Shown here: piece by piece, positions 1-64,000 of the stretch
Layout: every line of letters starts with the position of its first letter
How positions within the stretch are numbered: the stretch's first letter is position 1
Origin: Nannochloropsis oceanica
Lineage: Eukaryota > Sar > Eustigmatophyceae > Eustigmatales > Monodopsidaceae
Assembly: GCA_004519485.1 (NCBI GenBank)
Contig: CP038133.1
Location: forward strand, 186,001-250,000
Length of the DNA stretch: 64,000 nt
Reading direction: 5' to 3'
The notes under the pieces: model-generated
Seen by the model: the letters and a program-made list of their open reading frames with translations, nothing else
What the model was told of the DNA's origin: nothing
Database searches by the model: none
Position numbers and translations under genes: made by a program

Positions 1-120
1 TACGTTCTTCCTATCTTTCTTCTCTCATACACATGCATATGTCTTCCCACACGACAGTGCCGTCAAAGGCGACCTTCTTGCCACGCATACCGTTGGTAGC
101 AGCTTGCGTTTCTTTTTCAG

Positions 121-403
121 GATCCTCTGCCGACCGCGAACCACCGTCCACGTCACTTACGTCTGCGCGCGAGACGTGCCTTCTTATCCCGGAAGCCGCT
201 GCAGCAGTGGGAATAAAAGCACCAGCAGCACACCAGCGCAATGGAGTGAGGAAATTAGAGGCCTTCTGGCCGGTATGTTGGGACGACCTAAGCTTGGGTT
301 GGGGTACGATGATTTCGTAACCTTTGGTAAATATTATGCGGCAGTTCAGATTAAAGATGATAAAGCAGCAGCGGCGTTGGCGAGTGCGAGGGAGAAGCTG
401 TAG
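121..403 (+). CDS. Possible 3' terminal exon of an unknown gene (partial, cut by window start)
   Basis: A pyrimidine-rich stretch ending in TTTTTCAG at 109-120 looks like a 3' splice site. The following sequence is open to a TAG at 401-403. The last ~50 residues (from PAQWSEEIRGLL to ALASAREKL) look like ordinary soluble protein, with a YDDFVTFGKYY segment. I do not recognise the family. The upstream exons lie outside the window, so frame and strand are not proven: another plus frame ends at 320, and a minus frame is also open across 11-541 but becomes low-complexity. Low confidence. Confidence 0.3.
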
Positions 404-1136
404 CGATGAGGAAGGGAGGGGGGGGAGGGAGGGATGAGGGGAGGGGGGACATGTAGAGTTAGTGAGAAGCGGGTAGTAAGTGAGGAGCAGGTAGATGCAT
501 GTGTAGAGTAGAAGAAGGCAAGCGAAACCGACTGAATGCATAGCATCAAGTAACGTTTAAATGCACACAATCAGTGGATCGACTAGCAGCTGTAATAGCA
601 CGAGCACCAGGGGCCGAGATCGGAGGGGGGAGAGGTGGAGGAGGGAGAATTATAAGGAAGAAAACCCGGTAGACCTTGGTGTAATCACCAGGATACGGGC
701 GCCTTAATAAAGAAGTAAAATAAAAAGTGCTGCCCAAGGCTCACTGGAATGGGCCGGGCAAAGAACATGAACATCGTCGGTCAGCGAGAAGAAGCAGAAG
801 CAGAGAAGCAGGGTGAGGTGGTCATAGTTCTTTTCTGCCGCTATCCTACAATCCTGAACTGGCTTTACGCCGTCCTTTGTTTTCCGCCCCGTCCTTTTGA
901 CATTAGTCCTTTCTTTATTGCGCAGAGCGGCGGCACAAAGACGACATTTTTGCTGTCATTGTGCTGGTAGATGGCCTGAATTCGAGCGTGCGTGGCCGTC
1001 GACGTAGTCGAAGCCCGGGCCGATCTATGTGCACGACGCACATACAGCAATGCACGCGTCGTTGTTCTGGAATGCACGACAAAATCTCACTAGCTCCCAC
1101 CTCAAAAATATCCACATCTCTTATAGTAATTCTACC
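404..1136. other. Intergenic region upstream of the LHC gene
   Basis: Purine-rich sequence (GGGAGG runs at 414-450) is followed by an A-rich stretch at 705-727 with AATAAA-like words that could end the preceding transcript. The ~300 bp before 1137 should hold the LHC promoter, but I see no distinct motif. Short open frames here are not convincing. Confidence 0.5.
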
Positions 1137-2312
1137 ATGATCGCTACGCGTGCCTTGCTCTGCCTGGCCCTACCGGCCTTGGCCTCCGCCTTCGTTAGCC
1201 GTGCCCCCACTGCTGTGACCCGCGCCTCTGCTCCTGTGAAGGGCCGCACAGTGGTAATGGAGTCCATCTCGGACTTCCTCAAGTTTGATGCGAAGCTCGG
1301 CGAGCTGGAAGTGACCAAGGCTGGCGTGTAAGTAGACGTGGACAGGAGGGAGGGAGGAAAGTAACGGTGGAAGGACGATGATGAGGAGCGGGCTGGCTTG
1401 GGTGGGTTTGCCTCTTTGTACATGCGGCCTTCGTGGATGATGCCCACGTTTTCAGTTTAATGGCCATCGTATTGTCCGTCCAGGTGTGGAGCATCAGCCA
1501 CGCCATCGTCTTTCTTTTTCACCCCTTTACACTTTTTCTTATTCCAAACACCCACAGCTCCGCTCCCTTCGGTTTCTTCGATCCCTTAAACTTTTACGGC
1601 GGCCAAAGCACCCGCACCAAGAAGAAGTTCCGTGAGTCAGAGCTCAAGCACGGCCGCGTCGCTATGATGGCCGTGGCTGGCATTTTTTTTCAAGAAATCT
1701 GGCACCCGTTGTTGGCGGGGGATGACTTCGAGACAGCGCTGGACCAATACTATGGAGTGACGGAGTTTATACCTGATTTTGGCCTGGGGGCGATGTTTGT
1801 GTTGTCGTTGTTCGAATTCAAGAGCATTGCCAAGGGCTGGGACCCGATTGAAGAGACGCTTAAGAACCCAAGTACGTGTCTTGTGTGTGGTTTCTGATGC
1901 TGCCTCTTTTTGTCAACTATCTTGAGGCTGTCTCTGTGAGTCCAATTGTCCCTGTCGAACCCCCCGCTCGTTTATACACTTCAGCAGAATCAGCCATTAA
2001 CCTGCCTCTGACCCTCTCTGTTACCGCATCTACTTGCTGGTCGTAATGTATATCCTAACCAAAACCAACCATGTCCCCAACCTTCCTCTTCTCCCCCTCC
2101 ACGACATAGAAATTGCTGGCATGCGCGACGACTACGTGGCAGGTGATTTACAGTACGATCCCCTTGGCTTCTGCCCTGACGATGACGAGGACTTTATCAC
2201 CATGCGCACGAAGGAGCTGAATAATGGCCGCATGGCGATGATTGCCGTCATTGGCATTATTGCCCAGGAGATTGTGACGGGCGTCCCTATTGTTAAGTCC
2301 ATCTTTGGATAA
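1137..2312 (+). CDS. Light-harvesting complex chlorophyll-binding protein (LHC/VCP/LHCX-like), plastid
   Basis: Three exons: 1137-1327, 1558-1871 and 2110-2312, with GTAAGT and GTACGT donors and CAG/TAG acceptors; phases agree and give 235 aa. Residues 1-18 form a signal peptide ending ALASA before Phe19, the typical bipartite leader of a red-lineage plastid. Mature protein: FGFFDPLNF entry motif (68-76), helix 1 with ESELKHGRVAMMAV (90-103), helix 2 about 137-155, helix 3 with KELNNGRMAMIAV (203-215). The Glu/Arg pairs and His of helices 1 and 3 are the usual chlorophyll ligands and ion pairs of the LHC superfamily. It should sit in the thylakoid, binding chlorophyll a and xanthophylls for light capture or photoprotection. 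Subfamily (VCP/LHCF versus LHCX) is not decidable by eye. ATG 1137 is the first that gives the leader. Confidence 0.93.
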
Positions 2313-3207
2313 ATATCTGATGATGTGTGTGTGTGTGCGTGAGAAAGAGAAAGCAAGAAGGGACTCAAAAAAAGAAAATAAAAGAGATATGGAGAAGCAG
2401 TGTATGTGTGTGTGTTCGTATGTTTGTTTGAAAATATGCTGTGATAAAACTGGTTTGTGTGGGTCCGTGCGTTGGCAGTGGCGTCATATGAACTTGTGTT
2501 GAGTGTGTTTTATCTTAACAAAGAAGCAGACACAAGAGATTAAGAAGAGTAAATGAAATCAGGCCAAATGCTATTTGATTCTACATGCTTTTCTGAAAGC
2601 GTTCCTTAATCTTTAATTTTATATCTGCTGGTTGCGCATTTTCTACATCATGCTTAGTAATTTCCTAGAGGGACATTGCAATTCTATTTGAAAAATGGAT
2701 GGTGGGTGCCATACATAGCACGCCTGTGCGGAGCGCCCCGTAAATTGGGCTGAGGCAGGTGGGAAATCGCACCAACACACTACCATCATCATAAGTCATC
2801 CTGCTCACGGCGTGTATACTTTCAAACAGGGGACGAGGAAGTCGTTATGGAGCTCGGCACGCAACCCATCGCCAATCGCGGACGTGCACTCTTCCCTTTC
2901 TTTCCCTTTCCACAATTCCATCATTATTCACGCATCGCACTCACACAAAGAAATCCACCCATATAAGCATAACGCTACCATACAATTGCATATCTGCCTT
3001 GTCTAGTGCCTGTCCTTCATCTTCACCGGTGCCCAAGGCAAACCAAGCACAAGCGAATAGAGGCAACCACTCCACTTGACCTCTCACAAGAGCAGACCTT
3101 TTACCACACTCACAGGCACGACGTAACCGTAGACGTCTTCCCATGCTTTGCGACATATCCTCCTTGCCCTTATAAATCGGGCCGGCTAGATCCACGCCAC
3201 TATCAGC
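2313..3207. other. Intergenic region between LHC and TPR-DnaJ genes
   Basis: Holds the LHC 3' UTR, with a short (GT)n tract at 2325-2337 and an A-rich stretch at 2365-2390. The promoter of the following gene should lie at its right end. No further gene or repeat is seen. Confidence 0.5.
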
Positions 3208-6200
3208 ATGGACGGCGTCCGCACCCCTTCCGTACCCGCCAGGGCGGCCCGCCGCCGCAGCAGCAACAGCAGTAGCAACGGCATGAGCAGCAGCGGCAAT
3301 GGCAACGACCACGAAGGCAGTAGCCACCACTATCACGACATTGACAACGAGGGACAAAGGACGCCTGGCCCGATGCCAGGGATGCCAACCCCGCCCTCGT
3401 CCTACTACAAGACCCCCCCCCCCCTCCGTCACTTACCGTGATTACACTCCAATGTCCATCGCCAACACTGCGCCACCCAAGCCCGCGCGCCGTTCTTCCC
3501 TAGGGCCTGGTGGGCTTGCGTTCACGCCATTAGATCAACAGCAGGCAGCAAGCAGCCATTGTTCTCGCCCACCACCACCAATGGAGGACCCTCCAGAGCC
3601 CTCTCCCCCACGGGCATCGCAGCAGCAGCAGTATGGGCAGTTAGAGCAGGAGCAGCAACAACAGCAACAGCAAACAGGGCTGGGAGAGGAAGAAGACACG
3701 TCGTACGTAGATGGAATCCTTGAGGGGCTCAATGGATTAGAATTTAACAGTCTGGGTCCATTGCAAGAAGACTGGTTGCCGCACATTGCGTCGATTCTGG
3801 AGCAGCTGCATATAAAGAGTAGGGACCGTGATCCCGAGGCACCTGATATTGGGGGGGTGGCTGAGTATCTGAGAAGGTTGGACATACGCAAGCGAAGGGC
3901 GTCGCCTGTCGATGGACACGGAGGGGCTGAGAGAAGAGGAGGAGGAGGAGGAGGGGGGGGGGCACCCGCACGACAGAAGCCGCAGCAGCTGCAGTCGCAG
4001 CAGCAGCAGTATTTTGATGGGCCGGAACAAGAAACGAGTAGGAGAAGAGAACATTTGTCTGTGGATTCAAATTCTACAGCCAGCGGCAGGCCTCTTGCCA
4101 AGCACCACGAGGTAGAGGAGGAGGAAGAGGGGGAGGAAGAGGAAGGAGTGTTCCAAGACGTAGGGCAATCTCTTTCTTCCTCTTCCTCCGCCGAGTCATT
4201 TACTTTCCCTGACCCTATCCAGCACCAGCTGGAGCAGCAGCAGCAGCACTCGTTCAGCCCTTCTGGATCCACATTTTCTGCAGCTTGTGCTGCTGCTGTT
4301 GCTTCTGCTGCCCCACCTACCCCTATGGCATTCCACTTTTCCACGCCCAGCAAGCCCACATTTGACTTACAACAGGAGGAGCAGCAGAAGCAACACCAGC
4401 AGCAGCAGTTACAGGAGGGAGAGGAGGATGAGAGACGAAGGCAACACACTCAGGAGGAAGAGGTGGTAGTGGTGGAGGAGGAGGAGCTTGAGCTTGAGAA
4501 GCGGCAAGGGGCAGCAGCACCACAATCACAGCGGCACCCAACCGATATTGAGATTACGTTTACCTTAGGTGGCGGCGGCCATAGCGGCAGTACGAGCAGC
4601 ACCAGTGGCGCCAGCAGCAGCATGGCCACCACGGCCGCGTCGCGTCGTCGACTCCTGGGGAAAAAAGTTCGGGCCAACAACAGCAGCAGCGGTAGCAGCA
4701 GTAGCAGCATTCCTCCTTCCTCGTGCCCCCCCCCTCTCGCTGTTGCTGATCCGGGGCCAGCCCATGCTTCCTCCACCTCTACCGGCGAAATCGGGTGCGG
4801 CGTTTCGAACCCTGATCGAATCGATCTGTCCACGTACCTCCAAAGAGAAGGGCCCTCCCCCTCCTCCACAGCCGCAGCAGCACCCCCTCCCTTTTCCTCC
4901 TCCTCCTCCTCCTCCTTCTCTTCGTCCTCCTTTTCTTCTTTTTCTACCCCACCTCAACCGTCTCCTACCCATGGTGATGGCGCCTTCTTCTCTATCGGTA
5001 CGATTGACCTTGGTCTGTCCCCTTCCAAAAATCATCCAAAATCCCATGGCAGCACACATCGTTCCCCCCGCCGAGGAGGGCATACACGAAGCAGCAGCAG
5101 CGGCGGCGGCGGCGGCCGCAGCGGCCGCCGCCGCCGCAGCAGTACGGCGCATCCTACTGCGAGTAGGGAGACCAACATGCCTTTCCTCTTCTCCATGGAG
5201 ACCAGCGGCAGCGCCACCACCAACACCGTGGGTAGTGGCCCAGCCCGCCAGCTGTCCTCCCCTCTGAAGGGTCGGGAGGGGTTTGACCTGTCCTCGTCCT
5301 TCAAAGGCCCTCCTCCCTCAGCACCTGCCCCTTCTCCCTTGTCGGGTGGACCCGGGTGCTCCGGCCGGACCGGAGCTGGAGGAGCGGTGAAGGAGGAAGG
5401 GTGGGAGGGAGGAAGGCAGCAGCAGCAGCAGCAGCAGCATCAGCAGCTGCAAGGACATCACAAGGTGGCTTCCGAAGTAGGAGTTGAACAGGATGCTGAT
5501 TCTTCCTCCTCGTCAGCCTCTGCATATTCCTCCCAGAGCGGTGCGACCGCTGCGACGGCAGCAGCAACTGCAGCAGCAACTGCAGCAGCAACTGCAAGGA
5601 CAGGGATGACATCATCAGCGTCTGTTTCTCCTGCGTCTCCTGGTTTTATTTTTGGTGGGGGGCGGACGGGAGGAGAAAATGGAGAGGGAGGGATGGGTGG
5701 GAAATCAATGGATGAGAGTGCTGCGAGCAAGGCCGCTCACCAGCCCCCATTGTCGTCCTCGCCTCTGTCCACTATTTTACCGTCTAGAATGGAAGTGGAA
5801 GACACAGGATTTTCTTTAGGCACCAGCAAGCCGATTACTCCCACGAAGAGTGGAGGTGGGGGAATGGGAAAGGCTGGAACGAGGCATCACCACCACCAGC
5901 ATCATCGCTCGGTTTCTTCACCTTCTACTGGTGCTAGTGCTGCAGCTGCTGGTGCAGGACGGAGCCCCGCCACGCCTCTCTTTGGTGGTCTCAGCAGCAC
6001 CAGCACCAACAGGATTGCCACTGCGTTGAGGGACGGAGGAATGCCATCCGCGTTCCAGGGATTCATCCCTCCCTCCACCTCCTTTTCGACCCTCCCCCCC
6101 GCCGCGGACCAGCAACGCGAGCTGCAACAAGCCGCACAGACATTCAGAGAAAAAGCCTCGTCCCTCTACCTCGGCAAAAATTACGAAAAATCGCTCCACG

Positions 6201-8326
6201 AGTTTACCAACGCCCTTCTCCTCGCCCCTGACGGGTGGCCGGAAAAACCGAAACTGTACTGTAACCGTGCTGCAGCGCTGATCATGCTCCATCGGTATGA
6301 AGACGCGGTCAAAGACTGCGAAAAAGCCATACAAGGAGACCCACACCTCCTCAAGGCCTACACTCGGTGTGGCCGGGCGTACCTCCATATGGGCGTCCTT
6401 GACCGTGCCTATGTCTGTTTTGATGAAGTTCGCTCCCGAGCTGAGCAGCGCTTGGTGGCCAAATTCGGCCCTGATGCTCCTCCCATCCCTCCTGTGGTGA
6501 TGACGACTCCTGGCGGTAGCAGCAGCAGCAGTAGTAGGAGAGAGGGGGCCTACCAGCAGAGAGCGGAGGCCTACGAGAAGAAAGGTTTGGACGAAGCAAT
6601 CCAGGAAGCGAAAGAGGGACGGGCGGAGGTGTCAATGGTGGAGCAGGCGCTACAAGCAGCAGAATTGCATAGCAAAAAAGTGGAGTGGGGGGAAGCATTG
6701 GAGAGGGTAGATGCTGCTTTGCGCTTCGCCCATCGTGCCAAGAACGCCATGAGACTCAAGCTCCTCGCCCTGTGCAAACTCAAGCGATGGGAAGGCGGGG
6801 TCCGCTTCTGTGAGAAATACTATGCCCCTAGCAAAGCCGAGCTGTTCCCCACCTCTCCCTCCACCACTTCCTCCACCGGCATCTCGTCCTCATCCCCATC
6901 TCCTTTCCTCCACCCCAACCCGCACGCTCCCATCCACGTCATCGTCCGGATGGGCTCCCTGGAGCAACGATCCTACATCCGCTGCTTGCGCTACACGGAC
7001 CGGGAGGACGACGCCGTCGCTGCCCTCAAAACCCTCCTGGCCCGGCACGGGCACGTCATGTGGGTCGAGAAAGAAATTGTCCGAATTAAATCTATCAGGA
7101 ACGCAAAAGAGGCCGGTGACGCGGCGTTTCGCAAGCAAAATTTTGACCTGGCGCTCGGCCACTACGCCGAAGCCTTAAAACTGGATCCGGAATGGGATAT
7201 GATGAATGCAGTGCTACACTGCAATCGAGGGGCTGCCCATATGGCCCTCAGGCTATTCGAACAGGCCAAGGATGATTGCACGCATGCCTTGAGACGGAAA
7301 CCTGATTATTGGAAGGCTTTCTTAAGGAGGGCAAGGGCATGGAGGGAGATGAAGAGGTGGGAGGAGTCGGTGGCAGATTACACGACATATCTGAAGCATG
7401 CCTTGCCCAAGGGCACGGCCGGGGAAGGGGAGGAAGGAAAGGAGGGGGGAGGCGCGGGGGGGCCAACGGGGGCGACTGGGTCTGCGGCGGATGTGAGGAG
7501 TGAGATGGAGGGTGTGCAGAGGGAGATGAAGCTGGAGAAGTTGGAGAAGGAACGTAGGGAGTTTGCCAAGAAGCGGCAGCAGCAGCAGCGGCAACGGCAG
7601 CAGTCGTCGTTTGGGTGGCGTGGTGGGAGGGGAGGGGGAGGCCCCTATCGTGGGTGGGGCCGTGGCCGTGGGAGTATCTTTGGGGAAGGGGAGAGTGACA
7701 AAGAGGATGAAGACGATGACGATGACGATGACGATGAGGAGGAGGATGGGGCGGGGATTTTCCAGGACTTTTTTGAGTTTTATCGAAAGCACAATAACAG
7801 AGAATCGGAGCGAGGAGCACGTGGAGGAGCGTCTTTTGCGTCCAATTCAGACAGACGCACCCCTGGTGCCGCTCCTCCTGGTGCCGGCCGATCTTCCTCT
7901 TCCTCCTCCTCCCGCTCTGGATTCGAAGGGAGCTATCGACGCGGATTCAATTTTAGTGGTGCTGGTCCGGGTAGTAGCAGCGGCAATAGCAGCGGTCCAG
8001 GTGCACGCTCGTCGAAGTCCTCCACGTCTGGCTGGAGTCGTAGCCGTTCCTCGTCCTCCGTCCCTCCCTCTGGTTCCTCTTCTTCTTCATCGTCCTCGGC
8101 GGTCGTCACGCATTATTCGGTCCTCGGGATTGCGCGGGCATCCAGCTCGGGGGAAGTAAAGAAGGCTTTTCATCGCTTGGCGTTGAAGTTCCACCCGGAT
8201 AAAAACAAGGAGGCGGGGGCGGAGGAGATGTTTAAGAAGGTATCGGAAGCGTACAACGTGTTGTCAGATCACAGCGCTAGAAGGTTGTATGACGCCGAGT
8301 TAAGGGTAGGAGGGGGTGGGTTTTAG
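3208..8326 (+). CDS. Giant TPR-DnaJ co-chaperone (DNAJC7-like); frame broken at a poly-C run
   Basis: The frame from 3299 encodes 1675 aa without introns. Residues ~1-930 are low-complexity (Ser, Gln, Glu, Gly tracts). From ~935 a TPR block begins (AQTFREKASSLYLGKNYEKS), continues through a second set near 1270-1370 (GDAAFRKQNFDLALGHYAEA), then an acidic/Gly/Ser linker, then a C-terminal J domain (~1602-1668) with HPD at 1632-1634. TPR repeats plus a C-terminal J domain is the DNAJC7/Tpr2 layout: TPRs bind Hsp70/Hsp90 tails and the J domain stimulates Hsp70. The family is usually ~500 aa, so the N-terminal extension is exceptional. ATG 3208 opens a better N-terminus (MDGVRTPSVPARAARRRSS), but its frame shifts at the C12 run 3413-3424; with one C fewer the two frames join to 1705 aa. 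ATG 3299 is the conservative start. Confidence 0.9.
3413..3424 (+). repeat. Poly-C run (12 C) that breaks the TPR-DnaJ frame
   Basis: Twelve consecutive C. The frame opened at ATG 3208 and the long downstream frame differ by one base exactly here. Eleven C would keep a single frame from 3208 to 8326. Confidence 0.85.
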
Positions 8327-8443
8327 AAGCAAGCGAGGGAGGGAGGGTACGTCTGCAAGGAAGCAAGGAGCGGATAGTAGTAGATTAATTTAGATGAAGT
8401 TGAGCAAACTAGCCGAAAGCACACCACGCTTCTGTTGGCGAAT

Positions 8444-8550
<107 letters not shown>

Positions 8551-9448
8551 CGCACGGAGAAGAGACGGGAATAAAAAGGCTTTTGTTTAGATAGAGCCAG
8601 TCAAGCTGAGTAATAAAAAACCGAAGACTAGGGAAGGAAAGAAAAAGAACCTCTGTAAGACCGACGGGACAAAGTCGCTGTTGCTTCATGTGATTTCATT
8701 TTGAAATTTGCTTTCACGCTTTTTCTCATTCGCTCGCTCTCTCGACGAATTTTACGACGAATACCCACGTATTCCGTCGTGGCATGAGGTACAATTGATT
8801 GCCATGACGATTCTTGTCCGTTTTCTTCATAGACAGCTGGAATTTGACGGAGGGAGACAGACTGAAAAAGAAAATAAAAGGAAACTTTTAAACTTCATTC
8901 ATCCCTCTCGTCTTCGTCGTCTTCTTTATTCTTCTCTTTTACCTTTTGTCAAATCGTCTCTTTCCTCTTCATCTTCTTTTCTTTCTTACGGAACGAAAAA
9001 TCAAATTACAAGTCAATAATGGAGAAACTGCTGGTCACAACTCAAATTTGAATAAGAACAGTTAAACCACGGCACATCCAGAGGCACAGACCGATGCGTC
9101 ACTCACACCATCGTCTCCCTCCCCCAGACAGTCGTCGCCCTGCCGCTATGCCTCTTCCAATCCACCACTTTCTCCCGTCTTCCCTCTCTCCCCCCTTCCC
9201 CCCTTCTCTTTCAATTCACCCCTCCTACTATACAATACAAGCAAAATAAAGAGCCCAGGCAACGACAAATACAACACCACAGCGCGAGAGCTTTCTGTAC
9301 CCCTTGATATTTGGACTGAATTAAAAAAAAAAAGGGCCCTCTCTGATCTTTTGTCTAAACATTATTCCTTCTCTTTTTCCTCTCCACTTTTATTCCTACG
9401 CGTTAATGCTGCTGCTGATGCTGCTACTACTGCTGATACTGCTTTGTT

Positions 9449-9475
9449 CGTCGGCCGCTGCGGGAGCGGCCGACG
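9449..9475. other. Perfect GC-rich stem-loop beyond the ZEP stop codon
   Basis: Arms CGTCGGCCGCT (9449-9459) and AGCGGCCGACG (9465-9475) are exact reverse complements around a five-base loop. It lies 54 bp past the ZEP stop codon on the minus strand, so it would be in the ZEP 3' UTR. A role in 3' end formation or mRNA stability is inference. Confidence 0.6.
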
Positions 9476-9529
9476 CACCCGAGACACAAGAGACGGTTAC
9501 CTCCTTCAGTTCTCAATGCCCTCCCCTGT

Positions 9530-11700
9530 CTAGACAGCAACCGTCTCTTTGGCAGCCAGGGCCGCTTGAGCTTCCCTTACTGACTTGTACGTGTTGCTTT
9601 GGTCCTCATAAGCAGCCATGTTGCTCAACCGGCCCCTGGCAGAACCCCAGTCGCTCTCATCCAAAACATTCTGGTACAAAAACTCCAAAATTAACGGCAT
9701 GCTAATCGTCATCATCAATCCCACGAACTTTCCAATCACCGGGTTTGTGAACAACAGCTTACTCTGGAACAACACGTCAGACGCAATCCGCGCCAAGCCG
9801 TGCACGGCACTGCTCCTCACCAGCCTCTGCTGCTCATACATCCGCAAGGCCCACGCCACATCCCCCCTGTCGGTGATCTTGCTCAGCTCCTGCGCTAGCC
9901 TGTATCCGTCTTCCACCGCCTGGCAGCCGCCCTGCCCCAGATTGGGCATCATCGGGTGAGCTGCGTCTCCCAGCACCGCCACAGGCCCCTTAGCCCACCC
10001 TTTGACAAGGAGGGGGGGGCGGTCGTACAAATCCCTCTGGTTGATATCCTCCTCCTTCGTGATTTCCAGTAACTCGAGCACCTCCCTGCTCCACCCCTGG
10101 TATTCCTTCACAAGGTGCGCGCCTTGCACGCCATCAGGGACCTTCTCCCCCGCCGGCTGTCCCAGCATGGCGTACCACTGCATTCGACCCTTCCCCACAT
10201 CGGAGCACACAAAATACTTGCCCGCAGCAAGGTAAACTTTATAGGCAACCTCCTTCACGTCGGCAGGGCGAGCCATACACACACCCGTGAAACAGGTGTA
10301 TCCCGAGTATGTCGCGCTCTCCTTCCCCGGGCTTTCTTTATGCATTTGCCCACGAATGTTGGACCAGATCCCGTCTGCCCCCACTAAAACATCGCCTTGA
10401 ACTTTCTCTCCGTTCGTCAGCACCACCTCAACACTACCATCGGCCATCTGGGAGTACTCCGACACTTCTACCCCCGTGTGCAGACGACTCTGGTCGATGT
10501 AATCCAGCAAAATGTTCTGGAGGTCCGGTCGATCCACCACCCGAGTGAGCGGCAAGCCTCTTTTTTGTGCAGGAGCGCCGGTGTCGAACTGGCAGTACCA
10601 CTTATTGGTCATCCCGTCTTTCAACCCATTCACTCGATTCCCAGTTGTGGTTCCTGCGTCCATAATTCGTTGAGTCATGTCCTTGTTGATCGCTTCCAAG
10701 GCCGCAAGCGCATTGGATTGCACTTGAATCGGACCCCCGAATGGTCGGTATTCCTTCGTTTTCTCGTACAAATCGTAGGTGATGCCATGGCGTTGCAGTG
10801 CGTTGGCGAGAACCAAGCCACCAATCCCACCACCGGCAATGATAACCTTTAAGGGCTTATCTTGCAGGGCGCCATATTGCATGGAGAGCGCGCCCGAGGA
10901 GCGCGTACGGGAGCAGAGCGAAGAAGAGAGGACAGGTGCGCTTGGAAAGACAAAGGCTGTGGTTGAATACGTACGAGAAAAAATATTGAGGGTATTAGAG
11001 ACAGTTAATAGAGACTGGGGGGTTCAGTTACATTCAGAGGGTTAAGACGCTTGATTGCTGTTCAGGGAAAGTTTTGAGCCCCGGCGTTGTTAGGGGGGGA
11101 GACGGAAAGGGGAGAAGTGAGGGCGCGAGAAGGTGATAAAGGGTGCAGCCCCTTGCGGAAGTCAGAAGAGGGATGTGAGCGTGGAGAGATTGCATGCCGT
11201 GGGCTTGTGGACGAGGGGGAGCTCGTTACTCTCTTCATAGAATTAATATGCTATCAGGGCCTTGCCTGATGCCGCCAAAACCTGAAGCCGGGAAGTGAGG
11301 GAGGACGAGACAATAAAACATCGCAGGGCGTGTGTAGGAAGAACTGAACCTTGAGGATGTTGTGGTAACAATTTAGGGTGTGGTGGCATGTGTCGGCGCT
11401 CTTCTTCACTGTTGATCTTGTAGGTCAGGAGGGCTACATGACGCCCTGCTCAGAACGTAGCATCAACTCCCCGCAATAATCAAGGCAAGCACAATGGCAT
11501 AACGCACTAGACACCGTCTGTACGGCTTTAGTAGCAGGCCCCCTCAAATGTACGGACACCCATCCCAGCGAAAGGACACGTGCTGGGGGCATTCGTTCAT
11601 GCCCCCCTATTTTCATCCTATCGATCGATCCAAGGCGACTGAGTCACTCACCTGATGATACGGGAAAGAGCACTGCCAGCAAAGTCCCCAGCTGAACCAT
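9530..11700 (-). CDS. ZEP: Zeaxanthin epoxidase, plastid-targeted
   Basis: FAD-dependent monooxygenase that epoxidises zeaxanthin to antheraxanthin and violaxanthin, the dark/low-light arm of the xanthophyll cycle. Two exons: 11700-11652 (49 nt) and 10956-9530, with a GTGAGT donor, CAACCACAG acceptor and matching phase; 491 aa. Residues 1-17 (MVQLGTLLAVLFPVSSA) are a signal peptide and Phe18 begins a Ser/Arg-rich transit segment, so the protein should enter a secondary plastid. The dinucleotide-binding GGGIGG is at 58-63 and the second FAD motif GDAAHPMMPNLGQGG starts at 346; a MQWYAML stretch also matches ZEPs. No C-terminal FHA domain is present, unlike the plant enzyme. A start at 10882 alone would lack any targeting signal. 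The 695-bp intron is long for this window. Confidence 0.92.
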
Positions 11701-12327
11701 CTTGATCTGTGGTCATATGTGAATTTTGGGAGGGGACGTGGAGCAAAAGCGTGTGGGTGAAGACGCCGTGCGATTGTCGGGAAAAGTGTATTGAGAAGAT
11801 GAAAAGCGATGCTAGAAAGTAGAAAGTAGATAGTAGATAGTGTGTTTAGACTATTTATGAGAGCAAAGTGCCAGAACGAGCTACGTGCCGTGGCCTCGCC
11901 CACAAATTAACATATATATACAGCCGTAACTTCACACCCAGTTACTTGACCGATCGCAGGCGCAGTCAATGTCAAGAGTAGTATGACAAGAGTTCTCAGT
12001 GTGAAAGAGATCTTCAGTGCTGATTGGCTTCATCTTCGCCGCACGACTACGTCAACGGGGTTGGGGGACTTGCCGGAATGGGTGATATAGTGGGAAATAA
12101 AACGGGGAGCACGTCAATTTCCGTCCACGTAAATCTACAACCAGGGCAATATAATGTGCCTGCCCAGAAGGACTTTGCGTTATGGTATTCGTACCTTATC
12201 TGGGCTCATCGGTCACCTCAACACGGCTTCAACGTCTGGACCACACACAGGCGAACTAACGTGACGATTTCTCTCGAGAAGGAAGAACTCCTACGGGACG
12301 GCCTAGTCGCAGCAGGCAAGGGGTCGA
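11701..12327. other. Divergent intergenic region (ZEP / DPM2 promoters)
   Basis: The 5' ends of ZEP (-) and DPM2 (+) face away from each other here, so both promoters should lie in this 627 bp. An AT-rich TATATATA is at 11913-11920. An open frame at 12024-12341 starts at TTG, shows no domain and ends within the first DPM2 intron; I treat it as non-coding. Confidence 0.5.
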
Positions 12328-12989
12328 ATGGGGGTAAGTGACTAAACAAGATTTTTGAGTGTCTCTCCATCTGTGCTTCCACTGCCTCCGTCCCTTACCC
12401 ACTTACACTCACTTACGCAGTCGGACCAACTCGCGGGGGCCTTCTTGCTCGCCGTGGCCGTCATTGTCTTCGTCTACTACACGCTTTGGGTCATAGTATT
12501 GGTAAGTAGCCATTCGTACGGTCATATAATCCGTCATGGGTATTCACCGCGGCTGTGTATGTTAAAAGTTGTGTGTGTGCCTTGCGGCGGAGTAATAGCA
12601 TGCGCTTATACCGAGTCTTGACCTCCCCACCCTCTCGGCCCACCTGTGACCACGATCCCCTCTCACTTGCTTTCGTGGATGTCGCATCAATGCTAATTCT
12701 GGGCTGGTGGACTCGCCAGCGTGTGTCTTTGTACCTGTAGTGCTCATGTCCTCCTCCTGCCCCCCAAAACCAGCCATTCATCGACCCCGACGTAGGCCTT
12801 CACGCTTTCTTCCCTCCTCGATTTTACGCAATCGCTATTCCTACCGTCCTCCTCGTCGTTTTTGTCGGCCTTGTGACTCTGTTTATTGGCCTAACCATGC
12901 TCAGGGCTGCGTCGGCGGAGAAGCGGAAAAAGAAGCAGCCACAAGCATCTACGGCGTCGGCGAAAAATAAAAGGAAGAAGGTTACGTAA
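12328..12989 (+). CDS. DPM2: Dolichol-phosphate mannosyltransferase regulatory subunit (DPM2)
   Basis: Three exons: 12328-12333, 12421-12501 and 12774-12989, all phase 0, with GTAAGT donors and CAG acceptors; 100 aa (human protein 84 aa). The protein starts MGSDQLAGAF and has two membrane helices, LLAVAVIVFVYYTLWVIVL and YAIAIPTVLLVVFVGLVTLF, separated by PFIDPDVGLHAFFPPR, closely matching the DPM2 pattern (DQ..., PFID..., FPP.YA). The tail is strongly basic (KRKKKQ...KRKKVT). DPM2 sits in the ER membrane and stabilises or localises the catalytic dolichol-phosphate-mannose synthase, which supplies mannose for N-glycans and GPI anchors. The first coding exon is only ATG GGG before the donor, which is why no long open frame shows it. 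Confidence 0.88.
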
Positions 12990-13317
12990 AGAATGACATG
13001 GAATGCGAAGGAAGTTTAAATGTCGTGAAATGATGAAGACGCAGAATGAAAGTACATTTTGCCGAAGTAGCGCTTGAATCGACGTCAGCAGGCGGTGACA
13101 ACAGGGCTCAACAAAGAAGTAAATCGTGTACATTCCAATCACCAAAAGCAAGCTTGAACTCTTGCGAGAACTTCTTCCTCGTCCAACCGCCTCTCAGCTG
13201 CCCGCTCTTCTTCCTATTTCTACATTTGTCTCTATATATGCTGGAACAAAACTAAGTGCCGTTCTCTTCTTTACAGTGTGCGCTCCCTCCTCTCCTCGAC
13301 CCCCCCCCCTTATTCGC
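12990..13317. other. Convergent intergenic region (DPM2 / AFG1 3' ends)
   Basis: 328 bp between the DPM2 stop and the AFG1 stop. Turns C/T-rich at the right (C9 run near 13301). Nothing else is seen. Confidence 0.5.
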
Positions 13318-15316
13318 TCACTGCCCACTCCCCCTCCCTACCCCCTCTCTCAAGTACTCCTCACTGCCCATCTCCACCAACCGCGAAGCCGCTCTCTTGA
13401 AAGCAAACGCCAATTCCTTTACCGACGCCAGCTCTCCCTCTGGCACTATCAACTCCTGTGCTGCATCAACGTACTGCCGCAACAATGGATCTGCCTCGGA
13501 GAAAGCACCTTTTTCTCCCGGCGGCTCCTCACCAGTCCCTCCCTCCCTCCCTCCTTCTATCACCCTTGTCTCCCCCGCAAGTGATCCCATATTCACACAC
13601 GTTGAATACCTCCCTTCCTTCAATCCTTCCTCTCCCTTGCCCATCGTCCGTCGAAACAAAGCCATCACCGGCACCTCGGCCGACATAAACAGCGCCATCC
13701 TCCTCTCGTACAACATGTCCACCAAGGTGATGAACCGCCTGGCCTCGTTGGGCTTCTCCGCACTCATCAACGGCACCCCCTCCAACACCACCGTTTGGAA
13801 CCTCTCGGTGATAGCCGCGTAGTCAGCGGCAAACACCTGAGTCGCACACAAGTCTTCAAATGTGAACCGACATATCTTCCCATCCTCGCTTGCTTCAGGT
13901 ACATGCAAGGTCCTCCCCATCATCACGGGAATCCGCGTTGCCCTCCCCCTCCTCCCTCCGGTAAGCTTCAGGTAGGCCTTGTTAAGCGCCCGGGCGGCCT
14001 CTCGCCGACCCTTAAACGTCTCTTGTACCTGCACGTCCTCCTCGTCCTCCACCCCTTTCTCCTCCTCCTCCTCCTCGTCCTTCACCTGTCCTGGCCAAAA
14101 ATACCTTCCCTTCAATTTCGCAAAGCCCTGCCTGTGATCCCTCTCCGAGTCCATGTCCTCCACTACACACTGCCTACACAACAGATCAATAAACGGCAAA
14201 AAATAGGGTCTATTCAATCCATCCATGTACAACTCCGAGGGAGCGCGATTGCTGGTTGCGATGACGACAACTCCTGACCCCGTCCAGAGCTCTCCGAACA
14301 GGCTGCTCATGATGATGGCGTCAGCCACGTCAGTCACTTGAAATTCATCGAAACAGAGAACGGTTGCTTCTTGCCTGAAAACGAGTGGAAGAATGAAGAT
14401 TTGGGCGTGGGTTAGTGTGAGTCTCTTGCTTGCCTTCTCGCTATCTTGTCACTCTCTCCCCCCCTTTCTTCCCTCCCCTTCTCCCGTTTTCCCTTACCCA
14501 ATCTCCTTAGCAATCTGAATAATTGCATTCCGTTCTGGCCTCAGATCAACATGGCGCTGCCTCCCTTCCTCCCTTAATGCTCGTTGCTTCCACGCATGAA
14601 TCCGTGCGTGTACCTCTAGCATAAAGGCATGAAAATGTACGCGACGCTTGCGTGGTAATGGACAGTGGTGGAAGAAGAGGTCCATTAGCAAGGACTTTCC
14701 TGTGCCGACTTGACCGTGGAGGTAGAACCCGCGGAGGACTTTCCGTTGCAACTTAGGAGGGGAAGGAGAAAGAGCGGAGGAGGAGGAGGAGGAGGAGGAG
14801 GAGAAAGAGGAGGAAGAGGAGGAGGAGAAGGAGGAGGAGGAGGAGGAGGAGGAGGAGGAGGAGGAGGAGGAGGAGGAGGGCTCGCCAACAGCTGAAGTAG
14901 ACAAGGATGGCGCTGTCGCTGCTGCAGATGGTGCGAACAGGTTGACAGGAGGCGTATAGGTTTGGAGGAGGCGAGAAAGTTTGTCTAGGCGTTTTGCAAC
15001 CCGTCGTTGCTCGGGGTCCTCGCGCAATGCCCCTTGTTCGACCAGTTCTTCATACACGTCCATCAAGGGACGCTTAGCGGCACCGGCGCTCGCAACCAGA
15101 CTCTACTTATATTGTATTTTTGAAGTAAGTGGGGGAGATGGCGACAAAAAGGGGCACAAGGCAATATAACAAAAGGAGCAAGCCGGCCATGCAGGCATCC
15201 TTTACCTGGAGGTCAAAGGGGAGGGCATTGGCTTGGCTGAAAGAGGACAGGACAGAAGGGAAGCCCTGCCGCTGCCGCAGTAGCCTAAGGATCGGGCGGC
15301 GATGACAATAGAGCAT
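13318..15316 (-). CDS. AFG1: AFG1/LACE1-type P-loop ATPase, mitochondrial
   Basis: Three exons: 15316-15206, 15102-14498 and 14374-13318; phases agree and give 590 aa. Exon 1 is a basic, Arg-rich presequence (MLYCHRRPILRLLRQRQGF). Exon 2 holds RRVAKRLDKL, then a long poly-Ser insert, then Walker A GQVGTGKS at 167-174. Exon 3 opens with Walker B LCFDEFQVTDVADA and sensor ATSNRAPSELY. This order is that of AFG1/LACE1/ZapE, which in mitochondria helps remove or degrade respiratory-chain subunits with inner-membrane proteases. The poly-Ser stretch, coded by a GGA/GGAGGA repeat on the plus strand, and an acidic insert (DEEEEEEKGVEDEEDVQ) are not family features. The 5' end is divergent from the next gene, 289 bp away. 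Confidence 0.9.
14777..14880 (-). repeat. GGA/TCC trinucleotide repeat coding poly-Ser in the AFG1 gene
   Basis: Nearly pure GGA repeats on the plus strand, read as TCC/TCT serine codons on the minus strand. Inserted between the N-terminal segment and Walker A of the ATPase. Confidence 0.9.
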
Positions 15317-15605
15317 CACTGTAGGTTGTATGAGTGAAAGCTGTGGTGGTATTTGCGTGCGTGAGTCAGGGGGGTGGGGAGGTTGGTTTTGACGGCAGGA
15401 GGTATGATCCGCGTAACTACTCGCGCCCATTTTGCAATAGTAAGCACTCAATTCTGGACTAGCAACCACGGCTTGGTCTCCAATCTATCTCTAATGCGCC
15501 TCTCATTTATCTTGTCTGGGTCCGCTTCCGCAAATCCATTACCAAAACATAGGGACCTCTAATCTCCCCCACGCCCTCCACATCTCCATCTTGCACGATA
15601 AGACC

Positions 15606-16548
15606 ATGGCCCGCCGCGCTGCAATCATCGGTACGCCCGCTCCAGTCCTCCTCTTCCTTGCTGTCATTTCTATCCTTATCGGCACGTCCTTATCGGAGGC
15701 GTTTATCATGCCCGTCCACTCCATTGTCGCTGCTAGAAGAAGAGCGCTCACTTCATCTTCGATCGTGTCGATGAGCACCAGCATCGAGGAAGGCCCCTCT
15801 TCCCCTGCCGCCACTTCCACGCCCACTGGCAGCAGCGATACGGGTCATAAGGCTGATCCCCCATGCAAAAAGTACCCCAAATGCAACGGGGCCTATCTAG
15901 GCAAAGGTTGCGACGGCGCGGGCAAGATCCAAGGCGGCATTGCCACCTTTCCGCTTTTGGGCTGGTGGCCGATCAAGGTAAAAGAGAATGGTCGAAAAAA
16001 AGAGAGGGGTTAATGGATAATAACCGCTCTTTAATGTTTCTGTTCTTTGGGGCTTTGCCGTTGTACGGAGCGCTCGCGGTTGCGTGTGAGTGTTTGTCTT
16101 TGTGTGTGTGTGTGTCTCTCGGTTGGGGGACTTGTCTCTGCAGGCAATCATGCCTGCTCCTTAGTTAAGTCCGCCGCATTAACATATGTTCGTGCTCGGC
16201 GTCTTTCTTTTGCTCGCATCATTGCCTCCCCCAGAATTTCTAATGCGCTTCGTAAGGACGGGATTGCTTACTTTCCTTGCGCCTTAATGAGCCAAAGATG
16301 CCAGCCACCATTTGGTTATATCCATCTCTCTTTTTATTATTCCATTGTTTCTAGTTTACCCCTCCCGCTTGACTACCTACCAAATTTACCAATGCCTGAC
16401 GCATAAATTACACACTTACTATTCTTTCAAGGCATACAGGCCATGCCCGGCTTTGACCGAGGCCGGCTATGGATACAAGCGGAAAGGACAGGACTTCTCG
16501 GAGTTTATCGCAGGCGAGCGACGCACGAGGACCGAGGATGACGAATGA
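15606..16548 (+). CDS. Small plastid-targeted protein with cysteine motif and GWWPIKAYRPCP (unknown function)
   Basis: Two exons: 15606-15977 and 16432-16548, phase 0, donor AAG|GTAAAA and acceptor TTTCAAG; 162 aa. Residues ~1-33 are a signal peptide (LLFLAVISILIGTSLSEA) followed by Phe34 and a Ser/Thr-rich segment, a bipartite plastid leader. The mature part has CKKYPKCNGAYLGKGCDGAG with three Cys in a CxxxxxC...C pattern, then GGIATFPLLGWWPIKAYRPCPA, where the intron sits between K and A, and a polar tail. Conservation of the WWPIK...YRPCP stretch across the splice junction supports the model. Cysteine spacing could suit metal binding or disulphides; I cannot name a family. ATG 15606 is chosen because it gives the leader. 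Confidence 0.75.
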
Positions 16549-17401
16549 AAATGACTTTTTGGCGAGCTACAGAGGGAGAGATGAACGAAGACGCCTTTGT
16601 CAGTGGCCTGCCAAGTCACGTGTTTGGGTCGGATGTGAGGGGATTTTTCTTTTAAATCTTGCTGCTGGAGTCCATGTGGAGAGGAGGAAGCTGGAGAGTG
16701 GTTAAAGGGCCAAAGAAGAATGGAGGGACAGAAAAATCGAAGAAAGACGTCACAATCTGCCATTTATCGTGCTTTAAATGCTCATTATGCCCGATGGTCT
16801 GCATCTTGATTGTCCTGTTTTGAAGAAACATGCGCGTGACTATAAAGCTACTGCTAAGATGATTTTTAAAAAAGAAGACCCTCGATGAATGGTGGTCATC
16901 TTGACTTCCTCCACACATAACCGTGACAGCGTATTGGGAAAATATTTTTTTATTACTTTGTCTATTTGGAGGCGGCCGGGTGCGTTTGGCGACCATCCTG
17001 GATGGCAACCATAATGTCTGTTCTATGGATAGTGTGGCCAAGATTGACGGAAGGAATCGTGTTTCAGGTACCCTAGGCATGGGGACACTGATGGGAAGCA
17101 TGTATACCCGTGCTTCCGAGGATGTTTAAGAGGGATGTGGCGTGCATATGGTCGCTCGTCGCCGACGAGTTGTCGGGACTTCTCTCAGATGGCCGACCGA
17201 CGATCGGGGGCGTCCTAAGTCCTAATTATTTTACCTTTCTTCGTCGCCTCGATAGGGCTCCACACTCACACATGTATCGGCACTCACTTGAACACCAGAC
17301 TTTCGAGGGTCTGTCGGCGCACAGGGCGCCGCTTTTGTGACCCACGCCGATATTTACCTGGTATCGGCAAGCAACTCCCGAGTCGCTGAACCCAGCATAT
17401 C
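16549..17401. other. Intergenic region upstream of the Zn2Cys6 regulator
   Basis: No gene recognised. A minus-strand open frame at 16652-17101 has no domain or codon signal that convinces me. The promoter of the following gene should lie toward the right end. Confidence 0.45.
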
Positions 17402-19969
17402 ATGCAAGGCCATGAGAAACCCCCTTTAGTGGCCTTCGTTAACCAGCAGCGCCGGACCTGTACGGCATGCAAGGCAAGCAAGGTGAAGTGTGATCGACAA
17501 GCACCCGTCTGCGGCAGGTAGGTATCTTGGTTGACCGGGGGTGCCCATGCTAGCAGCTGGCTTCGACTCACACGCGCTCTCTCCCCTTTCTCTTGAAAAT
17601 CTGCGACCGACTCGCACCGCACCAGGTGCGCGCGTCTCCGGCTAACCTGTGTCCAACAGCCACGCGCGCAAGGTCGCCCTATCAAGGTACATGAATAGGC
17701 AGGGCTGATGCGGTGACCAACATAAGGAAAATCATTGTTCTCCACCTAGTTTGGCAGAAGTCTCCCTGCCCCACATGAGCGACACCCTAAAATTTTGAGC
17801 TAACGGCCAAAAAGCACCTACACGCATTAACATGCCATCTGCATGAATACACACAATTTACATGCATATCACTACAGTATAATGCCAGTAATGGCGATGC
17901 AGCGGCGGGCGCCGCGGGCGGTGCCGATGGTGTGCTCGTGTCGCGGGATGTCAAACCCGGGCGGAGCCTCTCGAACGATTCGTCCACGCAATGGGCAGCG
18001 GATTACATGGCATTTACATTCTCCAACCTCCTCAAAGCAGGGGCTGTACATCGTCCCAAGACCTTTGCCGTCCTGTACGTAGTGATGGAGTGGATTCTCT
18101 CTTTTCCCTCCCTCTTCTTCTCTATTTATCCCCCGACTTCAGTTAGTCTTGATGGCCAAAATTGCTTTTCTTGCAGGGACATGGCAGATTTTCTGAATCT
18201 CAGACCCATATATTATATCACCCCACAACCCGTTCCTATTCGGGGAAAGATTTGCAAAGCCCTTGCTAAAACCTCTCATCCATTTTCCCACGCCTCCATT
18301 TTTTATTTATTTTTCCTTTTCTCCCCCATTGCGGGAATATATCTCCCATCTGACACACACTTTGTCTCATGACACGCCACTCTATTCGCTCAGCATCTCA
18401 GTGAATGTGTGTCACCCGTGATAATGCCCATGGATACGGTTTGCTTGCATTTTACATCGTCACTCATCCCCTCCCTTTCTTCCTATATTCCACCCTTTTT
18501 TCTAGACGAGTATGGATGCTGTTTTCCCTCTACTATGGCGTGGACCTCACCCGTGGATTCCTCTCTGTGGCCCTGGCCCTGATGGATGCCACTGTCCAGG
18601 ACCTTCAACGCTTACCAGACATGATGGTCGAGGCCCCCATGGCTCTTCCCACCGGTGACCTGTCTTCCGGCACCCTCCCCGCTACCAGGTCCTCCTCTTC
18701 GGCCTCTGACACGATCAGCGGCAGTACTCTCAGCGGCGGCGAAGGGGATGGTACTGCTGCTACTGCACCTGCTGCTGCACCTGCTGCTGCTCCTGCTGAG
18801 TCAGCGCCGTCGTCGTCAGCGCCATCGTCAACGACGGGCTCGGCTCCTCTTGACCCGGCGGTGCTGCAGCCTTTCATTGCCTCCCTTGATGATGGTGTTA
18901 GTGCAGTGATTTGCTGTGTGGGCTGCAGGGGGGGGACGGGGAAAGTCTATTGTAATGCAAAATTCAAATCGACGTTTTTCTCGTCTGAGGACCTAACGTA
19001 TAGGACACTGAATGAGAGCACTTTGCCTGTGTATGTGTATGCCTGTATCATCGCGCCGGAGGACCGGGCGGAGTTTGTCGATTCTTTGACCAATGTGTGT
19101 TTTGGGACGCAGACGGCCTTGCCACAAGTGACGCATATAGTGAAGGTGCTGGACAGGCACGGGAATGACTTCTTGGCGATAGTACGGTTGAGGTGCTTAA
19201 CATTGAACAATGGGGATTACGGTGCGGATATTCTGACCATCGAGCCAGCGCCCACGTCCAAGTACGTGTTGCAGACAAGTGAAATTGTTGGAGGGCTGGG
19301 GGGAGGAAAAGGTGAGGAGGGGGAGCAGAAGAGGGGGGGGAGTGGGGTGGCGAGTGCGACGAGCAGTGTGGATGGAGGGGGAAGTTCAGATGGGGTGACG
19401 AGTATTAGTGGTCCGGGTTCCAACGGCCCTAATGTGTCGGGCCAAAAGAATGCTGGGGGAGGCGGGAAGGGAGCCGGGAGAGGGGATGCAGCAGCCGGGG
19501 GATCGAAGAGAGGGAGAAAAGCAGCGAACACGGCGAGGCCTTTGCCGCAGCAGACGGCGTCGCCGGCGGTGGTTGGACCTTTGCCAGATTCGCCGCAGGT
19601 ACCACCAATGAATGAGGGGGGAGGGGGAGGGTCGTGGGCGACATTGCCTGGATATGGTGCGTATGGAGGTGGGGGATGCCTGTCAGGAGGCATGATGGGA
19701 GGGATGGGAGGAGTGTTGGGAGGAGTGATGGGGGGGGGAAGAGGGGGAGGGGAAATGCAGCCTGGTATGCCGCCAGGGGCAATGCCGACGGGAGGAATAG
19801 GGCTTGCGAGAGGAGGAGAGGTGAGAGGGAGTAATAATGGGCGGAAAAGGTCGCACCCGGAGGACAACGGAGGTGAAGGTGGAGGGCGGATGGAAGGTCC
19901 TGGGCCCTCCACTCCTTTTGGGGGCATGATACCTGCTCCGCGTGGTGGTGGTAGTGGAGGAGAAGAAGG

Positions 19970-20005
<36 letters not shown>

Positions 20006-20369
20006 GTATGATCATCCGCGGCAAGCGATGGGTGCTGGCTCAATTAAGCCAGGGGTCTTTCCCGGCTTTCCTGGCGGTGGGGGAGGCGTGGCGGGAGGGA
20101 TGGGGGGAATGACAGGCTCCCTCCCTTCTGGCGTTCCGATGAATCATACCCGCGCATACTCGATAGCGCAGCAGCACCAGCATCAGCACCAACAACCTCA
20201 GCATCAGCAGCAACATGTACCACAACAGCAGCAGTGGCAGCACCAGCAGCAATGGCAGCAGCAACATCAATGGCAGCAACAACAGCAGCAACATATGTAT
20301 CAACAGCAGCAGCTTCAGCAACAGCAGATGGCACAGCAGCAGCAGCAGCAGCATCAGCAGCAGCAACTG

Positions 20370-20410
<41 letters not shown>

Positions 20411-20429
20411 GCCGCCGCCTTATCCGTAA
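17402..20429 (+). CDS. Fungal-type Zn2Cys6 transcription factor with PAS-like domain
   Basis: Four exons: 17402-17517, 17626-17686, 17878-18074 and 18506-20429; phases agree and give 765 aa. Exons 1-2 code a perfect binuclear zinc cluster: C20, C23, C30, C37, C40 and C47 (C-x2-C-x6-C-x6-C-x2-C-x6-C), with the basic KASKVK between C23 and C30. Such clusters bind CGG-type DNA sites. Residues ~245-375 look like a PAS/sensor fold (SLDDGVSAVICCVG ... HIVKVLDRHGNDFLAIVRL). The rest is Gly-rich with a nuclear-signal-like NNGRKRSHPE and a C-terminal Gln tract. Zn2Cys6-PAS proteins resemble fungal ERT1/AcuK-type metabolic regulators. A Zn2Cys6 regulator controlling lipid yield is known in Nannochloropsis; whether this is that gene or a paralogue cannot be told. 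An extra exon at 18177 is possible. Confidence 0.85.
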
Positions 20430-21227
20430 CCAGGTGTACCTTGAATGTTACGTGGGGTGGAAATGGGGGAGGGCTAGGGCAAATACTGTACCGAATATCA
20501 CCCGACCAGAATAAAATTCAACAGGAGATGAGAGGGTGAACAAGGAATTTATGACACGAGGGCCCGCAACACCCAAAGCGAGCGAGGTTAAGCAAGGGAA
20601 TTGCAAAAATGAGATGTAAAAGGAAACAGCATCAAAAACAGGGAGGGTAGAAGGACGAGACGGAGTCTTTAGAGCAAAAGAATGAGGCTGATGATAACCA
20701 TCAACCACAAATGTATCAAATGACGCATGCAGATTTGAGGGAAAGGTTTGAGAACATACCAAAGTCACAGATCATGTTCAGTCCCCACGGGAAAACGTTT
20801 TGCCAATCAACTTATAGCTTGCTTGGGCTGGAAGCCATCTTCGGGATAGCATCATATGGAGATGGCAAAGAAAAAGAAAAAGGGCATACTGGTGCAGTTT
20901 GGGGATAACAACAGAATAGGAGAACACGAACATTGAACAGAAAGCGGAGAAAAATTGTTTTAAGACCTGCGTACGTAAAGACAAGAATTCATTATTTACA
21001 AGAAAGCCCCGGAGAAACATGTTTGCTATAACTTTTTTTTTCCAAGCTCTCCTTTTGTTTTGGTTTCTATTCCTCTTCCATTGGGGGAAATGTGCGCCTA
21101 TGGTACGTGCAATGTTTGCCCCCTACTTACTTTTACGAGCACGACGTAGCCTGATGATCTCTCAATCCTCCTATTACTCTAAGTTATTTGTTGATTTATT
21201 TAAATTCAGTGGTTGCTGGCGACAGTG
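20430..21227. other. Convergent intergenic region
   Basis: About 800 bp between the stop codons of the Zn2Cys6 regulator (+) and the membrane-protein gene (-). Some A-rich and T-rich patches; no gene or repeat recognised. Confidence 0.45.
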
Positions 21228-21812
21228 CTACAGTGTTCGTCGAAACCGCAGTTTCAATGCTTGCTTCAAATTTCTGTTTGACACCTGCAATCGATGGTAC
21301 AGCAGCGTGTTCAACAGCGCCGCCAACAGCCCAAAGCCCGTCATGAGCATAGTATACCCAAACCAAAACTGATCCTCCTCCTTCCCGTCCTCAGTTTCGT
21401 CCAGTTGCTTGTAAAAAATACTCATACGCCACAAAAATAACACTGAAAACACGCTACAGAGCATCCGTCCTACATTGACACGATGCATTACCGTGCCACA
21501 CTGCCGTTGAATATTGGCAAAAGTGCCATTGTCTATGATTTTGCCCTCCAGTCCTTTAAGCTGTGGTTGGGCGAGATAAATGGCAAGGGCCACCCATCCT
21601 AGTGAGATCGCGGGGAATAAACTGAGGGACACGGCTTTGGCGGGCAGGACGCCAAGGAGCAGGACACCAAGAGGACAAGATGAGGGGTCTTGTTGTTGCC
21701 GGTATAGGTGCAGGCCTTTGTAGGAGAGAATGAGAGCAAAAGCGGAAAGGATGCAGGAGACTACATTGGCAATGATGCAAGTCTGTTTGGCGTATTGTAT
21801 TGGAATGGCCAT
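21228..21812 (-). CDS. Small polytopic membrane protein, unknown function
   Basis: From ATG 21812 the frame codes 194 aa. About four hydrophobic segments are visible: IIANVVSCILSAFALIL, LGVLLLGVLPAKAVSLSLF, VGRMLCSVFSVLFLW and a final one around GYTMLMTGFGLLAALLNTLL, with a basic C-terminus (LRFRRTL). The open frame continues upstream to 21893 without a further ATG, so a 5' exon cannot be excluded. No family recognised. It is divergent from the next gene, sharing a ~350 bp upstream region. Confidence 0.6.
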   Translation of the reverse strand: MAIPIQYAKQTCIIANVVSCILSAFALILSYKGLHLYRQQQDPSSCPLGVLLLGVLPAKAVSLSLFPAISLGWVALAIYLAQPQLKGLEGKIIDNGTFANIQRQCGTVMHRVNVGRMLCSVFSVLFLWRMSIFYKQLDETEDGKEEDQFWFGYTMLMTGFGLLAALLNTLLYHRLQVSNRNLKQALKLRFRRTL

Positions 21813-22163
21813 AATACCTTTAGGGATAGGAGGTCGAGTCTGGTCCTTTGAGGAGGTCTCCGTGACGGTGCGGTCAGCCTCAATCCAGCACACCGAACTG
21901 TTGCTGTCTTGCCTTTCTCCTCTATTCCCTGTCCTTGCCTGTGCATGCGGTGTTTGATTGTGACCTGAGAGCTCCTGTGGTCAATACGATTGTGAGGAAC
22001 AAGCGAGGCGTCATACATCATATAGTATCATCGTATTGTATTGTGTGTGTGTGTGGATCAGCCCTTCCTGGATAGCAAATGTCTGCGCCTCATTCCCAGC
22101 CGCATACGAGCTTACGTACCCTTTAAATAAAAAACAACGCAAAACCACAGGATCAAAAAGTCA
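21813..22163. other. Divergent intergenic region
   Basis: 351 bp between the membrane-protein start (-) and the CYQRW-protein start (+). A short (GT)n tract is at 22042-22053. Promoters for both genes are expected here. Confidence 0.45.
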
Positions 22164-23651
22164 ATGACTGTTCCAAACGATGGAGAGGCTGTGGCTCCTT
22201 CCGCTCCGCCCACTTCTTTCCACCCCTCCTCCTCAGCCTCGTCCGCCACCTCCTCTCCTTCCTACGCCCATCTCCAGGCACAGGCGCATCAACACCACAG
22301 TAACGGCACCGCCGCGGTACTGAATGTGGAGACACGGCTCATGCACGCCCATAACGAGCTCTTTCAGAAGCAGCTTCGGGCCATGCATATGTTGGTGGAG
22401 GAGCAAAAAAGTATGCCGTCGGGCTTTCGGGTCCTTGAACAAGTTCTGACCGGCAACGCGGAGGGGACCGAAGGAGCAGGACGCAGTGGTGGTGGTAACG
22501 GAGGAGGAGGAGGAGAAGGAGGAGGAGGAGAAGGGGGAGGAGGACGAACAGCAGCGGCCGCAGCAGGAGGGGGGTTTGGTGGAAGCGGACGCTTGGGGAT
22601 GAGCAGCAGTCGAGGCTCGAGTGCGGGTGGAGGAGGAACAGGAGGAGCGGCAGGGACGACAGCAGCGACGGCAAAGAAGCAAAAGACAAGTAAGTGGGGA
22701 AAGGATGGATTGCCTAGCATTACACCGACGACGGGGTGTTCGCATGGGGAGGTATATTGTAAAAACTTATGCCGGAGTTGCTATCAGCGGTGGAGGCGGG
22801 CAACGGTGAGACACGGGGGGTTGGAGCTGGTAGAAACGGGAAGAGGGTACCAAGCAAGTGCACCTGCGCTGCTACTGGACGACAGGAGCGAGGGGGGGGA
22901 ATCTTTTGGTGGGATGGGAGGAGGGGATGATGATTCTACGATGGATGATGAGGCAAGTGGGGGCGGGGTGATAGGGAGTAGGCGGGCGAGTTCTAAGAGG
23001 AGGGGGCCGGGGCCGCCGATAGAAGTAATTCGGACGGCCAGGAACTTGAAAAAGATTCCTACGAAGAGGCAGCCAGATTTATGCGTATTATGTGAGTTGC
23101 GGCCGATTCTGTGTCGAAGTTTATGTAATGGATGCTATCAACGGTGGCACAAGGCGAGGAAAAGCGCCATGGAACGGGGCGAGCCCGAGGTCCCGTGTCC
23201 AAGTATTGAAATTCTTGAGCAAAGGAAACTGCAGGCGGCAGCTGGTGGAAAAGAGGCGGAAGATGGGGGGGGGGCGATGGAGGGAGGAGGGACGGGAGGA
23301 GGGGGGAGACAAGGGAGTATTGGGGAGGGCGATGCGGCGTCAATGGGATTTTCTCCGTCGGGGGAGGGCGGTGGGGAGGGAGGGAAAGGCGGGCATGCGT
23401 TTCCACATCCACTTTCGCAGGTGCCTCACCATCCGTTGCAGCAGGAGGATGGCCCGCCGTCTGGAGGGGAAACCGGGGTTCGGCAGCCTCAGCAGCAGCA
23501 TCATCATCAGGAGCAGCCTCAGCAGCAACAGCAGCAGCATATGCAGCAACAACTTCAGTCTCAGCCTAAGCAGCAGGAGCAAGACATACAAGAGCAAGAA
23601 CCGCAGCAGCAACAGCATGCAATGGAAGAAGAGCGAGCACCTGAGGCATAG
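22164..23651 (+). CDS. Protein with two CYQRW cysteine motifs (putative zinc-binding regulator)
   Basis: Intronless, 495 aa. N-terminal third is Ser/Ala/His-rich, with a helical stretch (RLMHAHNELFQKQLRAMHMLVEE) and a Gly-rich linker. Two related cysteine modules follow: C192-x6-C199-x3-C203-x2-C206-YQRW and C307-x2-C310-x6-C317-x3-C321-x2-C324-YQRW. Each is flanked by basic residues (RWRRATVRHGG, RWHKARKSAMERG; KKQKTSKWGKDG before the first). The C-terminus is Gly/Gln-rich. Paired Cys modules next to basic helices, in a low-complexity protein, suggest nucleic-acid binding or transcription control, but that is inference. It does not fit GATA, Zn2Cys6 or C2H2 spacing. ATG 22164 is the first in frame. 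Confidence 0.8.
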   Translation: MTVPNDGEAVAPSAPPTSFHPSSSASSATSSPSYAHLQAQAHQHHSNGTAAVLNVETRLMHAHNELFQKQLRAMHMLVEEQKSMPSGFRVLEQVLTGNAEGTEGAGRSGGGNGGGGGEGGGGEGGGGRTAAAAAGGGFGGSGRLGMSSSRGSSAGGGGTGGAAGTTAATAKKQKTSKWGKDGLPSITPTTGCSHGEVYCKNLCRSCYQRWRRATVRHGGLELVETGRGYQASAPALLLDDRSEGGESFGGMGGGDDDSTMDDEASGGGVIGSRRASSKRRGPGPPIEVIRTARNLKKIPTKRQPDLCVLCELRPILCRSLCNGCYQRWHKARKSAMERGEPEVPCPSIEILEQRKLQAAAGGKEAEDGGGAMEGGGTGGGGRQGSIGEGDAASMGFSPSGEGGGEGGKGGHAFPHPLSQVPHHPLQQEDGPPSGGETGVRQPQQQHHHQEQPQQQQQQHMQQQLQSQPKQQEQDIQEQEPQQQQHAMEEERAPEA

Positions 23652-24594
23652 TGTAAGGGGTAGGGAGAGGAGATGGGTGGAGTAGTGGAAGGAAGAGAAG
23701 GAGGGTGGATGCCCCGGGGAATGAGGAAATTGTTGACTCGGCACGTGCTAAGGATTGGTAAGGAAAAAACGAGGAAGAGAAAGGAGTGAGATACAGGGAG
23801 GATGTGGGCGATAAGACAATTTCTGTCTTCCACGAAGCACATGGCATTGGTGTGTTTGGAATGTAATGAAGGGAGGGAAGGAGGGAGGAAGGGAGGCGGT
23901 GGGCACAACGATTATAAGAAGGCTAGAAAAGGAAGCAGAGGGGAGGGCTGAGCAGAGACCCTTACACGAGAGAGCTGATGAGTGTTGCGTGTGGTGGAGG
24001 TTTGTCTGTGCGCATGTATTCGTCTGAGTTTGGAGGAAGTGAGAGCTAATGAATGTCAGATAGGGGAGAGAACACAGGTTTAACGAGAGTATGGAGAAAA
24101 AAATGTATCAGTTGAGGGGGAAACGGAGGGGGGAATCATGATGGTGCAGTTTGCAAAGAAGAGCATTGACATAACGAGGACGAAGGGGGAGAGGAGGAAG
24201 AGGGAAACAATGATCAAGGAAAGGGGGGAAAGATAGTGAAAGAGAAAAAGACATAAGGAGAGGAAGAAGAAAAAGAAGAAGAAGCACCAGAAGAAGAGGA
24301 ATCACGGGGAGCATAACAAGAAAAAGATGAAGAAGAGGGACAAGAAGAAAAAAGACGACGGAAAATCACGATGCCATCAAGAGAAATGACGATCAGCAAG
24401 TCTCGCACGCTTATATATACTCTATTTTACCTATTTACTGATAATCCTACCCACACATTCTCACTTACCTTCACACCCATCTCCGCATCCCAAAAACACC
24501 CCGCATCCCAACCGCCAAAATGATCCCTTTCCCCTCTCCCTATCCGGCCATCCAACCGCCTTTCATTCAGAGCTTAGTGGCATTATCTGTGGAC
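23652..24594. other. Convergent intergenic region
   Basis: Purine-rich on the plus strand (GGGAGG, GAAGAAG runs), probably the 3' region of the CYQRW gene. A TATATATA word at 24411-24418 has no credible gene just downstream. No gene seen. Confidence 0.45.
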
Positions 24595-26176
24595 CTACTT
24601 CCTTGCAATCCCCGCTTTCAAAATAAATCCATTCACAAACCGCAACACCGCCATATCATCCTCAGGGTACTTCGTTGCACTTCCTCCCCCTTCCCTTCCT
24701 CCTCCCCCCACAACCCTCTCCCAAAACTCCAACAACGGACTATATCCTCCCCTGTCGCCCCCCCCCAACTTTTCGGGCGTCCTTCCTGTCAAATCATAGG
24801 CAAATGCAAAGGCTCTCTGCAACGCCCGGGGGGAAGCGGGAGCGGGCGCATTAAAATGAGCCGGGATAATAGAAGTGAACTTCCACCTTAGAGCCACGCG
24901 TTCCACAAACTCGACGAGAGCCTCGGGCACTTTGGAGTAAACGAATGTCTCAATGACGGGAGAGACTAGCAGGCGGCGTTCGACGAGCTTGAAGGTGGAG
25001 AAACGGGTGGGGCCTGCAGATGGGGGAAAGGAGAGAGGGAAGGAAGAAGAAGCGTAAGCGGATTCGAGACGGCATGAAAGGAGAGGAATGTATAACTCTA
25101 ATCGTTACATAGGGATAGAAGGTGGCGAGGGAGCGGAGAGGGAGAAGGAGTGATGAGGGAAGGGAAGTACCGAGGAAGAGGATTTGGAGTGCCATCCTCG
25201 CCCAGCCCTTTCGACGGTTAGCTTCTGTGTTGGGCGGTACAGGGGTGTTGCTTGGCACCGCATCAGGGTCGTCGTACGAAGCTTTGAGAAGGTCGGGAAT
25301 ATCCACGACGGGGGAGGGGGACTGGCCATCGATGTACACCACGAGGTCTGTGACCAAGAGGGTTTTAGTGGATTTGTGGAAGAAGACGACCTCGTTGGCA
25401 GGCCCAATGCCGATGCAAGGGGGTTGAAGGACGAATTGCTCGATTTCGTTTGCCCAAGGCATGGGTTTCCTGCTCCGGCTTGAATCATCGTCGTCTGAGA
25501 GGTAGCCATCGACGCGAAAGGGAGGGGGCAGGTTGACGGGCCAGGCCCATTGCCCGGGACATACCCACACTTTCGCTTTCGGGTACGCCCTTGCAAAGCC
25601 GCCGACAAAGACCTTGTGTTCAAAGGCTGTTGTGGGGAGAATAATGTACGCAATTTCCCCCCCAAGCTCATCGAGGAGACGCCGGCACTCTCTCGTGGCG
25701 GCCACGGGGGCGTGCACCCACAGCCGGCCATCGGCCAGTCGTATCACAGTCATTCGAATGGGGGTGGTCACATTGAAGAAACCCTGAGGCTGCTCAAACG
25801 TCCAAATATTCTCTGCCACTTGTGTTCGAACCGTCCGTCGTTCGAAGTAGGGCTTGAGAGGGAGCCCTGTTAGCAAGGTGTACTGCCTGTCCTTCTTTAG
25901 GCGGGCTTCCTCAGGGCTGATTTGTACGCTCTCACGTGAGCTATCGTCGCGGGTGTAAACCTCCAAGAGCGTCGAAAGAGGATTTGGCTTGCCGCTGCTG
26001 CTACTCATGGAGGCTTTGGACGGGAGTTTAGCTGTTGTCGGTGCCTTGCTTGCCACTATGAGGCTCCATGGCTTTGTTCCGGGAGTGTAGGCGTGGACTA
26101 GAGGAGGCTGGAGGAGGAAAAGGGGCAGGAAAGCCGCAAACAGGCATTGGCATCGCCGCTGGCGCGGCCTGTCCAT
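24595..26176 (-). CDS. DUF4336 family protein (metallo-beta-lactamase-like), plastid or secreted
   Basis: Two exons: 26176-25171 and 25013-24595, with a G|GTACTT donor and CTGCAG acceptor in matching phase; 474 aa. Residues 1-32 form a signal peptide (CLFAAFLPLFLLQPPLVHA) before YTPGTKPW, a possible plastid bipartite leader. The core has ENIWTFEQPQGF, PIRMTVIRLADGRLWVHAPVA, GGEIAYIILPTTAFEHKVF, KVWVCPGQWAWPVNLPP, EVVFFHKSTKTLLVTDLVVY and, in exon 2, VSPVIETFVY and RWKFTSIIPAHFNAP. These are landmarks of DUF4336, a plant/algal/cyanobacterial family resembling metallo-hydrolases, function not established. Joining exons restores continuous family sequence across LFLG|GPTRFSTF. The 5' end faces uS17m 264 bp away, probably sharing a promoter region. 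Confidence 0.88.
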
Positions 26177-26440
26177 GCTACTAATTATTATCAATGTCTT
26201 GTGGGGGTTGAAAATATAGACGAAAGAGTGAGGGAATAAGAAAAGCATCAAGGAAATGAGTCATTGCACTTTCTGCCCTCAATAGGCGTGGAAGGAGTCA
26301 CGGAGCATGCCATGTGCCGACTCGGTCTCATCGGACGGCTGATGGTTTGATGATTTGCTGCCCTAGGTGATCGCCTTAACACAGCACTCACCTTCACCCT
26401 GCACCTTACACCACAATCCCTACACAGAGCTCCTCTCATC

Positions 26441-27207
26441 ATGTTTCGACGAGTAGGAGCCGGCCTCAGTCGGTGGGTGTGCGGCGCGCCCGCGTCGTTG
26501 CCTGCGGTCGCTGCCCCTCGCTCCTCCATCATCATCCCATACAGCAGCAGCAGCTGCAGTCGGAGCCTCAGTGTCCTGGCCTCGTCCAACCGAAAGGCCT
26601 GCCCCTTCCTTCTCTCCCAACATAAGCGCATGCCACAGCAGCAGCATGAACTTCTACCACTACCACGAGGACTGTCGACGAGCAGAGACAGCAGCGCGGC
26701 GCAACACGAGACAGACGCAGCAGAGGGAGCAGCGCCAGAAGGGGACTTGTTGGAGGCGCCCAAGCCGCCGCGCAATTCCATGGTGGGTGTTGTAGTATCG
26801 GACAAGATGGACAAGTCCATTGTGGTCAAGGTGAGCTTTTGAGTGCTTGGGTGGCTTGGGTGGGCGGCATGGATTAGGCAAAAAGGGAGGGGGATATGCC
26901 TGAGGATGCTTTTCTATTGTGTGCAATGTCTTAAAACACACACACACTCTGTAGGAACAGTTTCGATTCCTACCTTATCCCCCACACATCCATAAACATA
27001 TTTAACACCTGATAGGTCTCACGTTTGAAGCTTTTTTTGCCTTACATGGTGCGGAAGCGGACGTTTAAGAAGATTATGGCCCACGACGAGGCCAACGAGT
27101 GTGGGGTTGGGGATATCGTTCGTGTCAAGCCATCGCGGCCGTTGAGCAAGCGGAAGAGCTTTGCCTTGCATGAGATTATTCGCAAGGACCCCAAGCTGAC
27201 GATATGA
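26441..27207 (+). CDS. Ribosomal protein uS17, organellar (probably mitochondrial)
   Basis: Two exons: 26441-26830 and 27016-27207, phase 0, donor AAG|GTGAGC; 193 aa. The C-terminal ~80 residues carry the S17 fold: [58 protein letters not shown]17 binds 16S/12S rRNA early in small-subunit assembly. The ~110-residue N-terminal extension is Ser/Ala/Arg-rich ([17 protein letters not shown]), typical of a mitochondrial presequence and without the hydrophobic signal peptide seen on plastid proteins here. The intron falls inside the conserved beta-barrel, between K130 and V131. Confidence 0.92.
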
Positions 27208-28039
27208 GGAGCGAATTGGATGGTAGAGATTTGAAGAGGAATCGGGATAGCGGGGGACTAATAACTTGGAGGAATGGTCTCCTTCCGTGTTCCACTGTTG
27301 ATTGCACGACCAAGCAGTGAAAAGAAACGTTGTTAAATGTCCTCAGTCCTTTCTGTGGATGATTAATACTATTATTACATTAAATTTTGATTTGGCTTTC
27401 CCCTCAGTGGGCCTTGGCTTGTGCGGTTAGTCACCTCGCCAAATACTTTCTAGCATCATCGTCTTACACATTTCTATCCTGTACGATTCTGGTTGCCAAA
27501 CACAAATTTCTCACTTCGTTGTATATCTTATCGTATCGTCAACTTCCGCATCACTGCGTGCATAAAAATAGCTTCTTTTTTGGGGGGGGGGGCGCCTTTC
27601 CATTCCTAGCCAAAAAAGCTCCGCTTTCTCAGCCGCTATCGACAATGAAGGAGAAAATTTTATCATTCGCTTGAGAGTCATGATGATGAATTCGTGACGC
27701 GAGGGAGAGCTCTGAGGAGAATAGCTGTGACTTATGCAGCGAGTCGCATGGATGGCGTCCGAGTTCTAACGAGAACATCGTGAAAGGCCTGTCTGCACGT
27801 GCGGCGATGTGCGGCGAAGAAAAACATGCGCGGCGCGGCGATGCGCCGTTTCTATTGCTTCGTCGCTTGGAAAGCGTATGTTCAGTGGAAAGGATAGTAG
27901 TGGTAGCTCTTGAGACCGTGAGCCTCCGGCAAGACCGTGAACCATTCGACGCCTGGAATTGAGTTTACCAAAGATTGCACAAAAATAGGCTCCTGAATCA
28001 GATCCTCTCCCGTCCTCAATACAGGCGCTCTGGCCGCAC
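27208..28039. other. Intergenic region between uS17m and RsmI genes
   Basis: 832 bp with a G-run at 27582-27592 and T-rich patches. No gene recognised. The right end should contain the RsmI promoter. Confidence 0.45.
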
Positions 28040-29209
28040 ATGAGAATACGACCGACCGTCCACTTCGTGCCCATCCTCCTTCACCTTGCCTGCTTTAGCA
28101 CGACGGCGCACCGCCAGCTTGTTCATACTGGTGTGGGCTCTGCCGCCTCCGCCCGCGGTCTGGGCTGCTTCCTTGCACCTCGCCTTCTGCAATGTTTGCC
28201 ACTGCTTTCCTCTAACTCGAGAATATGCCACAGCAGTACCCGCAGTGGCGCGGGCAACAGCATCAGCCCTAGCGATGAAGGGATACCCGGGCGAGTTCCC
28301 AACAAAATAATTCCCGGTACTATCTACTTTGTCGCCACTCCTGTGGGCAATCTTGGCGACATCACCCTCCGGGCCCTCGACGTGCTGCGCGGCGTCGATG
28401 TGATCGCCTCAGAAGACACGCGAACAACGGGCTTGCTTCTCAAGGCTCTTGGATTGACCAAAAAGCCACAAATGAGCCATCATCAACACAACGTGCAAAG
28501 TCGAGTGCCCGAACTGGTGCGGAAGGCCCAAGTCGAAAACCTATCCATTGCCGTGGTCTCAGACGCAGGCACACCTGGTATCTCCGACCCTGGCAACGAG
28601 CTTGCCGCTGCATGTTGGGCCGCAGGGGTCCCTGTCGTGCCTGTTCCAGGCGCATGCGCGGCAGTTGCCGCTGTGAGCGTCTCTGGATTTGCATCGACGG
28701 AGTTCGTGTTTATTGGCTTCCTCCCTGCGAAGAGTGGAAAGTCCCGCAAGGCCAAAGTAGCCGAGGTGGCGACCCAAGACCGACCGTGTGTGCTGTATGA
28801 GTCGCCTAACCGCGTGTTGCGCACGTTGATGGAAATTCGGGAGGCGGATGAGACGGGCGGCGAACGGATGGTGATGTGTGCGCGGGAGCTGACAAAGTTG
28901 CACGAAGAATTGTTTCGAGGTACCTTGAGTGAGGCTGTGCTTCACTTTGGCGGTCAAGAGGGCAGCGATTCACCCTCAACAGCATCACCGAGAGGAGAAT
29001 TTACGTTGGTCTTGGGGCCATTGCCTCGGATGGCGCGGGGGAAGGAGGAAATGGGTGCCTTGGTGCGAGAAATGCTGCAGGTGTGTCTGGACGAGGAAGA
29101 ATTGTCTGCTTCCGAGGCGGCCAAAAAGGTCAGTAAGTGTCTTGGAAAAGAGGCAGGGCTTGCCAGGTCGGATGTGTACAAAATAGCTCTTGAAATAAAA
29201 GGTAAATAA
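28040..29209 (+). CDS. RsmI-type 16S rRNA 2'-O-ribose methyltransferase, organellar
   Basis: Single exon, 389 aa (bacterial RsmI ~285 aa plus a leader). The N-terminal ~85 residues are basic/Ser-rich without acidic residues, an organelle presequence; target organelle undecided. Core landmarks of the SAM-dependent tetrapyrrole-methylase fold are present: GTIYFVATPVGNLGDITLRA, SEDTRTTGLLLKALG, SDAGTPGISDPGNELA, VPGACAAVAAVSVSGF, FVFIGFLPAKSGKS, YESPNRVLRTL. In bacteria RsmI methylates the ribose of C1402 in the 16S decoding centre. A eubacterial-type enzyme in a nuclear genome is expected to act on plastid or mitochondrial ribosomes. The C-terminus (SASEAAKKVSKCLG...KSDVYK-like) matches the usual helical end. 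Confidence 0.92.
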   Translation: MRIRPTVHFVPILLHLACFSTTAHRQLVHTGVGSAASARGLGCFLAPRLLQCLPLLSSNSRICHSSTRSGAGNSISPSDEGIPGRVPNKIIPGTIYFVATPVGNLGDITLRALDVLRGVDVIASEDTRTTGLLLKALGLTKKPQMSHHQHNVQSRVPELVRKAQVENLSIAVVSDAGTPGISDPGNELAAACWAAGVPVVPVPGACAAVAAVSVSGFASTEFVFIGFLPAKSGKSRKAKVAEVATQDRPCVLYESPNRVLRTLMEIREADETGGERMVMCARELTKLHEELFRGTLSEAVLHFGGQEGSDSPSTASPRGEFTLVLGPLPRMARGKEEMGALVREMLQVCLDEEELSASEAAKKVSKCLGKEAGLARSDVYKIALEIKGK

Positions 29210-30409
29210 CTTGTCAAAGGTTCACCATGGCCCTGAGGAGGAAAGCAGCTCATGAGGTGCAGTCAAGTAAGATACTAATTGAATATTGCTTTCTGCAGAT
29301 TTTAACTCGGCATGTATGTAGAATAATAAACTTCCTTGGACTGCTCGGCTGGTACCCGCAGTAATGTGTCCTGTCCTGTGTGTGACTGTTTTTGATGGGA
29401 TACGCAACCACTCTTCTCTTGCGGAGCACCAGCGGTAACGTAGTCACAAACACATCACCAAGCATCGGAACTGTGTATCAATCTTACCGAGCCCGTTTGT
29501 TCCCACTTATGTCCAAAAATGGAAGTACAATGGGTCTTACAATTCAGCTACTTGCTTGCAGGCTCTCTCCGCCAAGAATTCATGGTGGGTGACGACTAAT
29601 ATGGCTTTGACAAGAAGCACTTTTTCGGTGTCAAAATCTCTCACGCGACCGAGAAAGTACCGCAGAACCACAATTAAGTTTGAGAAAGTGACCTTGGTCC
29701 CCTGTCTATTAATATAGAAGCTACCCAATTTACGTTCATGTTGACTCCTACCATCGTTTGGAAGGTAGTTCGGTGGCTGACACTGCCTTCTCGAAACCAC
29801 TCACAACTGGTAAAGGGAAAAGCAACGACAACGACTTGAATAGCTAAATGTAGCGTGAAGCAGAGCACAGAGAGGTGACAATCGTTGAGGCTACAATGTA
29901 CATAACGTGTCCTGTTTTTTTGTTTGGTGTCATCTATGCGGTAACTCTCTACTTGCCTCAGGTCCGCGGGGAGGTTGGGGGAGGGGCGAAGGATTAATTG
30001 TTTAAATGCGCAAGAGCTGAGCATCCTGCCAGTAAGGTTGTAATGCTCTGTTCACTACAGTGTTGGTCTGCTTGGGAATGTGCCTAATAAAGTCGGAGAT
30101 TCGGAAGGGTGCATTCAAAAGAATCAAGACAAGACAAGTGGCAGGGCGGTGTAACTCGGCCCCGGGCCCCGGGCCCCTGGCGGGGCTTCGAACTTCGAAG
30201 TTGGACTTGTCGGCGACAGGCAGTCCAGTAATCGGGACTACTGGTTGGGCAAATGACGCATATCAGATGTATGGGACTAGTAATCACACATGCAACAACT
30301 TTCAAGCACAGGATTCATCCCGATGCTGTCCTTGTCGGAGCCAAGAAGGTGAGAGGCCGTGGGTTCGGTAAGACAAGACGAAGACAGAAAGCCTTATCGA
30401 CTTGACGAC
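29210..30409. other. Intergenic region between RsmI and AlkB-like genes
   Basis: 1.2 kb without a recognised gene. A GC-rich segment at 30158-30184 contains the repeated word GGGCCCC, and a nearby TTCGAACTTCGAA palindromic stretch lies at 30186-30198. It does not fold into a tRNA cloverleaf that I can trace. Confidence 0.45.
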
Positions 30410-32209
30410 ATGGCCCAGCCACGATCAAGACATCAATTTCCCCAGCACTACCATTCCACCATATTGCAACAACTCGTCGTCGTCCTTCTGCTGCTTCTGT
30501 TCCCAAGCATAGCGACTTCTTTTTTCCTGCTGCCTACTGTCCTCCACTGCTCGCTAATCCATCCCCTCATCCCTCTCGCAGCCGCTCCTAGCAGTACGCA
30601 ACAGCAGCAAACCCCAGCCCAACGCGTTCAGCATGCCCTTATGCCTGAGGATATTCTATCAAGCGCTATCGCAGGACTCCCTGATCTCAAAGCTGCGCAT
30701 TTATCAACTGCAGTGCTCCGTCTAGGCAAGGGACTATTGCAACCCAAGGAAGCTACCCGCCGCCGACAGTTGACACAGGATAACAAAGCCTTCTACACTC
30801 TCCTTGACAAAACACTCACGCTCGTAAGCATTCCCACCGCGAATCTCGGTCATATCCAGGACTTTTTACTTGGGCTGGCCTTGCTAGAGCACCCCATATA
30901 TGACGACCCCACTCTCCAAGCACGCATCGAAATGGACCTCTACCGTAATCTTTTGGCTCGACGAGTCGACGAACTCTCACCCGGTGACATTACCGGGCTC
31001 GCCTGGTGCTGGGAGAAGCTCGGTTTTGAACCCAGACGCCTTCCTTCTGCCTTGGCAGAGGTGACGTCCACCTTGCCATTTCGTATTCTGATAGGTGCGT
31101 TAAAGACAACAACTGGAGAGGAGGACGAAAACAAGGACAAGGAGGAAGCGTCCCTCTTAGATCTAGAGGAGTTGCGTGCCGAGGTGAATCTGAAGCGGGA
31201 CACAATCCAGTTGTCTCCTGATAAAACAATTGAAGAATCTCGTTTGACGGCATGGCAAGGCACGCAGCCATTTTATTACAGTGGGAAGCAAATGCCTGCG
31301 CGACCGATGACCCCGAGAATTTCTCGGATACGGGATAGGCTGGAGATTTTGACGGGGGTGCGGTATGACTGTGTATTGATAAATATGTACGAAACGGGCA
31401 AGACGGGCATGAGGTATCATGTAGATCCGGATCAAGGTATGTGCTGGTGGTGATGGAGGGTCGCGGGGAGAGAGGTGGTGTCTGTGTGTTGCTTCCTCTT
31501 TTTGGTTTGTAGGGGGTATGGCATGGAAGTGTGCGAGACGAATATGACTTGCTTGCACTTCCATACAGATCTGGGCGAAGAGAAATGTCCGCGCCGGTGG
31601 TGATAAGATAATACGGAGGAGGAGGGAGTTTGCTGGGTTTGTGATGGATGCTCAAACGCCGACGACCGGTCGTTTCCTTCTCCTTTGCTGCCCCGTTATG
31701 GCCCTGAAAGATTCATTTTTGTCCCTCTCTGCTTCCTATCCATGCCGTGTCCCCCCTAATTCTGACCTACAGGTGTCTATTGGTCGACCAATACGGTGGT
31801 AGTAAGCATTGGCGACACCAGGGAATTCTGCCTTCGAGAGATCGAGGAGAAGGCGGAGGAAGCCACCTTCAGCAAACGCCGGGGCGGAAGCAGCATGAGC
31901 AACACGAGCAATAGTTTCAGTACCAGCGATGGTGACGGTAAAAGCGAGACAATAAATGTAACAAAAAAGAAGAAGGGAAAACAAAACTCACACCACCGAT
32001 TTTTCGTCGCACAGAACGACGTCACTGAAATGACGGGGGAGTGTCAATGGCGGTACCAGCACGCCGTGAGAGTGTGCGATAATGCTGATGACGCTGGCCC
32101 TAGAATGAGCCTTGTATATAAACAGAGCTTGGGACAGGCGACGGAGGAGGAACGAAAGTGGGTCGCTTCCTATTTGCGACAAAAGGGTGGAGGGAAGAGC
32201 GGTGGCTGA
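30410..32209 (+). CDS. AlkB-like 2-oxoglutarate/Fe(II) dioxygenase with plastid-type leader
   Basis: Two exons: 30410-31436 and 31773-32209, donor CAAG|GTATGT, acceptor GACCTACAG, matching phase; 487 aa. Residues ~18-36 (LVVVLLLLLFPSIATSFF) are a signal peptide with an ATS|FF cleavage zone, resembling a plastid bipartite leader. The catalytic domain has YDCVLINMYETGKTGMRYHVDPD with iron ligands H337 and D339, then VVVSIGDTREFCLRE, distal ligand H439 (WRYQHAVRV) and 2OG-binding R453 (GPRMSLVYK). This is the ALKBH2/3 pattern (oxidative demethylation of nucleic acids or proteins). A ~50-residue charged insert separates core strands. The middle region (helical, ALMPEDILSSAIAGLPDL...) is unassigned. 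Substrate is unknown. Splicing is supported because the HxD and the distal His lie in separate exons. Confidence 0.87.
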
Positions 32210-32264
32210 GGAGCTATCGCGAGGAGGGAGCATGAATGGCGGTACCAGCATGTCGTGAGAGTGT
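32046..32264 (+). repeat. 30-bp direct repeat: last AlkB exon and its 3' flank
   Basis: Copy 1 at 32046-32075 overlaps the codon for the distal iron-ligand His. Copy 2 at 32235-32264 begins 26 bp after the stop codon. They match at 28 of 30 positions, 189 bp apart. Confidence 0.8.
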
Positions 32265-33285
32265 TGTTGTTGTTGTCACACGCATTATGCTGGACAGATA
32301 ATGAGTTTGATTTGTCGGTCAGGCCCGAGATTCAATGGAGGAGGGAGGGGGGCGGGTTGCTGGGTTTGGATGCAAGCGAGATTAGAGGGAGAGGAGGGGA
32401 GTGGGGGAAGAGTCTGTCAGTGGGAGTTGATAGAAAATGGGAAAATCTGCGATTGGACAAGAACAAATGAATGCTTACTTGCATGCTTGGGTGCATGGTG
32501 TCCGGTTGCTGTCGCGGCATGCACAGCTTGAGTCACATGCATTCGTTTTGTTTGGTCCTTTTTTGAGAAGCGGGGGGTATGGTTGGTTGCTCCAATGCCG
32601 TGCTGCTCCTTCCTACGGAGATTAGACGCGTCAGGGTCGGCGTCCGCTCGGTCACTTTTTGCTGTCATTGTCCAGGCCACCAATCAGCTGGCTCGTGGGC
32701 CGTGGCTTTTTTTTCCATTGGAGTTGCGATAGACCCCCTCCACTCCCTCGTGTTTGTTTTCCTCTTCCCTATCCACGCAAGCACGAAAACTCTTTTTCAC
32801 ACACACACACACACACACACACATGTATATATATATGCATATATATGTTTACATCCCTCCAATCATTTGAAACTTGTGTTCGAAGGACAATCCCCATGTC
32901 TCTGCTACACTCCATCCATTTCCGCCCTTGACACATACACATTGGCAACAACGGCTTTCATTACACAGCATAGCACCACATGGCAGAGAACAGCGTGTAC
33001 CTGACTGGTTCAAGATCCATCCGTCTTGGTTCCTGCATGTTCGCACCTCCGACCCCACTGAGAGTCCCTTGACAATTTATTTTACACACCCCTTGGAAAC
33101 GGCAGAGTCTCTTGGTGGTCCTCACTCACCGAGCGCTTCCCTCCCTTCTCCCCTCCCTCCCTCCCTCCCCCTGCCCTGGCTGCTAATGCTTCTCATACTG
33201 ATACCACTATGCACTCCCTCACATCTGTATCTGTCACTCCTTCCCTCCCTCCCTCCCTCCCTCCCTCCCTTCTCTCCTCCCCTCC
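32210..33285. other. Convergent intergenic region with simple repeats
   Basis: Holds the second copy of the 30-bp repeat, a (CA)12 tract at 32798-32822 followed by TATATATA/CATATATATG words to ~32850, and a (CCCT)n tract around 33243-33270. Open frames across the C/T-rich sequence (32874-33560) are low-complexity and not convincing. Confidence 0.5.
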
Positions 33286-34640
33286 TTAGGCCAGCCCCAC
33301 CTTCTGCATCAATGCCTGAATCTCCTCCTTATGCTCCTCCCGGAGATTCTCTTCCATCTCCTTCCGCGCTTGATCGGCTGCCACCTCCGTCAGAATCCTC
33401 ACCTTCTCCTTCTCTTCCTCAAGGATACACTCAAACTCACTCTTCATTTCCCTCTCGATCTGACCAACGGCCTGCTTCACCCTTTTCTCTATCTCCTCAT
33501 TCAAGGCATGTTGCCTTTCTCGCTCGTACTCCCGCGTGGATGCCGCCAATGCGGCGGTGAGCTGTTTCTGAAGCAAGACTTGATTCAATGAGCTCATAAC
33601 CTCCTGTGCCATCCCATCACGGTCGAATCCTTCTCCTTCCTCAACCCTCCCTCTTCCTCCTCCTCCTTCTCCTCCTTTTCCTTCTATTCCTCCCCTGTCC
33701 ATCATCATGGCTATCAACTCTTCCTCCATCGAACGACGACCACGACCCATCAACTGCTGCTGCTGCTGCTGCTGCTGCTTCTGTCCCTTTCTCTTCTTCT
33801 TACTCCTTTGTGGCTGCTTCCCGCCGGAATTTGTCATAGGACTTGCACGTTTCTTCGTCAAGAGGGGAGAGGGGGGAGAGAGGCCTCCCTCCATCCCTCC
33901 CCCTACTCCTCCTGCTCCTCCGAGGAGATTTACATGCATCTCCTCCTGTCTATCACCTACATACATTCCACTCTCATATTCCATTTCGTCGCCGTCCTCC
34001 TCCTCCTCAAGACGGAAACGCCCTCCTCTCCTTCCTCCTTCTCTCTCCCCTCCTCCTCTGCCGTTCTGCTGCTGCTGTTGCACATATTCCATGGCTTTCT
34101 CGTACTCTTTGACCACTACCGCCAGCGCCACCGGCCGCAGGTTTTCTATCTCCCGTCGCACCCAGGCCTGGAGAGGGAGGGGAGAGAGCAAATGTGAGAG
34201 AGGATTGCAATGAGGGCAAGGAAATGTGCTAACATTTTGGGGCTAAATATGGTTGTAAGCACTGGCGGTGGATCACTAGTGTGGGTGGATGGGATGATCG
34301 CAGGTTGAGGGGAAAAGGAGAGAATAGACAAGGAAGGAGCAACAAAAAGTACCTGCGTCTCTTCCACTCTTTTGTTCATCATTGCAACCTCATCGGCCAG
34401 CTGCTGTTTATGCTGTTCCTTCAAAGCCTCGACCAGGAGCAAGCAGTCCCGGCGGGCTTGTTGAGCGGTGACGGTGACGGCCTTGTCGGTGGCCACTTCA
34501 CGCTCCCGGCGCTCCAAGGCAGGGTCGAAAAGGAGGCACGTCAGAACACGGTGATGATGAAGCTGCTGAGCGGGGGACATGGAGGTGTGACCTTTCCAGG
34601 GCTCCATCGCTGGGGTAGAGGTGGTCTCGAAAGTCTTCAT
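33286..34640 (-). CDS. Coiled-coil protein with Gly/Gln-rich centre, unknown function
   Basis: Two exons: 34640-34353 and 34167-33286, phase 0, donor CAG|GTACTT and acceptor CTCCAG; 389 aa. N-terminal half: ALERREREVATDKAVTVTAQQ and LKEQHKQQLADEVAMMNKRVEE, running across the junction into AWVRREIENLRPVALAVVVKEY, so helix is continuous over the splice. The centre is low-complexity (Gly, poly-Gln, basic KKKRKGQK). The C-terminal ~110 residues are a charged coiled coil (REYERERQHALNEEIEKRV ... EEHKEEIQALMQKVGLA). Basic KKKRKG may be a nuclear signal. No family recognised. A further 5' exon is possible because acceptor-like sequence precedes ATG 34640. Confidence 0.7.
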
Positions 34641-35089
34641 GCTTGGGCTGCAGTGCTACAGGAGTGATGAGGAGGGAGGGAGGGAGGAGGATTGGAGAGG
34701 AAGGACTCAAGGAAGAGCAAGAGCAAGAGGAGCGAGCAAGGGAAGACAGGATAGGGGAAGAGGGAGGATTGACTAGATTTTGCTCCAAGTAATTTGGCTT
34801 GCTCGTGTCTATGACACAGCTTCGCAAGGTGAGCAGGGAAAGGGGAAGGTGATGTCACAAGTGAAGGAGGCATGAGAAACACCCTCTTCATCCTTCTCTC
34901 ACTTGACAGTGATTTTACGAGACAGAATAATTGCTTGAAATATGGCGAAGGAGTCGGACCCCACAGATCGCTCTCCATTATGAGATCACCCGTGATATCC
35001 AATAGCATACTATGGAGGATGCGTAGGGCAGAGAGGACAGAGGGTGGGCAGGGCGTGGAGGGTTAGAAACTCCACCCTTTAATCCGGAC
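34641..35089. other. Divergent intergenic region
   Basis: 449 bp between the coiled-coil gene start (-) and the ABCG gene start (+). Promoters for both are expected; no motif stands out. Confidence 0.45.
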
Positions 35090-37291
35090 ATGCGTCATGC
35101 AGATCTTCTCAGACCCCACTTCCACAATCATCGTACACACCCCACAGGCCACCCGAGCCCTTCCCGAGGAAGCCTCGCGGAGACAACGCTTCTTTATCAG
35201 CCTCAGAACTGTGAAGCGGGGACTGGGCTTAACCCCAACTTTCCTCGACTGTCCTCCTCCTTCTCCTTCTCCTCCTCCTCGGCGCTTCCCTGGGCCAGGT
35301 CCACGACCGCCATCACCACAATCACGAGCATTACATCAAGAAAGCGCACAGCCGTAGCCATGGACTACCCTCGACCACCACTTAGAACAGGACGACCTTC
35401 ACACGCACCCTATTCCTCGTCCTCCTCACCCTCGTCCACATCCTCGTCCACTTCCTCCTCCCCCGCCTCGACCTCCCACCTTCGACCCTCCCCAGTCAGC
35501 GTTCCCCGGAATCAATTAGCGTGGCACATCCAATCCTTCAAAGTAGGCACACATGGCCTCTGGCGCAGAGCCACTGGAGGAATGAAATCGAAATCCATCC
35601 TAAATAACATTGCGGGGCGGAGCGTGGGGGGAGAAATGACAGCGATTATGGGGGCGTCCGGTGCCGGAAAGACGACGTTGTTGGAGTGTTTGTCGTTGCG
35701 GTCGAGGGATTTCAAGGGTACAGTGACTTGGAATGGGGAGCCGGCAAAGGGAGGGTACTTTACGGCGTCTGCTTTGGTGTATCAACGCGAAGTGTTGTGT
35801 GGGTTTTTGACGGTTGAAGAACACTTGGTGTTTCACGGGATGGCGCGGATGAGTGATCGCTACAGTCAGGAGGAAATTGACAGGAGGGTATCTGAGGTAA
35901 TGGAGGAGATGGGATTGAGTAAGTGTCGTTCCACGCCCGTGGGGGGCTTGGGAGCACCGCAGGGGAAGAAGGGCCTTTCGGGAGGGGAGAGGAAAAGATT
36001 GACCGTCGCCACCGAGCTACTCTTATGCCCACAGGTCCTCTTTCTGGACGAACCGACCACGGGCATGGACTCTGTGATGGCGGAGAACATTATCGTCCTC
36101 CTCCGGCACCTGGCTTTAACGAGAAATATCCTTGTCCTTGCTACCATCCATGGGCCGTCTTCTCAGATTTTTTCCCATTTCAGTCACCTTTTACTGTTGA
36201 CAAATGATGGGCGTCTGGCTTTTCACGGTTCTGTTTCTGACGCCCTGGTGCATGTAAGTGAGGGGTTGGGAAGGCCCTTGCCGGATGCGTACAACCCGGC
36301 CGACCATTTCGTACGGCTCGTTGTAAGCAAACCAGGGGGAGGGATAAGAGCAATGGAGGAAAGGAGGAAGGAGAACGATTGGTTGGTCGAGGCCTTTGAG
36401 GCTTCAAGAAGGAAAGGAAGAAGGGAGGAAGGGATGGAGGAGGCACAGAATAGTCATTGGGGGTTGAGGGGGATGCAGACACAACATGCGAGTTGGTGGA
36501 TGTTATTCAGGCTGAACTTGAGAAGGGGGCTTCTGCAGACGTCGAGGAACAGCACGAGCTTTTGGTTGTACGGGGCGGTGATGGGCATCATTGGCTTGTG
36601 TTTCGGGACATTGTATTTCCAGCAGGCACGATCGAACTGGCGGAATCTGATGGGCATGCTGTATGCCCTGGTGGTAGCTCTGCTGTACATGTGCCCGCTG
36701 ACTGTCATTCTGAGGGCGCCTTTGGACTGGCCCATATTGTTGAGGGAGCACTTCGCAGGAGCGAACGCTGCCGGGCCGTACTTGTGTGCGAAGGTTGTGT
36801 ACGAGCTGCCTTTCCTGTACGGGCCTTTAGTGTTGGTCACGCTGTTGTACTGGATGACGGGGTTGATTGCGAGCTTGGAATCCTTCGTGGCGTTCGCGGG
36901 GGTGGTGGCCTTGGTGACGCAGGCCTCGTGCGCGATGGCTCTGATGGTCGGGTCATTGAGTGCCAACCCGATGTTGACGCTTGGGATCCTGCCGGCCTTC
37001 ATCACTCCCATGGTGTTGTTCAGCGGCTTCTTGTACGACACTGCCACTTTGCCCGGGTATCTTGCGTGGCTTCCCAAGGTGAGTATTGTGAATTATGGGT
37101 TCGCGGCCTTGGTGAGCTTACAGCAGGAGTTGTTGCCGGTGAAGGTGAGACCGATGGCGTTGAGGTTCACAAATGTGGAGCCGGCGGAGTTGAAGGAGAA
37201 TCTGGCGACGCTGGTGGGAATGACGGGCGTTTTTTATGTGTTGACTTACATGTTTTTGGCCCTGCGCTTACGAACGGCAACGAGGGCATGA
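35090..37291 (+). CDS. ABCG (White)-type half ABC transporter
   Basis: Intronless, 733 aa from ATG 35090. A second ATG at 35360 (GCCATGG context, MDYPRPPLRTG) would give 643 aa, nearer the family norm, and may be the true start; the extra N-terminus is Ser-rich. Nucleotide-binding domain: Walker A GASGAGKTTLL, Q-loop YQREVL, signature LSGGERKRLTVATEL, Walker B VLFLDEPTTGMDS, H-loop ATIHGPSS. A C-terminal membrane domain follows with about six helices (for example YGAVMGIIGLCFGTLYF, LYALVVALLYMCPLTVIL, MTGVFYVLTYMFLALRL). NBD-then-TMD order defines ABCG half-transporters, which dimerise and usually export lipids, sterols or other hydrophobic compounds. Substrate cannot be inferred. Confidence 0.92.
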   Translation: MRHADLLRPHFHNHRTHPTGHPSPSRGSLAETTLLYQPQNCEAGTGLNPNFPRLSSSFSFSSSSALPWARSTTAITTITSITSRKRTAVAMDYPRPPLRTGRPSHAPYSSSSSPSSTSSSTSSSPASTSHLRPSPVSVPRNQLAWHIQSFKVGTHGLWRRATGGMKSKSILNNIAGRSVGGEMTAIMGASGAGKTTLLECLSLRSRDFKGTVTWNGEPAKGGYFTASALVYQREVLCGFLTVEEHLVFHGMARMSDRYSQEEIDRRVSEVMEEMGLSKCRSTPVGGLGAPQGKKGLSGGERKRLTVATELLLCPQVLFLDEPTTGMDSVMAENIIVLLRHLALTRNILVLATIHGPSSQIFSHFSHLLLLTNDGRLAFHGSVSDALVHVSEGLGRPLPDAYNPADHFVRLVVSKPGGGIRAMEERRKENDWLVEAFEASRRKGRREEGMEEAQNSHWGLRGMQTQHASWWMLFRLNLRRGLLQTSRNSTSFWLYGAVMGIIGLCFGTLYFQQARSNWRNLMGMLYALVVALLYMCPLTVILRAPLDWPILLREHFAGANAAGPYLCAKVVYELPFLYGPLVLVTLLYWMTGLIASLESFVAFAGVVALVTQASCAMALMVGSLSANPMLTLGILPAFITPMVLFSGFLYDTATLPGYLAWLPKVSIVNYGFAALVSLQQELLPVKVRPMALRFTNVEPAELKENLATLVGMTGVFYVLTYMFLALRLRTATRA

Positions 37292-38300
37292 GGCCGGAAA
37301 CGGGGAGGATTTACGAAGAATGATGGAGGGATTGATGTACAAAGACAGCGAGAGTGCTGGTGAGCTGGTGAGAATGAAGATACATAGAAGAATAAAGAAA
37401 TAGAAGGAGGACGAGACGACATGAGCTCGAAAAGAGGAAAAACTTCAGGATTCAAGAGTACTTTGTATATGCTAGTGTGTGTCATTGTTAGGGACCATTG
37501 GTTAAGAGTTGGGAAAAAAGGAGGGAGGGAGAGAAGAAACGTGACGGAGGGTGCAAGCGCGCGCGACTGTTTTTTTCAAAAACAGAAGAAAAAAATGACT
37601 GAGGAGAGAATCAAACAGCAGCAGCTCTGAGCAGTGGCAGTCTCTTTTTAAAAACAATGGGAAGAAGGAATGATGACAGACGTTAAAACTCGCCCGCCTT
37701 TCCCCGGTATACGCGACCTCTCGTCTCTTATTTATCTTTCGTTCCCTTTCCTTCTGTCGATCCTTCTCTCAAGGGCGTGCACGTTTTCTTCACTTGCTTG
37801 CCTTTCACTTCCTCCCACACTCGCTCGTATTATTTCTGCCTCTCTCTCCTTCTCTCTTTTCGGTTTTATCCATCCCACTTCTTTTCTCGAAACTATATAT
37901 AAATCTCGGGGTAAAATTTTAACCGTCTCTCCAGGAGTGTGGGATCATTCATCCTCCTCTTCTCCTCCTTCTCTTGCAGCTGCCGATGCTGCTGTTTACG
38001 CGGATGCGCTTGCTCATCTTGCCTCGGCGCCTGTCTCTGTTTCCACGCTCTTTCGCGCTCTCCTTTTCGTGTCCTACCTTCTACACTATTGTGGGGGTTC
38101 TCTTCTCTTCTTAACTTTTTTAAATGCTCTCGATTGCGTTTCTTGGATTTGGCGGTTTCCTCGTCAAAATGTTAATATCTAGCACACTGTCCTTTCCGTG
38201 GTCGCATAAGATGAAATAGTTTAACAAGATTACTACTAGTATAATATATTCTCTCTCCCTCCATATCTCTTTCATCTCTGTCAATTCAGTCTCTCACACC
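37292..38300. other. Convergent intergenic region
   Basis: About 1 kb between the ABCG stop and the channel stop. Contains a CTATATATAAA word at 37891-37901 and a T/C-rich stretch. The 170-aa open frame at 37670-38182 is T/C-rich and lacks a recognisable domain; I do not call it a gene. Confidence 0.45.
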
Positions 38301-40163
38301 CTAATACAACCCCCCTCGGAACGTCTCCAGCTCAGCCTGCGGACTAAACCTCCCAATACCTTCAGTTATCTGATTCCTGAAACTATTAATCTCCGCCTCC
38401 CTCAACGACCGCTGCGTCTGGTTCTCTCTCTCCTCCTCCTCCTCCCTCTGCCTCTGCCTTAACGCCTCCGCGCTCTCTCTGTCTCGGAAATTGGTTTCCC
38501 TCCCTTGCTCCCTGAAAACATTCTCCCTCACTGTTTCCCGACCCACGGGCATCGGGAACGATCTAGTATCCACATCTTCCGACGACATCCTCCCATATCC
38601 ACCCTCTCTAAATCCCTGCTGCTGCTGCTGCTGCTGCTGCTGATGCTGTTGTTGAGGCTGTTGCGGCTGTTGTTGAAACTGTCCACGGTCGGTCGCGCCA
38701 TTCATCGCCGTTCTCATGCTGCTGATCTCTCGCTGCACATAAGCCTTCAACGAATCCACCTCCTGCTGCGACGGGGCGGAAGAGGCGGCTTTGGAGCCTT
38801 GCTGCTGCATATGCATTCGCAATCCGTCGACCTGCTGCTGGAACTCTGCGCGCAATGCCTCGATTTCCTGCTCAGGGGAGACATAACTCAAGTCTTCTTT
38901 CCCGCCACCGACAATGGAGTGGCCAAGAAAGCCGTCTGCAGAGCCGGGGGCTCCGCCCTTCCGACGCGGCGTTCTGGGGGTGCGAGGGGTCGGGGGGTAG
39001 AAGAGATGGGGTTGGCTGTCGGGATCGGCGTAGACAAGGTTGTATTGCTGGGAGAAATTCTGGCCGATGATGGTGATGGGCAGGGCGAGGGATAGGAGGC
39101 CAAAGTACGCGATAAAACAGGAGGCAATCCGTCCGCCGGTGGTGGTGGGGAAGAGGGCGGCATTGCCGAGTGTGGTTGTATTCACGATATACCAATAGAT
39201 GCCCATTATAATGGACGTAAACGGCGATTGTTCCAGGGCCGTGTTTCGTGCATTGGGTCTCAGGAAACCACCAGATGGAAACTCCAAAGTGACGCTATAA
39301 ACCCCTCCTTCAAAGTAGTACATGATTGAGCCGAAAGTCACTGCCATGACCGTCGTCAAAAAGACGAAGATAAGCAAGGCAGGAAGGGAGGCGCGGAGCG
39401 TTCTGGAGATGATTGCACCAGCTTCCCTAAAACGCCGCCCTAGCTTGAAGATTAGCAGAAACCGCAGGAAGCGGAAAATGCGGAGGAAAGTATAGGATCC
39501 GCCGGCGAAGAGGGAGATGTAGTAGGGGACGATGGAGACAACGTCGATGATATTAAGGCCTGACGTCACATACTTGGTCACCTTCTGACAGGTTGACATA
39601 CGGTAGTAGCGCGAGCGGTCCTTAAGGCGCCCGTCGATGGTGTACTCGAGGGAGCGAGGGAAGACCAGATCGACGGGCACAGGGGGCACGCAAAACACAC
39701 GCAGTACGTAGTCGATGGTGAAGATAATGATGGTAATAAGCTCCAACATCCATGTAGTGCGGTTTTCCAGAGGTCGGCAGACGACTTCAGGACACACTGT
39801 GTCGGGTCCGGGGGTGCAGATTGGGTTCGCGCAAGAGGTCGGGTACCGTAAGACGGAAGGGACGGTGCTGCTGATGAAGGCGAGTGAGTTGAGAAGGATG
39901 CAGCCCACGAGAAAGATAGAGATGTACCATGCAAGCCGACTTGAGCGGGGATGCTCCAAGGTGACGAATGTCAGGACACGCATGGCATTGAATTGGTCGG
40001 AAAAGGTGCTGTCTTGGTAGGCCAGGACTTGCTTGGCTTCCCGCACGATCTTCCTGGACTGCTTCTCCTCGGTGCGATGAGCTTCACCAATCGTGATGTT
40101 CATACCTTTGCCGCTACTATTGTACGGTGGGGTGGACGCCTGCACCTCCGTGTGGCCTGCCAT
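38301..40163 (-). CDS. Voltage-gated (Kv-like) six-helix channel with abnormal selectivity filter
   Basis: Single exon, 620 aa. After a cytosolic N-terminus: S1 (LAWYISIFLVGCILLNSLAF), a Cys-rich S1-S2 loop (CANPICTPGPDTVC), S2 (MLELITIIIFTIDYVLRVF), S3 (LNIIDVVSIVPYYISLF), S4 (FLRIFRFLRFLLIFKLGRR, ~225-243), S5 (LPALLIFVFLTTVMAVTFGS), a pore helix (SPFTSIIMGIYWYIVN) and S6 (GGRIASCFIAYFGLLSLALPITII). The S6 PITII bend equals the Kv PVP hinge. Where Kv channels have TVGYGD, this protein has TLGNAA (G333-N334-A335). S4 keeps three spaced Arg and the Lys but has Leu in place of the fourth Arg. The C-terminal tail has TPR/TPR, coiled-coil and Gln tracts. Fold is confident; K+ selectivity is doubtful. 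Confidence 0.88.
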   Translation of the reverse strand: MAGHTEVQASTPPYNSSGKGMNITIGEAHRTEEKQSRKIVREAKQVLAYQDSTFSDQFNAMRVLTFVTLEHPRSSRLAWYISIFLVGCILLNSLAFISSTVPSVLRYPTSCANPICTPGPDTVCPEVVCRPLENRTTWMLELITIIIFTIDYVLRVFCVPPVPVDLVFPRSLEYTIDGRLKDRSRYYRMSTCQKVTKYVTSGLNIIDVVSIVPYYISLFAGGSYTFLRIFRFLRFLLIFKLGRRFREAGAIISRTLRASLPALLIFVFLTTVMAVTFGSIMYYFEGGVYSVTLEFPSGGFLRPNARNTALEQSPFTSIIMGIYWYIVNTTTLGNAALFPTTTGGRIASCFIAYFGLLSLALPITIIGQNFSQQYNLVYADPDSQPHLFYPPTPRTPRTPRRKGGAPGSADGFLGHSIVGGGKEDLSYVSPEQEIEALRAEFQQQVDGLRMHMQQQGSKAASSAPSQQEVDSLKAYVQREISSMRTAMNGATDRGQFQQQPQQPQQQHQQQQQQQQQGFREGGYGRMSSEDVDTRSFPMPVGRETVRENVFREQGRETNFRDRESAEALRQRQREEEEERENQTQRSLREAEINSFRNQITEGIGRFSPQAELETFRGGLY

Positions 40164-41096
40164 GGCTTGAGGTTTGGGCTAGGTAGCGGGCAAGGGAAGA
40201 GGGTGTTGCCGGCGCCTGAGGAGTGGTGGGGGTGAAAGGGATGGGGAATGGGGAATGGGGAGTGGGGAGTGGGGAGGCGTGTGGTTGGTAGGTGGATGAT
40301 ATTTTCGTGGCTGTGTGTAATCGTCTTATATAATGCTCTCCATCACTTAGTTGACGTGCCGGCCATTTCGATCCACCCGTGGCTAATGTATATGCTTGTG
40401 CTGGTGCATTTTTCGGGCTTGAACCACACACGATCCCTGAACGTCATCGTGTCAAATCCGCGCTCACGAAAATAGGCCCCGGGGGTGATCGTGGAAAGGC
40501 AACGACTGGTTGCTGAATGAGACAAGCACAACAAGAAAAGGGTGCATCACGAGAGCCACCCAGGTGGACAAGGACGCATATTCGCACAATTCAGGAAGAG
40601 CTCCAAGTTGCCGCTGCTCTTCAACGCAAGGAAGAGCGACGAGCAGCGACGCCATTAGTCTGGCGTATTTTGTACTTTCCTCGGCTGAAGCCAAAGCCAC
40701 CGGTAGCATTAGAAGGTGTATAATGTACATATACTTGCGTGCGTCTGCGGTTCATTTGATTTTAGCGGAGACCAACTCAGTTGGGTGGCTAACAAGGGAC
40801 GTGCATCCCTTGTGTGTGCGGGGATGCCATGACTGTTTTTTTTCGACAAACGGGAAATCGTCGATTTCCCTTCCGATCGGATGAGCGATGATGTTAATTG
40901 TGGGGCCTCTCTCAGATGACACGATCATGTTTATATTTCATGTTTGTTTTGCGCGTTAGCCGGAATCCAAGTGTGTTTCTTGACGACGAAGCCTACACAC
41001 TCATACCGAATCCCCTTTCCCCGACCTCCCCACCCTCAAACCCGCGGCCCAGGTGCTACAGAACACACAGAACCGCCCCATTCTCGAGCTTTGGTT
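40164..41096. other. Divergent intergenic region (channel / lipase)
   Basis: 933 bp containing both promoters. A nearly perfect inverted repeat, GGGAAATCG-T-CGATTTCCC, lies at 40852-40870. GGGGAATGGGGAGTGGGGAGT short repeats are at 40240-40280. The open frame of the lipase extends left to 40944 but without a better start. Confidence 0.45.
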
Positions 41097-42355
41097 ATGT
41101 GTCCTTCAGATGCCAGTGGATGCGTTTGTCTGGCTTTGCTCCTCGTCGCAATTGCCACAACAGCCGCCCCTGCGCCCTTATCTGGAGCGCCTGCCGAAAG
41201 CGATACCTCCAGCAGCATCCCGAATGTGCGCGGCGCTTCTCCCCCCGGATCGTCGTCACAGACACAGAAGCTGACATCGCAATCATCGCCTAAAGACATT
41301 GGCTGGACCTGGCCGTCGTGGGATAGCAGAAAAAACAATGCCAGCGGTACCGCCGCCAGCGCCATTACAGACAACGAGAACATTGATTATTCAGACTACA
41401 CAAGAAAGAATGGTGCGGCAACCGCGCCCGCCGGAGAGTATCCCGCTTGTTTCATCCAAGCGTCCATGAACAAGGATGGCTTAATCTGCATGGCGGGCTC
41501 CGGCTGGCTGGCATTGACCCAGCTTTTACCCCCTCAATTGGGCTCGGGGGCGGAGGTCCGTGCTCCTGTCGATCCAAACAAGGAACTCCCCCGGCTCTTG
41601 GCCAAGATCCCTATGCCCTTGCCCGCCATTGTGCCAGCGGCACTAAGCAAGGCAGAGAGACCCACATACTACTTCATGTATCGAACCATTTTGAATTTTT
41701 ACGCGGCTGTTGGCTTGGGCGGCGTGGGCGGCAGCGGCGCGATGCTGGACTTAGGTCTGCCGGCAGAATGGACCAATCAGAGGGAGTACACCTTGCAGAA
41801 CACCAACAGCGTGATTGCCGGAGTCCTGCAGCAACAGGTGCCGTTTGCTGTGAGCTATACGAGAGGGGATGAAATGCTCGTGGTGGTGCGGGGTACGATT
41901 TATCCAGCAGAGTGGCAACGTGATTTTCAGTACCAGCATGCAAAGCCCTCCGAGACAGCGCCTTTCAAATTTCCGGGTAACGTGCACGCGGGTTTCTTTG
42001 CTGTTTTCAAAGATTTGGCAGAGCTGTTGATCGATGAGGAGATTAAGACACGCGCGCCTAAGAAGGTGACGTTTACAGGGCATTCCCTGGGGGGGTCGGT
42101 GGCGGCATTGCTAGCGTTCTACGCAAGTATGTTCGTCGCGACCACGGAGTTAATTTCGTTCGGAGCCCCCAATGTGGGCGATGCAACGTTTTCTGAGGCT
42201 TTCAATGTCAGGGTGAACAATCGGCATTTGGCCTTTTCAGGGGTGGGCAGTCGCGAGGGTTCTTACTTGATTGGTGATTGGATCGCCCAGGTACCTTGTG
42301 GGGCGGTCACGACCTGCCCGCTGCTGACGGAGATGAGCTCAATAAATCTTGGTCA

Positions 42356-42395
<40 letters not shown>

Positions 42396-42662
42396 GAGGT
42401 TCAGGTGCAGCAGGAAGAAGTGTCGTATGACTATACAGCTCTGGGCGGGGCAGTCCCATTTACGCCTGCGGATATGTTAAACAATTTGACATGGGCGACC
42501 CGCTCCGACGTGACGAGCTTTCGGTATTCACCCGTGGCGTCTCATGTGTGTAGTTATTTGTGTTTTACTGCTCCATCGGTGGGGGATGATTATAATCAAT
42601 GTGTGTTTACGCTGGAGATGAGTGACGTGGATATGAATAAGCGATGTGTGATAAACTTGTAA
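41097..42662 (+). CDS. Class 3 lipase (alpha/beta hydrolase), secreted or endomembrane
   Basis: Intronless, 521 aa from ATG 41097, chosen because it opens a signal peptide (CVCLALLLVAIATTAAPA). The frame is open leftward to 40944. Lipase_3 landmarks: FAVSYTRGDEMLVVVRGTIY (oxyanion region), nucleophile elbow GHSLGG with S330, SFGAPNVGDATF, then GDWIAQVPCG with D394 as likely acid and H483 in YSPVASHVCSY as likely base. The family hydrolyses acylglycerols or galactolipids/phospholipids. A Gln tract (CAG repeat near 42355-42395) lies between the Asp and His segments, an unusual insertion in a catalytic domain. Cysteines near the C-terminus (CGAVTTCP, CSYLC) suit a disulphide-forming compartment. 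Substrate unknown. Confidence 0.88.
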
Positions 42663-43079
42663 TTGAGGGAGGAAGGTAGGAAGAGGATGTTGAGAAGGGG
42701 TTGTGGCCTGAGAGTCGGAACAGCGGGAGTGTGCGTTCAGAGTACAAGTTGTCTTGTGCTTGTTTGTACACATTTCCAAGACCCTGCTCGGAGATGTACC
42801 TAGGTGGTTGGGCTACGTGTTGCATTGAGGAAAGTCAAAAAGTTAATTGGCTGAAAAGGAAAAGCGGAAAGTTTTCGACACTCTAAACAGTAACATACCG
42901 CGCGCAAAGCAAATGAAAAGGGTGACTATTGCTCTTTGGAAGCGATAGAGCACGCAAAGTTAAAAAAACTTAACGACGACGAAAAGTAAGAATGAACGAG
43001 AAGGTATACTCTCGCTCAGATAAAAATAAATCAATTTTACTTTTGTCCTTCCCTCCTCTCCTCCCTCTTACTTTCCAAA
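42663..43079. other. Convergent intergenic region
   Basis: 417 bp between the lipase stop (+) and the dehydrogenase stop (-). A-rich words including AAATAAATC at 43024-43032 may serve 3' end formation. Nothing else seen. Confidence 0.45.
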
Positions 43080-44686
43080 CTATGCCAGCGCCCCAATCTC
43101 ATACTCGGCAATCACATCCCACACACTTACAGGGTGCTGCGGCCCGTGGAAGCCCTTACTAGAATCTTGGCCAACGAAATTCAATATCGCGTCGTCCCCC
43201 GGGTGGACATCCACGTACTCAGTCACGTCATAAACCTTCCCATCAACGACGATCCACGCATCCTCTCTCTTCTTATGCCTCGCAACCTGTTCCATCGTAA
43301 ATCTCGGGATGACCTCCCATTTCTTCACTGTTGCCCGTCGAGGCTTTGGCGCGCGTGAGTTCACAAGCTCGGGCATCATCTCCTGGAAACACAACGCCAA
43401 AGCCTCTTCTTGCGTCCAGGCCGGCTCGTACCCCAACAGACGCTTCGCCTTCTCAATGCTATAATAATGGTGTGTTGTCAGGTACTGCACCCTAGACCGT
43501 GTGAATGTCGGTTGAAACACCACGCCAATCTTCCTCAAAATCGCGGCCAAGCCGTCCATCCCCCCTCCTATCACCGCCATGGCCCCCGCTGGCAGTCGCA
43601 CACTCGGCGCTGCATACCCAAAACCCGTCAATACCTTTGCCAGAAAATCCCAAAAAGGCAAAGGCGCATCATTTGTGATGAAAAATGCCTGCCCGTCTAC
43701 GCCTTTCACCACCCCTAGCTTCTCCGCGGCCAGCAAGTGGGCATGAGCAACGTTACCCACAAACGTGAAGTCAGCTACATTCTTCCCCTCCCCCAAGGCA
43801 TACTTAGTCTTCCCTTTCCGCGCACTTTCCACAAGGACGGGAAAAAATTGCCGGTCACCAGGTCCGAAGATCCCATGGGGGCGAATGGCGGCGGTTAGCA
43901 TGCCTTCTTGTCCGTTTGCTGCTAGGACCAACGCCTCTGCTTCGGCTTTTGTTTTGGTGTAAGAGTCAAGACTAGCGGTAGGGATAGGTGTAGCTTCATC
44001 CGCGCCTGCTTGATCTCTTCCCTCGTAGACGACACTGGCAGAAGAGGTAAACACAAAACGTTTGACCCCAGCGGCGGCGGAAGCTTGAAGGAGGTTTTGG
44101 GTGCCGGTCACGTTGACCGCATATTGGACAGCAGGAGGATGGGAGGCATGGGGAGCTGCCACATGATAGACAACCTCGATGCCTACCACGGCCTTGGCGA
44201 CATCGACTGGATCGACTAGGTTGCCGACCACCATCTTGACGCGGGGTTCGTTTTGGAACCCCCCCGAGATGTCAAAGACGGTGACTTCGCAGCCTTGTTC
44301 GAGGAGCATTGAGACAATGCGCCGGCCCACAAAACCGTTCCCGCCAGTGACCATCGCTTTTTTAGGGAGCTTATACTTGAGGCGGCGGTGCAGAACCTCG
44401 TCGGGGACTTCGACAAGGATGGGGACAGGGGCCTTGGGGTCGAGCTTGATTGAGCAGGAGGAGGAGGAGGGCTGGTGTGTAGGAGGTCGGAGGGAAGAGG
44501 GGAGATGAGTATGGTAGGAGGAGCAAGCCTTTGATGTCCCAACCCTCTGATTGGCACAGCATAGACTACACATACCTTAACAACCATCAACAGGGCGAGC
44601 AGTACGACTGCCATGACGACCATCACGGCCGAAGTCGAGAAAGACTCGGCGTCAAATAAGGGAAGCATCGCGTAGCTGACGGGCAT
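43080..44686 (-). CDS. Sterol-4-alpha-carboxylate 3-dehydrogenase (3-beta-HSD) fused to cytochrome b5
   Basis: Two exons: 44686-44576 and 44444-43080, phase 0, donor AAG|GTATGT; 491 aa. Exon 1 codes a membrane anchor (AVMVVMAVVLLALLMVV). Exon 2 has the NAD-binding TGGNGFVGRRI (70-80), FTSSASVVYEG, catalytic Y199-TKTK with K203, IRPHGIFGPGD and VADFTFVGNVAHAH, the pattern of the NAD-dependent C4-decarboxylating enzyme of sterol biosynthesis (ERG26/NSDHL). After ~400 residues a cytochrome b5 domain follows: MEQVARHKKREDAWIVVDGK, VYDVTEYVDVHPGDDAIL, with haem-ligand candidates H451 and H474. In the pathway b5 feeds electrons to the C4-methyl oxidase, the preceding step, so the fusion couples consecutive steps. 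HPGD replaces the usual HPGG. Confidence 0.9.
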
Positions 44687-45019
44687 TCGGAATAGGAAGG
44701 CAGAAAGGTGGCTAATGTTGGTTCGCCCGTGTCGTCGTTTGTGTGTATCAAGGAAGGAGGGGCTGTGTGCTGGTGAAAAAAAAGAAAAAAAAGGGCAAGT
44801 GTGTGAGTGGGTTGGTGCCTGGTGGGTGTAATGCATTGCTTTCAGCCAGAAGCTCTTCGACCTATTTTTGTGAGATGGAACACCGACCCAGAGTTCGAGC
44901 CACAAAAAGCAAACGCAACGAGACCCACATCCTGGACACTACCTTCCTTTTTCTTTTAAGCTTTTGATACACGATTCTTTTGACTTTTGTCCAGTACGTA
45001 CAACATCTTTGTTCCCTGG
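44687..45019. other. Intergenic region between two minus-strand genes
   Basis: 333 bp; an A-rich tract at 44776-44792. It should hold the dehydrogenase promoter and the 3' region that follows the next gene's stop codon at 45020. No gene seen. Confidence 0.45.
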
Positions 45020-46384
45020 TCACAGTGCCCACAACCGATCCCGCCAAGACAAACCTCCCCCCATCTCCACCCTTTTACCCCTCCTCCTCCCCGCCTCCGC
45101 CAAATCATAAACGGATATCTCTGGGTACGGTCTCTGCCCACCAAACGCCTTACTAAACATCCATTGGAATGCCGGGCGCATCAACTCGTCCAGAGCCACA
45201 GTGACCAGGGCACAAGCCGCAAGCATGTAAATGGCGCGAAAGGCAAACAACATCACATACGGGGCGGATGGAAAAATAAAGTGTGAGAAAGACCTCCACA
45301 GGACCATAGTTCGCAAACCCATCCATTTCAAGCAAAAAAGAGGTGCGTACAATGGCCTTCCAAGCTTGAGGAGCACGCGAAGGAAGAACGGGATCGACCA
45401 GCGGTAGAGGTCGTTGCTTTCCAGCCAGGGGGTCTCGGCGAGGGTCACATGGCCCGTGGCTAGGTGATAGGCGAGGCGAGTAGTCAATGCATGGAAGGGG
45501 AAAGGGTGGCGCAGTCGAAAGAATCGAGTAAGAACGACAATATCGGGATTGGTCGCTGGATTTTCGATGACTTTCTGCATGTGAGTAAGTGGGGCAGTTG
45601 TGGAGGAGAAGGGGGAGGTAGAGGAAGAGGAAGGAGAGGAGGGAGGTGTCCCTTTCACGGTTTGTGTTTCGATGAACTCCCTTTGTTCTGCTGACGTCCA
45701 GCGCCACCAGCGTCCTGACTCTATTTCAATGAGGCCATCGGGTGTTGGGGTTTTATGGCCCATTTTGAGGAAGCGCTGCAGAGTCGTGATGGAGGAGGAG
45801 GAGGAGGGGGGGGGGGTCCGCTTGAATGCTTCGAGAAAGACGGTACCGTGCTCGTTATGCAAAATATCGCTTTTGTTCAAGATTGCGGAAAGATTGATGG
45901 AGATGCCTCCTTCCTGTTAAGTATTTGGCTTTAAGTGATCGAATCGTGGAAAGCTGACCTCTTAACATTGCTACCTACCATCAAACGCTTCCAATCGTCC
46001 TGGAATTCAATGGGTGCTTGAGAGACACCGCCCGTACCAGTATCTTTCCTGGTGCTGCTTATAGAGCTTCTATAGCAGATGATTTGTGGATGCTTTATGA
46101 CGGTATAGGAAAGGTGAGCGGGGAGGAGGAGGACGCACTACTCCCTCTAACTTACGTACCGCTCCATAATGCCGTCGCCACCAGGTTTCCAATCGTCCGG
46201 GTTGGAATCCCGCTCTCCTGCTCGACACGGTGGGAGTGATGGCAATGAAGACGCGCTTGGTGGTGTGGGGGTGGAAGGCAAATACAGTAATCGTAGAGAA
46301 GAGGAGGAGCAGGAAGACAGACCTTGACGTGGGTAGCCCCCTGGGGATTGAAGTGCTGCAAGCACGAGACATTTTTGTGCGCAT
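45020..46384 (-). CDS. Plastid-targeted membrane protein, unknown function (four-part leader/anchor architecture, three exons)
   Basis: Three exons: 46384-46156, 46016-45979 (38 nt) and 45913-45020; donors GTAAGT and GTAGGT, phases 1 and 0 agree; 386 aa. Residues ~17-38 form a signal peptide (SVFLLLLFSTITVFA) followed by FHPHTTKR, a bipartite plastid leader. The tiny second exon codes PIEFQDDWKRLM. The middle is polar with a variable Ser/Pro/Thr linker. The C-terminal ~160 residues contain LTRFFRLRHPFPFHALTTRL, LESNDLYRWSIPFFLRVLLK and two hydrophobic spans (HFIFPSAPYVMLFAFRAIYM, LAACALVTVALDELM), ending in YPEISVYDLAEAGRRRGKR. I do not recognise the family. An alternative in-frame ATG is at 46372. 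Confidence 0.72.
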
Positions 46385-46461
46385 TTAATAGGTACCCGGG
46401 GACAACTGGCCCACACTAATATGAATGAAAATCAGGTTGCCAATGAGCATTATAAGTGTAC

Positions 46462-46463
<2 letters not shown>

Positions 46464-46498
<35 letters not shown>
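46464..46498. repeat. (ATTG)n microsatellite
   Basis: About eight and a half uninterrupted TTGA units in the 212-bp gap between the divergent starts at 46384 (-) and 46597 (+). Confidence 0.95.
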
Positions 46499-46499
<1 letters not shown>

Positions 46500-46596
46500 A
46501 AGTGTGTGACAAGCCTTTGTCAACCTCCCCGCCCATACCATATCCACAGCCGACCACACAAAACCACTCGGCAAGATCAAGCTTCCCCTTTCCCAC

Positions 46597-47687
46597 ATGG
46601 TGCTCTACGTGGTGGGTCTAGGCCTGGGGGACGAGGATGACATCACGGTGCGTGGGCTCAAGGCTGTCCAACGGAGCGAGGTAGTCTTTCTGGAGGCCTA
46701 CACTTCCGTACTTGGCGCTCCCAAGGAGCGCTTGGAAACTGCCTTCGGAAAGAGCATCGTTGTGGCGGACCGTGCCATGGTAGAGAGCGAAGCAGAGCGC
46801 ATTTATCTGCCGGCCAAGGACACGGATGTGTGCTTCTTGGTCGTAGGCGACCCGCTCTGCGCCACCACTCACACGGACATAATCCTACGTGCAAAAGAGG
46901 CCGGCATTCCCGTAGAAGTCGTACACAACGCCTCGGTCATGGGAGCTGTCGCCTCATGCGGTTTGCAACTCTACAGTTTTGGATGCACGGTCTCGATCCC
47001 CTTGTTTGAGGGGGAATGGCGGCCCGACTCGTTTTATTCGAAAATTGCCTACAACCGAGCTGGAGGCATGCACACCTTGTGCCTCCTCGACATCAAAATG
47101 AAGGAGCCCGACTACGAACAAATGATGCGTGGGCGTGTCCAATATCTCCCACCACGGTTCATGACGGTTAACGTAGCGATTGAGCAGCTGCTGGCAGTGG
47201 AGGTCACGAAGGACGAAGGGGTGCTGTTACTGGAGACGCCTGCAGTTGGATTAGCGCGATTGGGGCAGCCGACGCAGCAGATCGTGGCAGGAACATTGGG
47301 CGAACTGTTGGAGGTGGATTTTGGGAGGCCATTACATTCGTTGGTGATCTGTGGCGAGCAGCATCCCTGTGAAGTTGAGCTGTTGCAATTTTTCCATGTC
47401 ACCAGAGGTGAGTGAGAGGGCATGGTGAAAGCTTTACTTCTGTCGTCCTGGGTCATTCTTCTGAATCTTCGAGTCAAACATAATTAATGCTTTTGGCCTC
47501 TTTGCATCGATGTAACTTCCTGATGTCACATGTATTGATCATGCTCTCTTACCTTCTTCTCCTCCCCTTTTTCCCTCCTACCTACCCTCCCTCCCTAGGC
47601 GGGTGGAACAAGTACGTCAAACCAGTTGAGGACGCCAGCAGCAGCAGTGATGAAGAAGACGAGACACAGCAGCAAGATGATGAGTAG
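46597..47687 (+). CDS. DPH5: Diphthine methyl ester synthase (DPH5)
   Basis: Two exons: 46597-47407 and 47599-47687, donor AGAG|GTGAGT, acceptor CCCTAG, matching phase; 299 aa, the family length. Landmarks of the SAM-dependent tetrapyrrole-methylase fold: LYVVGLGLGDEDDITVRGL, VFLEAYTS, CFLVVGDPLCATTHTDI, VEVVHNASVMGAVASCGL, QLYSFGCTVSIPLFEG, SFYSKIAYNR, HTLCLLDIKMKEP. DPH5 transfers methyl groups to the modified histidine of elongation factor 2 in diphthamide synthesis, in the cytosol; no leader is present, as expected. The short last exon codes GGWNKYVKPVED plus an acidic Ser/Asp/Glu/Gln tail. Confidence 0.95.
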
Positions 47688-48577
47688 CGAAATGGGGCAG
47701 TAGAGCGGCTCGGTCAGTAGTAATTTTAAATCAGAATATAAATAGAGTTGGAAAGAGTGAGATGACAAGAAGTAAACAAAAGCATCCCCGCAGCTGAAGC
47801 AGTAGAGGTAGTACCAGTGGCAGCAGCCCCAAATGGCAGTGTCTTCGTTCGAAGTGGAGGGGAAGAGTTTATTTTTCTTTGTCTCGACCCGCCTCGCTTT
47901 CTCTAATCGTTGTTCTGTTGGTTTCCCTCTCGTGAGCTTCGTATGAGCTTCGTATTGATGCTTTATCTTTCTCGCTTGCCCACGTCCCGCGCGCAGAGGG
48001 ATCTTAACCCAATTTTATTTCCGGGTATTGGCCCTGACTTTTTCTCCCACACTCAATCCTAATTCTCCATACATACCCACAACAACACACACGCAGACGC
48101 CCTAAAAAACAATTCAACTTTTGTCTTTTTCTATTCTCATATTTCGACAGTCAACTCTCCTCTTCCTCCTCCCTCCCTCCATCGCTCCCTCCCTCGCCTC
48201 ATCCTTGCTAATCCTAACACGACAAATGCGACTCACCCCCCCCTGTTTCCTCCTTATGAGGGGGGAGATATCTCCCTTCTTCTGCACTCTGCTCGCGCGA
48301 CCCCATTCGGGTGCTTGGTCTCAGACACAATGTCTCGGTCTCGAGTGCGAAGTCTGCAGTATCACACCACAAGAGTGCCATGCAAACCCGGGGTTTAAAA
48401 TAGTAGAATAATACACATGCCGCCTGCGCCAGTGGCTTTTCTTCCTCCTCCTCCACCTCCTCCTCCTCCTGCAGCAGTAGCAGCAGCAGCATATATTACA
48501 CAGGTAGAAAGGAGGAGAAGCCCGGGAAGGAACATTCTTCCTTCTCTTCTCCCCTACATTTATCCCCCTTTCCAAAT
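47688..48577. other. Convergent intergenic region
   Basis: 890 bp between the DPH5 stop (+) and the next gene's stop (-). Contains AG-rich and C/T-rich stretches and a short CTCC repeat near 48445-48470. No gene recognised. Confidence 0.45.
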
Positions 48578-50380
48578 TTAGTTCTCGATTTTCCTCAGCA
48601 CATCGTCTTCAGGCCTTCCTTTGTAGTACGTCACCTGCGGGTAAAATCTGCCCATCCGATGCTGAACAAATCCAGGCATGAAGCATTCCATCGCCGCCTC
48701 CTTGCTACAGCAATACCTCTCCATCTTTGTATAGTCTGCTCCCCGCATCGCCTCCTCCTCCTTCTCCCTCCCCTCTTCCCCCTCCCTCCGGGGGCCCACC
48801 TGGCCCGGCCCACAAATTTCCGGCACGATATCCACCACCCCCGCCGACGGCCTCAACACATGCCCTTCCTCCCTCTCGTCCTCCCGTGTCCCAACCCCCT
48901 CCAGGCCCAAAACCTGACTCTGTGCCATCACTTGCCTATACAACAACCCTGGGTATTCCACTGTTCGTCCTCCAAACAAACTCGCCCCCCACTTCATAAT
49001 CACCCCACCCTCCTCTCGGACCTGCTTGGGGTAGGGTGTTCCAACACCAATCTCAGTCTCGGGAGGAACAACCCAAATGATGTATTTCCCATCCCATTCT
49101 TCGTTGTCTTTCAGTGCAAGCCGCCGACGGTAATGGTTGATGATTTCAGTATCTGCCACCGTGGCATGGTTGCGGAAGGGGATCGTCCGGTGCACGGCAG
49201 ACAAAGACACGTAGCGCACGTCGTAGTCGCTCGCGTTTGCGACATAGGGAGGGGAGTACAAGGAACCAGGGACTCGGGGTAGCCTCCCTTCGATTCTGGC
49301 CCACAAGAAGGGAGGGGAGGAGGAGGATTCGTTGTGACCAACAACGACAGAATGCCGAGGCTCAGCGACCGACCCAACGTAATTAGCATCTTTACTGGCG
49401 AATTTACCCTCCCGATCCGCGTACTTGGGCAGGAAGAAGTTGTTCGCCCGGTTGGGGGCCACAGAGGGATGACCCGCGAAGGGTGGGGGAGGGGCGGGCC
49501 AAACCTCGGAAAGGTAGGCCAGGAGCTTAAAGCCTTTTCGCCGACGGTACTGACAGAAGGGGAGCTCTTCCCACGTGTTCCCGTCGTGCAGGTGGGCACG
49601 TTTGATGTATAACCGTGGAGGTGGGGCCCATCCCCATTCGAATGCCAGCTCTTTCCCGTAAGGGGGCAGATGACCCCAAGGGGATTGGAGGGGGCCCTGG
49701 AGGGCTTCCTCCACGTAGATCCGGAAAAACACGTCAAACTGCCCCGAGCGCACGCCATTGGGGAGGGCACGGAGTTCATTGGTGTAATTTTGGTCGCCGT
49801 GTCCGGTGATGTAGATGGTGTACCCGCCTTGCTTTTCCCCGAGCTGGGCCGCGGTTAGGTTCGCGTAGCAGTTGGGGCCGTTGTCGTCGGGGATGATATC
49901 AACATCACGCAAGCTCTGATGTGACATGAGTGTGTTCAAATCATAGGTCTGATAGGACGCATATCGGGCATAAGGGAACGAGTCGGCAACAAGTTTAAAT
50001 TCGTCGCCTTCATTCATTTGCATCTGCATCACATGGTATAGCGAGCGCATGTCAGGAAAAGCCACGTTCCATGCGTCATGATTCCCAACGAAACGCCAAG
50101 CACAGTAGGGGGGATTGAATAGAGCGGGGCCCGTCTTTCGCTGTAAGCGTTTGATGAGCCAGGCGACCCCAGCTAGGGTCACCATCCAGAGTAGCTGGGA
50201 GCGGCGTACTAATGACCGGGGGCTGTGGGGGCTGCTGACCGTGCTGCTGCCGTAGCTGCTCCGTTTGTTGCTACTCCTGCTGCTGCTACTGCGCCCGCTG
50301 CTGCTACTACTGCTGCCGCCGTTGCTGCTCCTTGAACCAACATTGACTTCATCGTTGACGATCAAGGGCCGCGCCACCAT
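48578..50380 (-). CDS. Membrane-anchored protein of an uncharacterised, bacteria-like family
   Basis: Single exon, 600 aa. A Ser/Arg-rich cytosolic N-terminus (1-60) precedes one membrane segment (LLWMVTLAGVAWLI, ~64-77), so the bulk probably faces the lumen or outside. The next part has FKLVADSFPYARYASYQTYD, SLRDVDIIPDDNGPNCYANL, YTIYITG and FDVFFRIYVEEA ... WGHLPP. This ARY-S-YD / D-x-I-PD-x-G-x-N / FRIY / LP order resembles hypothetical proteins I know from bacteria, with no assigned function; the match is from memory and needs a search. The remaining ~350 residues include SLYSPPYVANASDYDVRYVS, WDGKYIIWVVPPE and an acidic loop. Potential N-glycosylation sites (NYT, NES, NAS) fit a luminal location. 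Confidence 0.75.
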   Translation of the reverse strand: MVARPLIVNDEVNVGSRSSNGGSSSSSSGRSSSSRSSNKRSSYGSSTVSSPHSPRSLVRRSQLLWMVTLAGVAWLIKRLQRKTGPALFNPPYCAWRFVGNHDAWNVAFPDMRSLYHVMQMQMNEGDEFKLVADSFPYARYASYQTYDLNTLMSHQSLRDVDIIPDDNGPNCYANLTAAQLGEKQGGYTIYITGHGDQNYTNELRALPNGVRSGQFDVFFRIYVEEALQGPLQSPWGHLPPYGKELAFEWGWAPPPRLYIKRAHLHDGNTWEELPFCQYRRRKGFKLLAYLSEVWPAPPPPFAGHPSVAPNRANNFFLPKYADREGKFASKDANYVGSVAEPRHSVVVGHNESSSSPPFLWARIEGRLPRVPGSLYSPPYVANASDYDVRYVSLSAVHRTIPFRNHATVADTEIINHYRRRLALKDNEEWDGKYIIWVVPPETEIGVGTPYPKQVREEGGVIMKWGASLFGGRTVEYPGLLYRQVMAQSQVLGLEGVGTREDEREEGHVLRPSAGVVDIVPEICGPGQVGPRREGEEGREKEEEAMRGADYTKMERYCCSKEAAMECFMPGFVQHRMGRFYPQVTYYKGRPEDDVLRKIEN

Positions 50381-51488
50381 TGTTGTGAAGGATCAAAGGG
50401 GAGATGGGCAGGGCCCGTACACGTTTCAAGAGCCGCTCTGTTTTGTTCCGCCGCTAAAATGCGCCTGCCTCGTCGTCGCACCGCCACCGTCGTCGTCACC
50501 CGTGATCCAAACAGTCTAGCTGTGTGTATTGAGGAGGGAAGTCGTCAAGGGTACAAAGCCATATATAGAAAGCATTCGCGTTTCTTCTGCGGCATCGCGT
50601 CGCTCTGATCGAATCGCTGATGAATTCTAGGGATCAAATGAACCAATCGAAGCCCCCAAGGCCTGTGTCATAGATTTCACGCATGTCTCGGAAGCAAGCT
50701 TGACATGCTGGACAATTCATAGGCGAGGCCGGTGGATGAATAAGTGAGCAAGAGTTTGAACGGAGATGACCTCCGAGGAGTTCGTCATCACGTTGATTCC
50801 GAGTCCCCAGCCTTCTGGGCAGAAGCTGGGCGATTACTAAGAGGCGCCGAGAAATGGCGAGTGCCGTTTCTTTACAGCTGATCGGCGTCCCTGTGCTCGA
50901 GAGCTGTATGCATTGCTCTCTGGAAGGACATTAATAGTGAGAGCTTTGAGAGCGTCATGACGTGAACGCGTTCATGCCTTCTGCAAAAGTAAACGTATTT
51001 TATTTTTGCGAAAATTTACGAGATCACGAAAGGATTGTTTCTAGTGCAACGGCGTCTCCATCCCATACTTTTATGTGGCTGCATAAATGAGATGGACCTG
51101 CTACGTCTAATCGGCAGCACTTATGAGAGAGGAAGAAGAACGAGATGGGGGGGGAGGTCGAGCGCCCTTTGTCGGGCACAAAAAAGGAAACACAAACACG
51201 AGACGCTTCCTGTGTATGTTCCTTTCCACTCCATATGAATAAAGACGGTGTGTTTTGATTTCGCCCCCGCTTTTATTTGACGCGGTCTCCACGTCGACAA
51301 TCCCTCTCTCTCTCCCCTCCCATACCTTCCCTACATTCCCACACCAAAAAAACTTGATCTCAAATAACACATCCTATGGATAGACACGTAACTTTCTCCC
51401 CTTCTGTGACGTCAATCATCTCTGTTTCCCTCTGTTCTTTTCCTCCACTCTACAAGCCTGCCGCCTTAGACCTGCACTGCTGCTGCGC
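50381..51488. other. Intergenic region between two minus-strand genes
   Basis: 1.1 kb. The right part has C/T-rich and A-rich patches that follow the LEA-like gene's stop codon. A TATATA word at 50563-50568 lies ~180 bp upstream of the 50380 start on the minus strand and could be its TATA box (inference). No gene seen. Confidence 0.45.
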
Positions 51489-52959
51489 TTAGACCGTCGT
51501 GGGCGGATCGCCACGACCACCGCCCTCGCTCTTGCCGCCCATGTTGTGATTGATGAATGTTCCCACCTGTACATGTATAAAGGGAGGTGTATAGTTAGCC
51601 ACGACCCAGATAGCCCGGCCTTGTCCTCCCTCCCTCGCTCTCTCTAGACTCACCTTCTTCACAATCGGCTTGCCCTCATCCACCACATGCTTCGTCGTTG
51701 TCTTGATCGCATCTCCAGCCTTCTCCAATGCCGGCTTAGTCTTCTCGGCTAAACTCTCCACCGCGCCCGATACGCGCCTGGAAGGGATGGAGGCAGGAAG
51801 GGAGGGATAGCGGGCGAAAAGGAAGGAAGACAGAGTGAGATTCGAATCTATCTTGAGTGTTCGACAAGACACAACGATAGACAAAAAATGTACGTACCTC
51901 CCAACTGCTTCCAGTCCAGGTTTGGCCGCTTCTGCCGACTGGTGCAGCTTCTCCCCGACCACCTTTCCACCCTCCACGACTGCACCCACCAGCGGCTTGG
52001 AGGCCTCACGGACTTTCGCCATCGTCTCCGATTCCTGCATCTGCGTCAGGCCTTTTTTCGCTTGCGACCACCCGGAGGTAAACAGCCCCTTGGCGACGCT
52101 TAGCCCGTTGGCCAGACTGTCGGTGGGAATGACGTTTTGGCTGCTGTTGTGCTGCTGGAGGGATGCAAAGAAAGGGGGAGAGGTGGGTTAGGACGGAAGG
52201 TTGTCGGAGAGACCGTGGCCTTTCTCGCGGGGTATTACCACGGGGGAGAAAGGAGGGTAATGTAAAAGGGGGGGAGGGGACCGAAAAATCGGCTACAGCT
52301 CCGTCCTTCGAAGCTTGCAGTTCTGTCTTCCAAAGCACTTTCGTGTCGCTAAAAAGAGGCGTGTGCTTTCCCCTTCTTAAGCTGCCACTGGTGCTTATTC
52401 GGCACTGCCATTCCATGCTTTCCTCATTCTCGTTGTTTCCAATCGAGGTCATCGGACAGCCTTCTCGACTCTAACTGAATCTGTCTGACACAAATGATCA
52501 CTGAGTGGCCTTTCGCACATCTTACAACAATTAGCATGGTACGATGCGTCCTCCATGCTGTGAATTCGGCGCCGTGGATGCAGCATGTAGCATGATATCA
52601 TACTACATCACCAAATGCCTATGTCTGTCAAACATCTTTGCACCAGCATGAACACATGCGAGGCATTTGCACTACCAGTCACCCTCGACATTTCCGCCCT
52701 TGACTCACTGTGCCCTCCTCCTCCTCGGCAGCCGCCGCTGCCATGGCCGCGTTTGCATTAGAGGCTGTATGTCATTTGAAAGAACGAGGGTTATGGTGCG
52801 TGAGAGGTTGAGTGCTTGCTGTTTAAGGGCACAGACAGGGGCAACTAAACGGAACATGGCCAAGCGGGTTGTCGTCAACTTACTATCGTTGTCCGTAACA
52901 TCGTGCAAGCTGCCGGTGCTGTTGCCAGAATCCGACAGAGTGTGCTCTTCCATGGACAT
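51489..52959 (-). CDS. LEA-like amphipathic helical protein (unknown role)
   Basis: Five exons: 52959-52884, 52764-52709, 52154-51898, 51777-51654 and 51566-51489; donors GTAAGT, GTGAGT, GTACGT and GTGAGT, all phases consistent; 196 aa. N-terminal 45 residues are acidic/polar (MSMEEHTLSDSG ... AAAAAEEEEGT). The centre repeats a KP-x-L/V-x-G theme in amphipathic helices: EASKPLVGAVVEGGKVVGEK, AAKPGLEAVGR, EKTKPALEKAGDAIKTTTK, EGKPIVKKVGTF. There is no membrane segment or clear leader. Such Lys/Ala/Gly helices are typical of LEA/group-3-like or lipid-surface-binding proteins, suggesting stress protection or membrane/lipid-droplet association; this is inference. The high exon count contrasts with the intron-poor neighbours. 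Confidence 0.7.
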
Positions 52960-53374
52960 GCTGCTTGTGTGGGTGGCTGCGGTGGTGCGAGAAAGTGGGT
53001 GTGGGTGTGTCGAAGTGCATGAATGATAAAGAAATGAAAATCACTTCGAGCGAGCGCTTCTTCAAGAAGTTCCTTCTGAATCCTGGATAATTAAGTTGAC
53101 ACTAAATTTCTCCACCACAGACGCAGCCAATCCACACCAAGAAGCTTTACCGCACAAGGTCCTGCAAGGATCAGTGGAAGTTTGGTGCGGTTGATCGTGT
53201 GCTTGACTGCGCCGGAAATAAGCCTCGTGGGGAGGTGTAGACTTCTGGCAACGCAAAACAACAACTCCCTTACCGAGCAATAACAACCTTCCACCTATCT
53301 CCTCCTTTCTCACACACGCGCACACACCAAATAGACAATCTGTTCAACACGAAGACAAAGCAACTGGATTAACT
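52960..53374. other. Divergent intergenic region
   Basis: 415 bp between the LEA-like gene start (-) and the FET-like gene start (+). Both promoters are expected here; no motif stands out. Confidence 0.45.
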
Positions 53375-55399
53375 ATGAGCGAGAGCAACGCCGCGCCGGC
53401 CTCTGAACCGTCTGCGCCTGCAGAGCCTGCGGAGGACCCTAGCGAGGTTATTCGGTTCTTGACACATCTAAGCCCTACATACGCGGAGCCTGCGAAGGTA
53501 TGCAGGAGAAGAATTGCTGGAGTTGAAAGAATGGTGGTCGTATGCAGGAGAAGAGAGTCTGGAGTAAAAAGAGCGGTGGTCGGCGTGGAGAGGGGCGAGA
53601 AGTGGATGGTCAGGCACCTCGTGTAGCGGCAGAGAGGGCGGAGGCTGGTAGTAAGCCATGACGAAGGAACAAGCTGGGTCTCGGGAGTCTTAGCAAGCCG
53701 CACGAATCATGAATATTAACTTTCCATTCTTATCCGCACAGACATTGGTGGCGGGTGGGGTGGAGACCGTGGCAGATTTGGCGGGGCTGGATTATCAAGA
53801 CTTGAGCAAATATGATATTTCCCGGGAAATTCGGGACAAGCTGGGTCGCGTGGTGAGTGAGGCGGAAGGGGTAAAGGGATGAAAAGATGATAAAAGTGAT
53901 GAGTGGAATAAAGGGGAAAGAAGCGCGTTCGCCATGGACGGCTTTGTTGGGCTGCGTGATAGATAATGTTTTGTCGAAGGAGATGGAGACTGCGGCCAAG
54001 ACTCCGTGGGTTAGGTAAGCATAATGAGCAGTTCTTCCCTCCCCCCCTCCGTCCTTCCCCGTCCCACATACTGATGTGTCATTTCTTTTTAATTTACCCA
54101 GTTTCATAAACTGAAAACACACGTGAACATACTCCGGCTAGTTAGCTTCCCATGCCCCCACCCTCGCAAGGGTGGGCTGAGATGAGTGCGGGCGAAGTTG
54201 TTTACTCCGGAGGAGAACAAGATGCGTCTTCCCCCTCTTTTCTTCTTCGAAGGAAGAAAGGGAGGCACGACTCGGTCGAACTCGCATAAGCACCCTGGGA
54301 TTAATTTCCTCATTCCAGGGCCGCTTGTTTAGTTGGAGCACATAGGTTTCTTTTTATGGAGAGTCTTTCCCCTTGAATTTTCCTCAACCTTGCCGTCCTC
54401 CCTCCCTTTTTATGCATTCGGATAACCGGTGTATCAACCAGAGCGATTTATCAGATTTAGGGCACTATCCTCTACAGCTGCATCATAAACAACATTAGCA
54501 TTCCTTACTCAATTTTTCCCTTCACCCTCCCTCCCTCCCCCCCTTGCCAGTTGGACAAATTGCGTGTTAACGGCACTATCTTTATCTCTGGGCTCAGTCC
54601 CTCAACAACTGAAGCCGAGATTGCGGAATACTTCGGCCAGATTGGTATTGTCAAGAAGATGAAGCAAAAGCGAGGGTAAGAGAAAATGATATTGAGCGCG
54701 TGCGTTGCTTTGGGTGAAGAGATGTACCACCTCCCCATCCTTTCCTCCTTCCCTTTTTTTCTCCCTCCCTTCTCCCTACTTCTTGATCCAGATGTTCGAC
54801 AAAAACAATCTGTACCGGGGCGGGCCATGCGAAGGCCCAAAACGATTTGACGTGACCCACGAAGATGCAAATTCCACCTTCTCTTCCATTCTCAGTCACC
54901 CCTCTCTCCCTCCCACCCTCCCTCCCTCCCTCCTTATTTTCTTAGCTACCCGGACCAATGGCCTTACAAAATCAAAATGTACCGCGACGAATCGGGTAAA
55001 AGCAAAGGCGAATGCGTGCTCACGTACGAAGAGCCTAATTCTGCCCATGCTTCGATCTCATTTTTCCACGGCACGGAACTGGCTGGGAAGACGTTGAAGG
55101 TGAGTATGGTGTCATACGGGGAGGATGAGGAGGGAGGAAGTGGAGGAGGGTACTCCGGAGGAGGGGGGGGTTACGGTGGTGGAGGAGGGGGATACGGAGG
55201 AGGGAGGGGCGGAGGGGGTGGGTATGGAGGAGGGCGAGGAGGGGGAGGAGGTGGCTATGGAAGGGACGACCGAGGAGGAGGTGGAGGATATAGGGGTGGC
55301 GGAGGAGGAAGGGGAGGGGGAGGAGGGTACGGAGGAGGTTACGGAAGGTACGATGATAGGGGCGGACGTAGGGGCGACAGGCGCGACCGGCCGTATTAA
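53375..55399 (+). CDS. FET/TAF15-like RNA-binding protein (RRM plus RGG/GGY tail)
   Basis: Four exons: 53375-53497, 53742-53852, 54551-54675 and 54946-55399; phases agree and give 270 aa. Exons 1-2 code an Ala/Pro/Glu N-terminus and a small helical segment (VETVADLAGLDYQDLSKYDI). The RRM (~84-165) spans exons 3-4: RNP2-like TIFISGLSPSTTEAEIAEYF, GQIGIVKKMKQKRG|YPDQWP, KIKMYRDESGKSKGECVLTY (RNP1), AHASISFFHGTELAGKTLKV. This is the FUS/TAF15 RRM pattern (IFISGL ... I-x-MYRD-x-x-GKSKGE). The C-terminus is Gly/Tyr/Arg repeats (GGGGYGGG, YDDRGGRRGDRRD), as in nuclear RNA-binding proteins that condense with RNA. The 698-bp intron 2 is unusually long. An extra small exon near 54791 is possible but would bring a stop in frame. 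Confidence 0.87.
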
Positions 55400-55959
55400 A
55401 TACACACAACAGCCTTTTTACGGAAAAAGGTCGAGTAAATGAGCACGCTATACAAGATATTTACGAAAGAACCAATCAGAAAGGAAGGGGGAAAAGGGGA
55501 TACATTCAACACTCAACAACTTACGTGACACGGATCTCTCGCCCTTGAAGAACTTCTTGCTCAAATATTTGGCCGTTTGTTAAATGGTACGTTTTCCCGA
55601 GGAGGGGGAGGTATCAATAATTCAGAGTCCGCTTGTGTCTGCGCGTACAGACCTGCACCAAGATGACAAGTGCTCCTGTACAACCTTAGAAGTGCCTGAT
55701 AACATATTGTTCCATCAAGGTCCTCATCATGCGGCTGGTTGATAGCTTCGACTCTTCGTGGGAAGTCACCCTTTTTGCCTTAGCTTGCTATTATTAACAC
55801 ACACTTCGCCAAGCATCTCATCATGCCCCACTGCATTTGTATATTCAACTGTTTCGAACTTTTGTAGTTAATCTCGCACCTTTCATCGGGCAACCCCCGC
55901 ACTCACACTGCAATAACATCAACAGCCAAGCACCAGCACGAACAGCGCCGGCAACAAAC
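55400..55959. other. Intergenic region before the LEA2-like pair
   Basis: 560 bp. A-rich 3' region of the FET-like gene, then the promoter region of the next gene. No gene seen. Confidence 0.45.
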
Positions 55960-57217
55960 ATGGCACCCGTCGAACGAGGCGCAGAAGAGACCAAGGCCGA
56001 GCAGCACATGGCTTACAATGTCCACCCTTTTGAAGTGGAGGAGGGCACTTCGGAGGTCTTCAAAGCCGAGAAACAACCGAGGAAGCGTAATAGGAAGTTT
56101 GCATGTTGTGCAATTTGCGTGTCCTCGTTCTTAATTCTCGGCATCCTGGCCGCTATCTTCTACCCCAGGGTACCGCGTGTATCACTGTATAGCTCAAGCC
56201 TTCTGGAGATCGATGGTTTTACTGGTAAGCGGGCAGGGGATGCAGAAGTTGTCGCCCCGGCTTTGGAGTTGGACCATCTTAGCACCTTTTCTTTTTCTTG
56301 TGCTCCTTAGATTATAAGGCACAAAACACTCTACCTGCCGCAGGATAAGCCATTATTTATAATGCCTACCATGGGATTTGGACATTCTAAAATTTTCTTT
56401 TTCCACATCCCTCACCATGACCTCTTCCCACCTCAATCAACCCGACGATAGGCGCCACGGCCAATTTCGTCATCAAGGTTGAGAACAACAATTTTTATAC
56501 ATTAGCCTTCCAAGACCTCGTGGCAGATGTGCATGACTTCGATGGCATTAAAATCGGTACCATCACAAGGCCTGAGCGATTTAAAGTGGAGGCTCGCTCG
56601 TCGGGATTGGTGACTACCACAGGTGTGTTCCGCACTTCATTACCACAGATTGGTTTGGTTGGACTGAATTGCCTTTCTAATGAGCTCGAGACCCAGGTCG
56701 ACATCCGGGCAACGGTAGACTTGCGATTGTTCAGGGGTACGCGGCGAATTCCATTTACCACCAACGAAAGAGTGCCATGCAGTGTCACAAACATCGGAGG
56801 GGGAAGCGGTGCAGGTGATGCTCGTGGTGCTCCTGTGCCCGCTTCCCCACTGGCTCCCATTACGCGTACCGGAGGTTGGCGCGGTTCAGAAGGTATGCCT
56901 GCGCCCGCTACCCCTGTAGCTCCTGTTGCCAGTGCCGCTGCTCCCCCTCCTCCTTCTCCTGTCCGTGCAGCTCCACGCGCACAACCTCCTGCCGCTCCTG
57001 TGGCCGAAGTGACTGCCCCCCCTCCCCCCCCCCCCTCCTGGTCGTGCCACTACTACCCCCCCCCCCCCCTCCTGCTGGTGTCGGTGCCCCCCCTTCTGCA
57101 GGTGCCGATGTTCCTCCTCCAGAAGGAAAACCGGCTTCCCCGGCTCCCACATTGGCCGAGCAAATTGGCAATGCAATCAACGAAGGTATTAACAATCTCT
57201 TTGGTGGAGGACGCTAA
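55960..57217 (+). CDS. LEA2-like type II membrane protein with Pro-rich tail (copy A; frame broken at poly-C runs)
   Basis: Two exons: 55960-56224 and 56452-57217, phase 1. Residues 47-68 are the only membrane segment (CCAICVSSFLILGILAAIFYP), preceded by basic residues, so the C-terminus should face lumen or outside. Then comes a beta-rich domain (VPRVSLYSSSLLEIDGF, TANFVIKVENNNFYTLAFQD, IGTITRPERFKVEARS) of the LEA2/NDR1-HIN1-like type, with a NPN-like turn. The tail is Ala/Pro-rich. The frame ends poorly at 57260, but the in-family ending EGKPASPAPTLAEQIGNAIN...NNLFGGGR lies in another frame. The two are joined if the C12 (57024-57035) and C14 (57056-57069) runs each have one C fewer, giving 342 aa. 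Tandem paralogue of the gene at 58807 with the same intron position. Confidence 0.78.
57024..57069 (+). repeat. Two poly-C runs (12 C and 14 C) in the Pro-rich tail
   Basis: C12 at 57024-57035 and C14 at 57056-57069, separated by a short unique stretch. The reading frame steps by one base at each, and removing one C from each restores a single frame to the stop at 57215-57217. Confidence 0.85.
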
Positions 57218-58806
57218 CCCTCGAAATAAGTGCGTTTGTTTGTTCCATCGTAGGGTTTGAAAGGATTTTGAGTTTATGAGTTTCAATCATTACACACATA
57301 AAACAAACGAGAAAGTGTAACTGGTTAGAATACAGGCAGTCGGAAAAAGAAAGACACAAAAAACAGAAATACAGCTCAAGCTTGGGTCTAGTAGCTGACT
57401 TAGTACTTAACATGGTTGAAATGGTGCGTCAATGTCACCGCGAGAGTGTCAATTTTCTATTTTGGTCTGGCAAACACACCTAGTCTTCGGTTATAATGTG
57501 GCACGCGCTGGTGTTTCCATGTGCAAGGGCGATGCACTCAGCCGCGATTTCCTCAATATTGTGCTCTCACATTTACTTGGTTTTGACTTGCCAGAAGAGC
57601 ACATCCTCAACCACCAATCCCAACTATTTCAAGACGGCAAAAAACATTTTCCGGGGCAAGATCTATTACTAGCACAAGAGAATATGCTTTTTCCTTTTTC
57701 AGGTTGTGACATAGAAAGCCTCCTAATGCTCTTTCTATCCCATGACCCCAAATAACAATTAAGTTCGACTTGAGAAGAGTGGTTCGATGAAGATAGACAT
57801 GAAATTATGCGTTCGGAGGGGGGGATTTGAGTTAGACATGTATGCATTCTGAGACCCCCTTGCCCCCCGGCCCCCCGGCGGCCGCAAGATTTCTCTTTAT
57901 GTGGACCACATTTACTCACAATGGGGACCACATTTACATTAATGTGGCCCACTTTGTGGGTTTTGCTCCCCCAGGCGGGCCGTAGTCGAGCCATTCTGAT
58001 CGTATCTCCAAGCTCGTGGAATGATTAAAATCTCAGCAGTGTCGACGAGTCATTTATTGTCACGTGTCGACAATAGGGCCACACGCACTTAAAAATCGTA
58101 ATAGCTTACCAGACACACACGCTCCGAGCACAGTCCTCACGACAGTAGGACAGGGAGCGGCCACTTGTTCCCACCCACCCACCCGGGTGAGGATGTCTCT
58201 GTGCTCGTGAGCTCAAGCCGAAGGTGACGCTCGAGCCTTACCACAGAGCAGTGCTCCCCCCATTTCATCCGGGGCCTACGAGAGAGTAGGACAAAACCGA
58301 TTCAAACGAAACGCGGCGATCGGAAAGTAAAAGAAAATTAAACAGTCCGAGGAACTTTGTCAACCGGTGTCGCCTTTCTGCCCAAACCACATGTCTCCCT
58401 CGCACTTGCTCTCTTACAAGACCACATTCTCCTAACAGAATGTTTTTGTCATACTGGAAGATGGGCGAGGGAAGTGTGGTGTCCGAAAAGACCATCGCTT
58501 TTGTTTGATTAGTTTGGATCGATCTGATGGTGCTGATGTTGTACTTGATGTCACACGCTGCGGCGCTTCAAGAAATTCTTCAATTGCGTGTCGCCCCGCT
58601 GTCTAACCATGGATCAAGCTACTGAAAGGCTGGCTCAGCATACGCATAATCAACAAGTCTAGCACAATCGGCAGGTTTTTGGATCAACCCTGAAGTGTCT
58701 ATTGCGTGACTTTTGACGCAATCCACAGCACAGTCAACACAATTTATCTCTCACTCTCCTACCGCCCCGCACCACACCCTGAGCTCACAGGAACAGCGGT
58801 AGCAGC
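57218..58806. other. Intergenic region between the two LEA2-like copies
   Basis: 1.6 kb. A 107-aa open frame at 57432-57755 has an ATG but no recognisable domain. A segment at 57900-57990 repeats GGACCACATTTA (57903-57914, 57925-57936) and then AATGTGGCCCAC. Palindromic TGTCGACA occurs near 58065. A possible structured stretch (GAGCACAG ... CTGTGCTC) lies at 58116-58208. None of these is identified. Confidence 0.45.
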
Positions 58807-61267
58807 ATGCCATATCACGAACAAAGCATACGAGATGTCAGGGCTGAGTGGTACGATGAAGACATGGACTTTGAGCCAAACAGGGTCAAGGTCAAGACCG
58901 TGAATCCATTGGAGCTGGCGCACAGCAGCAGTATCACAATACCTGACTCTCCTCAGAGGTATCGGGATAAACGCACCACGTGGGAGCGGCATCGCAACAA
59001 GTTACCTTGGTGTGGGCTCTTCGTGTTATTGGCTTTACTCGTCGGCGTTGCCCTCGCCGTCTTCTACCCTAAGAGGCCGCAGGTGTCGCTATTTACCTCA
59101 AGCGTTCTGGAAATCGACGGCTTTGTTGGTAAGGGTTGTGAAGAAGCAAGAGGAAGAACGTGCCGCTCTACTGTAAAAAGTGAGCATACCGTAAACCGAG
59201 TCAGCTCCTCATAATTCGTGCTTTCCATCCATACCAAACGTTACAACACCAACAGGGGCCAGAGCCAATTTTGTCGTAAAAATCGATAATCCGAATTACT
59301 TCGCGTTCAATGTGGACGACGTGGTTGCCGAAGTTTCCGGGTACGACGGCAAGCAAATCGGCACCCTCCTCCGACCGGAACATTTTCAAGTCGATAGAAG
59401 GACGACATCCTTTATGCCAGCCACGGGAATATTCCAAAACAACCTGCTACAAGTGGGTTTAATTGGAATGGACTGCATGAACAATAGGGGCATGACACTC
59501 ATACATATCAATGCAGCGGCGAACGTGAGAATTCTGGGGAGGAATCGTCGGGTTTCAATGATCATCACTGAGCCCGTGGCCTGCGCCGTCAGAAACGTGG
59601 CTGGTAGCAATAATGGAAGTATGGTTGACGGCAATGATCGAAATATGATTGATGACGATAGTACACCGGGCCGTTGGAGACCCTCGCCTATTGATCCTTC
59701 TTCGCCTGTGCGCCAAGGCAATGATCTAAGTGGTGGTGGTAATCAGGGTGATGGCAATCAAGCCAGTGGTGGCAATCAAGCTGGTGGTGCAGGTAACCAG
59801 GCCGGCGTGGGCGACCAACCTGCTGGTGCTGGTAGTCAGGCGGGTGGTGCCAATCAGGCCGGTACGGGTAATCAGGCTGGTGGTGCTGGGTATAAACCTG
59901 GTGCTGGCAACCAAGCGGAAGGTGGTAACCAGGCTAGTGATGCTGGTGGTGGTCAGGCCGGTGCTGGCAACCAAGCCGGTGGTAGCAATCAGGCTTGGGG
60001 TGGTGGCGCTAATCAAGCTTGGGGTGGTGGTGGTCAGGCTGGTGCTGGCGACCAAGCCGGTGGTGGTAGTCAGGCTGGTGCTGGTAGTGCTGCGGGTGGT
60101 GGTTTAAATCAGGGCAGTGGTGGAAATCAGGCTTGGGGTAGTGGTGGTAATCAAGCTTGGGGTGGTGGCGCTAATCAAGCTTGGGGTGGTGGTGGTCAGG
60201 CTGGTGCTGGCAACCAAGCCGGTGGTGGTAGTCAGGCTGGTGCTGGTAGTGCTGCGGGTAGTGGTTTAAATCAGGGCAGCGGTGGTAATCAGGCTTGGGG
60301 TAGTGGTGGTAATCAAGCTTGGGGTGGTGGTGGTCAGGCTGGTGCTGGCGACCAAGCCGGTGGTGGTGGTCAGGCTGGTGCTGGTAGTGCTGCGGGTAGT
60401 GGTTTAAATCAGGGCAGCGGTGGTAATCAGGCTTGGGGTAGTGGTGGTAATCAAGCTTGGGGTGGTGGTGGTCAGGCTGGTGCTGGCAACCAAGCCGGTG
60501 GTGGTAGTCAGGCTGGTGCTGGTAGTGCTGCGGGTAGTGGTTTAAATCAGGGCAGCGGTGGTAATCAGGCTTGGGGTAGTGGTGGTAATCAAGCTTGGGG
60601 TGGTGGTGGTCAGGCTGGTGCTGGCGACCAAGCCGGTGGTGGTGGTCAGGCTGGTGCTGGTAGTGCTGCGGGTAGTGGTTTAAATCAGGGCAGCGGTGGT
60701 AATCAGGCTTGGGGTAGTGGTGGTAATCAAGCTTGGGGTGGTGGTAGTCAGGCTGGTGCTGGTAGTGCTGCGGGTAGTGGTTTAAATCAGGGCGGTGGTG
60801 GAAATCAGGCTTGGGGTGGTGGTAATCAGGCTTGGGGTGGTGGTAGTCAGGCTGGTGCTGGCGACCAAGCCGGTGGTGGTAGTCAGGCTGGTGCTGGTAG
60901 TGCTGCGGGTAGTGGTTTAAATCAGGGCGGTGGTGGTAATCAGGCCTGGGGTGGTGGTAATCAGGCTTGGGGTGGTGGTGGTCAGGCTGGTGCTGGCGAC
61001 CAAGCCGGTGGTGGTGGTCAGGCTGGTGCTGGTGGTGCTGCGGGTAGTGGTTTAAATCAGGGCGGTGGTGGAAATCAGGCTTGGGGTGGTAATCAGGCTT
61101 GGGGTGGTGGCGGTAATCAAGCTTGGGGTGGTGATAGTAGTAGTTCCGTGTCCCAAGCTGATGGTGTTTCTCAGGCGCAGGCTGTCGCTGGTAAAACTCC
61201 CAATTCTCAGGCTGGTGCACCCTCACAATCTGGTGGCGGCGTTGGCGCATGGCGCTGGTGGGGGTAA
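58807..61267 (+). CDS. LEA2-like type II membrane protein with long Gly/Gln/Asn/Trp repeat tail (copy B)
   Basis: Two exons: 58807-59128 and 59256-61267, phase 1; 777 aa. Residues 67-87 are one membrane segment (LPWCGLFVLLALLVGVALAV) after a basic stretch, so the C-terminus should be luminal or extracellular. The LEA2-like domain (~88-245) matches copy A: FYPKRPQVSLFTSSVLEIDGF, RANFVVKIDNPNYFAFNVDD, IGTLLRPEHFQVDRRT, LLQVGLIGMDCMN. From ~264 to ~735 the protein is a repeat of NQAWG, QAGAG and LNQG blocks, almost without charge, like silk or adhesive proteins. The main unit is 46 residues. The short end is SQAGAPSQSGGGVGAW. The first ATG in frame is used. Possible role in wall or membrane-wall linkage is inference from topology and composition. 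Confidence 0.82.
60101..61060 (+). repeat. 138-bp (46-residue) tandem repeat array in the LEA2-like copy B tail
   Basis: The anchor word GGTTTAAATC recurs at 60101, 60263, 60401, 60539, 60677, 60779, 60914 and 61049. Spacings are 162, 138, 138, 138, 102, 135 and 135 bp, all multiples of three. Units alternate GDQAGGGG and GNQAGGGS versions, indicating a two-unit (276 bp) higher-order duplication in the middle. Neighbouring units are nearly identical in DNA. Confidence 0.93.
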
Positions 61268-62222
61268 TCCAATTCCTTCATGGGCAACCGCGCCCGCAGC
61301 ATATATAAGGTTGAGTTTGGTTAATATCAGTAGGGATCTTGAATCCTCAATGAGAGAGAAGGGAGAAGGTATTGAAAAGGAGATGTAAAAATCATCACAT
61401 TTTTGCATGTGGTATGAATGTAACGGTTGGTTCAATGTCGATCGGGGTAGGTGAAAAAAAAGTATTTGTAAATTATGGGTGAAGAATATCATATGTATAT
61501 ATTACATATATATATATATATATAATATCAGCTAACACCACCGATTCTATGAAAGGAATACGTTATATACATTAAAAGCTTACTTACACCAAACGAGGAA
61601 AGAATCTTTTTATTTAGATGTGGAGTAAAAATTAAAAGCACAGGCAGTGATTTGGTCGAGTGAAGAACGTAAATCAATATCTGAGTATGATGCGAAAGTA
61701 AAATAACGTAACAAGTACGTCGGCAATTCTTCTGTTTCATTTCGTGGACCTACATATGGCTCATGGCCCGGGAAACGGGAAGGTTGGATCTCCCCTCGAC
61801 CTTATTTATCAAGTCGAATTTCACATTTTGTATCAACGTCGGTATGGTGACGGTGTTGTCCGCGTTTTGCTCCTTCGTGCGCGGTCCTTCTCAAAAAGCG
61901 CCAGGACATACGACGTCTTCTTCTGCGCGAAAAGCCCTCTTCTCTCCTTATATCACTCTGCCCATAGCTTCTCACTGTCTGTCCCCTCTTCTGCTTGCAC
62001 AAACGTTGAGATCACGTAGAGAGATGGGCCGTGGACGTTGGTTTGATGTTTCCGGGGGTCTCAAGCGGCGAGGGCTCCGCTCTGCTTCTTGTTCCTTCTA
62101 CTGCTTTAACCACACACTGCGACGTACGCTCACTTGCCTGCATCCTCACATCCGACAAACAAACACCCTACTTGCAGGCCAATAATCTGTCGTACTGTTA
62201 CCGGTCCCGACTTCGTGACATC
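61268..62222. other. Intergenic region with (TA)n tract
   Basis: 955 bp. AT-rich centre with a (TA)n tract at 61505-61524 and flanking TATATATT words from 61487. The open frames at 61744-62185 have no recognisable domain. The right end should hold the promoter of the LETM1-like gene. Confidence 0.45.
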
Positions 62223-63377
62223 ATGTGGTTGCCGGGTCTATCATCATCCTTGCTTCTCCTCTTCGGTGAGACCGCCGCCTGTCTCCCCCATTCCTCCATT
62301 CAACCACTATTCCCCGTCCTCCCTGTGGCCCGGTCTAAGCACTCCCCTCGTCACTCCATTGCGCATATCTCCTCCCACCCTAATATGCCGGGTGCCTTTG
62401 TGGGGGGCATCATCCAAGGCATCGGCAACACTGCCAAACGCGTGAAAGAGGGCACACAAGAGCTCTGGCACAACACCAAGCAACTCGGCGCTCTCAAGAA
62501 ACGCCATTCCCAAGGCGAAAGCTTGAGCTTCGAGGAGTACAACTTAATGCAGAAAACGTCTGGGGATATAGCGAAATTCGTTGGCCTGGCCCTCTTTACT
62601 ATGAGCAAGCCAGAGTTCACCCCTTTCCTCTGCTCCTTCTTCCCGGCCGTCGTGCCCTCAACCTACCTGAGCTCGGACGAGAAGCTGCAGCGGTGCCAAC
62701 AACGGAATTTTGGGCGAGTTCGTGCGGTGGTAAATCACTTGATGAGCCTGCAGCAAGAGACGGTTGCTCCGCATAAGAAAGAAAATGATCGGATGCGACA
62801 TTTACGTGCTATGGAAAATTTACTTCGTACCACAAGCAAGGGCGGTGCCGTCCAGGCTTTGAAGCAGGTGGGGTCCACAGAAGGCGTTTTATTCACCAGC
62901 CGTACCACGGATAGGAAGGGCCGGCCCAAGGCGGACTTAAGGGGGGTGCCGCGTCCGTTTTTGGTGAGTGTGTGTAACGCTATTGGGATGTTCAATAAAT
63001 TTATCCCGGCGGCGGCCTTGAGAGTGATGTTGAGTGATTACCTCTTTAAAATAAACGAGAGTGACCAAATTCTGTTGCTTCAAACGAATGTGGATAAGTT
63101 AGGGCGGGATGATTTATTAGATGCCTGTTCTCAGCGTGCCTTGTCCCTAGGCGATGCCACCTCTGCGGCCATGCGCAGACACTTAAAGTCGTACTTGAAA
63201 ACGATTGATCGCCCGGGACTAGTAGCACCAAAACAAGCGAAGAGCGAGGAGGAATGGGATTCGGTGGAGCTGAATGAGAATAACCTGAGGTTTGCACTAT
63301 TGGGACTGAACATGGTGGGGTTGGTGAGGGAAGCGAGGGAGAATAGCGCGTTGCGGGCGCTGTTTGGGAGTGCCTGA
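62223..63377 (+). CDS. LETM1-like (Mdm38-type) organellar inner-membrane protein
   Basis: Single exon, 384 aa from ATG 62223; the frame is open leftward to 62031 and another ATG at 62049 is possible. The N-terminus (MWLPGLSSSLLLLFGETAACLPHSS) is hydrophobic then basic/Ser-rich, an organelle leader, more plastid-like than mitochondrial. Core: TQELWHNTKQLGALKKRHSQ, LSFEEYNLMQKTSGDIAKFV, then a hydrophobic stretch ending FFPAVVPSTYLSSDE, the LETM1 signature FP-x-x-(L/V)PST. The C-terminal domain (VPRPFLVSVCNAIGMFNKFI, LLLQTNVDKLGRDDLLDACS) resembles the LETM1 ribosome-binding region. LETM1/Mdm38 proteins act in mitochondrial K+/H+ homeostasis and translation. No EF hands or long coiled coil, so it is a divergent member. 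Confidence 0.8.
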   Translation: MWLPGLSSSLLLLFGETAACLPHSSIQPLFPVLPVARSKHSPRHSIAHISSHPNMPGAFVGGIIQGIGNTAKRVKEGTQELWHNTKQLGALKKRHSQGESLSFEEYNLMQKTSGDIAKFVGLALFTMSKPEFTPFLCSFFPAVVPSTYLSSDEKLQRCQQRNFGRVRAVVNHLMSLQQETVAPHKKENDRMRHLRAMENLLRTTSKGGAVQALKQVGSTEGVLFTSRTTDRKGRPKADLRGVPRPFLVSVCNAIGMFNKFIPAAALRVMLSDYLFKINESDQILLLQTNVDKLGRDDLLDACSQRALSLGDATSAAMRRHLKSYLKTIDRPGLVAPKQAKSEEEWDSVELNENNLRFALLGLNMVGLVREARENSALRALFGSA

Positions 63378-64000
63378 AAACATGCTCGAGGAGCAACAGC
63401 AGTCACAGCAGTTGCAACAACAACCAGAGCGGGAGAAGGGGGAGGATTATGATGACATTCTGCTACTGGAGGGTGCGAGGAAGAAACTTTGTCGATGGCG
63501 CTGATTGGATGCGCGTGAGCAGGATCAGAAAAATCAGGAGCAGATGATGATGATGGTAGAGGATGTTAAGAGAAATAAAATTCGCACGAACACTGATCAG
63601 AAGGACGAGGTGATGATGATGACGATGAAGAAGAAGAAGGAGAAGAAGGAGAAGAAGAAGAAGAAGAAGAAGACGAAGAAGAAGACGATGAAGAATATGT
63701 AACAACTATCTACAATACACAGTGCATACGCTGCCTGAAAACATACAGACGACATACTGAAAAAGGAGATCTCGCAAAAGAAGGCATGCAAGAAACGAAA
63801 GTGATGTGAAACACTAGCTTTAGTTTGTATTTAAAGGTGATTGATGAAATTAATTCGTGTCAATTGTCTCCCAATTTTTTCCTTTATGTGAGCGCCCCCC
63901 CTCCTATACTTTCTCCCCGTTCAACCCTCAAGCACCGACATTTTCCCTCTCCCCCTTCACTTCATCTCTCTCAGCCTCCGACAACATCTTTTCAATCTCA
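63378..64000. other. 3' flank with GAA-rich low-complexity DNA (window end)
   Basis: Contains an A/G-rich (GAA/GAT)n stretch at 63540-63700, whose open frame of Lys/Met is low-complexity only. No gene is recognised before the window ends. Confidence 0.5.

Follow-up and report, generated by a model that had tools for sequence, protein, structure and literature searches.

The window analysed here, 64,000 nucleotides of the Nannochloropsis oceanica genome (contig CP038133.1, positions 186,001 to 250,000), carries on its minus strand a Kv-type gene, KvA, which occupies a single open frame of 620 codons and a stop (window positions 38301-40163, of which 38304-40163 are stop-free). Its product matches the Pfam families Ion_trans (1.4e-29) and Ion_trans_2 (7.3e-5), and the closest solved structure in a search of the PDB was Kv3.1 (5e-23). 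A single-chain AlphaFold2 model built on 65 aligned sequences, of a kind that is silent about conduction, had a mean pLDDT of 84.9 and placed S1 to S6 and the pore helix in order, so that Pfam and model both identify a six-helix Ion_trans domain with a re-entrant pore.

All features of KvA are given on the minus strand. Following the S1 helix (residues 76-100; 39864-39938), the S1-S2 linker (39762-39863) contains four cysteines in a motif, C..P.C.PG...C..(V/I)C, that are invariant across KvA and two of its paralogues, KvB and KvC. The model and the conserved columns place E141, F148 and D151 in S2 (residues 135-157; 39693-39761), the last of these being Glu in prokaryotic channels, and D207 in S3 (residues 202-219; 39507-39560), a position that is Asp in 100% of 80 prokaryotic sequences. 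The S4 voltage sensor (residues 224-241; 39441-39494), identified from alignments and model, reads R228, R231, R234, L237 and K240, followed by R243; the fourth arginine is therefore Leu in KvA, compared with Arg in 99% of prokaryotic sequences. Five of six S4 charges are thus retained, together with their acidic partners in S2 and S3 (E141, D151 and D207). In the pore half of the model, the S4-S5 linker and S5 (residues 243-285; 39309-39437) lead into an outer pore turret beginning GGVYSVTLEFPSGGFLRP (residues 287-314; 39222-39305), recognised by its identity to the paralogues, and a pore helix (residues 318-330; 39174-39212). S6 (residues 342-378; 39030-39140) contains P362 within ALPITII, where every one of the 80 prokaryotic sequences also has Pro. 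The remaining residues, 379-620 (38304-39029), form a tail rich in polyQ and charged stretches, in which a Pfam scan recognised no domain (only a TFIIA match, under its cut-off) and a crude heptad scan found no coiled-coil signal. The N-terminal T1 (BTB_2) domain, which defines the Kv1-Kv4 subfamilies, was absent from the three Pfam families that KvA matched up to E 1.

Few motifs in channels are more conserved than the K+ filter, which is changed in KvA. The minus-strand frame contains MGIYWYIVNTTTLGNAALFPTTTGGR around the filter, and direct reading of the codons at window positions 39179-39147 (ACA ACC ACA CTC GGC AAT GCC GCC CTC TTC CCC) gave the segment TTTLGNAALFP, residues 329-339 (39147-39179), rather than residues 330-340 as originally numbered. 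Across four alignments, GNAA (residues 333-336; 39156-39167) aligned without gaps to GYGD or GFGD of canonical channels, including TTVGYGDMYP, bearing out the original observation of a filter change in a Kv-like channel; the TxG[YF]G signature is accordingly missing, and the corresponding residues read TTLGNAA. A 62-amino-acid pore piece alone aligned gap-free to a Kv1.2 chain, and all 60 matches listed, of 128, were K+ channels (Kv, KcsA or KCNQ). The inner-filter residues T330, T331 and G333 are kept, and residues 328-337 of the model had a mean pLDDT of 80. The remainder of the channel, initially described as intact, does have six helices, a pore helix and the S6 proline in one frame, but it also has L237 in S4 and three departures from the prokaryotic consensus in or beside the pore helix (P319I, A325Y and T328N). 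Position 325 is Val in KvB and KvC versus Tyr in KvA, and the consensus M329 varies in KvB and KvC as well. KvA belongs to the Kv-type family but has lost the K+ filter, and GYGD is absent. Because GYGD reads GNAA, the protein probably cannot serve as an ordinary K+ channel; it may act as a partner subunit with a regulatory role or conduct other ions.

Protein and Pfam-family searches of the assembly (29,264,788 bases in 32 contigs) found three close paralogues, giving four Kv-type genes in this alga, two canonical and two without a K+ filter. KvB (contig C5) and KvC (contig C25), both known from partial gene models, resemble KvA in architecture, in the Cys-rich S1-S2 linker and in the turret motif, but have introns and keep the filter, as TTVGYGDLYP in KvB and, after GT-AG joining, as TTVGFGDFYP in KvC, where a filter codon is interrupted by an intron (GGA T|TC GGT GAT, GFGD; about 2825-3152 of the locus extracted from C25). 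KvD (C12:332677-334776), like KvA, lacks the signature, its filter reading DTTPMPTVIMLVP, and it likewise has a single open frame (699 codons) and keeps the turret motif; it is more diverged than KvA, with a long insert in S1-S2, another before S4 and two S4 arginine positions changed. Core identity of KvA was 98/285 to KvB (about 34%), 107/286 to KvC (37%) and 80/273 to KvD, and turret identity was 13/27, 10/28 and 11/27, respectively. Where KvB and KvC agree with each other, KvA shares the residue at 11/15 positions of the S1-S2 linker, 6/8 in S2, 8/11 in the turret and 8/13 in S6, but at only 1/5 in S5 and 1/4 in the filter.

Retention of conserved positions was scored over 74 columns in which at least 85% of the 80 prokaryotic Kv channels have the same residue. 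KvA kept 38 of 68 (6 gaps), similar to KvB (37/73, 1 gap) and KvC (40/68, 6 gaps), with KvD at 27/74; these similar counts indicate that KvA is under roughly the same constraint as the two canonical genes. Positions outside the filter that are conserved as in the paralogues, together with a confident model, make KvA unlike a pseudogene, and the 620 open codons add to the case, in agreement with the initial view that the gene is not one. A disabled or decaying gene that is still in frame would account for the fact that each of the three changes lies one base from a GYGD codon, for R237L and P319I as additional departures, and for the codon score, which was lowest in the pore (residues 280-345; 0.019, versus 0.062-0.098 elsewhere). 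We nevertheless consider decay improbable, given the open frame, a retention of conserved positions comparable to that of KvB and KvC, and a core identity to the paralogues of 34-37%, which indicates an old gene whose frame is still open. Over its whole length KvA had a codon score of 0.069 against seven open reading frames of the window and exceeded all 500 uniform-synonym recodings (maximum -0.009), a weak control because base composition alone may produce such a score (GC3 0.68 vs 0.62).

An artefact of sequencing or splicing that conceals a true GYGD is more improbable still. The change consists of three in-frame substitutions and no indel, which would not match the pattern of long-read indel error, and the frame is unbroken from S1 past S6, with a continuous reading from S5 to S6. 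In six frames over 36000-42500, no alternative unsplit exon with an intact signature was found near KvA: the sole G[YFL]GD was a GLGD at 36907 in the wrong frame of an ABC gene, and the three TxG[YFL]G strings all lacked channel context. A scan of this kind is blind to a filter split by an intron, and one split as in KvC would evade it; even so, with S6 reached in frame and no unsplit channel-type exon in this interval, the differently spliced pore once envisaged finds no support.

Upstream of KvA, and head to head with it, a class-3 lipase gene (PF01764; 41097-42662, plus strand) starts 0.9 kb away. The window also holds a single open reading frame that joins a 3-beta-hydroxysteroid dehydrogenase/isomerase domain to a C-terminal cytochrome b5 domain (43083-44540, minus strand), and a long one with tandem repeats of the NQAWGGG/QAGAG type (59195-61267, plus strand). 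KvB, too, has a lipase paralogue no more than about 1.7 kb away (C5:1346498-1347561, minus strand), though oriented differently; its match to the lipase beside KvA falls into three pieces with 45-49% identity and a summed score of 143 bits. A Kv-lipase pair has possibly been kept in two places; as proof of a joint duplication of KvA and KvB the link is unproven, since a lipase on contig C6 scores equally (143 bits, 37%), and the trees described below do not place KvA beside KvB, though each is near a lipase-3 gene. In a third neighbourhood of lipase and channel, a lipase-3-like match (C26:336222-336762) is separated by about 3.5 kb from a series of Ion_trans domains encoded in long open frames (C26:340272-345822).

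The signature was universal among the relatives retained from profile searches, which comprised the best 80 of at least 559 prokaryotic sequences and 20 viral ones, several of the latter being near-duplicates. TTxG[YF]GD was present in 100 of 100 (80/80 prokaryotic, 20/20 viral), a count that leans canonical because the ranking was led by the canonical KvB and only the best 80 of at least 559 were kept, so that odd filters may be under-represented. Within these 80, the filters were TTVGYGD (69), TTVGFGD (8), TTLGYGD (2) and TTIGYGD (1), and all 20 viral filters were TTVGYGD. Single-sequence scans of viral and of prokaryotic contigs with KvA found no relative. Among the papers listed, judged by title or abstract opening, we found no report of a KvA-like algal Kv-type gene with a GNAA filter, nor of an alga in which two of four Kv-type genes lack the signature. 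K+-channel relatives without the signature are already known in protists, and GNAA in an algal Kv-type gene is a variant among these.

Trees were calculated with and without the filter columns. With these columns dropped and Kv3.1 excluded, the four algal proteins grouped against 20 prokaryotic sequences with support of 100/100, and with 80 prokaryotic sequences and Kv3.1 they fell on one side of a branch supported at 97/70. When the filter columns were included, KvA and KvD separated from the other 83 sequences (100/90), on a tree in which the KvD branch was 8.8 long; when they were dropped, with Kv3.1 included but KvD omitted, an open fork was formed by KvA, Kv3.1 and KvB+KvC. We therefore claim neither a single loss of the signature in KvA and KvD, a grouping seen with filter columns and lost for KvA when they were dropped, nor a firm algal clade against animal Kv channels, given the open fork with Kv3.1.

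What such a protein might do is informed by the human channel KCNQ1, in which GYGD occupies residues 314-317 and the change to GNAA would correspond to Y315N, G316A and D317A. Each of the three is listed as pathogenic or likely pathogenic, and dominant-negative, in the accessible portion of a large KCNQ1 variant scan (PMC12724399, a preprint), where variants are classed as dominant-negative from abundance and function scores combined. A table of long-QT variants also holds Y315N and G628A, by their numbering in KCNQ1 and hERG, respectively (PMC7212895, in part). These are the three changes of KvA, each taken singly, but a match of three out of three is not very specific because filter positions tolerate little: the same portion of the preprint counts, on average, 11 dominant-negative variants for each KCNQ1 filter residue (PMC12724399). 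With the class also resting on two scores combined, we regard the match as suggestive rather than strong. From trypanosomes, sections of one paper report that a Tyr-to-Ala filter change abolished the currents of TcCAKC in Trypanosoma cruzi and that TbK1 of T. brucei, said there to have no conserved filter, requires TbK2 for significant current (PMC6974456, the latter citing Steinmann 2015).

The reading that we favour, tentatively, is that KvA is a non-conducting or modulatory subunit that joins its canonical paralogues. KvA would fold with its voltage sensor and S6 gate, enter tetramers with GYGD (KvB) or GFGD (KvC) subunits, and thereby lower or alter their K+ current; its expression, membrane localisation, working sensor, co-assembly and effect on current are what we infer in making this proposal. 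As in the case of TbK1, a canonical candidate partner is available in the same genome, here in the form of both KvB and KvC. The turret and S1-S2 cysteine motif common to KvA and these paralogues support the reading, as do the intact frame and the retention of conserved positions outside the filter. Heteromers are not assured, because core identity is about 34% and 37% to KvB and KvC, respectively, and agreement in S5 is 1/5. Counting further against the favoured reading, A325Y and T328N may be signs of a filter remodelled for conduction, and a protein without the signature, TcCat, is reported to conduct K+ and Na+ (PMC3369953, in the sections available).

A conducting KvA, with homotetramers that pass cations in a voltage-gated manner with weak or no K+ selectivity (Na+/K+ or non-selective), is possible but less probable. 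Here, TTLG would still form the lining of the inner filter, while at the Tyr level each of the four subunits would contribute an Asn side chain to a ring. Retention of T330, T331, G333 and the S6 proline would suit such a pore, and A325Y and T328N beside the filter may be accommodation to it; the filter segment has no acidic residue, however, and presumably does not resemble Nav-type filters. Although TcCat conducts with a K+/Na+ selectivity of about 2.5 (PMC3369953) and TbIRK, also without the signature, still prefers K+ more than sevenfold (PMC5429665), according to the parts of these papers available, each of the KCNQ1 equivalents of the KvA changes is listed as dominant-negative (PMC12724399, preprint, in part). 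Weighing KCNQ1, TbK1 and TcCAKC against TcCat and TbIRK, we therefore place the subunit first and the weakly selective homomer second. Changed selectivity, the function originally predicted, is thus a possible outcome but not the preferred one: because the KCNQ1 changes are dominant-negative and the genome holds two canonical paralogues, such a change is no more likely than a regulatory or non-conducting subunit. For the suggestion of a proton channel, nothing observed speaks for proton conduction in particular. That homotetrameric, voltage-gated KvA is a Kv pore rebuilt around an asparagine ring (GNAA) and conducting Na+ or mixed cations is unlikely; if true, its selectivity would have shifted away from K+ along a path separate from the Nav/Cav and EukCat lines, within a set of four genes of which two have no K+ filter.

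Alternatively, KvA might act alone as a non-conducting voltage sensor, through gating movement or its tail and without other Kv subunits. The five of six S4 charges and the acidic residues E141, D151 and D207 would serve this role, and the protein has a long tail of its own. We think it improbable, since the turret and S6 proline, needless for a pure sensor, are kept too and Pfam recognised no domain in the tail.

KvA is a natural gene that keeps the rest of the Kv machine beside three filter substitutions, every one of which is dominant-negative when made in human KCNQ1. It thereby tests whether substitutions of this kind always end conduction or can instead give rise to a regulatory subunit or to a different selectivity. 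With so few Kv-type genes found in this alga, two canonical and two lacking the signature, co-expression could address the question.

Among known systems, KvA resembles Shaker-type Kv channels (Kv1.2, Kv3.1) in its six helices, S2 and S3 acidic residues, S4 charges, pore helix and S6 proline, but differs in having GNAA for GYGD, Leu as the fourth S4 arginine and no T1 domain among its Pfam matches. Unlike KvA, animal silent Kv subunits (KvS) keep the GYG filter. These subunits form functional channels as heteromers with Kv2 (PMC12113274, in part). EukCat Na+/Ca2+ channels are, like KvA, single-domain, voltage-gated and present in algae, but are described in the available text as similar to bacterial Nav (PMC11085791); in comparison with that description, the pore of KvA, whose 60 listed matches of 128 include K+ channels exclusively, is not of a bacterial-Nav-related type. 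In TPK channels of green and red algae, which have two pores where KvA has one, the second pore spans everything from GYGD to a wholly missing motif, and the first varies only at the Y, as far as the source covers them (PMC8619664). TcCat of Trypanosoma cruzi is likewise a K+-channel relative without TxG[YF]G, but has 297 amino acids, different filter letters and measured K+/Na+ permeability (PMC3369953, in part). TbIRK of T. brucei is described, in excerpts of its report, as another relative without the classical signature, although of the two-helix inward rectifier type, with GGYVG at the filter and a preference for K+ (PMC5429665). A parallel to the proposed subunit role comes from TbK1/TbK2 and the kinetoplastid GYX proteins, in which a subunit with a departed filter occurs beside canonical ones (PMC6974456, PMC3283738). 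In the portions of these sources available, they are of the Ca2+-activated type, with GYX filters reading GYSD, GYSE or GYRD rather than GNAA, and the GYX proteins are encoded close to the canonical ones (PMC3283738).
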